A stretch of 44,137 nucleotides of DNA from assembly GCA_027459845.1 (NCBI GenBank), contig DAIDGS010000020.1, positions 1 to 44,137 on the forward strand, given 5' to 3'. Origin of the DNA: Vulcanimicrobiota bacterium. Its GTDB lineage: Bacteria > Vulcanimicrobiota > Vulcanimicrobiia > Vulcanimicrobiales > Vulcanimicrobiaceae. Position 1 is the stretch's first letter; each line of letters starts with the position of its first letter. Both the position numbers and the translations under genes were made by a program. Of the stretch, positions 1-44,137 are shown in pieces. Below the pieces are notes generated by a model that worked only from the letters and a program-made list of their open reading frames with translations, had not been told where the DNA came from and searched no databases.

Positions 1-22
1 CGCCGAAGCGGGAGCCTAGGGA

Positions 23-307
23 CTACTCGGGGATGCGCAGTCGCTGGCCCGGCTGCAAGAGCACGCCGGCGAGATGGTTTGCGGCCGAGATGCGATCGAC
101 GGTGCTTTGAATGCCGCGGTTGCCGCTGTGCGCGGCCGCGATCGACCAGAGGCTATCGCCCGGGTTGACGACGACGGTTGCGTAGCGGGTCGGCGAAGCC
201 GCGTGGAGCCGCACGCTCGAGAGCGTCGGAACCGCGACCAGAAGCGCCAGCGTCGCCAGCGAGATCGCCGGCATCAGGGTGAACTTTTTGTGCGTGCGCA
301 CCGTCAT
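23..307 (-). CDS. LysM-domain membrane protein divergent from lexA (YneA-like)
   Basis: This is a 94-residue protein with a basic N-terminus, one hydrophobic segment (about residues 9-28) and a C-terminal LysM domain (about 41-93; PGDSLWSIAAAH, then LLQPGQRLRIP) expected to bind peptidoglycan outside the membrane. In Bacillus, yneA has the same build and sits divergent from lexA; it is an SOS-induced division inhibitor. The frame is open up to 373, but I start at the ATG at 307 because GGAAAGGA lies just upstream and an SOS box lies 24 bp before it. The role as a division suppressor is inferred from architecture and neighbourhood. Confidence 0.75.
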   Translation of the reverse strand: MTVRTHKKFTLMPAISLATLALLVAVPTLSSVRLHAASPTRYATVVVNPGDSLWSIAAAHSGNRGIQSTVDRISAANHLAGVLLQPGQRLRIPE

Positions 308-330
308 CGTGTCCTTTCCGTATCTTGTGG

Positions 331-344
331 CGAACCTGCGTTCG
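331..344. promoter_or_regulatory. SOS (LexA) box 1
   Basis: CGAACCTGCGTTCG is a perfect CGAAC-N4-GTTCG palindrome, the Gram-positive LexA operator type. It lies 24 bp upstream of the LysM gene start. Confidence 0.8.
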
Positions 345-370
345 ACGACTAGTCGGTCGATATCTTGGGC

Positions 371-384
371 CAAACGCCTGTTCG
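371..384. promoter_or_regulatory. SOS (LexA) box 2
   Basis: CAAACGCCTGTTCG matches the CGAAC-N4-GTTCG palindrome with one mismatch in the left arm. It lies between boxes 1 and 3 in the divergent intergenic region, 40 bp from box 1. Confidence 0.6.
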
Positions 385-430
385 TCCACTAGATTTTACC
401 ATGGGCTCGCCAAGGGGTGTCAAGCTTACT

Positions 431-444
431 CGAACGTATGTTTG
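431..444. promoter_or_regulatory. SOS (LexA) box 3, lexA side
   Basis: CGAACGTATGTTTG matches the Bacillus-type SOS consensus with one arm mismatch. It overlaps the first bases of the candidate lexA -35 (442-447), a position suited to autorepression. Confidence 0.75.
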
Positions 445-470
445 CCTTCCGCGGCGATCTGTGGTACGGT
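442..470 (+). promoter_or_regulatory. Candidate lexA promoter
   Basis: TTGCCT (442-447), a 17 bp spacer and TACGGT (465-470) form a plausible sigma-70 promoter. The predicted start of transcription is near 477, about 40 nt before the lexA ATG. Confidence 0.45.
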
Positions 471-516
471 TATAGACGCATTTGGTGCCATACGTGTGGC
501 ATTGTGGGGAGGCACG

Positions 517-1134
517 ATGACCGACAAACCGGCGACCGAGCGGCAGCGCCGCATTCTGGCCGCGATCAACGAACTGACGGCCGAGCACGGCTATCCGCCT
601 TCGGTGCGGGAGATCGGCGAGCGCGTCGGCCTCTCCTCGTCCTCGACGATCCACGCGCACCTCAAGGCGCTGGAACGGCGTGGGCTGATCTCGCGCGACC
701 CCACCAAGCCGCGGGCGCTGCGTGCCGAGGGTGGCCCATCGCCGAACGGATTGCCGGAGATGGTGGTGATGAAGATCATCGGCAAGGTGGCGGCCGGCGT
801 GCCGATCGCTGCCCAGGAGGACCTGCTCGGTGAGTTTGCCCTCCCGGCCGACGTGGTGCCGCGCGGCTCCGACGCCTTCATGTTGCGCGTGCAGGGCGAC
901 TCGATGATCGAGGCCGCGATCCTCAACAACGACCTCATCCTGGTGCGTCCGCAGCCGCATGCCGAAAACGGCGAGATCGTCGTCGCGATGGTCGAGGGCG
1001 AGGCGACCGTCAAGCGCTTCTTCCGCGAGAGCGGCCGTTTCCGGCTGCAGCCGGAGAATCGCTCCATGGCGCCAATCTACGCGAACGATGTCGAGATCGT
1101 CGGTCGCGTCGAGGCCGTCTTCCGCCAACTCTAG
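517..1134 (+). CDS. lexA: SOS repressor LexA
   Basis: The 205-residue product has the usual LexA length. An N-terminal winged helix (about 1-70, with the typical PPSVREIGERVGLSSSSTIH helix-turn-helix) is followed by an S24 autoprotease domain. The self-cleavage bond is A93-G94 (VAAGVP), the nucleophile is S129 (GDSM) and the general base is K166 (ATVKRF). The frame is open upstream, but the ATG at 517 has a strong GGGGAGG ribosome site and gives the normal family N-terminus. It should repress DNA-damage genes, itself and probably the divergent LysM gene through the three boxes between them. Confidence 0.97.
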   Translation: MTDKPATERQRRILAAINELTAEHGYPPSVREIGERVGLSSSSTIHAHLKALERRGLISRDPTKPRALRAEGGPSPNGLPEMVVMKIIGKVAAGVPIAAQEDLLGEFALPADVVPRGSDAFMLRVQGDSMIEAAILNNDLILVRPQPHAENGEIVVAMVEGEATVKRFFRESGRFRLQPENRSMAPIYANDVEIVGRVEAVFRQL

Positions 1135-2287
1135 CCTCGCCGCCCGATTCGAGCGGCGCGTCGTCCCGGCGATGCGCGCGCTCGGCGACGCGCCGTTCGT
1201 CGCGGCCATCCGCTTGGCGCTTCCGTGGAGCGCGCTCGCGCTCGGCGCAGCCTTCATGGCGATCCTGCTGGTCGCGCCGCCGCCGCTCGGCGGCACGCTC
1301 GGCGCGCGGTTGGCGCTTGCGCTGCTCCCGGCTTTTGGCGCGATGGCCGGGGCACTCGTCCCGATCCTGGCGGTGACGCTGGCGCGACGCAGCGGACTGG
1401 CGCCGCTGGCGCTGATCCTCGGCAGCCTTGGAGCCTTTGCGATCGCGCTGCCGCGCCCGCTTGGTCCGAACGCCGTGACCTACTTGCGCGGGCTCGGCGC
1501 CAGCGGGCTCTTTCTGGCCATCTTGGCGTGCGGCGTCGCCTACGCATGGACGCGCGCCGCCGCGCGTCTGGGTGCGCCGGCACCCTGGATCGGCGCGGCG
1601 CTGGCGGTCGGGAGCTTCGCCGGATTGGACGCGCTCCACGTCTCGCTCCCGCGGCTGATCGAAGCAGCGCTGGTGCCGCTCGCGCACCTCGGCGATACCT
1701 ACGGCGCGCTGATCGCGATCGTGGCCATCGAAACCCTGCTGTGGACCGCCGGCGTTCACGGGCCGGCTGTGCTCGCGGCCGTCGTGACCCCGGTCTACTT
1801 GACGATGCAGATGCAGAACACGCAGGCCTTCGGGGCGCATCATCCGCTGCCGTACGTGGTGGTGGTCTCGCTGTTTCTCTTCGTCTTTCCGGGCGGCGCC
1901 GGCGCGACGCTGCCGCTGGCCGGTATGTTCGCGCTCTCGCGCGTCCCGCGTTTGCGTCGACTCGGCCGCATGACGTTGCTGCCGTCGTTGTGCAACATCA
2001 ACGAGCCGCTGCTCTTCGGCGCGCCGGTGGTCTTCAATCCGTACCTGGCGGTGCCGTTCGTTGCGGCACCACTGGTGCTCGCGACCACGACCTACCTGGC
2101 GGTGGCGCACGGCTGGGTAGATCGCGCGGCGTTTTACGTGCCGTCGTCGGTGCCGTCGTTCATCTCGGTCTACCTTGCGACCCAAGACGTGCGCGCGATC
2201 GCGTTGCTGCTGGCCAATCTCGCGCTCGCGGCGGCGATCTACTATCCGTTCGTGCGCGCCTACGAACGCCACGGAGCAGTCGCGTGA
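1088..2287 (+). CDS. PTS sugar permease IIC component (lactose/cellobiose family), orphan
   Basis: A polytopic membrane protein of about 399 residues. The motif NINEPLLFGAPVVFNP (from residue 303) is the hallmark of CelB/LicC-type EIIC permeases, which carry beta-glucosides or chitobiose while a partner IIB phosphorylates them. No IIA, IIB, HPr or EI gene is in the window, so phosphotransfer partners must be elsewhere or the protein works without them. The ATG at 1088 overlaps lexA by 47 nt and keeps the family-like N-terminal segment (FERRVVPAMRAL); the alternative ATG at 1172 would remove it. Neither has a good ribosome site. Its stop overlaps the next start (GTGA). Confidence 0.75.
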   Translation: MSRSSVASRPSSANSSLAARFERRVVPAMRALGDAPFVAAIRLALPWSALALGAAFMAILLVAPPPLGGTLGARLALALLPAFGAMAGALVPILAVTLARRSGLAPLALILGSLGAFAIALPRPLGPNAVTYLRGLGASGLFLAILACGVAYAWTRAAARLGAPAPWIGAALAVGSFAGLDALHVSLPRLIEAALVPLAHLGDTYGALIAIVAIETLLWTAGVHGPAVLAAVVTPVYLTMQMQNTQAFGAHHPLPYVVVVSLFLFVFPGGAGATLPLAGMFALSRVPRLRRLGRMTLLPSLCNINEPLLFGAPVVFNPYLAVPFVAAPLVLATTTYLAVAHGWVDRAAFYVPSSVPSFISVYLATQDVRAIALLLANLALAAAIYYPFVRAYERHGAVA

Positions 2288-3537
2288 GCGTCGCGCTGCT
2301 CTGCGAACGCTTCGCGATCGCGGGCGCGCTGCGCGAGGCGGCGCTGCGCGCCGAGATTCGCTGCGCGCAGTTCGGCTATCCCAGCCAAGCGGCCGTCAAG
2401 ACCGCGATGCTGGCCGCCTTCCTGGACGAAGGCATGAGCGAGAGCGACCTGGCCGGTTCGACCGGCTACGGCTACGACGACGCGGCGCGCGCGCGCTACG
2501 AGTCGCTGCTGGCCCGCGTCTTCGGCGCGGAGCGCGCCTTGGCGCGGCTCTCGATCGTGAGCGGAACGCACGCGATCGTGGCGGCGCTGGCGGCCTGCGT
2601 GCCGCCGCCGGGACTGTTGCTGAGCGTCACCGGCGCGCCGTACGATACCCTGCGCAGTGCGATCTGCGAGGCACCGCACGCGCTGACGCAGCACGGGGTA
2701 CGCTATCGCGAGATTGCGCTGGCCGGCGGTGCGATCGACCTTCCGGCGGTGTTGCGCGCGCTCGACGACGAGACGCCGAGCGTGCTCTTCGTGCAGCGTT
2801 CGCGCGGCTATGCGCCGCGACCCGCGATTGCGATCGCCGAGTGCGCGCGGGTTTTTGCAGCGGTGCGCGCGCGCGCGCCGCAGACCGTCATTGCGGTCGA
2901 CAACTGTTATGGCGAGTTGGTCGAGGAGCGCGAGCCGACGCACGTCGGTGCGGATCTCGTGATGGGTTCGTTGATCAAGAATCTTGGCGGCTCGATCGCC
3001 CCGGCCGGCGGCTACGTTGCGGGCCGTGCGGATCTGATCGAACGCATCGCCGCGCGCCTCTACGCGCCCGGACTGGGCAGCGCGCTCGGGCCGTCGCTCG
3101 GGTTCGGGCGCGCGCTGGTGCAGGGCCTCTTCATCGCACCGCTGGTGGTGGAACAGACGCTGCGCGGACTCGACTTCATCGCCGCACTGTTCGAGGAACT
3201 CGGCTATCCGGTCGATCCCGCTCCGGGCACCCGCCGCACCGACATCGTGCAAGCCATCCGTCTCGGCTCCGCGGAACGACTGCTCCGCTTCGCGCGCGGC
3301 CTGCAGGCTGCGATGCCGCTGAACGCGCGCTTTCGGCCCGAACCGGGCGCCGTGCCCGGCTACGCCGATCCGGTGGTGATGTCGAGTGGTGCGTTCGTCG
3401 CGGGCGCAACGATCGAACTCTCCTGCGACGCGCCGCTGCGCTCGCCGTACGAAGTCTACGTGCAGGGCGGCATCTTCGCCGAACACGCCTACCTCGGCGC
3501 GCTCTTCGCCGCCCGCGCTCTGACGGCCGAAACGTAG
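2284..3537 (+). CDS. PLP-dependent enzyme, methionine gamma-lyase / aluminium-resistance family
   Basis: The 417-residue product belongs to the family annotated as methionine gamma-lyase-like or aluminium resistance protein (Bacillus YnbB type). The PLP site is clear: VDNCYGELVEE, then GSLIKNLGGSIAPAGGY with the Schiff-base lysine at K232. GSTGYGYDD and SGTHAI near the N-terminus are also typical. The true substrate is uncertain, but a C-S lyase or related amino-acid reaction is likely. The GTG start at 2284 forms a GTGA overlap with the upstream permease stop, so the two are probably translated together. Confidence 0.85.
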   Translation: MSVALLCERFAIAGALREAALRAEIRCAQFGYPSQAAVKTAMLAAFLDEGMSESDLAGSTGYGYDDAARARYESLLARVFGAERALARLSIVSGTHAIVAALAACVPPPGLLLSVTGAPYDTLRSAICEAPHALTQHGVRYREIALAGGAIDLPAVLRALDDETPSVLFVQRSRGYAPRPAIAIAECARVFAAVRARAPQTVIAVDNCYGELVEEREPTHVGADLVMGSLIKNLGGSIAPAGGYVAGRADLIERIAARLYAPGLGSALGPSLGFGRALVQGLFIAPLVVEQTLRGLDFIAALFEELGYPVDPAPGTRRTDIVQAIRLGSAERLLRFARGLQAAMPLNARFRPEPGAVPGYADPVVMSSGAFVAGATIELSCDAPLRSPYEVYVQGGIFAEHAYLGALFAARALTAET

Positions 3538-3983
3538 CGCCGCGTCGCGGGTCGCGCATTACCCCATACATCGGCCGGAACTCCCACTCGCGCCGATGGA
3601 GCAAAGCGCCGCGTCGCGGTTCGGGCATTGCCCCATACGTGAGGCGGGGGCTCCGACGCGCGCCGCGCTTCACGCATTGCCCCATACGTGAGGCGGGGAC
3701 TCCGACGCGAGCGGCATCGACAGGAGGTCGACTTCATTTGATTGTGCCGCGGGCGCGGCGTAGCAGGAGCGCCGCACGAGGCGGCGCGACGAGCGTCCCC
3801 GCCGATGTATGGGGCAATGCGAAGCGACGGGCGGGAAACGACGCGACGAGCGCGCCGCCTGTGCGAAGCGACGGGCGGGAAAACGACGCGACGAGCGTCC
3901 CCGCCGATGTATGGGGCTATGCGAAGCGACGGCCGGGAAACGACGCGACGAGCCCCCGCCGATATATGGGGCTATGCGAAGCG
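3536..3983. repeat. Cluster of inverted intergenic repeats (no gene)
   Basis: The stretch between the PLP enzyme and the PilZ gene has no credible gene. It holds at least six copies of an irregular unit with the core CGCATTGCCCCATAC. Three copies read forward (cores at about 3555, 3624 and 3673, each followed by a G-rich block and CTCC). Two complete copies and one shortened copy read in reverse (cores at about 3806-3821, 3907-3922 and 3964-3977). The reverse units carry GCGACGGGCGGGAAACGACG arms, and a further arm without core lies at 3845-3887. The two orientations flank a unique segment at 3706-3784. All frames through the cluster give low-complexity Arg/Gly peptides, so it is probably a dispersed REP-like or MITE-like family. 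Confidence 0.75.
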
Positions 3984-4043
3984 CGGTTGAGGACGGAGCG
4001 CGACCTGAAGGCGGCGGCACGACTGCGAAGAAGCACTGGCTGC

Positions 4044-4418
4044 GTGAACAGCGACAGCGAGCAGGTTCCCGAGCGCCGGTACGCCCGCGTCGACGTCGAC
4101 TTCCCGGTGACCGTGATCGTGCCCGGGCAAGAACTCGTCATCGCCGGTCGCGCCATCGACCTCAGTCGCGGCGGGATGCGAGTCGCCACGCCGACCGACG
4201 TGCCCCCCGGTCAGGCGGTGATTCTCCGCTTCTCGCTCGGCGATTCGGGCGACGTGCTACTGCGCGGGCGGATCGTGCTCTCGTTCTTCGATGCGATCCT
4301 GCAGCAGTACGCGCACGGCGTGGCGTTTACCCAGTACGCCCCCAAGGACCGCGAGGCGCTGGAGCGATTCGTCGATCCGGAGGCCGCGCCTCAGTCGCCG
4401 GCGCCCAGGAATCCGTAG
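4044..4418 (+). CDS. PilZ-domain protein (c-di-GMP receptor)
   Basis: A single-domain PilZ protein of 124 residues. Both c-di-GMP-binding signatures are present: the arginine motif (ERRYAR, near residue 10) and the D-x-S-x-x-G motif (DLSRGG). Such proteins pass second-messenger levels to motility, secretion or envelope machinery; a link to the type III locus downstream is speculation. The GTG start at 4044 gives a normal PilZ N-terminus; an in-frame ATG at 3966 lies inside the last repeat copy and would add low-complexity sequence. The 3' end overlaps the convergent gene at 4391-4418. Confidence 0.85.
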   Translation: MNSDSEQVPERRYARVDVDFPVTVIVPGQELVIAGRAIDLSRGGMRVATPTDVPPGQAVILRFSLGDSGDVLLRGRIVLSFFDAILQQYAHGVAFTQYAPKDREALERFVDPEAAPQSPAPRNP

Positions 4419-4615
4419 AAGAAGTAGCGGTTGCCGTCCGAGGTCGTGACGACGATCCGGGTCTCCTCGACGTTGGCCGCCGCGATGCTCTTCCCGACGA
4501 GCGTGTCGAGAATGGCCTGGGCTTGCAGGAACTCAGCCTCCCGAAGGGCATCCGGCTCCACCTCTATGAGCTGGAGGAGCTCGTCGATCCGGTCGTGTGT
4601 CGTCACCACCTTCAA
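4391..4615 (-). CDS. Small conserved-looking protein of unknown function
   Basis: A 74-residue acidic protein from a TTG start, preceded by a G-rich stretch that could serve as a ribosome site. It is mostly helical in character, then ends in a beta-like tail (RIVVTTSDGNRYFFYGFLG). I do not recognise a family. Support for coding is the codon bias and its place as a convergent partner of the PilZ gene and divergent partner of the FHA gene, with only a 28 bp tail overlap. No signal peptide or membrane segment is seen. Confidence 0.55.
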   Translation of the reverse strand: MKVVTTHDRIDELLQLIEVEPDALREAEFLQAQAILDTLVGKSIAAANVEETRIVVTTSDGNRYFFYGFLGAGD

Positions 4616-4698
4616 TAATCGTCCGGACCCCCGGATTTGTTAGGCTGCGCCGTCCCGCCAGGGGCCGGGTGCGGCCCCCAGAGAAGCCTGCGGCGACC

Positions 4699-4995
4699 AT
4701 GTACGTGCTCGAAGTTCTCAGCGGCCCGCTCGACGGGAAGACGTGGGCATTCGAACGCGAGATTACGATCGGCCGCGACGACGCGCTGGCCGAAGCGTGC
4801 ATCGCGCTCGATCGCTACATCTCGCGCCGGCATGCCCGTTTGACCGCCGGCGAGGACGCGTTGCGCATCGCCGACCTGGAGAGCCGCAACGGGACCAAGC
4901 TCAACGGCCGGCCGGTCGTCGGCGAGGCCCCGCTCGAGATCGGCACGCCCTTCATCGTGGGCCGCACCGTCCTGCGCGTCACGCGGGAAGCGTAA
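4699..4995 (+). CDS. FHA-domain protein
   Basis: A 98-residue protein that is just one forkhead-associated domain: ITIGRDD near residue 20, then SRRHARL and RNGTKLNG, the residues that bind phosphothreonine. It would act as a phosphopeptide adaptor for a Ser/Thr kinase pathway, but no kinase is in the window. The upstream frame is open to 4597. I take the ATG at 4699 because the FHA fold begins immediately after it. It lies 14 bp before panC and is probably cotranscribed with the CoA genes. Confidence 0.85.
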   Translation: MYVLEVLSGPLDGKTWAFEREITIGRDDALAEACIALDRYISRRHARLTAGEDALRIADLESRNGTKLNGRPVVGEAPLEIGTPFIVGRTVLRVTREA

Positions 4996-5009
4996 GCGCT
5001 CGAACTTCG

Positions 5010-5840
5010 ATGCAAGTCATACGCTCGCTCGCGCAGGCCCGCGCGCTCTTCGACGTGTTTGGACAACCGATCGGCTTCGTTCCGACCATGGGCGCGCTGC
5101 ACGAAGGGCATCTCGAGCTGGTTCGTCAGGCGCGCAGCGAGTGCACGACGGTGGCGGCGTCGATCTTCGTTAACCCGATGCAGTTTGCGCCGGGCGAAGA
5201 TTTCGAGCGCTATCCGCGCGATCTGGACGCCGACTGCGTCAAGCTCACCGAGACCGGCGTCGATATCGTCTTCGTCCCGAGCGACGACGAGATCTATCCG
5301 GCCGGATTTTCAACCGCCATCGACGTCGGCGCGCTCGCGAGCGTGTACGAAGGCGCGATTCGCCCCGGACACTTTCGCGGCGTGGCCACGATCGTCGCGA
5401 AGCTCCTCAACGTCGTGCATCCACAGGTCCTCTACGTTGGGCAGAAGGATGCGCAGCAGACTGCGGTCCTGCGCAAGATGGTGCGCGATCTCGAGATTCC
5501 GGTGCACGTGGAAGTGGTTCCAACCGTGCGCGATTCCGACGGGCTGGCGCTCTCGAGCCGCAACGCCTATCTGAACGCGGCCGAGCGCGCCCAAGCGCCG
5601 TCGCTCTATCGCACCTTGCTGGCGTTGCGCGATGCGCTCGAGGCCGGGATGTCGAAGAGCGCGGCGATCCAACGCGCGCGCAGCGAACTCGGGTCGCTCG
5701 CGGTGCTCGACTACCTCGACGTCGTCGACGCCGATACGTTCGAGCCGCTGGAAGCGATGCGCCCGCCCTCGTTTGCGATCGCCGCGGCGCGCTTCGGCGC
5801 CACGCGCCTGCTCGACAACGTGTGGATGCCGCACGGATGA
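5010..5840 (+). CDS. panC: Pantothenate synthetase
   Basis: A 276-residue enzyme that condenses pantoate and beta-alanine using ATP, giving pantothenate in the cytosol. Family motifs are complete: FVPTMGALHEGHL with the nucleotide-binding HxGH, FVNPMQF, the YVGQKDAQQ segment and SSRNAYL (KMSKS-like region). It is the first enzyme of a CoA operon: its stop overlaps the coaBC start (ATGA at 5837-5840) and coaX follows. No panB or panD is present in the window. Confidence 0.97.
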   Translation: MQVIRSLAQARALFDVFGQPIGFVPTMGALHEGHLELVRQARSECTTVAASIFVNPMQFAPGEDFERYPRDLDADCVKLTETGVDIVFVPSDDEIYPAGFSTAIDVGALASVYEGAIRPGHFRGVATIVAKLLNVVHPQVLYVGQKDAQQTAVLRKMVRDLEIPVHVEVVPTVRDSDGLALSSRNAYLNAAERAQAPSLYRTLLALRDALEAGMSKSAAIQRARSELGSLAVLDYLDVVDADTFEPLEAMRPPSFAIAAARFGATRLLDNVWMPHG

Positions 5841-7024
5841 ACGGCGCGCGCATCCTGCTGGGCGTGACCGGCGGAATCGCCGCCTACAAAGCCGCCGCCC
5901 TGACCAGCACGCTGGTACAGCGTGGCGCGCTCGTCGACGTCGTCATGACCGCCGAGGCCGAGCGGTTCGTCGCGCCGCTGACGTTCGCGGCGCTGACCGG
6001 ACGGCCGGTCTTCGGATCGCTCTGGGATGCACCCGAGCGGATTCCCCACGTGCGCTTGGTGCGCGAGAACGCGGTCGTGCTGGTCGCACCGGCAACCGCC
6101 AACGCGCTCGCAAAGCTGGCGCACGGCATCGCCGACGACCTGCTGACCGCAGCCGTGCTGGCGGCGCGCATTCCGGTGATCCTCGCGCCGGCGATGAACG
6201 ACGCCATGTACGCGAACCCGGCGACGCAGGCCAACCTGGCGACGTTGCGAGCGCGCGGTTACGGCATCGTCGACCCGGAGGCCGGCTTTCTGGCCGAGCG
6301 CGAGCGTGGGATCGGGCGCCTCGCTTCGGAAGAGCGGCTGCTCGAGGCGCTCGCGCGCACGCTGGAGCGGAGCCGCGCGCTGGCAGGCAAGCGCGTCGTC
6401 GTCACTGCCGGTCCGACGCGCGAACGCTTCGATCCGGTGCGCTTCGTGAGCAACGCATCGACCGGAGCGATGGGCATCGCGATCGCGCGCGAGGCGGCCG
6501 CACGCGGTGCGGCCGTAACGCTGCTGCTCGGACCGACGCTGCTGGAGCCGCCCGCCGGAGTGGCGGTGTGGCGCTTCGAAAGCGCCCGCGAACTCCTGGA
6601 CCTGGCCCTCGAACACGCCGTCGGCGCCGACGTCACGGTGGCGACGGCTGCGGTGGCCGACTGGCGCCCCGCTACCGTCGCCGCGCACAAGCGCAAGAAG
6701 GGCGCCGACGTGCTGGAGGAACCGATGCTGCGCAATCCCGACGTGCTGGCCGAGCTGGGTGCGCGCAAGGGCGCCACGTTCCTGGTGGGGTTTGCCGCCG
6801 AGACCGACGACCATCGCGCCAACGCGCGCGTCAAGTTGCGCGCCAAACACCTGGATGCGATCGCCGTCAACGACGTCGCCGGAGAGCGCGGCTTCGGGGT
6901 CGGGCGCAACGCGTTGACGTTGCTGTGGGGCGACGACGGCGAACGGGATTTGGGCGAAGGTGAAAAGCCGGAACTGGCGGCTCGTCTGTGGGATGCGTTG
7001 GAAGCGCGGTTCGCGTGCTCCTGA
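5837..7024 (+). CDS. coaBC: Bifunctional phosphopantothenoylcysteine decarboxylase / phosphopantothenate-cysteine ligase
   Basis: The 395-residue product has both CoaBC domains. The N-terminal flavoprotein decarboxylase (about 1-185) shows GVTGGIAAYKAA and the PAMNDAMYANPA substrate loop. The C-terminal ligase (about 190-395) shows VVVTAGPTRERFDPVRFVSN and the AAVADWRP and KRKKG segments. It converts phosphopantothenate to 4-phosphopantetheine using CTP and cysteine. The ATG at 5837 overlaps the panC stop, and the stop overlaps the coaX start. Confidence 0.96.
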   Translation: MNGARILLGVTGGIAAYKAAALTSTLVQRGALVDVVMTAEAERFVAPLTFAALTGRPVFGSLWDAPERIPHVRLVRENAVVLVAPATANALAKLAHGIADDLLTAAVLAARIPVILAPAMNDAMYANPATQANLATLRARGYGIVDPEAGFLAERERGIGRLASEERLLEALARTLERSRALAGKRVVVTAGPTRERFDPVRFVSNASTGAMGIAIAREAAARGAAVTLLLGPTLLEPPAGVAVWRFESARELLDLALEHAVGADVTVATAAVADWRPATVAAHKRKKGADVLEEPMLRNPDVLAELGARKGATFLVGFAAETDDHRANARVKLRAKHLDAIAVNDVAGERGFGVGRNALTLLWGDDGERDLGEGEKPELAARLWDALEARFACS

Positions 7025-7776
7025 CGATCGACGTCGGCAATACCGAAACCAAACTCGGCGTCTTTGCCGGCGATCGCGATGTCCCCGAGCCGTTCTGGCG
7101 GCTGCGCAGCGACCCGGGGCGAACCGCCGACGAGGTCGCGGTACTCGTGCGTCAGCTCTTTACCGGCGCCGCGCTGGCGCCCGAGGCGATCGACGCGGTC
7201 GCGGTGGCGAGCGTGGTGCCCGCGCTCGATCCGATCGTCGAGGCCGCCTGCCGGCGTTGCTTCGGCGTTGCGCCGCGCTTTCTGCGGGCCGAGACGCAGA
7301 CCGCAATCGCGATCGCGACCGAACGCCCGGCCGATGCCGGGGCCGATTTGATCGCGATGGCGATCGGTGCGCGCGCGCGCTATCCCGATCCGCTCATCGT
7401 GGCCAGTTACGGAACCGCAACCGTCTTCATTGCGATTTCACCCGCCGGAGTCTACTTGGGCGGCGCGATCGCGCCGGGTATCGGGACGTCGATCGACGCG
7501 CTCAACGCCCGTACGGCGCGCCTTCCGAAGATCGTCCCCCAACCGGTGCAGGCCGCGATCGGTCGCAATACGCACGATGCGCTGGCCAGCGGCATCACCT
7601 TTGGGTTCGCCGGACAGACCGACGCGCTGGTCGCGCGCATCCGCCGCGAGTTAGGCGCGCCCGCCAAGGTGATCGCGACCGGCGGTTTTGCCGAGTTGGT
7701 GGCGGCGCACACCGCCACGATCGACGCGATTCACCCATACCTCAGCCACGAAGGGCTTCGACACTTCGCGCGATGA
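7015..7776 (+). CDS. coaX: Type III pantothenate kinase, variant active site
   Basis: A 253-residue acetate-kinase-fold protein that should phosphorylate pantothenate. The first phosphate motif is intact (TIDVGNT, D6) and GAD is present at residue 111. However, GADR is here GADL, and the usual aspartate just before the [FY]GTAT motif is serine (S131 in ASYGTATV). YLGGAIAPGIGTSIDAL follows as in the family. The GTG at 7015 overlaps coaBC by 10 nt and gives the normal N-terminus. Position in a panC-coaBC operon supports the assignment; whether the changed site is fully active is open. Confidence 0.85.
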   Translation: MLLTIDVGNTETKLGVFAGDRDVPEPFWRLRSDPGRTADEVAVLVRQLFTGAALAPEAIDAVAVASVVPALDPIVEAACRRCFGVAPRFLRAETQTAIAIATERPADAGADLIAMAIGARARYPDPLIVASYGTATVFIAISPAGVYLGGAIAPGIGTSIDALNARTARLPKIVPQPVQAAIGRNTHDALASGITFGFAGQTDALVARIRRELGAPAKVIATGGFAELVAAHTATIDAIHPYLSHEGLRHFAR

Positions 7777-8417
7777 CCCGCACCTTCGTCACGCTGGCGG
7801 TGTTGACGCTAGCCGCCGGCTACGCGGACGCCGTTGCGTTCTTTGGCCTCGGCGTCTTCACGGCCAACATGACCGGCAACACCGTGCTGCTCGGCGGAGC
7901 GTTCGCGCAGGCACTTCTGCCGCAACTGCATTTCTCGGTTGCGGTCGCACCACTGATCGTCTCGCTGGTCTGCTTCCTCTTCGGCGCGCTGCTTTCGGCG
8001 GTGCTGCTACGGCGCGAAACGCGGCGCCCGCCGTGGCGCACGATCGCGGTCGTGTTCACGATGGCGCTGCTGCTGGTCGCAGCCGCGGCGATCTTTCGCA
8101 TCGGCGGTGGCGCACAGTTGGTGCCGTGCGTCGCGTTGCTCTCGACCGTCATGGGACTGCAGAGCGTGGTCGCGGTGCGCGCGGGCATCCCTGGGGTTTC
8201 GACGACCTACGTCACCGGCACGCTGGTCACCGCGATGATCGATTTCTTCGGCGACGTCGAGGATCCGCACCGGCGCGAGCAGGGGCGCCCGAACGCGCTC
8301 ACCTGGGTGCTCTACCTGCTGGGTGCGCTGCTGGGTGCGGCGGCGCTCGCGATCCTGGGCGAACGCTCGCTGTGGCCGGTCGCGGTGGCAGTGGCGTTGC
8401 TGCTGCCCGTGGTATAG
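7773..8417 (+). CDS. DUF1275 (YoaK-type) integral membrane protein
   Basis: A 214-residue membrane protein with about six hydrophobic segments. The start (AAGYADAVAFFGLGVFTANMTGNT) is the characteristic opening of the DUF1275/YoaK family, and the later STTYVTGTL repeats the pattern, as expected for this internally duplicated fold. The function of the family is not established; a transport role is often supposed. The ATG overlaps the coaX stop (ATGA), so it is in the same transcript, though a link with CoA is not known. Confidence 0.85.
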   Translation: MTRTFVTLAVLTLAAGYADAVAFFGLGVFTANMTGNTVLLGGAFAQALLPQLHFSVAVAPLIVSLVCFLFGALLSAVLLRRETRRPPWRTIAVVFTMALLLVAAAAIFRIGGGAQLVPCVALLSTVMGLQSVVAVRAGIPGVSTTYVTGTLVTAMIDFFGDVEDPHRREQGRPNALTWVLYLLGALLGAAALAILGERSLWPVAVAVALLLPVV

Positions 8418-8426
8418 TAGGGGCCC

Positions 8427-9428
8427 ATGCCCCGTACCGTCGCACCGCTGCAGATCGGGCCGATCGCCGTTTGGCCGCCGTTGGTTCTGGCGCCGATGTC
8501 GGGCGTCACCAATCGGACGATGCGGGCGCTCTACAAGCCCTTCGGCCTCGGCCTTACCGTCACCGAGTTCGTCTCGTCGAACGCCTTGACGTACGGCAGT
8601 AAGCGCACGCTGGAGATGATCGACCGCCATCCCAGCGAGCGTCCCGGTTCGACGCAGCTGTGGGGTGACGATCCCGCGACCATGGCGCGCGCCGCCGCAC
8701 TGGTGCGCGAGTGCGGCGCCGACATCGTCGACATCAACTTCGGCTGCCCGGCGCCCAAGGTGACCAAGACCAACGGTGGTTCGGCCTGCCTGCGCGATCC
8801 GGATCGCTGCGAAGCGATCGTCCGCGCCGTGGTCGGGGCCGTCGACTGCCCGGTGACCGTGAAGATGCGCTTGGGATGGACCGAATCCGATCTGGTCTAC
8901 CTCGATGTTGCGACGCGCGCGCAAGCCGCCGGGGCGGCGGCCGTGACGCTGCACGCGCGCACCGCCAAGCAGTTCTATCGCGGGAGCGCCGACTGGCGGC
9001 ACATCGCGGCGCTCAAGCGGCACCTCGACATTCCGGTCATCGGCAACGGCGATCTCGCGGAGGCGCACGCCGCCATGCGCAGCATGCGCGAGAGCGGGGT
9101 CGACGGCATCATGCTCGGGCGCGCGACGCTCGGCAATCCTTGGTTGATCGCACAGGTCGCCGATCTCATGGAGGGGCGTAGCGCGCGACCGGATCCGACG
9201 CCGGCCGACCGCCTGCGCTACTGCATCGTGCACTATCGCACGATGGTCGAGGAGTTGGGCGAACGGCGTGCCGTGCCGCAGATGCGCAAGCACGTCGCGC
9301 TCTACCTCAAGGGGATCGCCGGCGCCGCCGCGTTGCGCGAACGCATGATGCGCATCGAGAGCGCCGCCGAGGCGATCGACACCATCGACGCCACCATCGA
9401 GCGGCTCGAGAACGCGCGCGCCGCCTGA
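8427..9428 (+). CDS. dusB: tRNA-dihydrouridine synthase (DusB-like)
   Basis: A 333-residue FMN-dependent enzyme that reduces specific uridines in tRNA. It has the TIM-barrel start (PLVLAPMSGVTN), the catalytic-cysteine segment (DINFGCPAPKVTKTNGGSAC), the FMN-phosphate region (VIGNGDL, GIMLGRATLGNPW) and the C-terminal helical domain with MRKH. It begins 9 bp after the DUF1275 gene with AGGGG just before the ATG, so it may close that operon. Confidence 0.94.
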   Translation: MPRTVAPLQIGPIAVWPPLVLAPMSGVTNRTMRALYKPFGLGLTVTEFVSSNALTYGSKRTLEMIDRHPSERPGSTQLWGDDPATMARAAALVRECGADIVDINFGCPAPKVTKTNGGSACLRDPDRCEAIVRAVVGAVDCPVTVKMRLGWTESDLVYLDVATRAQAAGAAAVTLHARTAKQFYRGSADWRHIAALKRHLDIPVIGNGDLAEAHAAMRSMRESGVDGIMLGRATLGNPWLIAQVADLMEGRSARPDPTPADRLRYCIVHYRTMVEELGERRAVPQMRKHVALYLKGIAGAAALRERMMRIESAAEAIDTIDATIERLENARAA

Positions 9429-9522
9429 TGCGTGTAGGGCGTACGTGCGCGGCGCGAGTGGGCGCGGCTCCGGGGCGCGCCGGATTTCACGCGCCGACCC
9501 CCGGCCGGGCGACGGTGCTGCC

Positions 9523-10806
9523 GTGATCGAGTCGAACGACGCCTTGTACGGTGCGCCGTCGGCGCGCGACTTGGAGGCGGAGGTCTTCGAGGACTATCGT
9601 CGCTACGTCAACCCGCCGCTGGCGCGGGTGATGAAGCTCTCGGGGTCGCCGATCGAAGTCCGCGCGCAAGGCTGCACGATCTGGGATCACAACGGGAAAG
9701 CCTACCTCGATTTTGCCGGCGGGTATGGCGTCTTCACGCTCGGACATTCGCATCCGCGCGTGATCGCCGCGGTGCGGGCGCAGATGGAGCGGCTCTCGCT
9801 CTCGGGCAAGACCATGTTCAACGTGCAGTTGGGACGGGCGTCGCGCCGGCTGGCCGAACTGGCGCCGGGCGATTTAGCGATTTCGTTTTGGTGCAACAGC
9901 GGAACCGAAGCGGTCGAGGGTGCGATCAAGCTTGCCCGCGCCGCGACCGGCCGCGCCAAGATCGTCGCGACGCTCGATGCGTACCACGGCAAAACGCTCG
10001 GCGCACTCTCGGCCAGCGGTCGCGAGACGTTTCAAGCGCCGTTTCGGCCGCTGATGGACGGCGTCGTGCGCGTGCCCTTCGGCGATGCCGCGGCGCTCGA
10101 TGCGGCGCTGACCGATGCGGCCGCCTTCATCGTCGAGCCGGTGCAGGGCGAGGGCGGCGTCAACGTGCCGCCGCCCGGGTACCTGCGTGCGGCGCGCGAG
10201 CGCTGCGATGCCGCCGGCGCGCTGCTGATCGCCGACGAGGTGCAGACCGGCTTCGGACGCTGCGGCTATCGCTTCGGCTGCGACCGCGACGGCGTCGTCC
10301 CCGACGTCATGACGCTGGCCAAAGGGCTCTCCGGCGGCATCGTGCCGGTCGGCGCCTACATTGCGCGCACCGACGTGTGGAACCGCGCCTACGCCAAACT
10401 GCCGCTGGTGCACACCTCGACCTTCGGCGGCAGCGAACTCGCCTGCGCTGCCGCATTGGCTGCGATGGAGGTGCTCGAAGCCGACGATCTGGTGGCCGCG
10501 GCCCGCGAACGCGGCGCGCAACTGCTCGCCGGGGCGCGCGCGGTCGCCGCCGAGTTTCCGGCGGTGGTGGCCGACGTCCGCGGGCTCGGCTTGCTGGTCG
10601 GCGTCGAACTCGCCAACGAGGGGTACGGCGGCTGGATCATTCCCGAGATGCTGCGCGCCGGAGTGACCGCCGCCTGGACGCTCAATCAACAGCGCGTGAT
10701 CCGGCTCGAACCGCCGCTGATCGTGAGCGCCGCCGAGGTGGACCGCGCGCTGGCGGCGCTGCGGAAAGGCGTTGCGGGCGCCTACGAGAAGCTCGGCCGA
10801 CTATAG
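9523..10806 (+). CDS. Class III aminotransferase (putrescine/ornithine type)
   Basis: A 427-residue fold-type I PLP enzyme. Motifs include FAGGYGVFTLGHSHP, CNSGTEAVEGAIKLAR, AYHGKTLGALSASG, IADEVQTGFGR and the PLP lysine K267 (TLAKGLSGGIVPVG). The internal segments resemble putrescine aminotransferase (PatA/YgjG), which moves amino groups between a terminal amine and 2-oxoglutarate, so an amine/aldehyde substrate is likely. The GTG at 9523 is chosen; earlier in-frame sequence is low-complexity. It heads a tightly packed cassette with the next three genes. Confidence 0.88.
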   Translation: MIESNDALYGAPSARDLEAEVFEDYRRYVNPPLARVMKLSGSPIEVRAQGCTIWDHNGKAYLDFAGGYGVFTLGHSHPRVIAAVRAQMERLSLSGKTMFNVQLGRASRRLAELAPGDLAISFWCNSGTEAVEGAIKLARAATGRAKIVATLDAYHGKTLGALSASGRETFQAPFRPLMDGVVRVPFGDAAALDAALTDAAAFIVEPVQGEGGVNVPPPGYLRAARERCDAAGALLIADEVQTGFGRCGYRFGCDRDGVVPDVMTLAKGLSGGIVPVGAYIARTDVWNRAYAKLPLVHTSTFGGSELACAAALAAMEVLEADDLVAAARERGAQLLAGARAVAAEFPAVVADVRGLGLLVGVELANEGYGGWIIPEMLRAGVTAAWTLNQQRVIRLEPPLIVSAAEVDRALAALRKGVAGAYEKLGRL

Positions 10807-10808
10807 CC

Positions 10809-11249
10809 ATGCCGTACGTCGAAACCTCGATCGCGATCGCCGCTCCGGCCCGCGCCGTCTACGAGCTTGCCAAGGACCAGGAACGCTTTCCGCAGTTCAT
10901 GCCGGACGTGGAGACCGTCACGGTGCTCGAGACCCATCCCGACCGCGCGATTTCACGCTGGAAGACGCTGGTCGAAGAGGCCCCGATCGAGTGGACCGAG
11001 GAAGATCGCTTCGACGATGCGCGATTGCGCATCGACTACCGGCTGATCGAAGGCGATTTGGATACCTTTCAAGGGGCGTGGACGTTCGAGCAGCGCGACG
11101 GCGTGACGCACGTCTCGCTCGGCGTCGAGTACGATTTCGGGGTGCCGACGCTCGCCGAGTTGATCGGTCCAACCCTCGAGAAGAAGGTGCGCGAGAATAG
11201 CGAGATGATGTTGGCGGCACTCAAGCGCGAGGCCGAAGGCCGTGCGTAA
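10809..11249 (+). CDS. SRPBCC / START-like protein (Coq10/polyketide cyclase family)
   Basis: A 146-residue single-domain protein of the START-like superfamily. The opening VETSIAIAAPARAVYELAKD and the FPQFMPDVETVTVLE segment are typical of Coq10-like and RatA-like members that form a deep pocket for lipids or quinones. It starts 2 bp after the aminotransferase stop and its end overlaps the next gene by 8 nt. In this setting it could bind a hydrophobic pathway intermediate, which is inference. Confidence 0.82.
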   Translation: MPYVETSIAIAAPARAVYELAKDQERFPQFMPDVETVTVLETHPDRAISRWKTLVEEAPIEWTEEDRFDDARLRIDYRLIEGDLDTFQGAWTFEQRDGVTHVSLGVEYDFGVPTLAELIGPTLEKKVRENSEMMLAALKREAEGRA

Positions 11250-12363
11250 ATTCTGCTTCGTGATCCATCCGCTCTCGCTCGCCGACATCGCCCGCTACGA
11301 GCCTGGCGCCAAGGGCAAGGGCGAGCCGATCCTGCGCAAGATCATGGAGTGGATGCCGCCCTGGGCGGTCGTCCACGTGACCGGCGTCCGGACCCCCGAC
11401 GGACGCGAGACCGAGGGCTGGTTCGTGGCCGCGCCGCTCCTGCCCGAACAACTGATCGCACTGCCACGCGACGAGGTCTACGCGCGCATCCAGCGCGCGA
11501 TCGAGATCGGCATCGAACTCGGTGCGGAGATCGCCGGCCTGGGCGCGTTTACGGCGGTCGTCGGCGACGGCGGCGTGACGATCAACCAGCGCGTCGGCAT
11601 TCCGGTGACGACCGGGAACTCGCTCACGATTGCCGCCGGCCTGCAGAGCCTCTTTCGCGGTGCCGACGAAATGGGCGTCGACGCCTCGCAGGCTACGCTG
11701 GCGGTGATCGGTGCGACCGGGTCGATCGGCGGCGCCTGCATCGAGCTGGCGGCCGAGCGCGTCGGCAAGATCGTGATGGTCGCGCGCAACGAAACGCGGC
11801 TGCGCAAGTTCCACGCGCAGAAGGCACCCGAGTTGCCGGTACCGAGTTCGTATACGACCGACATTGGGGCGGCCGTGCGCCAGGCGCAACTGGTGCTGAC
11901 GGCCACCTCCGCGACCCAGGATGTGATCGAACCCGAAGACTTGCAGACCGGCGCGGTCGTCTGCGAGCTCTCGCTGCCGCACGACGTCAGCCGGCGCGTC
12001 GCGCTGGAGCGCCCCGACGTGCTGGTGACCGAGGGCGGCAACATGCTCCTGCCCGGGAATCCGCGCTTCGAGCGGGTGCGCGAACCGGGGACCGAGTTCG
12101 ACCTGAATCTCCCGCCGCGAACGGCGCTGGCGTGCATGAGCGAGACGATGGTGCTGGCGCTCGAAGACCGGCTCGAACCCTTTACCCTCGGCCGCGGGAT
12201 CGACGTCGCGCGGGTGCGTGAGATGGCGGCGATGGCACAGCGCTGCGGCTTCGAGCTGGCGGGAATGCGTGCGTTCGATGCGGCGATCGATCGCGCCAAG
12301 ATCGAGGCGACGCGCGCGGCGGCGCAGGCGCGCCGCGCGCGGACGGTCGCGCAGCATGTCTGA
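11242..12363 (+). CDS. Acyl-ACP reductase (AAR)-like, NAD(P)-dependent
   Basis: A 373-residue protein built like cyanobacterial long-chain acyl-ACP reductase. An N-terminal domain contains LGAFTAVVGDGG and VTTGNSLT, followed by a Rossmann fold (VIGATGSIGGAC, GATGSIG at 157-163; then VMVARNETRL). C298 in LACMSETM aligns by eye with the cysteine that carries the acyl thioester in AAR, and LGRGID follows as SWGRNQI does there. AAR makes fatty aldehyde from acyl-ACP or acyl-CoA. No aldehyde-deformylating oxygenase is adjacent. Many databases label such proteins shikimate-dehydrogenase-like. Confidence 0.7.
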   Translation: MRKFCFVIHPLSLADIARYEPGAKGKGEPILRKIMEWMPPWAVVHVTGVRTPDGRETEGWFVAAPLLPEQLIALPRDEVYARIQRAIEIGIELGAEIAGLGAFTAVVGDGGVTINQRVGIPVTTGNSLTIAAGLQSLFRGADEMGVDASQATLAVIGATGSIGGACIELAAERVGKIVMVARNETRLRKFHAQKAPELPVPSSYTTDIGAAVRQAQLVLTATSATQDVIEPEDLQTGAVVCELSLPHDVSRRVALERPDVLVTEGGNMLLPGNPRFERVREPGTEFDLNLPPRTALACMSETMVLALEDRLEPFTLGRGIDVARVREMAAMAQRCGFELAGMRAFDAAIDRAKIEATRAAAQARRARTVAQHV

Positions 12364-13300
12364 GCGTAAGCGCGTCGTCTCGGTATCGCTCGGGTCGTCC
12401 ACGCGCGATCACCGCGCCGAGGTCGAACTGCTCGGCACGCGTTTCGACATCGAACGCATCGGCGTCGACGGTAAGCTCGATATCGCGATCGCCAAAGTGC
12501 GTGAACTCGACGGGACCGTCGACGCGATCGGTCTGGGCGGCATCGACGTCTATCTCTATGCCGGCAGCAAACGCTACGCTCTGCGCGATGGCCTGCGCCT
12601 GCTCGAAGCCGCCGCCGTCACGCCGGTGGTCGATGGCAGCGGTCTGAAGAATACGCTCGAACGCGAGGCCGTGCGCTTCATGCGCGAGCGGCTCGGCATC
12701 GAGTTGCGCGGACGCAAGGTTCTCATGGTCAGCGCGCTCGATCGTTTCGGGATGGCGCAGGCGCTGGTGGAGAGCGGCGCCGACGTTCTGTTCGGCGACT
12801 TCATCTTTGCCCTCGACAAAGACATGCCGGTGCGCGGGTTGCGCGAGTTCGAAGCGATGGCCGAAAAGTACCTCCCCGACGCCTGCAAGTTACCCTTTCA
12901 GTTCTTCTACCCCACCGGAAAGAAGCAAGAGAAGCCGCCCGAACCCAAGTATCCGCAGTACTACGCACAGGCCGAGATCATCGCCGGCGACTTTCATTTC
13001 ATGCGTCAGTATATGCCCGAGCGTCTCGATGGCAAGATCGTGCTCACCAACACGGTGACGCCGGCCAACGTCGAGGAGCTGCGGGAGCGCGGCGTGCGCA
13101 CGCTGATCACCACCACGCCCGACTTCGGGGGCCGCTCGTTCGGGACCAACGTGGTTGAAGCCGCGTTGCTGGCGCTGCTCGGCAAGCCGTGGAACGCGGT
13201 CGAGCCGGCCGATTACGCCGGTCTCTTGCAGGCGCTCGACCTCCGTCCGCGGGTGGTCGAGTTCGGACGCGGGGCGGGAGGCCCCGGTGCCGTCGCCTGA
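12356..13300 (+). CDS. Quinate 5-dehydrogenase-like protein, function uncertain
   Basis: A 314-residue soluble protein whose start (RVVSVSLGSSTRDHRAE) and the segments AIGLGGIDVYLYAG and VDGSGLKNTLERE match proteins annotated as quinate 5-dehydrogenase in Firmicutes. The annotation is weakly founded; I see no classic shikimate-dehydrogenase catalytic motif. It overlaps the AAR-like gene by 8 nt, so both are translated together and probably act in one pathway. RKVLMVSALDRFGMAQAL could be a nucleotide-binding turn. Confidence 0.6.
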   Translation: MSERKRVVSVSLGSSTRDHRAEVELLGTRFDIERIGVDGKLDIAIAKVRELDGTVDAIGLGGIDVYLYAGSKRYALRDGLRLLEAAAVTPVVDGSGLKNTLEREAVRFMRERLGIELRGRKVLMVSALDRFGMAQALVESGADVLFGDFIFALDKDMPVRGLREFEAMAEKYLPDACKLPFQFFYPTGKKQEKPPEPKYPQYYAQAEIIAGDFHFMRQYMPERLDGKIVLTNTVTPANVEELRERGVRTLITTTPDFGGRSFGTNVVEAALLALLGKPWNAVEPADYAGLLQALDLRPRVVEFGRGAGGPGAVA

Positions 13301-13390
13301 GAACTCCCCGCGCCAGCGCCTGCGGGCGCCAGCACGTTCGAGGGGTTTCGGGGGCTGCGGCGCCTTGACTCCCCCTTCATGAGGTTCGTA

Positions 13391-13906
13391 GTGAACGACA
13401 AAGAGACCGTCCTCACCGCCGAGGGACTCGCCAAGCTCGAGCACGAGTTGGACGAGTTGAAGACCGTCCATCGCAGGGAAGTCAACGACCGCATTCGTCA
13501 GGCCAAAGAGTATGGCGACCTGAGCGAAAACGCCGAGTACGAAGACGCCAAGCAGGAGCAGGCCTTTATCGAGGGACGGATTCTCAAGCTCGAAGCGATG
13601 ATGCGCAGCGCGCGCCTGATCGACGAGTCGGAGTACAACGCCGACGAAGTGCACTTGGGCTGCGTCGTCAAGGTCAAGGACCTCAAGAACAACGAGGCCT
13701 ACGAGTTCTCGATCGTCGGTTCGGCCGAGGCCGACCCGCCCAACCGCCGTATCTCCAACGAGTCGCCGCTGGGGCGCGCGCTGATCGGTCACAAAAAGGG
13801 GACGACGGTCGACGTGACGACGCCGCGTGGCATGGTCAAGTACAAGATCGAGGCGATCAAGAGCAACGGTACCGCCGGCAAGAAGGCTGCCAAGAAGGCG
13901 AGCTAG
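13391..13906 (+). CDS. greA: Transcription elongation factor GreA
   Basis: A 171-residue factor that rescues backtracked RNA polymerase by stimulating transcript cleavage. The N-terminal coiled coil holds the acidic tip GDLSENAEY, followed by ARLIDESEY and the C-terminal FKBP-like domain ending in SPLGRALIGHKKG. A lysine-rich tail (KKAAKKAS) is added. The ATG at 13379 is possible, but GAGG sits 7 bp before the GTG at 13391, and the family N-terminus (KETVLTAEGLAKLE) begins there. lysS follows after 6 bp, a common greA-lysS pairing. Confidence 0.95.
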   Translation: MNDKETVLTAEGLAKLEHELDELKTVHRREVNDRIRQAKEYGDLSENAEYEDAKQEQAFIEGRILKLEAMMRSARLIDESEYNADEVHLGCVVKVKDLKNNEAYEFSIVGSAEADPPNRRISNESPLGRALIGHKKGTTVDVTTPRGMVKYKIEAIKSNGTAGKKAAKKAS

Positions 13907-13912
13907 CGTTCG

Positions 13913-15433
13913 ATGTCCGCTTCCGGTTCCTGGGGGCACGACGCGCTCGGGAAGACCGAGGCGGCGCTGATCGAAGCCCGGCGCGAGAACCTTGCCGCGC
14001 TGCGCGCCGCCGGGCTCGACCCGTTTCTGCAGACCCGCTATCCGGTCGATGCGACCGCGGCCGAACTGGCCGCGCGCTACGCCTTTCTGGAGAACGGTGC
14101 GGCAGCCGAGGCCGAAGGCTGGAATCTCGCGGGGCGGCTGCTCTCCAAGCGCACCATGGGCAAGACGATCTTTGCCGATCTCGAGGACCGTACCGGCCGG
14201 CTACAGCTCTACGTTCGCCGGGATCGCGTCGGCGACGACGGTTTCGCGGCGTGGCAGCACTGCGAGCGCGGCGACGTGGTCGGCGTTCGCGGTACGATGT
14301 TCCGCTCCAAGATGGGCGAACTCACGCTGCAGGTGCGCGAGTTTGCGGTGCTCGCAAAGGCGCTTGCGCCGCTGCCCGACAAGTGGTCGGGTTTACAGGA
14401 CGTCGAAAAGCGTTACCGGCAGCGCTACGTCGATCTGATCGTCAATCCCGAGGTGCGCGATACGATGATCTTGCGCAGCCGGCTGATCGCCGAGATGCGC
14501 CGCTTCATCGACGGGCACGGTTTCCACGAGGTCGAGACGCCGACGCTGCTCCACGTGGCGGGCGGAGCGGCCGCGCGTCCCTTCGTCACGCACGTCAACG
14601 CGCTCGATCAGCTGATGCAGTTGCGTATCGCGACCGAGCTGAACCTCAAGCGCTTGATCGTCGGCGGGATGGAGCGCGTCTACGAGATCGGCCGCATCTT
14701 TCGTAACGAAGGTATCGACACCACCCACAATCCCGAGTTCACGATGCTCGAACTCTACGCGGCGTACTGGAACGTTGACGACATGCGCGCCTTCAACGAA
14801 GATCTGATCGCGCGGCTGGTGGACGTTGCCACGGGTGGAAAAACCGTGCTGGAGTACGACGGCACGGCAATTTCGTTCGCGCGTCCGTTCCGAACGGTCG
14901 GTTATCTGGAGGCGATCGCGACGCATAGCGCGGGGCGGTTCACGCGCGAGCGCCTGCTCGACCCGGTCGGGGCCTCCGGCGTATTGGAAGCGCTCGAACT
15001 GCCGTCCTCGCCGACGCACGGCCACGCGCTCGACAAGATCTTCGAGCGCGTCGTGGAGCCGCACCTCGTCGACCCTACCTTCGTGATCGACTACCCGGTC
15101 GTCATCTCGCCGTTGGCCAAGCGCAAGGCCGACGATTCCGAACTCACCGATCGCTACGAGCTGTTCTGCGCGAACATGGAGATATCGAACGCGTTCACCG
15201 AGCTGAACGACCCCGACGACCAGCGCGCCCGCTTCGAAGCGCAGATGCGCGAGCGCGCCAGCGGCGACGAAGAGATTCCGGAGCCGGACTGGGATTACGT
15301 GCGCGCGCTCGAGTACGGAATGCCGCCGACGGCCGGGATCGGGATCGGCGTCGACCGCCTGATCATGCTGCTCACCGGAAGCCGTTCGATCCGCGACGTG
15401 CTGCTCTTTCCGCTGCAGCGCCAGCACGGCTGA
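13913..15433 (+). CDS. lysS: Lysyl-tRNA synthetase, class II
   Basis: A 506-residue class IIb synthetase that charges tRNA-Lys. The N-terminal OB-fold anticodon-binding domain (about 65-160; GRLLSKRTMGKTIFADLED) is followed by the catalytic domain with motif 2 (IFRNEGIDTTHNPEFTMLE) and motif 3 (GIGIGVDRLIMLL). It is full length. It lies 6 bp after greA and is followed 4 bp later by the metallothionein-like gene. Confidence 0.97.
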   Translation: MSASGSWGHDALGKTEAALIEARRENLAALRAAGLDPFLQTRYPVDATAAELAARYAFLENGAAAEAEGWNLAGRLLSKRTMGKTIFADLEDRTGRLQLYVRRDRVGDDGFAAWQHCERGDVVGVRGTMFRSKMGELTLQVREFAVLAKALAPLPDKWSGLQDVEKRYRQRYVDLIVNPEVRDTMILRSRLIAEMRRFIDGHGFHEVETPTLLHVAGGAAARPFVTHVNALDQLMQLRIATELNLKRLIVGGMERVYEIGRIFRNEGIDTTHNPEFTMLELYAAYWNVDDMRAFNEDLIARLVDVATGGKTVLEYDGTAISFARPFRTVGYLEAIATHSAGRFTRERLLDPVGASGVLEALELPSSPTHGHALDKIFERVVEPHLVDPTFVIDYPVVISPLAKRKADDSELTDRYELFCANMEISNAFTELNDPDDQRARFEAQMRERASGDEEIPEPDWDYVRALEYGMPPTAGIGIGVDRLIMLLTGSRSIRDVLLFPLQRQHG

Positions 15434-15437
15434 GCGC

Positions 15438-15596
15438 ATGGACGGTCAGAAGTGCCTGCGCGAGCCGTGCTCGTGCTACGTCGATCTCGGCCAGAGCTAC
15501 TGCGGCGATCGCTGCCGTGCGGCGGCCCAAGCCGAGGTCGATGCCGGGCCACGCAGTCGCTGCGACTGCCGGCATGCCGGGTGTCTCGCCACCTAG
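15438..15596 (+). CDS. Metallothionein-like small Cys-rich protein
   Basis: A 52-residue protein too short for ordinary ORF cut-offs. It holds eight cysteines (6, 11, 13, 22, 26, 42, 44, 49) and His46. The pattern K-C-x4-P-C-x-C-x-V-D, then YC-x3-C, then C-x-C-x-H-x2-C closely follows bacterial SmtA/BmtA metallothioneins, which bind Zn, Cd or Cu in the cytosol. It starts 4 bp after lysS and is probably cotranscribed. No ArsR/SmtB regulator is adjacent, unlike the cyanobacterial smt locus. Confidence 0.85.
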   Translation: MDGQKCLREPCSCYVDLGQSYCGDRCRAAAQAEVDAGPRSRCDCRHAGCLAT

Positions 15597-15689
15597 GCGA
15601 TAAATCGTCTGCAACCAACTTAGTGTAGCCTGTGTTATGGCGGTCATTCACACCGCGACATCGACACACGTAAGGAGTGCAGCGACACC

Positions 15690-16133
15690 GTGGACCTCAC
15701 CAAAACGCCACCCCGTTCCGTCCGCAGCCCATGGCAGGGCATCGTTCAACTCGGCCGCGCCATCGATAAGGGCAAGGCCAAAGCGCACGGCAACCTCGGC
15801 GAGTATCACTACAACTGTCCGATGGACCAGGCCGTCTTCGGTTTTCTCGGGATCGACGCCGACGCATTGCTCGAACGTATCCGGACCGCCGGCGGCGACG
15901 CCGAGATCGAAGCGTTCACGCGGCCCTTCGTGGCGAAGAAATCCGCCGCCGAGATCGAGAACTGGAACCGCGAATGGCTCAACCATGCGCCCGAGACGCC
16001 CGAGAAGCAGGCCTACTTTCAGGAGTTGCTTCGCAGCATCGACCCGAGCCGAGCGGACGTGACCACCTGGGTGGACCTGCTGGATCTCGAGGAGGGACGC
16101 GAGGTCCCGCAGCGCGCGGCGACGATCGCCTAA
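15690..16133 (+). CDS. DUF5069 protein
   Basis: A 147-residue soluble protein whose opening (MDLTKTPPRSVRSPWQGIV), LGRAIDKGKAKAHG and LGEYHYNCPMDQAVFGFLGI are typical of DUF5069. The biochemical role of the family is not known to me. It uses a GTG start with AAGGAG 12 bp upstream, a longer gap than usual. The truA reading frame begins right after its stop, which suggests translational coupling. Confidence 0.85.
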   Translation: MDLTKTPPRSVRSPWQGIVQLGRAIDKGKAKAHGNLGEYHYNCPMDQAVFGFLGIDADALLERIRTAGGDAEIEAFTRPFVAKKSAAEIENWNREWLNHAPETPEKQAYFQELLRSIDPSRADVTTWVDLLDLEEGREVPQRAATIA

Positions 16134-16138
16134 CCACC

Positions 16139-16903
16139 CTGCGCCTGGTCGTCGAGTACGACGGCCGCGGCTTTAGCGGTTTCCAGTGGCAGCCGGCCGC
16201 GCGGACCGTCGCCGGCACGCTGGAAGCCGCACTGGCTTGCCGCTTTCGCATGCCGGTGGCGGTGACCGGCGCCGGCCGGACCGATGCGGGCGTGCACGCC
16301 ACCGGACAGGTGGTCTCGTGCGCGACCGCCAGCGATTTTCCGTTCGAGCGCCTTGTCCCGGCGCTCGCCGCGACGCTCCCCGCCGATCTCACCGTGCGGG
16401 CGGCGGCGGTCGTCGACGCGGCGTTCTCGGCCCGCTTCTCGGCGCTGGAGCGCACGTACGTCTATGCAATCCATGCCGCACCGGCCGCCTCGGCGCTGCT
16501 GGCAGGCCGCGCGTACCACGTCTGGCGGCGGCTCGACCTCGAGCGCATGCGGGCGGCGGCCGCGCATCTGCGCGGAACCCACGACTTTCGATCCTTTTGC
16601 GGCGTCCCGCCCGAGAACGGCAATACCGAGAGGACGATCCATGCGCTCGAGATCGAGGCGCGCGCCGATCTGATCCGGGTTCGCATCAGCGCCAACGGTT
16701 TCGTCCATCGGATGGTGCGTACGATCGTCGGGACGCTGCTGGAGTGCGGCACCGGCCGGCGAGACCCGGACGCCCTGCCCGCGGTGCTGCGCGCGCGCGA
16801 CCGCCGTGCCGCCGGACTCTGCGCCCCCGCGCACGGCCTGTATCTCGCCGGCGTGCGCTATCCCGACTTCGACTCCTACCGCGAACCGCCGCTCTGGCGG
16901 TAG
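16139..16903 (+). CDS. truA: tRNA pseudouridine(38-40) synthase TruA, apparent CTG start
   Basis: A TruA of about 254 residues that makes pseudouridine in the anticodon stem-loop. Motifs: VEYDGRGFSGFQWQP, the catalytic aspartate in GAGRTDAGVHATGQV, FSARFSALERTYVY, and ANGFVHRMVRTIVGTLLE. No ATG, GTG or TTG occurs in frame near the true N-terminus; the next is an ATG at 15974, deep inside the DUF5069 gene. The best candidates are CTG at 16139 or 16145, 5 to 11 bp after the upstream stop, read by coupled translation. Confidence 0.88.
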   Translation: MRLVVEYDGRGFSGFQWQPAARTVAGTLEAALACRFRMPVAVTGAGRTDAGVHATGQVVSCATASDFPFERLVPALAATLPADLTVRAAAVVDAAFSARFSALERTYVYAIHAAPAASALLAGRAYHVWRRLDLERMRAAAAHLRGTHDFRSFCGVPPENGNTERTIHALEIEARADLIRVRISANGFVHRMVRTIVGTLLECGTGRRDPDALPAVLRARDRRAAGLCAPAHGLYLAGVRYPDFDSYREPPLWR

Positions 16904-16910
16904 CCCGCGG

Positions 16911-17336
16911 CTAGGGCCGGCCGACCTCGTCGAGCAAGCGGACCAGCTGACGCGACTGGCCGAGGCTGAGCCGCCGAAAGAGCCGCTCGGCCACCTGGCC
17001 CGTGGTCGCGGAGGCGTCCTCCAGCAGCGCCGCGCCGGCCGCGCTCAGGCGCACGAGGCTGGCGCGGCCGTCGCTCGGATCGGGACTGCGCACGATGATG
17101 CCGCGCTTTTCAAGCGGCAGCAGGGCGCGCGTCACCCCCGAGGCGCTGCTGCGGACGGCGTCGGCCAAGGCGCTGGGCCGGGCGCAGCCCTGCGGCGCGT
17201 GCGCGATGGCCCGCAGCAGCAGCACCTCGGCGGCGCTCAGCCCATGGTGCATCCCGATGGCTGCGTCGGCGATTCGGACGGCGTCGGCCTGCGCGCGGAG
17301 CAGGGCGACGAAGGCATCGAGAGCGGCGTCGTTCAT
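16911..17336 (-). CDS. MarR-family transcriptional regulator
   Basis: A 141-residue winged-helix repressor. The MarR core is clear: GLSAAEVLLLRAI, ARPSALADAVRSSASGVTRALLPLEKRG (recognition helix) and the wing SPDPSDGRASLVRLSAAG. Such proteins dimerise and release DNA on binding a phenolic or other ligand. It is convergent with truA (7 bp gap) and divergent from rplM. Its likely promoter lies so close to the ATG that the message would be leaderless. Its target genes are not evident here. Confidence 0.9.
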   Translation of the reverse strand: MNDAALDAFVALLRAQADAVRIADAAIGMHHGLSAAEVLLLRAIAHAPQGCARPSALADAVRSSASGVTRALLPLEKRGIIVRSPDPSDGRASLVRLSAAGAALLEDASATTGQVAERLFRRLSLGQSRQLVRLLDEVGRP

Positions 17337-17344
17337 GGGAATCC

Positions 17345-17374
17345 ATGATATCTGCTAGATCAATGATTGGTCAA
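17345..17374 (-). promoter_or_regulatory. MarR-gene promoter, leaderless type, with possible operator
   Basis: On the minus strand TTGACC (17374-17369), an 18 bp spacer and TATCAT (17350-17345) form a good promoter ending only 8 bp before the ATG at 17336. Transcription would start at or next to the start codon. An imperfect TGAT-ATCA palindrome (about 17347-17363) overlaps it and could be the autoregulatory site. Confidence 0.6.
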
Positions 17375-17398
17375 GTAAATTCAGGCCTGGATTTTCGC

Positions 17399-17427
17399 TT
17401 GACGCCCCCGCCGATTTCCCCTAGGAT
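17399..17427 (+). promoter_or_regulatory. rplM-rpsI promoter
   Basis: TTGACG (17399-17404), a 17 bp spacer and TAGGAT (17422-17427) give a good sigma-70 promoter, leaving a leader of about 55 nt before rplM. Confidence 0.65.
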
Positions 17428-17488
17428 ACGTGAGTCGCCGCGGCCGCTCGTGCCCGGTTTCTCGCCGTAAGGATCACCGTTTTAGAGC

Positions 17489-17914
17489 ATGCGCACCTAC
17501 CAACAGAAGGTCGAAGAGACCCACCACGACTGGTATATCGTCGATGCGGCCGGGCAGCGCCTCGGCACGCTTGCGGTGCGAATCGCGCGCGCGCTCTCGG
17601 GCAAGCACAAGCCGACCTGGACGCCGCACGTCGACAACGGCGATCACGTGGTCGTGATCAACGCCGAGAAGATCGAACTGGGCGGCAAGAAGTGGACCGA
17701 CAAGCTGTACTACCGTCACAGCGGATATCCCGCCGGTTTGAGCGTGCAGACCGCCCGCGAGATTCACGACAAGCACCCCGAACGGTTGATCGAAAAGGCC
17801 GTTCGCGGAATGCTCCCGACCAATCGGATGCGCGACGTCCAACTCGGCCGCCTGAAGGTTTTTGCCGGCGCGAGTCATCCGCACGACCCGCAAAAGCCGC
17901 AGCCGCTCTCCTAG
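17489..17914 (+). CDS. rplM: Ribosomal protein uL13
   Basis: A 141-residue large-subunit protein of normal length: RTYQQKVEETHHDWYIVDA, GKHKPTWTPHVDNGDHVVVINA, YRHSGYPAG, AVRGMLPTNRMR. It forms the conserved rplM-rpsI pair, with rpsI beginning 9 bp after its stop. The ATG at 17489 is preceded by AAGGA about 15 bp upstream, a long spacing. Confidence 0.97.
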   Translation: MRTYQQKVEETHHDWYIVDAAGQRLGTLAVRIARALSGKHKPTWTPHVDNGDHVVVINAEKIELGGKKWTDKLYYRHSGYPAGLSVQTAREIHDKHPERLIEKAVRGMLPTNRMRDVQLGRLKVFAGASHPHDPQKPQPLS

Positions 17915-17923
17915 GAGTTGAGT

Positions 17924-18313
17924 TTGAGCGAAGTCATTCAAGCCACCGGTCGTCGTAAGCGTGCCGTCGCGCGCGTCAAACTCACGCTCGGGCAAGGCAT
18001 CATCACGATCAACCAAAAGCCGCTGGATGAGTACTTCCCGCGGCCGCAGTTGCAGCAGATCGTCCGCCAGCCCTTCGAGGCGACGCAGGCGGGCAGCCGA
18101 TTCGACATCAGCGTGAAGGCCGAGGGTGGCGGTGCGACCGGCCAGGCCGGCGCGGTTCGCCACGGCATCGCCCGCGCGCTGGTGGCGCTCGATGAGTCCT
18201 TCAAGGAAGCGATGCGCCGTAACGGGTTTTTGACGCGCGATCCGCGCGAAAAGGAATCCAAGAAGTACGGCCGCAAGCGCGCGCGCAAGCGCTTCCAGTT
18301 CAGCAAGCGCTAA
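17924..18313 (+). CDS. rpsI: Ribosomal protein uS9
   Basis: A 129-residue small-subunit protein: ATGRRKRAVARVKL at the N-terminus, GGGATGQAGAVRHGIARAL in the middle, and the basic tail KKYGRKRARKRFQFSKR that reaches the ribosomal P site. Two in-frame TTG codons are possible (17918 and 17924). AGGAG at 17913-17917 lies 6 bp before the second, which I choose. A strong terminator follows. Confidence 0.96.
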   Translation: MSEVIQATGRRKRAVARVKLTLGQGIITINQKPLDEYFPRPQLQQIVRQPFEATQAGSRFDISVKAEGGGATGQAGAVRHGIARALVALDESFKEAMRRNGFLTRDPREKESKKYGRKRARKRFQFSKR

Positions 18314-18337
18314 TCGTTGCCGCGCTCGACGTCCTCG

Positions 18338-18367
18338 AAGGGAGCCGCTTCGCGCGGCTCCCTTTTT
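18338..18367 (+). terminator. Rho-independent terminator of rplM-rpsI
   Basis: A perfect 9 bp stem, GGGAGCCGC (18340-18348) and GCGGCTCCC (18354-18362), with a 5-base loop, is followed by TTTTT (18363-18367). Two A-T pairs can extend the stem. Confidence 0.92.
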
Positions 18368-18373
18368 GCGATC

Positions 18374-19417
18374 GTGCGGCTCGCAGTGCTGGCCGCCGGG
18401 GCCGTCGCACTCGCCTGGCAACCCCCGGCGGATTGGATCGAGCGCGCGTACGCCAACGGAGTCTATCCGCGCTGGGAGCATCTGGCGTTCACGCTCGCCG
18501 CGCACCTGCCGTGGTCGCTCGGCGATGCCGCGGCGCTGCCGGGCCTCGCGGGACTGATATGGTGCGTCGCCGCACTGGTCCGCGCTCCGCGGCGCACCCT
18601 CGGCCGGTATGCCGGTGCGGCCCTGAGCATCGCGGCGCTGGCCGCGCTCTACGTGGTGTGGTTCGAGGTGAGCTGGGGCTGGAACTACGCGCGCGCGCCG
18701 CTGGCAACCCGCGTACGCTACGATCCCGCCCGCGTCACGGCGCGGCGCGCCGACGCGCTGCGCGCGCGCGCCATGCGCGAGATGAACGCACTCGCGCCGC
18801 AGGCTCACGCTCGCGCCGGGGCGCCGCTCGACCTGCGCGCGCTGCGCGCGGCCTGGTTTCCGGCCGTGCAGCGCGTCGGCGACGACTGGACGCCGCTGGT
18901 GGGAGCGGCCAAACCGACGATCGCCAATCCGTTCATGGTCGCAACCGGTACCAGCGGCTTCATCAATCCGTTTGCGCTGACGGTGCAACTCGCGTCCGAC
19001 GTGCTGTGGTTCGAGCGTCCGTTCGCGCTGGCGCACGAGTGGAGCCATCTTGCCGCCTATGCGCGTGAAGACGAGGCCAACTACCTCGCGATCGTCAGTT
19101 GCATCCGCTCGCCGGATCCAGTGATCCGCTACTCCGGCTGGTTCGAGATGTTTCTGTACCTGCCACCCAAAGCGCATTACGCCAGGCGTGACTTCTCGCC
19201 GCTGGTATGGGCCGATTTCGCGGCGATGCGGCGCCGCGACGCGCGCCACATCAACGTGCTCCTGGCGCACTGGTCGTGGCAGACGTATAACGCATACCTC
19301 AAGACCAATCGCATCGCTTCGGGCATCGAAAACTACAACGAAGTCAGCCGGCTGCTCTTGGCGATTCCGCTCGACCGTCGTGGGCTACCGCTGCGGCGGC
19401 GCGTAACGCACCCGTAA
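18374..19417 (+). CDS. DUF3810 membrane-anchored zinc metallopeptidase-like protein
   Basis: A protein of about 347 residues with three hydrophobic segments near the N-terminus (about 1-15, 35-65 and 75-100), then a soluble domain with the metallopeptidase signature HEWSH at 221-225 and EDEANYLA after it. This arrangement matches DUF3810, a predicted membrane-linked zinc peptidase of unknown substrate. The frame is open back to 18317, but that part contains the rpsI terminator, so the GTG at 18374 just after the T-tract is the sensible start. Confidence 0.82.
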   Translation: MRLAVLAAGAVALAWQPPADWIERAYANGVYPRWEHLAFTLAAHLPWSLGDAAALPGLAGLIWCVAALVRAPRRTLGRYAGAALSIAALAALYVVWFEVSWGWNYARAPLATRVRYDPARVTARRADALRARAMREMNALAPQAHARAGAPLDLRALRAAWFPAVQRVGDDWTPLVGAAKPTIANPFMVATGTSGFINPFALTVQLASDVLWFERPFALAHEWSHLAAYAREDEANYLAIVSCIRSPDPVIRYSGWFEMFLYLPPKAHYARRDFSPLVWADFAAMRRRDARHINVLLAHWSWQTYNAYLKTNRIASGIENYNEVSRLLLAIPLDRRGLPLRRRVTHP

Positions 19418-19445
19418 CCGCCTCGTCACCCGTGCCGGTTAGGCT
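19403..19445 (+). promoter_or_regulatory. Flagellar-unit promoter 1: 11-bp direct repeats plus -10, leaderless
   Basis: GTAAC occurs at 19403 and 19414, exactly 11 bp apart, and TAGGCT at 19440-19445 ends 6 bp before the flgB-like ATG. No consensus -35 is present. The same layout precedes 25723 and 28128, so an activator bound to 11-bp direct repeats and a leaderless transcript are likely. Confidence 0.6.
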
Positions 19446-19451
19446 GCCGGC

Positions 19452-19667
19452 ATGTTCGACGTTGCACGTTCCCTGACCGCGGCGCTCGGCCAAGCCCGCC
19501 GCGACCTCCAAACTGCCGAACGAACCGCGGTGCGCGCGCAGCGCGGGGCGGGCGGGCGCACCGCCGACGCGGCGATGGCTGCGACGGCGCGCGCCGCGCT
19601 GTTCAGCGAAGCGCTGCTCGGTGCGGTGCGCGCGCGTTTGGCCGAAATCAAGGCGGTCGCGAAGTGA
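19452..19667 (+). CDS. Very short FlgB-like rod protein
   Basis: A 71-residue protein, about half the length of FlgB (around 130). It lacks the N-terminal rod signature ANNxANxxTPxYK and keeps only a helix resembling the FlgB C-terminus (AMAATARAALFSEALLGAVRA). The call rests mostly on place: it lies directly before the flgC-like gene and fliE, the conserved flgB-flgC-fliE order, with a GTGA overlap to the next gene. It may form a simplified proximal rod or inner adaptor. Confidence 0.5.
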   Translation: MFDVARSLTAALGQARRDLQTAERTAVRAQRGAGGRTADAAMAATARAALFSEALLGAVRARLAEIKAVAK

Positions 19668-19996
19668 GCCTCGATCTGCTCGCGGCCGCGGCCAGCGCGA
19701 TGGACGCGCAGCGCGCTGCGCTGGACGTGGCCGCGCGCAACGTGGCCGCCGCCGAGGCTGCCGGACCGAATCGCGGCTACGCCCGATTGGAACCGCAGTT
19801 TCGCGTCGTGCGCGGGCCGGGCGGAACGGCGCTGCTGCGCTTTCGCGGAACGCGCACGCGACGCGGTGTGAACGTCGACATCCTGCACGAGATGATCGCA
19901 GTGATGAACGCGTCGCGCGCCTATCAGGCCGATGCCTCGCTCTTCGACGTCGGAAAATCGCTCGCCGAACAGACGATCGCGTTGGAGCGGCTATGA
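19664..19996 (+). CDS. flgC: Short FlgC-like rod protein
   Basis: A 110-residue relative of FlgC (usually near 135). Both terminal rod helices can be seen: MSLDLLAAAASAMDAQRAAL at the start and VNVDILHEMIAVMNASRAYQAD at the end, the latter being the best match. The canonical ANNIAN is degraded to ARNVAA and the central domain is short. It would assemble with FliE and FlgB-like subunits as the rod of the export machine. GTG start; its stop overlaps the fliE ATG. Confidence 0.75.
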   Translation: MSLDLLAAAASAMDAQRAALDVAARNVAAAEAAGPNRGYARLEPQFRVVRGPGGTALLRFRGTRTRRGVNVDILHEMIAVMNASRAYQADASLFDVGKSLAEQTIALERL

Positions 19997-20283
19997 TCGC
20001 CGTACCGCGCATTCCGGATATCGCGCCGCTCGGCGCGCGTCCAGCCGTCGACGCGCCATCGGGTCGGCCCGCGGACGGCACCGGCTTCGCGCGCGCGCTC
20101 GACGCGCTCGGCGCCACGCTCGAGCGCGCGGAGCGCGCCGAGGATCGCTTTGCCGGCGGGCGCGGATCGCTGCAGGACGCCGTCTATGCGCGCGCACGCG
20201 CCGACGTCGCGTTGGCGGTGGCAACTGCGGCCGCCGGCAAGGCCGCGCAGGCGCTGCAGAGCATCCTCGGCATGGCGATTTGA
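19993..20283 (+). CDS. fliE: FliE-like hook-basal body adaptor
   Basis: A 96-residue protein whose second half (GSLQDAVYARARADVALAV...AAQALQSILGM) follows FliE, which links the export gate and MS ring to the rod. The usual length is about 100. It sits in the conserved flgB-flgC-fliE-fliF order. ATGA overlap with flgC upstream; its stop and the fliF ATG share a base (TGATG). Confidence 0.72.
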   Translation: MIAVPRIPDIAPLGARPAVDAPSGRPADGTGFARALDALGATLERAERAEDRFAGGRGSLQDAVYARARADVALAVATAAAGKAAQALQSILGMAI

Positions 20284-21755
20284 TGGACGCGCTCGCGGCG
20301 CTTTCCGCGCGCTGGAAGCACCTCCCAGCGCGGCTGCGCGCGGTGCTGGCGGGCGCATCGATCGTCGCGCTGATCGCCGTGGCGATCCTCGAACTGCTGG
20401 CGCACCCCGCGCGCGTGACGCTCTTTGCGGCGCCGCTCTACCCCGAGCAGGTGGCCGAGGTCGAGGAGCGCCTGGCGGCATGGAACGTCGCCTTTACCCC
20501 GCTGGCGCGCAACGTGGTGGTCACTGCCGGGGCGCGCAACGCGCTCTTGCTCAAACTCGCGCTGGCCGGCGTACCCCACCCGCACGTCGAGCGCAGCGGC
20601 GAGGCGCTCGCCAACGTCGGCGTATTGACGCCGCAGAGCGTCGTCGACGCGCAGGCGCGCACCGGCCTGGCCGGCGACATCGAAGCCGGTTTGCGCGGCA
20701 TCGCCGGCGTCGACGACGTGCAAGTCATCGTGGTGCCGTCCAAACCGGCCGAGTTCGCCGACGAAGTGGCGCGCGATGCGTCGGCGAGCGTGCGACTGCA
20801 CCTGCGCACCGGCGTCACGCTCCCGGCCGCGACCGTCGCCGGGATCCGTACCTACGTCGCGGCCAGCGTAGCCGGGCTCGATCCGTCGCACGTGACGATT
20901 CTCGACGACGACGGCGTGGCGCTCGGAACCGGCAGCTTTGGCCGTGGCGACGTCGCGCGCTTACGGCGCTCGTTACAGTCCGCGCTCGATCGCGCCTTCG
21001 GCGCCGGCACGACGATCGTGCGCGTGCATGCCGAATATGCCGCCCAGCGCGTCGACGTCCGCGAGGCGACCCGGGCGCCGCTGATGCTGGTTCCGATCGC
21101 GCGCGACGTACGCAGCGAGCGTTACCGCTCGCGCGCAAAAAGCTACGCACGGCGCATCGTGATGGAACGCCGCGGGACGCGCACCGGCGAGCGTGAATCG
21201 CACACGCCGGCCGGCGCGCTGGCGCGGATCTCGACGGCCGTCTTCGTCGATCGCGCGCACGCCGGCGCAATCGCCGAGATTCGCGCGCTGGCGGCTGCCA
21301 CCGTCGGTTTCGACGCACGCCGCGGCGATGCACTGGTCGTCCAGGCGGTTCCGTTCGCGCGAGCCCCGGTCGCGCGGCGCAGCCTCGGCGCGCTATTCTA
21401 CGGCGCCGTCGTCCCGCTGCTGCCCGCGCTCGTGCTCGCGACCGCGCTCATGCTGCTCGGGCGTCGCGCGCTACCCCTCCTCGGCGGTGCGCTTTCCACG
21501 ATCGTGGAACGCCTGACCATCGAGCGAACGCGCGCGGTGGTCGCCGGATACGCCCCCGATCGGTTGCGCGGCGTGCTCGCGAACGAACCACCGCACGCCG
21601 CTGCAGCGATCATCAGCGCGCTGCCGGCCGCGACGGCTGCGGCGGTGCTCGATTTTTATCCGCCGCACGAACGCGAGGCGATCGTGCGTCGCATGCAGCG
21701 TCCGCACACCTCGTTCCTCGACGAGGCCCGCGACCTCTTGGAGCGCCATGCCTGA
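20283..21755 (+). CDS. fliF: FliF (MS-ring) protein with C-terminal FliG-like segment
   Basis: A 490-residue MS-ring protein. An N-terminal membrane helix (about 19-41) is followed by the secretin-like ring-building region (HPARVTLFAAPLYPEQVAEVEERL; GLAGDIEAGLRGIAGVDDVQVIV; TAVFVDRAHAGAIAEIRALA) and a second membrane helix (about 367-395). Ordinary FliF ends in a short tail that binds FliG. Here the last 75 residues read like a FliG armadillo domain: LRGVLANEPPHAAAAIISAL corresponds to the EHPQ segment, followed by AVLDFYPPHEREAIVRRM. No separate fliG is in the window and no torque domain is present. Confidence 0.85.
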   Translation: MDALAALSARWKHLPARLRAVLAGASIVALIAVAILELLAHPARVTLFAAPLYPEQVAEVEERLAAWNVAFTPLARNVVVTAGARNALLLKLALAGVPHPHVERSGEALANVGVLTPQSVVDAQARTGLAGDIEAGLRGIAGVDDVQVIVVPSKPAEFADEVARDASASVRLHLRTGVTLPAATVAGIRTYVAASVAGLDPSHVTILDDDGVALGTGSFGRGDVARLRRSLQSALDRAFGAGTTIVRVHAEYAAQRVDVREATRAPLMLVPIARDVRSERYRSRAKSYARRIVMERRGTRTGERESHTPAGALARISTAVFVDRAHAGAIAEIRALAAATVGFDARRGDALVVQAVPFARAPVARRSLGALFYGAVVPLLPALVLATALMLLGRRALPLLGGALSTIVERLTIERTRAVVAGYAPDRLRGVLANEPPHAAAAIISALPAATAAAVLDFYPPHEREAIVRRMQRPHTSFLDEARDLLERHA

Positions 21756-22230
21756 GTTCGTCGCGCTCCACGCGTTCGTGCGCGCGGAGGCGCCGCGCCC
21801 CGACGCCGGCTCGCCCGCGGCAGATCCGATCGACGAGGAGGTCGTTGCGGCGGTGCCCGACGTCGAAGTGGTCCGCGACGCGGTGCGCGAGGCGTTGCAC
21901 TTTCGGGCCGCGCTCGCCGATGCGTTTGACGCCTCCCTGGCGCGACTCCACGAAGATCTCGCCGCCGACGTGTTGGCGCGCGAACTGCAGCTTGCGCCAG
22001 CCGACCTCCGTGCGCTCGCGTGCCGCACCCTGGAACGCTTCGCGAACGACCTGCCGGTGCAGCTACGCGTGCATCCCGACGAGTTGACGCGCGTGGCCGG
22101 TTTGGCGGTGCCGGCCGCGGCCGATCCAACGCTGCGCCGCGGCGACGTGTATCTCGACCTACACGCCGGGGGAATCGATGCGCGCCTGGGCGTGCGGTTG
22201 GAGGCCGTGTTGCGGACCGCCGCCGGATGA
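21748..22230 (+). CDS. fliH: FliH/SctL-like stator of the export ATPase
   Basis: A 160-residue protein between fliF and fliI. Its C-terminal part has the FliH/SctL signature: VHPDEL, then ADPTLRRGDVYLDLHAGGIDARLGVRLEAVL, matching the family pattern of aspartate, glycine and the G-x-I-D-A-R-L helix. The N-terminal half is acidic and helical. FliH binds FliI and ties it to the C ring. Starts inside the fliF end and overlaps fliI by 4 nt. Confidence 0.8.
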   Translation: MPEFVALHAFVRAEAPRPDAGSPAADPIDEEVVAAVPDVEVVRDAVREALHFRAALADAFDASLARLHEDLAADVLARELQLAPADLRALACRTLERFANDLPVQLRVHPDELTRVAGLAVPAAADPTLRRGDVYLDLHAGGIDARLGVRLEAVLRTAAG

Positions 22231-23462
22231 TCGTGCAGGGCTGGGTCCGCGCCGTCGACGGCGACGCGATCGAGGCGTCGCTGCCCGGAGCGCGCGTCGG
22301 CGATACCGTTTGGGTCGAGGCGATCGGCCGCTATGGCACGGTCCGGCGGGTGCGCGGCGACGGCGTCGGCATTGCCGTGCACGCCGCCGCCGCCGGCATC
22401 GCCGTCGGTAGTGCGGTACGCATCGTCGACGGCGCGCTGCCGATCGGCGTCGGACTGCTGGGTCGCGCGGTTGACGGATGCGGCGCGCCGCTCGACGGAA
22501 AGCCGCCGCCGCAGTGCCTGCGCCGACCGCCAACGCTCGCACCGCCGAGTCCGGCCGAGCGGCGGCCGATCGCCGCTCCGCTGTGGACCGGGGTGCGCGC
22601 GATCGACGGCGGCATGACGATCGGCCAAGGCGCGCGCGTGGGGATCTTCGGCGTACCGGGATGCGGCAAGAGCACGCTGCTGGAATCGATCGCGCGCTAC
22701 GTCGAGGCCGATGCGGTGATCGTCGCGGCGATCGGCGAGCGCGGCCGCGAGGCCGAACGCTGGATCGCCGGATGCGACGCGCGCACCACGGTGGTCTGCG
22801 CGACGTCCGATCGTCCCGCCGCGGAGCGCGTTGCCGCAACGCGCTATGCGCTGGCCCACGCCGCCCATCTGCGCGACCGCGGACTGGCGGTCGTCGTCAT
22901 CCTCGATAGCTTGGCCCGCGTCGGCTACGCGCTGCGCGAAGTGGCGGTCGCCGCCCGTGAGAGCGTCGGTCGCGGCGGGTATCCCGCCTCGGTCGTCGCC
23001 GAACTCGCGCGGCTAGTGGAAGTCGCGGGCCCAACCCGGGCGGGCACCGTGACGTTGCTCGCCACCGTGCTCTTCGACGGCGACGAGCGCGACCCGGTCA
23101 GCGAGGCGGCGCGCGCGCTCCTGGACGGCCACCTCGTGCTGGATGCCGCACGGGCGCGGCGGGGTGCCTTTCCCGCGATCGATCTGCTCGCCAGCACCAG
23201 CCGCACGATGGCCGCCGTCGTCGATGCCACGCACGCGCGCCGCGCGGCGGCACTGCGTCGTGCCGTGGGGTGGCTCGAGGAGACCCGCGACGCGCGTGCG
23301 CTCGGCGTCCTGGATGATGAGGCAGGCCGGACGCTCCGTATGGCCGAGCCGGCGATCGAGGCGTTCCTGGCTCAGGGCGCACGTCCGTGCGACCGGCGCG
23401 CGACGCTGGCCGCGCTGGCCGAACTTGCCGATACCCTGGAGGAGCCCTATGAACATCGGTAG
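22227..23462 (+). CDS. fliI: Type III export ATPase FliI/SctN
   Basis: A 411-residue F1-like ATPase that energises unfolding of export substrates. Walker A is GVPGCGKST (142-150, K148), GERGREAERW supplies the glutamate segment, Walker B ends in VVVILDSLARV, and RGGYPASVVAELARLVEVAG and LLDGHLVLD are family hallmarks. It is slightly shorter than FliI (about 440) with a reduced N-terminus. It starts at an ATGA overlap with fliH and overlaps the lytic transglycosylase gene by 14 nt. Confidence 0.95.
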   Translation: MIVQGWVRAVDGDAIEASLPGARVGDTVWVEAIGRYGTVRRVRGDGVGIAVHAAAAGIAVGSAVRIVDGALPIGVGLLGRAVDGCGAPLDGKPPPQCLRRPPTLAPPSPAERRPIAAPLWTGVRAIDGGMTIGQGARVGIFGVPGCGKSTLLESIARYVEADAVIVAAIGERGREAERWIAGCDARTTVVCATSDRPAAERVAATRYALAHAAHLRDRGLAVVVILDSLARVGYALREVAVAARESVGRGGYPASVVAELARLVEVAGPTRAGTVTLLATVLFDGDERDPVSEAARALLDGHLVLDAARARRGAFPAIDLLASTSRTMAAVVDATHARRAAALRRAVGWLEETRDARALGVLDDEAGRTLRMAEPAIEAFLAQGARPCDRRATLAALAELADTLEEPYEHR

Positions 23463-24111
23463 CGACATTCTCGCGATCCAGCAACGCATCGCCGCCATCA
23501 CGGGCGCGCTCGATCCGGCCGCGCCGGTCCCGCCCGTCACCGGCACCACCGGACCGGGAGGGCTGCCGATCGTCGACCCCGCGCAGGTTGCCGGGACACC
23601 GTTTGCCGCGCTGGTGCAGGCGGCGCTGGCCAACGCCGGCATCGGGGATCCGGGCCAAGCAGCGGTGGGCGCCGGTTCGCTCGGAGCGGCGCCCGATGCC
23701 CCGGCCATGGTCCCGCCGGCCGAAATCAATCGCTTGGTCGGCATGAGCTCCGCGCAGTGGAACGTGGACCCGAACCTCGTCAAAGCGATCATCGCCAACG
23801 AGTCGGGTTTCAACGCCAATGCCACCTCGGACGTCGGCGCCCAAGGGCTGATGCAGTTGATGCCGGCGACCGCTGCCGGACTCGGCGTGAGCGATCCCTA
23901 CGATCCGGCCCAAAACGTGTGGGGCGGAACGCGCTACATTCGCAGCATGTTGGATCGGTTCGACGGGAACGTTCCGCTGGCGGTTGCCGCCTACAATGCG
24001 GGACCGGGCGCGGTCGAGAAGTACGGCGGCGTCCCTCCGTATGCGCAAACGCAAAACTACGTGCAGAACGTCCTCGCAAGCTATCAAAAGTACAGCCGCC
24101 AGACGCCCTAA
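23449..24111 (+). CDS. Lytic transglycosylase (Slt type) in the export operon
   Basis: A 220-residue protein with a Pro/Gly-rich N-terminal half (about 1-90) and a C-terminal soluble lytic transglycosylase domain. E118 in IIANESGFN is the catalytic glutamate; AQGLMQLMPATAAGLGV, NVWGGTRYIRSMLDRF and AYNAGPGAVEKYGG complete the fold. There is no signal peptide, so it may be exported through the machine itself, as FlgJ-type rod muramidases are. GGAGGAG lies just before the ATG. It would open peptidoglycan for the rod. Confidence 0.92.
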   Translation: MNIGSDILAIQQRIAAITGALDPAAPVPPVTGTTGPGGLPIVDPAQVAGTPFAALVQAALANAGIGDPGQAAVGAGSLGAAPDAPAMVPPAEINRLVGMSSAQWNVDPNLVKAIIANESGFNANATSDVGAQGLMQLMPATAAGLGVSDPYDPAQNVWGGTRYIRSMLDRFDGNVPLAVAAYNAGPGAVEKYGGVPPYAQTQNYVQNVLASYQKYSRQTP

Positions 24112-25666
24112 CCGGCGTCGCGCGCTGTTCGCGGCGCTTGTATTGATCGCCGCCGCGCCGGCCCCCGCACCGACGCCATCGCTTCCGTCGCTCGGCGAGG
24201 TGCTCGCCGCGCATCGCGCCGCGCGCCGTGCGCTGGGCGCGCACGGCTGGCCGGCAACGCTCGAAACCAGCGGCACGTTGGTCGGGCTGGGAACGCACGG
24301 CACCTTCCAGCGCTGGCGCGACGGCGCACTGCGCCGTGACGACGAGACGCTGGGCGTGCTGCGCCAACGCACGTTGCACCTCGCCGACCGTGAAGAGGTG
24401 CAGGGTCCCAACGACGACGTGCGCACCATTCCGCTCGCCGGCGGTCCGTACGCGCGCACGGTGCGCTTCATCGGTTCGGGCGCGTTCGCGCGGCATCCCG
24501 AGGATGTGCAGTTGATCGGTGCCGGGCGCACGCCCGACGGGCGCGCCGTCTGGCTGCTGAAGGTGACGCCACCCGGCGGCGTGCCGGTGACGCTCGGCCT
24601 CGATCGCGGCAGCGGGCTCATCGATGAGATCGTCGCGCGTGGCGCGTCCTCTCGCGAGTACCGCGACTATCGCGTGGTCGACGGGGAACTCATTCCGTTC
24701 GAAGAGGTGACGGTCGGCAGCAATCCGGCGCTCGACGTTACCGCGCGGGTGACGCGCGTGCGGGTCGGCGCGCCGATTCCGGCCGGAACCTTTGCTCCGT
24801 TCGTGCCCGCCACGATCGCCGCCGCTGCGCCGGTGACGCGCCCCTTGCTCGATTGGCACGGCCATATCTTCGTGCGCGCGCGCGTCGACGGGCAGCCGAT
24901 GCTCTTCATGCTGGACTCCGGCTCGCAGGGCGTCTTCATCGACCCGGCTGCGGCCCGGCGGATCGGCCTCGCGCCGCAGGGGCGCGTCGAGATCGAAGGC
25001 GCCGCGACGACCCACGGCAGCGAGGTGCGTCTCGGCGCGGTCGCATTCGGTGCGGCGCAACTGACGATTCGGGCCGCCTCGGTGATCGATCTCTCGGGCG
25101 TCACGTACGAAGGCAAGAGCATCGACGGCATCCTCGGCTATCCGCTCTTCGCCGCGGCCGAAGTTCGCTTCGACCCGGTCGCGCACACCGTCACCTTCGC
25201 GCGGCCCGGTACGCTGCCGGTGCAGGGCCACATCATCGCGGTCGACGCGCGTCGACGGCTCCCTGAGATTGCGGGCCAGATCGATCGCCTCCCGGCGCGG
25301 CTGCTGATCGACACCGGGAATACCGACGAGCTGCTCGTCTTCCATTCCTTCATCGCGGCGCATCCCGGGCTGATCGATTACGCCGGTGCCGGCCGTTTCG
25401 CGCGCAATCGCGGGATCGGCGGATCCAGTGCGGCCGTTCCGGTGATGGTCGATCAGATTGCGCTCGGACCCTACCCGATGTACAACCGCTACGCGACCGT
25501 CATTCTGAGCGGGCGGGCCGCTTTCGACGATTCCGCCGACGACGGCAACGTCGGCTGGGCGACCTTGAAGAACTTCGTCGCAACCTTCGATCTCGGCAAG
25601 GGCTTCATCCAACTCCAGCCGACGCGCTGGTTCGACGACGGGCGCTTTCGCAGCGGAAGTCCGTAA
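24041..25666 (+). CDS. Secreted protein with two retropepsin-like aspartic protease motifs
   Basis: A protein of about 541 residues. A basic start and hydrophobic run (RRRALFAALVLIAAAPAPA) suggest a signal peptide. An N-terminal domain resembling outer-membrane lipoprotein-sorting folds (about 50-250) precedes a protease region with two active-site motifs: FMLDSGSQGVF (D292) and LLIDTGNTDELLV (D424), each followed by a hydrophobic-G strand. The start is uncertain: the ATG at 24041 overlaps the transglycosylase gene by 71 nt, and the next in-frame start is TTG 24141. Whether it serves the type III system is unknown. Confidence 0.75.
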   Translation: MRKRKTTCRTSSQAIKSTAARRPNRRRALFAALVLIAAAPAPAPTPSLPSLGEVLAAHRAARRALGAHGWPATLETSGTLVGLGTHGTFQRWRDGALRRDDETLGVLRQRTLHLADREEVQGPNDDVRTIPLAGGPYARTVRFIGSGAFARHPEDVQLIGAGRTPDGRAVWLLKVTPPGGVPVTLGLDRGSGLIDEIVARGASSREYRDYRVVDGELIPFEEVTVGSNPALDVTARVTRVRVGAPIPAGTFAPFVPATIAAAAPVTRPLLDWHGHIFVRARVDGQPMLFMLDSGSQGVFIDPAAARRIGLAPQGRVEIEGAATTHGSEVRLGAVAFGAAQLTIRAASVIDLSGVTYEGKSIDGILGYPLFAAAEVRFDPVAHTVTFARPGTLPVQGHIIAVDARRRLPEIAGQIDRLPARLLIDTGNTDELLVFHSFIAAHPGLIDYAGAGRFARNRGIGGSSAAVPVMVDQIALGPYPMYNRYATVILSGRAAFDDSADDGNVGWATLKNFVATFDLGKGFIQLQPTRWFDDGRFRSGSP

Positions 25667-25716
25667 TCGTTCGGTAACGCCGCCGCGACGGCGCGCACAT
25701 CGCGCGAGCGCAGGCT
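25663..25716 (+). promoter_or_regulatory. Flagellar-unit promoter 2: 11-bp direct repeats plus -10, leaderless
   Basis: GTAAT at 25663 and GTAAC at 25674 are 11 bp apart; CAGGCT at 25711-25716 ends 6 bp before the ATG at 25723. The second repeat lies 37 bp before the hexamer, one 11-bp turn further than in promoter 1. Confidence 0.55.
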
Positions 25717-25722
25717 GACCGC

Positions 25723-26286
25723 ATGACTTCGCAGCTCTCCAACGTCGACATCCTAAGCGCGCCGCTGGCCGCCATCGATCGCCGCGCGCTCTCGCAGGCC
25801 TGGTACTCGGCCTTGGCGCTGGCGCGCGCGCCGCGACGGCAGGATGCCGGTGCGGCGCCCCAACGATCGCCCGTGCCGGTTCAAGCGAAACGCCCGCAGT
25901 GCGCCGGTGACGCATCCGGCCGGGTGCGCGCCGCGGACCGACCGGCGCGGCCGGCCGAGGTCGGTGCCGCGCGGGCTTTCGGTGCGACCGTCGGCGAGCG
26001 GCGCGCGCCGCGCGCCGCACTGAGCGCGCGCATCGAGCGTATGTTACGGCGCGCACCCGAGGCGATCAAGCGCGGAAGCTTTACGACGACGTGCGCGGGA
26101 GCGCGCGTCGTGATCGCGGTTCGAGCGCGCGGGCATCGCCTGCAGGTGATCGCGCTCTGTCCGCGGCGCGTGCGCGATACGGTCGCGCGTGCGTTGGCGC
26201 AGGCACGCTTCGCGCTGGCGGCGCGTGGGATGGCGCTCGATTTCGTCGACGGCCGGAGCGACGCGTGTTTCTCGACGCAGCGCTAA
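25723..26286 (+). CDS. Unknown protein of the export locus, possibly FliK-like
   Basis: A 187-residue protein with an Arg/Ala/Pro-rich, probably disordered N-terminal 110 residues and a compact C-terminal part (about 125-180: RVVIAVRARGHRLQVIALCP, then VARALAQARFALAARGMAL). A disordered export segment plus a C-terminal beta-helix domain ending in LAARGMALDFVD recalls FliK/HrpP needle- or hook-length proteins, but the match is weak. It opens a new unit with the shared promoter layout and overlaps the next gene by 22 nt. Confidence 0.5.
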   Translation: MTSQLSNVDILSAPLAAIDRRALSQAWYSALALARAPRRQDAGAAPQRSPVPVQAKRPQCAGDASGRVRAADRPARPAEVGAARAFGATVGERRAPRAALSARIERMLRRAPEAIKRGSFTTTCAGARVVIAVRARGHRLQVIALCPRRVRDTVARALAQARFALAARGMALDFVDGRSDACFSTQR

Positions 26287-26981
26287 GCGGCGCGCTCGAT
26301 CGCATCGCGGCGCGCGCGGCCGACGTGCGGCGCGCCTTTACTCCGGGTGCCATTCCCACCAACGACGATACGCTCGGAACGCCGCGCGCCGGCTTTACGC
26401 TCGATCCGCTCTCGATCGCGCTGCCGCCCGAGACGAGCGTGCCGGTCGCGACGCGCGCCGGCACGCGCTATACGCGCGACGGCTCCTTCCATCTCGACGG
26501 AACGCGCTTGGTCGATGCCGCCGGCAACGACGTACTGGGTCGCGTCACAGGATCGGCTCCGCTCGCGCCGCTGGCGATCGATCCGGTCGACGCCGCGCTC
26601 GGGGCCGTTCAGGCGCCGCGTATCGAAGCCGACGGGAGTCTGGTCTATACGCGTGACGCGCTCGATCCGCGTAGCGGGGCGCGCGATCCCGTGCAGGTCG
26701 TGGTCGGACGCATTGCGCTGGCGCGCTTTCCGGCCGCGACGCGGCCGCCCCGCGACGACGGCAGCACGTTTGCCGCACCGGAGGGCGTGGTGCCGCATCT
26801 CGGATTGCCCGGCGACGGGACCTTCGCGCGGGTCGCCCCGATGCAGCGTGAAGCCGGCCGCATCGATCTCGATGCCGGATTAGCGCGCCTCAAGGATGCC
26901 TATCTGGCCTTCGACGCGCTCCAAGCCGCGCAGCACGCGCGCGGAAGTCTCGGCAAGACGGCGATGGATCTGTTGAAATGA
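26265..26981 (+). CDS. FlgF/FlgG-like rod or hook protein
   Basis: A 238-residue member of the hook-basal body family from a GTG start. The core motif TRDGSFHLDGTRLVDAAGNDVLG is typical of FlgG, FlgF and FlgE, and RIALARFPAATRPPRDDGSTFAAPEG follows the family strand. The C-terminal helix (RLKDAYLAFDALQAAQHARG) is a divergent form of the rod helix. The N-terminal ANNLAN motif is not preserved. It is the only such gene here, where flagella normally need several. Confidence 0.8.
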   Translation: MFLDAALSGALDRIAARAADVRRAFTPGAIPTNDDTLGTPRAGFTLDPLSIALPPETSVPVATRAGTRYTRDGSFHLDGTRLVDAAGNDVLGRVTGSAPLAPLAIDPVDAALGAVQAPRIEADGSLVYTRDALDPRSGARDPVQVVVGRIALARFPAATRPPRDDGSTFAAPEGVVPHLGLPGDGTFARVAPMQREAGRIDLDAGLARLKDAYLAFDALQAAQHARGSLGKTAMDLLK

Positions 26982-27796
26982 AGTGCTTGACGTTCGTCGC
27001 CGAGAGCGGACGCGTGCGCAGCGCGCGGTTTGAGGAGCGCTCGCTGCTGCCGTTGCCGGCTGCTTGCGTGGTTGCCAATGCCGTGCGCGAAGCGTTGGCG
27101 CAACTCTTCGGTGCGGCGGTGGAGCTGCGACTCTTTGCTCCGCGGATTCCGAGCGCTGCGGCCTGGGAGGCGATCGCGCAGCGCGCGCGCTGCTACCGCG
27201 TGCGCGGCGCGGCAGCCGACGCGACGATCGTACTGCGCGGATCGGACGCGTTGGCGCTCGCGCGTTGCGCGTTCGGCGAGCCGGACGGCACCCTCGAAGT
27301 GCGCGCGCCCTCGCCGCTCGAGGAGCGTGCGATCGCGCGGATCGTCGCGACGATCGCCGCGTCGCTGACGAGCATCTGCGGCACCGGCGAGCCGCGGCTC
27401 CCCGAGCGCGTAGTGAGCCCACCCTCGGCACAGACCTATTTCGAACTTCAGCTCGAGCGCCCCGGCGTGGTTCGCGTCGGCATCGCGGTGAGTCGCGACC
27501 CGGCGAGTCCGCGTGGCCGGCCTTTGGAACTCGACGAACTCGCCGGCGTTCGGCTCGGCGTGGTCGCAACGCTGGATTTGGGCGTGCGCACCGCGGCCGA
27601 CCTGGCCGCGCTCGTTCCCGGGACGTTCCTGCCGATAACCGAGGCGATGGAGTTGCGCGGACGGCTGAGCGTGGGTGGGCGAACGGTTGCGCGCGGGCGG
27701 TGCGGCGTTCGCGACGGCCGCTATGCCCTGGAAATCGATCCGGGCCCCCGCGCGGGAGGAGCCGCACCCCGTGCGGAAGCGGACGTGGAGCCATGA
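26978..27796 (+). CDS. FliM/SctQ-like C-ring protein
   Basis: A 272-residue protein with a C-terminal SPOA (FliN-like) domain: GVVATLDLGVRTAADLAALVPGTFLPI and LRGRLSVGGRTVARG. It lacks the N-terminal CheY-binding segment (LSQxEIDALL) of flagellar FliM and is shorter than the usual 330 or so residues, which makes it closer in build to SctQ of injectisomes. With FliN it should form the sorting platform. ATGA overlap with fliN. Confidence 0.75.
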   Translation: MKCLTFVAESGRVRSARFEERSLLPLPAACVVANAVREALAQLFGAAVELRLFAPRIPSAAAWEAIAQRARCYRVRGAAADATIVLRGSDALALARCAFGEPDGTLEVRAPSPLEERAIARIVATIAASLTSICGTGEPRLPERVVSPPSAQTYFELQLERPGVVRVGIAVSRDPASPRGRPLELDELAGVRLGVVATLDLGVRTAADLAALVPGTFLPITEAMELRGRLSVGGRTVARGRCGVRDGRYALEIDPGPRAGGAAPRAEADVEP

Positions 27797-28071
27797 CGAT
27801 CGACCCGAACAAGCTGCGCGACGCCGCCAACATCGAGGTTTTGATGGGCGTGCCGCTGCGCATCACGGCCGAGTTGGGAACCGCCAAGATGTCGGTTGCC
27901 GAGGTGTTGAAGCTGGGGACGGGCTCGATCGTGGAACTGGAACGCCTTGCCGGCGGTCCGGTGGATCTGCTGGTGAACAATACGCTGATCGCGCGTGGCG
28001 AGGTGGTCGCCGTCGACGAGAACTTCGGCGTCCGCGTCACCGAGCTCATCTCGCGCCAGATCGGGACGTAA
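27793..28071 (+). CDS. fliN: FliN-like C-ring protein
   Basis: A 92-residue single SPOA domain: IEVLMGVPLRITAELGTAKM, VLKLGTGSIVELERLAGGPV, DLLVNNTLIARGEVVAVDEN and FGVRVTEL. This is the best-conserved protein of the locus and matches FliN closely. It forms the base of the C ring and the docking site for FliH-FliI. Confidence 0.95.
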   Translation: MTIDPNKLRDAANIEVLMGVPLRITAELGTAKMSVAEVLKLGTGSIVELERLAGGPVDLLVNNTLIARGEVVAVDENFGVRVTELISRQIGT

Positions 28072-28121
28072 CCCACCCGTAACGCCCCGGCGGCGAAGGC
28101 GCAATCGGTTGGCGCTATCGT
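28068..28121 (+). promoter_or_regulatory. Flagellar-unit promoter 3: 11-bp direct repeats plus -10, leaderless
   Basis: GTAAC at 28068 and 28079 are 11 bp apart; TATCGT at 28116-28121 ends exactly 6 bp before the fliP ATG at 28128. The geometry is identical to promoter 2. Confidence 0.6.
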
Positions 28122-28127
28122 GGCGCC

Positions 28128-28784
28128 ATGGATGCCTTCGCGGCGCTGGCGACGCACGACCGTGGGACGTTGCCGCTCGACGTTCTGGCCGGCTTAACCC
28201 TTATCGCCGTAGTGCCGTTCGTGCTGGTGATGTGCTCGTCGTTCGTGCGTATCGTGGTGGTGCTCTCGCTGGTACGCTCCGCGATCGGAACCTCGGCGCT
28301 GCCGCCCAACACGCTCCTAACCGGTATCGCGCTGGTGCTCACGTTGGTCGTGATGGCCCCGACCGTGCGTGCGATTCGCGCGGAGGCGATCGAGCCGTAC
28401 GCGCGGCACGCGCTCACCCCCGCGCAAGCCCTCGACCGCGCGGTCGTGCCGTTGCGGCGATTCATGCTGCGCCAAACGCGCGCTGACGACGTCGCGCTCT
28501 TCGAACGGGTCGCGCGTCGCCGCCCCGAGCCGATCGCCCGCGTTCCGCTCGAAGTGATCGTTCCGGCTTTCGTCGTCGGCGAGTTACGCAGCGCCTTCGC
28601 GATCGGCTTTGCGCTCTATCTGCCGTTCGTCGCGATCGACTTGGCGGTCGCCGCAATGCTGATGGGCCTCGGAATGATGATGCTATCGCCGCCGGTCGTG
28701 TCGCTGCCGGTGAAGTTGCTGCTCTTCGTCATGGTCGACGGCTGGGCGTTGGTCTGCGCCGGCGTGGCCGCGTCGTTTCGTTGA
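28128..28784 (+). CDS. fliP: Export-gate protein FliP/SctR
   Basis: A 218-residue membrane protein of the export gate. VVPFVLVMCSSFVRIVVVLSLVRSAIG, LPPNTLLTGIALVLT and VPAFVVGELRSAFAIGFALYLPF, then MLMGLGMMMLSPPVVSLPVKLLLF are signature FliP segments, with about four membrane helices. No cleavable signal peptide or FliO is seen. It starts directly at its ATG after the shared promoter layout, and its stop codon overlaps the -35 of the next unit. Confidence 0.95.
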   Translation: MDAFAALATHDRGTLPLDVLAGLTLIAVVPFVLVMCSSFVRIVVVLSLVRSAIGTSALPPNTLLTGIALVLTLVVMAPTVRAIRAEAIEPYARHALTPAQALDRAVVPLRRFMLRQTRADDVALFERVARRRPEPIARVPLEVIVPAFVVGELRSAFAIGFALYLPFVAIDLAVAAMLMGLGMMMLSPPVVSLPVKLLLFVMVDGWALVCAGVAASFR

Positions 28785-28809
28785 CAGTACGCTAGTAGCG
28801 GAGTAAGAT
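28781..28809 (+). promoter_or_regulatory. Strong sigma-70 promoter at the toxin-antitoxin unit
   Basis: TTGACA (28781-28786), a 17 bp spacer and TAAGAT (28804-28809) are near-consensus. The -35 overlaps the fliP stop codon. The -10 ends just 2 bp before the GTG used for the toxin gene, so a transcript starting about 7 bp downstream would lose that GTG. Confidence 0.7.
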
Positions 28810-28811
28810 AC

Positions 28812-29111
28812 GTGGGTTGCAGTTGCGATGGCGTTGAATGGGATGAGGCAAAGAGTGCGAGGAACGAGGAGCGTCGTGGCTTTGGGTTCGATTTCGCCGC
28901 GCAGCTATTTCGCGGCGATTACATCGAACAAGAAAGTCGTGGACGGGATTTCGGAGAGCCGCGCTTCGTCGCGATAGGACTTGTCGAGGGCGAAATCGTG
29001 ACCGTGATCTGGACGCCTCGCGGGTCGATCCGGCGCATCATTTCCGCTCGACCTGCATCTAGAAGGGAACGCAGGATCTATCATGACCATCGTCAGGAAG
29101 AAACTCTCTGA
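28812..29111 (+). CDS. BrnT-family (DUF497) toxin
   Basis: A 99-residue protein with the BrnT pattern: VEWDEAKSARNEERRGFGFDFA, then RDFGEPRFVAIGLVEGEIVTVIW, then RIISARPASRRERRIY. BrnT is a RelE-like ribonuclease toxin. GGAG lies about 9 bp before the GTG start. Base composition is lower in GC than the neighbours, and codon use differs. It overlaps the antitoxin gene by 29 nt. Confidence 0.85.
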   Translation: MGCSCDGVEWDEAKSARNEERRGFGFDFAAQLFRGDYIEQESRGRDFGEPRFVAIGLVEGEIVTVIWTPRGSIRRIISARPASRRERRIYHDHRQEETL

Positions 29112-29418
29112 GCTCGAGAGAGTCAACTTGCCTAAGGGCTATAAGCGCCCAACGGAAGCTCAGATCCAAAGATGGAAAGAAGAGGATGGAGACGAGGACT
29201 TCGAGTTTTCAGAGTTCCGATACGTCCGTAACGTTGACGTGCGAGCTCTTCGCGATCGTCTCGGCTTGACGCAGGAGGAGTTTGCTCGCCGCTACCGCCT
29301 CCCGCTGCGCAGCGTCCAGGAGTGGGAGCAATACCGTAAGCGACCATCGCCCGGAACGATGACGCTGCTCCTCGCGATCTCGCGCAAGCCGAAGGCGCTT
29401 GCGAAGGCGCTAGCGTAG
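29083..29418 (+). CDS. HTH antitoxin partner of BrnT
   Basis: A 111-residue protein. The N-terminal half is charged (KLSELERVNLPKGYKRPTEA) and probably wraps the toxin. The C-terminal half is a Cro/C1-type helix-turn-helix (RALRDRLGLTQEEFARRYRL, then LRSVQEWEQYRKRPS). BrnT is often paired with a ribbon-helix-helix BrnA, but HTH partners are also seen. It likely represses the pair. AGGA precedes the ATG. Confidence 0.85.
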   Translation: MTIVRKKLSELERVNLPKGYKRPTEAQIQRWKEEDGDEDFEFSEFRYVRNVDVRALRDRLGLTQEEFARRYRLPLRSVQEWEQYRKRPSPGTMTLLLAISRKPKALAKALA

Positions 29419-29431
29419 GCGCCGGTTTTTT
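29406..29431 (+). terminator. Probable terminator of the toxin-antitoxin unit
   Basis: GGCGCTA (29406-29412) can pair with TAGGCGCC (29416-29423) with a one-base bulge, followed by GG and TTTTTT (29426-29431). The hairpin overlaps the antitoxin stop codon. Confidence 0.6.
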
Positions 29432-29685
29432 GTCGCATGAAGAGCGCGAGTAAGGTTTCTAGCGATACATCGCGCCTGTGGCGTCTAAAGCGAAATGCGC
29501 CAGGGCTTCCATAGCGCTGCTTCGCCTGCGCAGGAGCCATGAGTCCTGAACAAGAGCGCTATCAGTTGCCCGGCAAGCGTTCCTGGTGAAGCGCGTCACT
29601 GGACGGATCGGTGACCGCCTTCGGCGGTGCTCGGCGCGTGCCGCCGCGCAGGCGATTGCTCGACCTTTCGGTAAGTGGAGCGCCG

Positions 29686-30594
29686 ATGCGAATCAGCGAG
29701 GCGCTCGCGACCGCGCGGCCGTTCTTTTCTTTCGAGTTCTTTCCGCCGAAGGACGATGCCGGGTCGGCGGCACTCTTTGCGACGGTGCGGGCGCTGGAAC
29801 CGCTGCGCCCGGCGTTCGTCTCGATCACCTACGGGGCGGGCGGATCGACCCGATCGCGGACGCTCGCGATCGCAAAGGAGATCGCCGCGCAGACCGGGAT
29901 CACGGTCGTCGCGCACGTCACCTGCGTCGGCTCGACGCGCGCCGAGCTGCGCGCGCTCTTCGACGATCTTGCGCGCGCCGGGATCGAAAACGTGCTGGCG
30001 CTGCGCGGCGATCCGCCTAAGGGGAGTGCCGGGTTTCAATCGACCGCCGGCGGATTCGAACATGCCGCCGAGCTGATCGCGATGCTGCGTCGCAACTACG
30101 ATTTTTGCATCGGCGCGGCGTGCTATCCGGAGAAGCACCCCGAGTCCTCGACCCACGAGAGCGACGTTGCGCACTTGCGCGAAAAAGTTACCGCCGGCGC
30201 CGACTTCTTGGTCTCGCAGTTGTTCTTCGATAACGTTGCCTACTTCGCGTTCGAGCGCCGAGCGCGTGCGGCCGGCATCGAACTCCCGATCCTACCGGGA
30301 CTGATGCCGATCACGAACTACGAGCAGATCCGCCGTTTCACCGCGTTGTGCGGTGCGACGATCCCGCCGAAGTTGATGGCCGAGATGGAAGCTCGCTCCG
30401 GCGATGCGCGGGCGGTCGAGGACCTCGGTGTGGCGTTTGCCTCGATGCAGGCGACCGAACTCTTGCAGGCAGGCGTGCCCGGAATCCATTTCTACACGCT
30501 CAACCGATCGCCGGCGACGCGCGCGGTCGTGTCGGCGTTGCTGGCGGCGAGTGCCTGGCGCCCGCAGGCCGCGCCGGCTGCGACGGCGCGCTAG
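29686..30594 (+). CDS. metF: 5,10-methylenetetrahydrofolate reductase
   Basis: A 302-residue TIM-barrel flavoenzyme that makes 5-methyl-THF for methionine synthesis. FFSFEFFPPKDD, SITYGAGGSTRSRTL, LALRGDPPKG, GAACYPEKHPES, LVSQLFFDN and GIHFYTLNRS cover the whole family. GGAG lies 5 bp before the ATG at 29686. The 267 bp upstream shows only a UUCG-capped hairpin (29614-29628), not a riboswitch I recognise. Together with the toxin pair it interrupts the fliP-fliQ order. Confidence 0.95.
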   Translation: MRISEALATARPFFSFEFFPPKDDAGSAALFATVRALEPLRPAFVSITYGAGGSTRSRTLAIAKEIAAQTGITVVAHVTCVGSTRAELRALFDDLARAGIENVLALRGDPPKGSAGFQSTAGGFEHAAELIAMLRRNYDFCIGAACYPEKHPESSTHESDVAHLREKVTAGADFLVSQLFFDNVAYFAFERRARAAGIELPILPGLMPITNYEQIRRFTALCGATIPPKLMAEMEARSGDARAVEDLGVAFASMQATELLQAGVPGIHFYTLNRSPATRAVVSALLAASAWRPQAAPAATAR

Positions 30595-30667
30595 CGCGGC
30601 GCTCGCCGCGACCGCCGACATAACCTCGTAATCCCGCGGTCATCTCCGCCCTGCAGACTAGGCGGCG

Positions 30668-30937
30668 ATGGATGCCTTTGGCGGAATCCTACGCGAAGCG
30701 CTGGTGGTCGCGTCGGTGGTGGCGCTGCCGATGTTGCTCGCGGCAGCGGCGGTCGGCACCGTCGTCGCCATCGTTCAGGCGGCCACGCAGGTGCAGGAGC
30801 AGACGCTGACGCTGCTGCCCAAGATCGTCGCCGTGGGGGCGATGGTCGCGCTCTTCGGACCGTTCGCGATGGCGCTCCTGGCCCGGCTCTTTCACGACGC
30901 GCTCGCGACGATTCCGGCGATCACCGGCCGGCCGTGA
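30668..30937 (+). CDS. fliQ: Export-gate protein FliQ/SctS
   Basis: An 89-residue protein with two membrane helices separated by VQAATQVQEQTLTLLPKI, the FliQ signature. It joins FliP and FliR in the export channel. The upstream region carries a looser copy of the locus promoter: GTAAT at 30628 and CAGACT at 30654, 26 bp apart, with the ATG 8 bp further. It overlaps fliR by GTGA. Confidence 0.93.
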   Translation: MDAFGGILREALVVASVVALPMLLAAAAVGTVVAIVQAATQVQEQTLTLLPKIVAVGAMVALFGPFAMALLARLFHDALATIPAITGRP

Positions 30938-31647
30938 GCACGACCGCGCTCCTGGTCTTCGCTCGCTGCGCGGGATTTGCGCTGCGCGTTCCGGCCATCG
31001 GCCACCCGAGCGTTCCGGCGACGCTGCGCAGCGGCTTTGCGCTGGTGTTGACGGTCGCCGTGCTGCCGGCGGTGCGCGCGGTTGCGCCGCTCGACGGATT
31101 GGCGCTGCTGACGGCGTTCGGCTTCGAGTTTCTAGTCGGTATGGCGCTGGGCATGAGTGCGGCGATCGTCTACGACGCGGCGTACGCGGGCGGCCGGATC
31201 GTCGACGACTACATCGGCGTGCGTGCCATCGCGCCCAGCGTTGCGCTGGTTGCACCGAGCGGCTACGGGCGAATCTGGTCGCTCGCCTTCACCGGCGCGT
31301 TTCTCTTTGCCGGCGCCTATCGGCCTGTCGTGCTGACGTTCGCGCACGCCTTCACGGTGCTTCCCCCCGAAGCGCCGCTCTTGGGCAGCGCCTGGATGGC
31401 CTTTACCCTCGCCGCCGTGCGCACGATGCTCACCGTCGCCGCAGCGGTAGCTGCGCCGGCGGTCGCCCTGGCGTTCGTCGTTCACGTTGCACTCGGCGCG
31501 CTGGCGCGCGCCGTGCCACGCTTCGGGAGTCTCACGCTGGCCTATCCGCTGGTCTTCGGCGCCGCGCTGGTCGCGACGGCGCTCGCGCTTGCGCCGCTGC
31601 TGGCGCTGGCCGCGCACCCGTTGCTGCTGCTGCCGGCAACGCGATGA
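30934..31647 (+). CDS. fliR: Export-gate protein FliR/SctT
   Basis: A 237-residue polytopic membrane protein with about six hydrophobic segments. FARCAGFALRVPAIG near the N-terminus, then VPATLRSGFALVLT and FLVGMALGMSAAIVYDAAYAGGRIVD, match FliR. It completes the FliP5-Q4-R1 export channel. GTG start overlapping fliQ; its stop overlaps the flhB ATG. Confidence 0.9.
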   Translation: MSTTALLVFARCAGFALRVPAIGHPSVPATLRSGFALVLTVAVLPAVRAVAPLDGLALLTAFGFEFLVGMALGMSAAIVYDAAYAGGRIVDDYIGVRAIAPSVALVAPSGYGRIWSLAFTGAFLFAGAYRPVVLTFAHAFTVLPPEAPLLGSAWMAFTLAAVRTMLTVAAAVAAPAVALAFVVHVALGALARAVPRFGSLTLAYPLVFGAALVATALALAPLLALAAHPLLLLPATR

Positions 31648-32651
31648 GCGACGACGCGAAGCCGTTTGAAGCGACCGCGCAGCGGATCGAACGCGCCCGT
31701 CGCGAGGGCGATCTCGCGCGCGCCGGCGAGTTCTCGGCCAACGTCGCGTTCGCGGCCGCCGTCGGTACGGTCGCTGCGATCCTCCCGACCGGCAGCGCGC
31801 TTGCGCGCACGGCGTTGGAACGGGGCGCCGCCGGCCGCGAGGATGCCGTGGCAAGTGTCGCGCTGGTCGCGCTCGCGCTGGTTCCGATTCTCGCCGCCGC
31901 GGGCGCGGCGGTGGTCGCGACGGCGGCGCAGGGCGGCGGATTGCGCGTGACGCCGGTCGCTTTCAAAAGCGCGCGCGTGCATCCGTTCGAGGGACTCAAG
32001 CGCATCGTCTCGCGCGATACCACCGCGCATGCGCTGCGCTCGGCGTTGGCCTTCGCGGTCGCGGGAGCCGCGATGCTCCCGGCGCTACGCGCGTGCATGA
32101 CCGGCGTCGTCGCGGCGCGCGGAGCGGACGGCGTCGCCGCAGTCGCCTGGCACGCTGCAGCCCGCGTCGCGTGGATCGGGTGCGCCGTCGGTGCCGCCTT
32201 CGCCGTTGCCGAGGTCGCGGCGGCGCGGCGCAGTTGGCTGCGGCGCCTGCGCATGAGCTTCGAGGAGCGCAAGCGCGAGCTCAAGGAACAGGACGGCGAC
32301 CCGGCGGTGCGCGGCCGGCGCGCGAGCTTGCATCGCGCGTTGCTGCGCGGCGGCCTCGCGCGCATGAAATACGCCGCATTCGTGGTAGCCAACCCCACCC
32401 ACGTCGCGATTGCGCTGGCGTATCGTCCGCCCGCGGTACCGGTGCCGGTCGTACTGGTCCGCGCCGCCGACGCCGTCGCGCGCGCGGTGCGCACGGCGGC
32501 GGCCGAACGCGACATTCCGGTGATCGAGAACGTCGCCTTAGCGCGCGCGCTCTACCGCGACGCCGTCGTCGACCGGCCGATTCCGCACGCGTACTACGTG
32601 GCCGTTGCGGAGATCGTCGCTGCGCTGCAGCGCGCCGAGGCGGACCCGTGA
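31644..32651 (+). CDS. flhB: Export switch protein FlhB/SctU
   Basis: A 335-residue protein with about four membrane helices followed by a cytoplasmic domain. The autocleavage motif NPTH is at 250-253 (VVANPTHVAIAL), and MSFEERKRELKEQDGDP is the conserved linker. FlhB closes the gate around FliPQR and switches substrate class from rod/hook or needle to late proteins after cleavage. Its presence implies ordered export even though no late substrates are visible. Confidence 0.95.
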   Translation: MSDDAKPFEATAQRIERARREGDLARAGEFSANVAFAAAVGTVAAILPTGSALARTALERGAAGREDAVASVALVALALVPILAAAGAAVVATAAQGGGLRVTPVAFKSARVHPFEGLKRIVSRDTTAHALRSALAFAVAGAAMLPALRACMTGVVAARGADGVAAVAWHAAARVAWIGCAVGAAFAVAEVAAARRSWLRRLRMSFEERKRELKEQDGDPAVRGRRASLHRALLRGGLARMKYAAFVVANPTHVAIALAYRPPAVPVPVVLVRAADAVARAVRTAAAERDIPVIENVALARALYRDAVVDRPIPHAYYVAVAEIVAALQRAEADP

Positions 32652-34714
32652 TGCGCGCGCCGGTCTACGTGTTCGCGACGTTGCTCCTGGCGGTGGTCGC
32701 CATCCTGATCGTGCCGCTGCCGCCCGAACTGCTCGACGTGCTGCTGGGAATCAACATCTTCGCTTCGGCGCTGGTCCTGTTGCTGGCGGTCACCGTCGAG
32801 GAGCCGTTGCAGTTCTCGGCGTTTGCGCCGGCACTTCTGGTCGCGACGCTCTTTCGTCTGTCGCTCGACGTCTCGGCGACGCGCCTGATTCTCACCCAAG
32901 GGAATCTGCCCGGAGCGGTCGGATCGATCATTCCGGCGTTCGGCGCCTTCGTGGTGCGCGGCAACCTCGTGGTCGGGTTCATCGTCTTTGCCATCCTGGT
33001 GACGATTCAGTTCGTAGTGATCGCAAGCGGGTCGCAGCGCGTCGCCGAGGTCGCCGCGCGCTTCACGCTGGACGCCATGCCCGGCAAGCAAATGGCGATC
33101 GACGCCGACGTGCACGCGGGAACGCTCGACGCCGAGGGCGCGCGGCGCAAGCGTGCCAACGTGCAGCGCGAGGCCGATTTCTACGGCGCAATGGACGGCG
33201 CCGGGAAGTTCGTCAAGGGCGACGCCGTTGCGGCGTTGGTGATCGTCGGGCTCAACGTACTGGGGGGCGTGATCGTCGGCGTCGCCTACGACGGCATGCC
33301 GCCGCTCGACGCCCTCAACACCTTCGCGCTGCTCTCGATCGGCAACGCGTTGGTGACCACCCTGCCGGCTTTTTTGATCTCGACGGCAATGGGGATGATG
33401 GTCACGCGCGTGGCGTGCGACGGATCGCTGGGTGCCGACCTGGCCGCGCAGCTCTTTGCGCGTCCCGACGTGCTGCGCTGCGCCGGCGGGCTGTTGCTGG
33501 CGCTCGCGTGCGTTCCGGCGCTACCGCGCCCGCTCTTCGCGGTGCTCGGGATCGCCGCGTTCGCGCTCGCACATGTCGCGCAGAGGCGCGAGCGCGCTCG
33601 CGCCGCCGAGGCACGCGAAGCTCAAGGGCGCGCGCGTCGGGCCGCAATGCGGCGCCCCGAGCTCGCGCTCGGGTTGATCGGCGTCGACGCGCTCGCGATC
33701 GACATCGGCGCCGATCTCGCCGCGCTCCTGGTACCGCCGCACGCGGATGCGCTGCTCGATCGCATCGGTGAGGTGCGCCGCGCACTGGCCTCCGAGATCG
33801 GGCTGGTGCTGCCCGGCGTTCGCTTGCGCGACGATCTCACGCGCGAGCCACGCACGTACGGCATTCGCGTGCGCGACCGGCTGGCGGGTGAGGGACGCCT
33901 CGAACTGGAGCACGTGTTGGCGGTTGGCGATGCCGCCGGCCTGGCCTCGCTGGGCGGCGAGTCGGTCCGCGAACCGGTCTACGGGCTCCCGGCTACCTGG
34001 CTCCCGGCTGCGCTCCAGGAGCGCGCGGCCCAGGCCGGCGCGCTGGTCTTCGATCCGATCTCGGTGCTCGGTTCCCACGTTGCCGAAGTGGCCCGGGTCA
34101 ACGCGGCCGAACTGCTCGGGCGTCAGGAACTGCAGACGCTCTTCGAGCACCTGCGCGCCAGCGTTCCGGCGCTCATGAAGGAGGTCGGCGGCGAGGGGCT
34201 GCCGTTCGCGCTCGTCCACCGTGCGTTCGTGCTGCTGCTGCGCGAAGGCGCCTGGCCGCGCGACCCGGTCGGCGCGCTCGAAGCCATGTTGGAGAGCGGC
34301 GCGCGCGATGCCCAGGAGCTGGCCGAAGCGGCGCGGCGCCGGCTGATTCCGAGCCTGTTGCGTCGTCGTGGGAGTCCGCTGCGCCCGGCGCTGCTCGATC
34401 CGGGCCTGGAGCGGCACTTGGTTGCCTGCTGGTCGGAGGGCGCGGGTGCGGCGGCCCCGGCGCTCGCGCTCGCACTGCGCGAGCACATCGCCGCCTACGC
34501 GAGCGGGGTCGCGCGCGAGTCGGCGGCGCTGGTCTGCACCGCGGCCCTGCGGCCGCTGCTGGCCGACTTTCTGCTTCGTTCCGGGCTGCGCATCGAGGTC
34601 TACGGCTACGGTGAACTGCCGCCCGAGCTCGACTTGCAGGCCGAAACGGTCATCGCGCTCGACGTCGCGATCCCGCCGGCTCGCGCGCAATTTGACACCG
34701 CCGGGCAGGCCTGA
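32651..34714 (+). CDS. flhA: Export-gate protein FlhA/SctV
   Basis: A 687-residue protein: about eight membrane helices (1-330) and a cytoplasmic ring-forming domain (about 335-687). The FHIPEP-type segment is TLDAMPGKQMAIDADVHAG (about 139-157), followed by READFYGAMDGAGKFVKGD. The cytoplasmic part contains LPGVRLRDDL and a long C-terminal domain. FlhA forms the nonameric export ring. TGATG junction with flhB. It is the last clear gene of the locus. Confidence 0.95.
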   Translation: MRAPVYVFATLLLAVVAILIVPLPPELLDVLLGINIFASALVLLLAVTVEEPLQFSAFAPALLVATLFRLSLDVSATRLILTQGNLPGAVGSIIPAFGAFVVRGNLVVGFIVFAILVTIQFVVIASGSQRVAEVAARFTLDAMPGKQMAIDADVHAGTLDAEGARRKRANVQREADFYGAMDGAGKFVKGDAVAALVIVGLNVLGGVIVGVAYDGMPPLDALNTFALLSIGNALVTTLPAFLISTAMGMMVTRVACDGSLGADLAAQLFARPDVLRCAGGLLLALACVPALPRPLFAVLGIAAFALAHVAQRRERARAAEAREAQGRARRAAMRRPELALGLIGVDALAIDIGADLAALLVPPHADALLDRIGEVRRALASEIGLVLPGVRLRDDLTREPRTYGIRVRDRLAGEGRLELEHVLAVGDAAGLASLGGESVREPVYGLPATWLPAALQERAAQAGALVFDPISVLGSHVAEVARVNAAELLGRQELQTLFEHLRASVPALMKEVGGEGLPFALVHRAFVLLLREGAWPRDPVGALEAMLESGARDAQELAEAARRRLIPSLLRRRGSPLRPALLDPGLERHLVACWSEGAGAAAPALALALREHIAAYASGVARESAALVCTAALRPLLADFLLRSGLRIEVYGYGELPPELDLQAETVIALDVAIPPARAQFDTAGQA

Positions 34715-34720
34715 TAGCCT
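34692..34720 (+). promoter_or_regulatory. secD-secF promoter
   Basis: TTGACA (34692-34697), a 17 bp spacer and TAGCCT (34715-34720) form a good promoter in the 3' end of flhA. A leader of about 70 nt follows, containing a strong hairpin at 34740-34765 (GGCCCG pairing with CGGGCC, plus an inner stem). Confidence 0.65.
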
Positions 34721-34797
34721 CGGAACGATAACCCGGTAAGGCCCGGCGGGCGACCGCCACGGGCCACTTTCATTGCACTCCCCCCTCGGACTCGCTG

Positions 34798-36159
34798 GTG
34801 AGCTGGAATAGATTCAAAGCGCCGTTGAAGGCGCTGGTGATTGTCGCGGTAACGGCCTTTTCGGTCTACTCGATGCTGCCCGTACAGCAGAAGATTCACC
34901 TCGGCCTCGATCTGCTCGGCGGATCGCGGTTGCTGCTGCAACTCTACCCGACGCCGGACGTACCGGTCATTACCAGTCAGGTGCAGGCCGAGACGCGCGA
35001 GGTCATCGATCGTCGCGTCAACGGGTTGGGCGTGACCGAACCCACGATCAGCAACGTCGGCACGAATCGCATCTTGGTCGAGCTCCCCGACGTCAAGGAC
35101 CCGGCGCAGGCCGAGCGCGTCCTCAAAGAGGTAGCGGTGCTCGACTACAAGATCGTCCCGCCGCAGGTCGCGCAGCAGGCCGACGCCTATCAGGCGCTGC
35201 TCACCCAACCCAACGTGCCGGCGAAGACCAAAGCCAAGGCCGAGACGTACCTGGCGAAGACCGCCTTTGCGCTCAGCGGGCCGATCGTCTACTCGGGGAA
35301 GGATCTCAAGGCCGCGCAGGCCGGTTTCGATCAGTCGGGCGCTCCGAACGTCACCTTCCAAACCAAGGACCCGGCCAAGTTCGGGAAGATGACGACCGCC
35401 AACGTCGGCAAACTGCTGGGCATCTTCCTCGACGGGCGCTACATCGAGGCGGCCACGATCCAGAGCCCGATCTTCGACTCCGGACAGATCACCGGTGCGT
35501 TCACGCAAGAAGAGACGGTCACGCTCGCCAACGAGCTGAACGCCGGCGCGTTGCCGGTGACCGTCCGCATCGTCGAAAAGGAAACGATCGGCCCGACGCT
35601 CGGAAAGATCGACCTGATCAAGTCGCTCAAAGCGTCGATGCTTGGCCTCGGGTTGGTGCTGATCTTCATGGCGCTGATGTATCGGCTGCCGGGGCTGCTC
35701 GCCGATTTGGCGCTGGCGATCTACGTCGCGATCATGATGGCGATTCTCTCGATCTCGCATGCGACGCTGACCCTGCCGGGAATTGCAGGCTTCGTGCTCT
35801 CGATCGGCATGGCGGTCGACGCCAACGTCTTGATCTTCGAGCGCATCAAAGAGGAGCTGTGGAACGGCAAGACGATGCGCGCGGCCGTGCGCACCGGTTT
35901 TAGCCGCGCGTTCTCGGCCGTGTTCGATAGCCACTTCACGACGATCGTCGGCGCGGGCGTGCTCTTTATGCTCGGAACCGGAACGGTCAAGGGCTTCGCG
36001 TTCACGCTCTTCTGGGGGACCGTGGTTTCGCTCTTTACCGCCGTCTTCATCACGCGCTTCTTCGTCGACGTACTGGTCGATAACGACGTGCTGACGGCTC
36101 CCGAACTCTACGGCGTCAAGCGCGACGACCTCGGCATCTTTGCGAAGGTGGGGGCGTAG
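34798..36159 (+). CDS. secD: Protein translocase subunit SecD
   Basis: A 453-residue proton-driven partner of SecYEG. An N-terminal membrane helix is followed by GLDLLGG (D38 region), the P1 domain (RRVNGLGVTEPTI, then GRYIEAATIQSPI) and five C-terminal helices with GIAGFVLSIGMAVDANVLIFERIKEEL, the RND-type motif. The GTG at 34798 is the only sensible start. secF follows after 2 bp. Confidence 0.95.
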   Translation: MSWNRFKAPLKALVIVAVTAFSVYSMLPVQQKIHLGLDLLGGSRLLLQLYPTPDVPVITSQVQAETREVIDRRVNGLGVTEPTISNVGTNRILVELPDVKDPAQAERVLKEVAVLDYKIVPPQVAQQADAYQALLTQPNVPAKTKAKAETYLAKTAFALSGPIVYSGKDLKAAQAGFDQSGAPNVTFQTKDPAKFGKMTTANVGKLLGIFLDGRYIEAATIQSPIFDSGQITGAFTQEETVTLANELNAGALPVTVRIVEKETIGPTLGKIDLIKSLKASMLGLGLVLIFMALMYRLPGLLADLALAIYVAIMMAILSISHATLTLPGIAGFVLSIGMAVDANVLIFERIKEELWNGKTMRAAVRTGFSRAFSAVFDSHFTTIVGAGVLFMLGTGTVKGFAFTLFWGTVVSLFTAVFITRFFVDVLVDNDVLTAPELYGVKRDDLGIFAKVGA

Positions 36160-36161
36160 CA

Positions 36162-37478
36162 GTGCTCTTTCGCAAGCTGAACTGGAATATCGTCGGCTGG
36201 TTCAAGGTCGTTCAAACGATTTCGTACCTGGTGATCGCGCTCGGCATCGCCGCGATGATCTACCACGGCTTCGAGGGTGGGGGCGGCTTCAAACCGCAGA
36301 ATATGCTGCGCCTGGGGTTGTCGTTTACCGGCGGCACCAGCATCAGCGTGCAGTTCACGCAGCCGGCCACCGTTCCGGCGGTCAAGCGCGCGCTGGCCGG
36401 GCTCAAGCTCGCCGATGAATCGGTGACGACGGCGGGCACCGACGGCAAAGGCTTCGTCATCTCGACGCAGACGGCGTTTGCGAACGATTCGCAACCGCTT
36501 TGGAGCGCGCTTAGGACGGTCGCCCCGGTCGACCGCGCGGCTTCTCAAATCGCGGCGGTCGGCCCCTCGCTCGGCCGCGAGTACCTCATCAAGGCGCTTT
36601 GGGCACTGGTCATCGCCCTCGGCATTCAGTTCCTCTACATCGCGTTCCGCTTTGGCTGGAACTACATCTTCGGACTCGTGACGGTGATCGCGCTCGGTCG
36701 CGACGCGCTGATGATGATCGGCATCTACGCCCTGGCCGGTAAGCGCGCCGACGATGCCTTCCTGGCCGCCGTACTGACCGTGATCGGGTACTCGGTCATG
36801 GACACGATCGTGATCCTGGATCGTATTCGCGAAAACACCAAACTCATGGGCGGTCAGCCCTACGACCGCATCGTGAACGAGTCGATCAAGCAGACCATGA
36901 CGCGCTCCTTCAACACGCTCGCCACCGTGATCATCACGTTGGTTGCGCTGCTGGCGTTGGGCGGATCGAGTCTAAAGGACTTCGCATTCGCGCTTTTGGT
37001 CGGGATCTGTTCGGGCGGCTATCACTCGATTTTCTACTCGGCGCCGCTGGTGTTGGTGTTCCGCAAGCGCCAGCTGGAACTGGCGACCAAGCGCCGGCGC
37101 GAAGGCCTGGCGGACGGTCGCAGCTCGGCGCAGCGCGCCCACGGATCGTCGACCGGCCAGACCGCGAGCGGACTCGCGCGCGAAGAGATCGTCGCCGCGC
37201 GGCGCGAGCGACGCGCCAAGGCGAAGGCCGCGCGCAATCCCGCGTCGGCGGCGCCGGCACGCTACCGTCGCCGCGACGCACAGGGTGGCACCGCCGTGAT
37301 CGAGTCGAGCCCGACGCACGACTTCGAGCCTGCGGTCGATCCGCTCGATGCGCAAAACTCGGGCTTGGACGAACTGGCGCTGGAACAGGGTCACGAAACG
37401 ATCACGCTCAACCTCGAAGGTTTCGAGCCGGAGCACAAGCACGACGGCCCCTCGGCGGAATCTCAACCCAAAGCCTGA
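36162..37478 (+). CDS. secF: Protein translocase subunit SecF with long C-terminal tail
   Basis: A 438-residue protein. Residues 1-310 are a normal SecF: GLSFTGGTSISVQF, VGPSLGREYLIKALWA, GYSVMDTIVILDRIREN, TLATVIITLVALLALGG. The remaining 125 residues are an unusual tail, first strongly basic (RRERRAKAKAARN), then acidic (DPLDAQNSGLDELALEQGHE). Most SecF proteins end near 310-320. The tail is cytoplasmic by topology and might bind ribosomes or membrane lipids, which is inference. GTG start. Confidence 0.93.
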   Translation: MLFRKLNWNIVGWFKVVQTISYLVIALGIAAMIYHGFEGGGGFKPQNMLRLGLSFTGGTSISVQFTQPATVPAVKRALAGLKLADESVTTAGTDGKGFVISTQTAFANDSQPLWSALRTVAPVDRAASQIAAVGPSLGREYLIKALWALVIALGIQFLYIAFRFGWNYIFGLVTVIALGRDALMMIGIYALAGKRADDAFLAAVLTVIGYSVMDTIVILDRIRENTKLMGGQPYDRIVNESIKQTMTRSFNTLATVIITLVALLALGGSSLKDFAFALLVGICSGGYHSIFYSAPLVLVFRKRQLELATKRRREGLADGRSSAQRAHGSSTGQTASGLAREEIVAARRERRAKAKAARNPASAAPARYRRRDAQGGTAVIESSPTHDFEPAVDPLDAQNSGLDELALEQGHETITLNLEGFEPEHKHDGPSAESQPKA

Positions 37479-37635
37479 GCGTGCCGCCGCTCGGGCGCGC
37501 GGCCTAACGGCGTCCGAAAGCGCGTTCGAGCGCGCCTTCGCGGCCCTGCTCGCGGCCGACCGTGCCCCGGTCGACCATTCCCCGGCCGATCATCCCGCGA
37601 GCCCGCAGGCTCCGCCCAGTGCGCCCGCCGGCGAC

Positions 37636-39495
37636 TTGATCGAGCGCGCCTTCGCCAAACGCGACGAGTATCTGCGCGATCGCTTCGCCTCGATCGGCGA
37701 GGCCGAGAGCTTTTATACCAAAGTTGCCGGCGTTACGTTCGAGCGTCGGCAGGAGATGCTGGCCGGGGTGCGTGAGGGCGTCGAGCTGACCCTGGTGCGC
37801 CAGCCCGACAACCCGCACGATCCCAACGCGATCGCGCTCTTTTGCGGCCATTTGCAGATCGGATACGTGAGTCGCGGCATCGCGCGCCACCTGGCGCCGC
37901 GCATCGATGCCGGCGTGCGGTACAGCGCGCGGATCGCGTCGCTGACCGGTGGCGCGCCCGACGGTAGCGGCGGACGACGCAGTCGGGGTGCCAATATTTA
38001 CGTCGAACGCGATCCGGGAGCGACGCTGTCTGCGCGCGCGCAGACGCGCGAGTTCGCCGAGTGGGACGGGGACGTCGACCGGATTCGCTACGCGCTGATC
38101 GGCGAGCATCAACCCCACGACGCGCAGCGTGCCGTGCTCGAACGCGTCGAGCGCGGCGAGAACACGCTGGCCGTGCTTGGTACCGGCCGCGGGAAGTCGT
38201 TCTGTTTTCAGTTTCCGGCTGCGACGCGAGCGTTGGCTGGGGCAGGGAAGACTCTGGCCATCTATCCGCTGCGGGCGCTGGCCAACGATCAGCACGATGC
38301 ACTGCTGCGCAAGCTCGATCCGCTCGGGCTGCGCATCTTTCGTGCAAACGGGTCGATCGGCGCCGAGGAACGGCGCGAGCTGTTCGAGGCGTTGCGTACC
38401 GGCGCCTGGGATTTGGTCCTGGCGACGCCCGAGTTCTTGAGCTTCCATCGCGAGGCATTCAACGGTCCGAGCGCGCCGCGCCTCGTGGTGGTCGACGAAG
38501 CTCATCACCTGGCCGAGTCGACGCATCGACCGTCGTACGTGAATCTTGCCGCGACGATTGCGGCGCTGGGAAACCCCCAGGTCCTGGCGCTGACGGCAAC
38601 CGCACGCCAGTCGGCCTTCACCACCATGGTCGAGCAACTGCGCATCGCGTCGTGGGTCATCGATCCGACGGTGCGGGAAAACCTGAGCGTGGTCGACGCG
38701 CGCGGCACGCGCGACAAGGGTGAGTACCTGCGCGCGCTCTTTGCCGGCGAGGCAAAGGGAATCGTCTACTGCAACTCACGCAGCGAAGTCACCAAGGTTG
38801 CCGTCGGGCTACGCAAAGCATTGGGAAACGTGGTGATGTTCTACCATGCGGGGATGCCGGCGCAGGAGCGCGCCGAGACCGAGGCGCTCTTTCGCAGCGG
38901 CGCGTTGCGGGTGGTCGTCGCCACGTCGGCGTTCGGCGAGGGTATCGACCTTCCGGACGTGCGCCACGTCGTGCTCTATCATCTCAACTTCGACTTCACC
39001 GAGTTCAACCAGCAGGCCGGACGAGCCGGACGCGACGGCTTGCCGGCCAGCATCCATCTGCTCTTCGGTGAAGCCGATCGCCGCATTAACGACTACTTGA
39101 TCGATCTCGATGCGCCGACTTTGGCGACGCTGCGGTCGATCTATCGCGGACTGCGTTCGCTGGCGCGCGACGGAACGCTGCGCGGAGGCAACGCCGATCT
39201 TGCGGAGAAGCTCGATGTGGAGCGCGTTCGCGATCGGACGATTGCGGCGGCACTGCGCATGTTCTCCGAGAGCGGACTGATCGAGCTCGGCGAGGACGAC
39301 GACGGGCGTTTCGTGCGCTTGCGTGAGGTCCCCGAACGCATCGATCTCGCGCAGAACGAGCGATTTGCCGAGGGCGAGGCGACCCGCGAGGCGTTCGCGC
39401 GATTCTGCGCCTTGGCGCTCACGGCGTCGCCCGAAGACCTCGAGCGGATCGTCAATCGCCCGATCTATCCGAGCGGCGTTCCGTTACGCCGCTAG
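37636..39495 (+). CDS. HIRAN-domain RecQ-like DEAH helicase
   Basis: A protein of about 619 residues. The HIRAN domain (about 26-110; FYTKVAGVTFERRQ, LVRQPDNPHDPNAIALF) is known in HLTF-type enzymes to bind 3' single-strand ends. The helicase follows with Walker A GTGRGKS (182-188), DEAHH from D287, LALTATAR, FGEGIDLPDV and QQAGRAGRDG. The start is unclear: the frame is open back into secF with no ATG, GTG or TTG between 37348 and the TTG at 37636, although the intervening FERAFAALLAADRA looks coding. No HRDC domain is seen. Confidence 0.85.
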   Translation: MIERAFAKRDEYLRDRFASIGEAESFYTKVAGVTFERRQEMLAGVREGVELTLVRQPDNPHDPNAIALFCGHLQIGYVSRGIARHLAPRIDAGVRYSARIASLTGGAPDGSGGRRSRGANIYVERDPGATLSARAQTREFAEWDGDVDRIRYALIGEHQPHDAQRAVLERVERGENTLAVLGTGRGKSFCFQFPAATRALAGAGKTLAIYPLRALANDQHDALLRKLDPLGLRIFRANGSIGAEERRELFEALRTGAWDLVLATPEFLSFHREAFNGPSAPRLVVVDEAHHLAESTHRPSYVNLAATIAALGNPQVLALTATARQSAFTTMVEQLRIASWVIDPTVRENLSVVDARGTRDKGEYLRALFAGEAKGIVYCNSRSEVTKVAVGLRKALGNVVMFYHAGMPAQERAETEALFRSGALRVVVATSAFGEGIDLPDVRHVVLYHLNFDFTEFNQQAGRAGRDGLPASIHLLFGEADRRINDYLIDLDAPTLATLRSIYRGLRSLARDGTLRGGNADLAEKLDVERVRDRTIAAALRMFSESGLIELGEDDDGRFVRLREVPERIDLAQNERFAEGEATREAFARFCALALTASPEDLERIVNRPIYPSGVPLRR

Positions 39496-39594
39496 AGTGC
39501 TGCGCGCACAGCGGATTTCGCGCGCGCCGGGCAATCGCCGATGCTCGCCCGAGGATTGCAGCGCGCAACCGCGCAACGGCATCGCACCCTCGCG

Positions 39595-40257
39595 CTAGAG
39601 CTCGGTACGCAAGTTGCGCGTTCCGTGCAGGTGTGCGACGTCGTTGAGGGCGAGGGCGAGCGCATTGCCATCGCGGTAGCGCACGACGCTGATCGAGGTG
39701 GCTTCGGCCGGGAAGAAAAAGTCGGATTCCAGGCCGATCACGTCGGCGATGTAGGCGTTGATCGTGCCGGCATGGCTGACGATTGCGATCCGCTGACCGG
39801 GATGCTCGACCGCGATCGCATCGATGGCTTCACGCATGCGTGCGCGAATCGACGCCGAGGATTCGGAGCCGGGAATCTGCGACCAGCCGCCGTGCTGCAC
39901 GGCAAGCGCGGCGATGCGGTCGAGGTGCGCCCCGAAGGACGCCGGATGCATCGGCCGATCGAGGCCGCCGATCTCGACTTCGCGCAGGCGGTCGTCGTAG
40001 GCGATGGCACGGTCGGTCGCGTTGGCGATGGCGGCGGCGGTCTCGGCCGCTCGGCGCAAGGGGCTAGCGTAGACGGTCGCGATGGTCGAGCGTGCCAGGC
40101 GCGCCGCCAGGGCGCGCGCTTGCTTGCGACCGCGCGCGCTGAGCGGCAGATCGCGATAGCTGGCCTCCACCGGCGCCGCGTCAGGATCGGGCACGGCTTC
40201 GGCGTGGCGGATCAGCAGCAGTTCGGTGGCGCCGTCGGCTAGAGAAAACGCTCGCAT
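39595..40257 (-). CDS. Histidine phosphatase (phosphoglycerate-mutase-like)
   Basis: A 220-residue enzyme of the histidine phosphatase superfamily. LLLIRHAEAV places the phospho-accepting histidine at H18; LPLSARGRKQARALA, VYASPLRRAAETA and IAIVSHAGTINAYIADVIG supply the rest of the pocket. RHG is here RHA, as in many broad-specificity members. The ATG at 40257 gives the natural start; a GTG at 40314 adds nothing family-like. Substrate unknown. Confidence 0.9.
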   Translation of the reverse strand: MRAFSLADGATELLLIRHAEAVPDPDAAPVEASYRDLPLSARGRKQARALAARLARSTIATVYASPLRRAAETAAAIANATDRAIAYDDRLREVEIGGLDRPMHPASFGAHLDRIAALAVQHGGWSQIPGSESSASIRARMREAIDAIAVEHPGQRIAIVSHAGTINAYIADVIGLESDFFFPAEATSISVVRYRDGNALALALNDVAHLHGTRNLRTEL

Positions 40258-40355
40258 TGAAAGCCGGGTTTCGGCACCCTGCGCGCGAGTCTTGTCCCAG
40301 AGGGAGCGCGCCACGCTGCGGGAATCATCCAGGCGTCTTCTTGCAGGAGGGTACT

Positions 40356-41282
40356 ATGCGGTCGCTTCGTCTCATGGCCGTACTCACGTTGATGTTGGGC
40401 GCAGCTGCGTGCTCGGCGAGCTCGGGGAGTGGTGCGTTTCGCGCGGCGCCGATGCTGCCGTCGGCGCTGGCAAAGCTGCAGCACGCGTACACGATCTCGC
40501 ACCTGCGGGTGCATCTGATGCCGCTGCGCGGTAAGCGCATCCGGCTTGCCGCCACGCCGGTCGTCTACCCGGCCGATCTGGCGCGCGGCACCGGCAAAGT
40601 CGTCACCGCTGCGGCCTCGTACGATATCTACGTCAACTGCTCGAATCCGAGTGCGTGCTGGGGACAGGTTCAGGGCTTTCTGACCAACCTGAGCGGCTCG
40701 TCGTTCGCCGGGTTGCTCAAGCAGTACACCGGGGCCAATCCTTCGGCGTACACGTTCGGTGGATCGAGCAACGTGCAGTGGCCCAACTACAGCGAGATCG
40801 GCGAAAACGATCTCCTGGCGATCGTTCACCAGGTTGCCGCGGCGACGCAGCAGACCGGATACGGCACCATTTACCACGTGTTCTTGCCCAAGGGCGTCGA
40901 CACGTGCTTCGACTATTCGGCGTCGTGCTACTCGCCCGACTATCGACCGACCTTCGCGTTCTGCGCCTATCACTCCAGCGTCACGTTTAGCGACATCGGC
41001 CACGTCCTCTACTCGGTCGAGCCCTATCAAAACGTCAACGGCTGCTCCACGTCGGCATCCAAGGGCGCCTCCAAGCTCACCAACTCTACCGCCTCGACCT
41101 TGGGCCACGAACTCTTCGAGTCGATTACCGATCCCGATCCCAACTCCGGCTGGTTCAACAACACCTTTGGCGACGAGATCGCCGACCTCTGCGAGACCTA
41201 TCTCGCTTCGGTGACGCTGGGCGGGACGCAATACCTCCTCCAGCCGATGTATTCGAACAAAGTTCACGGATGCACGGTCTGA
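40356..41282 (+). CDS. Secreted lipoprotein-like protein with HELxE motif (EXO/Phi-1-like)
   Basis: A 308-residue protein with a lipoprotein-type signal (MRSLRLMAVLTLMLGAAAC). The mature part contains several cysteines and the segment STLGHELFESITDPDPNSGW with H251, then FGDEIADLCE. This HEL...TDP...E/D-x-x-D-x-C arrangement resembles the plant EXORDIUM/phosphate-induced protein 1 family and suggests a metal site, though a peptidase activity is not shown. AGGAGG lies 6 bp before the ATG at 40356, deciding the start. TGATG junction with the next gene. Confidence 0.8.
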   Translation: MRSLRLMAVLTLMLGAAACSASSGSGAFRAAPMLPSALAKLQHAYTISHLRVHLMPLRGKRIRLAATPVVYPADLARGTGKVVTAAASYDIYVNCSNPSACWGQVQGFLTNLSGSSFAGLLKQYTGANPSAYTFGGSSNVQWPNYSEIGENDLLAIVHQVAAATQQTGYGTIYHVFLPKGVDTCFDYSASCYSPDYRPTFAFCAYHSSVTFSDIGHVLYSVEPYQNVNGCSTSASKGASKLTNSTASTLGHELFESITDPDPNSGWFNNTFGDEIADLCETYLASVTLGGTQYLLQPMYSNKVHGCTV

Positions 41283-42643
41283 TGCGCGCGCGTACGCTGA
41301 TCGTCGCGCTGCTCGGCGCCGTTATCGTCGCGGCGTCGCCGCCGCGTCATGCCGTGGCTGCGCCGGCGGCCCAGCCCGAGACCTACGCGCAGTTTGCCGC
41401 CGGCGCGACGGTGCAGCACGGGATCTTCACGATTCTGCGTAAGGACGGCGAGGTGTACGTCGACCTCTCGCCGCAACAACTCAATACCGATTACCTTGAA
41501 ACGATCGTTCCCGGCAACGGCATGGGCGCCGACTTCATCGTTTGGGGGAATACCGATCACCTTCCGGCCATGCTGATGCGCTTCGAGCGTGCCGGCGACG
41601 GGATCGCAATCGTCTGGCCGAACACCTCGTTCGTCGCGCCGCACGATCCGCCCGAGACCATCGGCATTCGGCGCAACTTTCCACAGTCGGTGGTCGGGAT
41701 CGGCAAAATTGTTGCCGAGGATGCCAACCATATCGTGTTCGACGCGTCGCCGCTGTTTCGCGACTCGCTCGACATGGCGCACATCATCAACGGATCGCTG
41801 GGGACGACCCCGAAATCCGCCTATCACCTCGACCTAAGCCGCACCTACTTCGGAGCGACGAAGGCGTTTCCCGAAAACGTCGTCATCGACGTCAACCAGT
41901 TGTGGGCGACCGATGCGCCACACGTGGCACCGGACACCGCCCCCGACGCGCGCAGCATCCAAATGCGTATCGTCTATAACTTCGCGCAGCTTCCGCACGA
42001 CCACTATCGGCCGCGTTACGCCGACGACCGGGTCGGGATCTACGACGATATCTACATGGATTTTGCGCCGTCGCGCGATCAAGCCCCGAGTCGGTATCTG
42101 CGTTACCTGGTGCGTTGGAACTTTGCACCGGCCGACCCGAACAAACCGTCGCGCGCAACGCATCCGATGGTGTTCTATCTCAGCAACACGATTCCGGTAG
42201 CCTACCGGCCGGCGATCACCGCGGCAGTACTGCGCTGGAATCGGGCCTTCGAGAAGATCGGAATTCTCGATGCCATTCAGGTGAAACCGCAACCCAACGA
42301 CCCGAACTGGGACCCCGACGACATCCGCTATAACGTGTTGCGCTGGGTCACCGAAGAGCAGCCTAGCTTTGGTGCCGACTCGCAGACGCTTTTCGACCCT
42401 CGCACCGGCGAGGAGTTTCGCACCGGAATCCTGATCTCCGCCGACAGCGCGCGCTTTGCGGCGCAGGCGTGGCGCGATTACGTCGATCCGGTCCGCTATG
42501 GCCGCGATACCGATCCCGTCCCCGCGTGGTTCATCTACGATTCGTTTCAGGCCGAGATCATGCACGAGACGGGTCATAACCTCGGCATGCAGCACAATTT
42601 CATCGGTTCGATGGCCTATACCGCTAAGGAACTGCAGAGCTAG
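41282..42643 (+). CDS. Zinc metalloprotease (DUF5117/DUF4953 type), 5' part, ends at in-frame TAG
   Basis: The first 453 residues of an exported protease. A signal peptide (RTLIVALLGAVIVAAS) is followed by the beta-rich N-terminal domain and the catalytic start, with the extended metzincin motif HETGHNLGMQH from H428. The reading frame ends in TAG at 42641-42643 and then continues without any shift. Related proteins read straight through this point (motif, short helix, FTxKxG, VMxY), so this is one gene split by a single codon. The ATG at 41282 shares a base with the upstream stop; an in-frame ATG at 41270 is an alternative. Confidence 0.88.
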   Translation: MRARTLIVALLGAVIVAASPPRHAVAAPAAQPETYAQFAAGATVQHGIFTILRKDGEVYVDLSPQQLNTDYLETIVPGNGMGADFIVWGNTDHLPAMLMRFERAGDGIAIVWPNTSFVAPHDPPETIGIRRNFPQSVVGIGKIVAEDANHIVFDASPLFRDSLDMAHIINGSLGTTPKSAYHLDLSRTYFGATKAFPENVVIDVNQLWATDAPHVAPDTAPDARSIQMRIVYNFAQLPHDHYRPRYADDRVGIYDDIYMDFAPSRDQAPSRYLRYLVRWNFAPADPNKPSRATHPMVFYLSNTIPVAYRPAITAAVLRWNRAFEKIGILDAIQVKPQPNDPNWDPDDIRYNVLRWVTEEQPSFGADSQTLFDPRTGEEFRTGILISADSARFAAQAWRDYVDPVRYGRDTDPVPAWFIYDSFQAEIMHETGHNLGMQHNFIGSMAYTAKELQS

Positions 42644-42679
42644 GCGTTTACCGCGAAGTACGGGATTGCCTCGACCGTC

Positions 42680-43789
42680 ATGGAGTACGCGCCGCTGAAT
42701 CTCTGGCCGCGGCCGTACCATCAGGGCAGCTACTATCAGACGGTACTCGGTCCGTACGACTACTATGCGATGCGCTATGCGTACGCCAACATTCCGGGCG
42801 CGACGACACCCGCGGCGGAGTTGCCGACCCTGCGTCGCTGGGCGTCGCACTGGTCCGATCCTCGCTATCGCTACGCCTCCGATGAAGACGTCTCGTGGCG
42901 CAACGGTCACGCCGCGGATCCGCGCAGCGAACAAGGCGACCTCACCAGCACACCGCTGGCGTGGTCGATGGTGCAGATGAAGATGCTGCGCTGGTTGATG
43001 ATCGACGACACGCGGCGGCTGCCGCACGTAGGCGGCGCCTACCAGCGCGCCACACAGGCCTTTGCCGGGGCGCTAGCGCGATACTTGAACGACGCACTGA
43101 TCGCCACGCACTACGTCGGCGGTCAGTACATCTCGCGCGCGCATCGCGGCGATCCGGGTGCCGCACCACCGATCGTACCGGTGCCGCTCGCGCGACAAGC
43201 GCGCGCGCTGGGAATCGTAACGCGCTACCTGTTTTCGGATCGCGACCTCACTTTTGCGCCGCAGGTGCTGGACAAGCTCGGTTACTCCGAGTGGGCCGGC
43301 TATGGCTACGTCGGTTGGGAGGGCTACGGCAATTTGCCGATTTGGGCCTACAACCCGCCTCAGCGTCACGACTACCCGGTGGTCGAGGTGATCGCGCACG
43401 CCCAGCGCGCCGCCATCGACCAGCTCTTCGAACCCACGGTGTTGGAGCGCATCGACGAGAACCATCTGCTCGCTACCTCTCCGACGCTGACGATGCCGAC
43501 GTTCTACAACATGCTGCAACGCGCCATCTTCCGCGAGGTTACCGCGCGCTCGCATCATATTGCGCTGCTGCGGCGCAATCTCCAGATCGCCTACACACGC
43601 ACGCTCATCCGCATTGCCGCAACCAACGACGTTGCCGTGCCGGCCGACGCGCGTGCGCTGGCCGGCTTGGCCCTCATGCGGCTGCACCACGCGCTCGCCT
43701 TGGCGTTGCGCGCCGGTGGCAGCGACGACGCGACCCTCGCGCACTACGAACTGCTGAACCGCATGGTGGCGACGGCGCTGAAGGTTTAG
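42680..43789 (+). CDS. Zinc metalloprotease, 3' part of the interrupted gene
   Basis: This is 369 residues from the first ATG after the TAG; the frame is open from 42644. It carries the Met-turn (VMEYAPLN, beginning at that ATG) and the C-terminal DUF4953-like region (YDYYAMRYA, the LGYSEWAGYGYVGWEGYG stretch and a helical tail). It has no ribosome site and no signal peptide, so it is not an independent gene. Codon use stays normal to the end, which suggests a recent mutation, a sequencing error or readthrough rather than long decay. Confidence 0.8.
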   Translation: MEYAPLNLWPRPYHQGSYYQTVLGPYDYYAMRYAYANIPGATTPAAELPTLRRWASHWSDPRYRYASDEDVSWRNGHAADPRSEQGDLTSTPLAWSMVQMKMLRWLMIDDTRRLPHVGGAYQRATQAFAGALARYLNDALIATHYVGGQYISRAHRGDPGAAPPIVPVPLARQARALGIVTRYLFSDRDLTFAPQVLDKLGYSEWAGYGYVGWEGYGNLPIWAYNPPQRHDYPVVEVIAHAQRAAIDQLFEPTVLERIDENHLLATSPTLTMPTFYNMLQRAIFREVTARSHHIALLRRNLQIAYTRTLIRIAATNDVAVPADARALAGLALMRLHHALALALRAGGSDDATLAHYELLNRMVATALKV

Positions 43790-43807
43790 CCGCGCAACGC
43801 GGGTTTT
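43790..43807 (+). terminator. Possible weak terminator after the metalloprotease
   Basis: A 5 bp stem CCGCG-CAA-CGCGG is followed by G and TTTT. It is short, so support is limited. Confidence 0.35.
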
Positions 43808-43818
43808 GCGGCGCGCGC

Positions 43819-44137
43819 CTAGGCGATAACGTGCGCCAGCGCGTCGCCGTCGGTCCCACGGTAGAACGCGTTGTCGGTCTCGCTGATGCCGTGTTTTGCC
43901 CAGGGGTCGACTTGGTTGGGCGCGGTCGGCAGGTGCACGGTCGGCCCTGCGGCGTCGGCGTAGTCGGCACCATGGAACGGTGCGAAGTCGGAGCTTTCCT
44001 TGTGCGCCATCACGAGATCGCGCACCGACTGCGCGGCGGCGTCGGCTTTGCCCCGCACGCCGGCATCGAGGCGGCCGTCGCGCGCCAGCGCATCGTAGGC
44101 GGCCATCGCGGGTCGATCGGCCGTCCACGGGAGGTGC
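43819..44137 (-). CDS. C-terminal part of a gene running off the window, possibly clostripain-related
   Basis: The frame is open from the stop at 43819 to the window edge, about 105 residues. It ends in a segment with HGADYADAAGPTVHLPTAP, VDPWAKHGISETDNAFYR and a helical tail. The HL-P-x2-P and SETDNAFYR elements recall the C-terminal region of clostripain-type (C11) peptidases, but no catalytic residues are inside the window. The ATG at 44106 is probably internal. Convergent with the metalloprotease. Confidence 0.6.
   Translation of the reverse strand, partial: HLPWTADRPAMAAYDALARDGRLDAGVRGKADAAAQSVRDLVMAHKESSDFAPFHGADYADAAGPTVHLPTAPNQVDPWAKHGISETDNAFYRGTDGDALAHVIA

Follow-up and report, generated by a model that had tools for sequence, protein, structure and literature searches.

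An otherwise open frame of 840 codons (41270-43789, + strand) that reads as a zinc protease is interrupted by a single in-frame TAG at 42641-42643, at residue 458, and the question raised by this locus is whether the stop marks a gene that has recently been broken, a base that was called wrongly, or a codon that is read through. The frame lies in the window, by which we mean the whole 44,137-nucleotide stretch of DNA that was analysed and which is contig C20 of the draft genome of a soil-type Vulcanimicrobiota bacterium.

Layout of the interrupted protease gene

The features of the locus, with the method that defines each, are as follows.

40257..41282, + strand: open frame upstream of the protease, whose product begins like a lipoprotein and contains the motif GHELFESITDP (frame list)
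41270..42640, + strand: first part of the protease, in which a probable signal peptide (counted from the ATG at 41282) precedes DUF5117 and the beginning of DUF4953, including HETGHNLGMQH (translation, Pfam)
42563..42595, + strand: codons of the zinc-binding motif HETGHNLGMQH, with His432, Glu433, His436 and His442 (translation, homologue alignment)
42641..42643, + strand: in-frame TAG, residue 458, private to the source genome among the homologues compared (translation, homologue comparison)
42644..43789, + strand: second part of the protease, with the Met-turn region (Met471) and the mostly helical C-terminal part of DUF4953, ending in a terminal TAG at 43787-43789 (translation, Pfam, AlphaFold2)

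When translated, 41270-43789 yields 839 residues and a single internal stop, which is preceded by HETGHNLGMQHNFIGSMAYTAKELQS and followed by AFTAKYGIASTVMEY. Pfam places a DUF5117 match (E 8.4e-20) upstream of DUF4953, and the two halves of the frame abut within the DUF4953 profile, with positions 5-44 matched before the stop and positions 46-314 after it (E 3.2e-50 for the post-TAG half), so that profile position 45 alone is replaced by the stop and there is no insertion, deletion or shift. In a search of the whole genome the protease frame was likewise returned as one match carrying a single TAG. The initial annotation had described exactly this arrangement, one in-frame TAG between the zinc motif and the Met-turn without a shift, and translation together with the Pfam coordinates bears it out, including the positions it assigned to the HETGHNLGMQH motif and the Met-turn.

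With DUF5117 and DUF4953 matches above their curated cut-offs, the zinc ligands and a Met-turn, the protein has the characters of the DUF4953 Met-zincins, and residues H432, E433, G435, H436 and H442 are invariant across 30 homologues. Judged by these sequence characters, the product encoded by the gene is a secreted metzincin-type zinc protease of the DUF5117-DUF4953 type, which is the identity adopted in the explanation that we favour below. It shares with the DUF5117-DUF4953 Met-zincins (PF17148, PF16313) the domain order, the HExGHNxGxQH motif, the Met-turn and the C-terminal helical part, and its orthologues reach about 70% identity along the full length, but it stands alone among these relatives in having an in-frame TAG at residue 458. 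A literature search on DUF5117 or DUF4953 found no mention of either domain, a PDB sequence search with the protease gave no match, and Foldseek returned only weak metzincin matches (archaemetzincin, MMP-16) with E above 0.05.

The likely start of the protease is the ATG at 41282, which is overlapped by the TGA of the upstream gene (41280-41282) as TGATG, and this overlap suggests that translation of the two genes may be coupled. The upstream frame has no Pfam or NCBIfam match, and in the flanking sequences fetched from relatives no counterpart of it lies next to the protease.

In an AlphaFold2 model of the protease (mean pLDDT 78.7), the zinc helix (419-437) is followed by the third histidine (442), then by a short helix of which residue 458 is the first residue, and then by Met471 of the Met-turn. 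Truncation at 458 thus removes the Met-turn and the entire C-terminal helical part, amounting to 381 residues or 45% of the protein.

The stop column in relatives and constraint on the downstream region

A search of 60 related genomes gave more than 150 matches to the protease family, and among the matches listed two contain an internal stop: the window with its TAG, and L008 (genome G031), a homologue from a different genus, with a TAA near residue 65. At the alignment column of the TAG, a sense codon is present in each of the 20 nearest orthologues, full or partial (51-72% identical), as the initial annotation had expected; these include the nearest orthologues, which are 67-70% identical over their full length and come from genomes G083, G087, G032, G011 and G036. 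When the region surrounding the stop was used to search 117 genomes of the class, no stop was found in the other copies among the matches listed. By these comparisons the TAG is private to the source genome among the homologues listed, in a comparison drawn entirely from other genera.

Relatives differ in the residue at this column: the closest orthologues mostly have Pro and many others Lys, with Arg, Ser, Met, Thr, Gln and Glu also found. The proposal that the stop arose from AAG or CAG remains a possible route, though it is not the one indicated by the nearest relatives, which mostly have Pro; since Pro codons are two substitutions from TAG, an intermediate sense codon has to be assumed.

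In L008 (G031:C150) the in-frame TAA lies at about position 757, corresponding to query residue 65, in a frame that is otherwise open and in a genome that is only 63% complete. Apart from this one independent TAA the relatives are intact, which speaks against the suggestion of a plain pseudogene with decayed copies elsewhere. A separate observation concerns the homologues of family f3 (G045:C1, G048:C88, G050:C5), which give matches in two pieces that divide near query residue 415 and belong to a single open frame, suggesting that a poorly conserved or inserted segment lies just before the zinc motif in these proteins.

The protease frame was scanned for other disabling changes, and no further stop and no frameshift were found in it. 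Downstream of the TAG, the divergence of the C-terminal part at the three codon positions is 0.31/0.25/0.48 between the window and the intact orthologue L002, against 0.30/0.22/0.49 for the intact pair L002 and L003, and it is about 0.29/0.25/0.52 between the window and L125-L127, similar to intact orthologue pairs. At otherwise-invariant residues of the C-terminal part the window has changed 2 of 86, compared with 0-5 in intact orthologues. The normalised ratio of C-terminal to N-terminal rate on the window branch is 1.86 (bootstrap 1.25-3.17) and is among the highest, although the intact orthologue L013 exceeds it at 2.21; with L013 higher and with no extra stop or frameshift, faster evolution of the C-terminal part was rejected as a sign of decay. 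In a simulation of neutral drift, the probability that no further stop would appear in the C-terminal part after 80 substitutions (0.07 per site) was about 0.06. Because the C-terminal part evolves like that of intact orthologues and has gained no further stop despite what drift would produce, the stop would appear to be young relative to the divergence from the closest relatives sequenced, or else not real; its age is bounded only by orthologues that are roughly 70% identical, the genomes searched including none of the same genus.

Use of TAG in the source genome

The source genome encodes release factor 1, with a match above the curated cut-off, and TAG is the terminal stop in 33 of 82 sampled genes. 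None of its 47 tRNA genes, to all of which an anticodon could be assigned, has the anticodon CUA (in a genome about 94% complete), and the model for pyrrolysyl-tRNA synthetase (PylS) gave only matches below the cut-off, as it did in most control genomes. The rate of interruption was estimated by comparing 362 kb of the source genome with 1.23 Mb from relatives, and in 85 well-matched stretches, comprising 27,930 aligned residues, the TAG in the protease is the one internal stop. The presence of release factor 1, the lack of a CUA tRNA or PylS, the frequent terminal use of TAG and the solitary internal stop together argue that TAG is a terminator of translation in this organism. The search for a suppressor tRNA or for pyrrolysine genes that had been proposed at the outset thus yielded neither: a suppressor was rejected on the tRNA set, pyrrolysine decoding on the tRNA set together with the sub-threshold PylS matches, and global recoding of UAG on the release factor, the common use of TAG as terminator and the lone internal stop. 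The locus resembles pyrrolysine recoding in having a UAG inside an open frame, but it differs in that the genome has neither PylS above cut-off nor a CUA tRNA, and in that the UAG is not conserved.

Two apparent frameshifts were flagged in the source genome, and the one that was checked corresponds to neighbouring genes for DAHP synthase and chorismate mutase. These two genes share one frame in the relative G032, and at L109 15125-17463 (G000:C4) one open frame resembles by eye a prephenate dehydratase-DAHP synthase fusion and is followed by a separate chorismate mutase.

Origin of the stop and its consequences

The best and simplest explanation, to which we assign a probability of about 0.74, is a recent nonsense mutation that is fixed or segregating, and this possibility, already raised in the initial annotation, fits best with a private stop, a TAG that works as a terminator and a downstream frame that is still constrained. 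The base at the stop would then be real, and a single nonsense mutation would have been acquired recently in the sequenced lineage, where it may be fixed or polymorphic. Ribosomes would stop at the TAG at 42641 through release factor 1 and release a product of 457 residues (453 from the ATG at 41282), which would keep the three zinc-ligand histidines. With the Met-turn and the last 381 residues missing, the truncated protease is most likely inactive. An intact paralogue, 44% identical, is present on contig C193 of the same genome, and the cell may be able to tolerate the loss on that account. A published survey (Belinky et al. 2021, PMC7918605) reports that lone in-frame stops are common across bacterial genes, that as a rule they last only on the time scale of polymorphism, and that they are found in genes whose dN/dS is below 1. 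The window stop resembles the cases in that study in being a lone in-frame stop in a gene still under constraint, but those cases are common to two or more species, whereas the window stop is found in a single genome.

The main rival, clearly less probable though still to be taken seriously, is that the stop is an error of assembly or consensus calling in this draft metagenome-assembled genome, the codon at 42641 in the organism itself being a sense codon. In favour of such an error, the genome is a draft whose 205 contigs total 2.72 Mb (completeness 94.4%, contamination 0.07%), the protease gene ends 348 bp from the end of its contig, the remainder of the frame looks fully functional and no listed homologue shares the stop. 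However, the occurrence of no other in-frame stop in the aligned residues indicates that the assembly is not generally error-ridden, and a second copy of the locus with a different base at the stop was not found in the assembly.

Programmed or tolerated readthrough of the TAG, which would limit the amount of full-length protease and which had been proposed as a check on a dangerous enzyme, appears improbable. It would account for a downstream part that is as constrained as in intact orthologues, and the lone stop sits at a variable position, at the predicted start of a short helix between active-site elements, where many residues may be tolerated; a young mutation, however, is just as good an explanation of that constraint. 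None of the relatives compared shares the stop, neither suppressor nor pyrrolysine machinery accompanies it, and release factor 1 is present in a genome where TAG is a common terminator. A stimulating RNA structure was also considered and rejected, as the predicted fold of 42600-42760 is no stronger than that of shuffled sequences (z = -0.74) and Rfam gave no match in the window. A more specific form, in which the TAG is a lineage-specific leaky stop and near-cognate readthrough at this residue-tolerant position keeps the secreted protease low and regulated, seems slightly more improbable still. Readthrough, if true, would be an unusual control on the amount of a secreted protease, but no observation here suggests it.

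Gene fission, in which the 457-residue product or two separate fragments would be functional, is similarly improbable: translation might in principle resume at the ATG at 42680, about 37 bases past the stop, but this codon is the Met of the Met-turn and has no clear ribosome-binding site before it, the zinc ligands and the Met-turn would lie on opposite sides of the break, no homologue among the matches listed from the 117 class genomes is split there by a stop, and the two-piece f3 matches sit in one open frame.

For a recent nonsense mutation, the preferred reading, the importance beyond annotation is small, and automatic gene callers will break the protease into two fragments. Taken with the TAG of the window, the independent TAA in another genus hints that members of the family may at times do without this secreted protease, perhaps thanks to paralogues.
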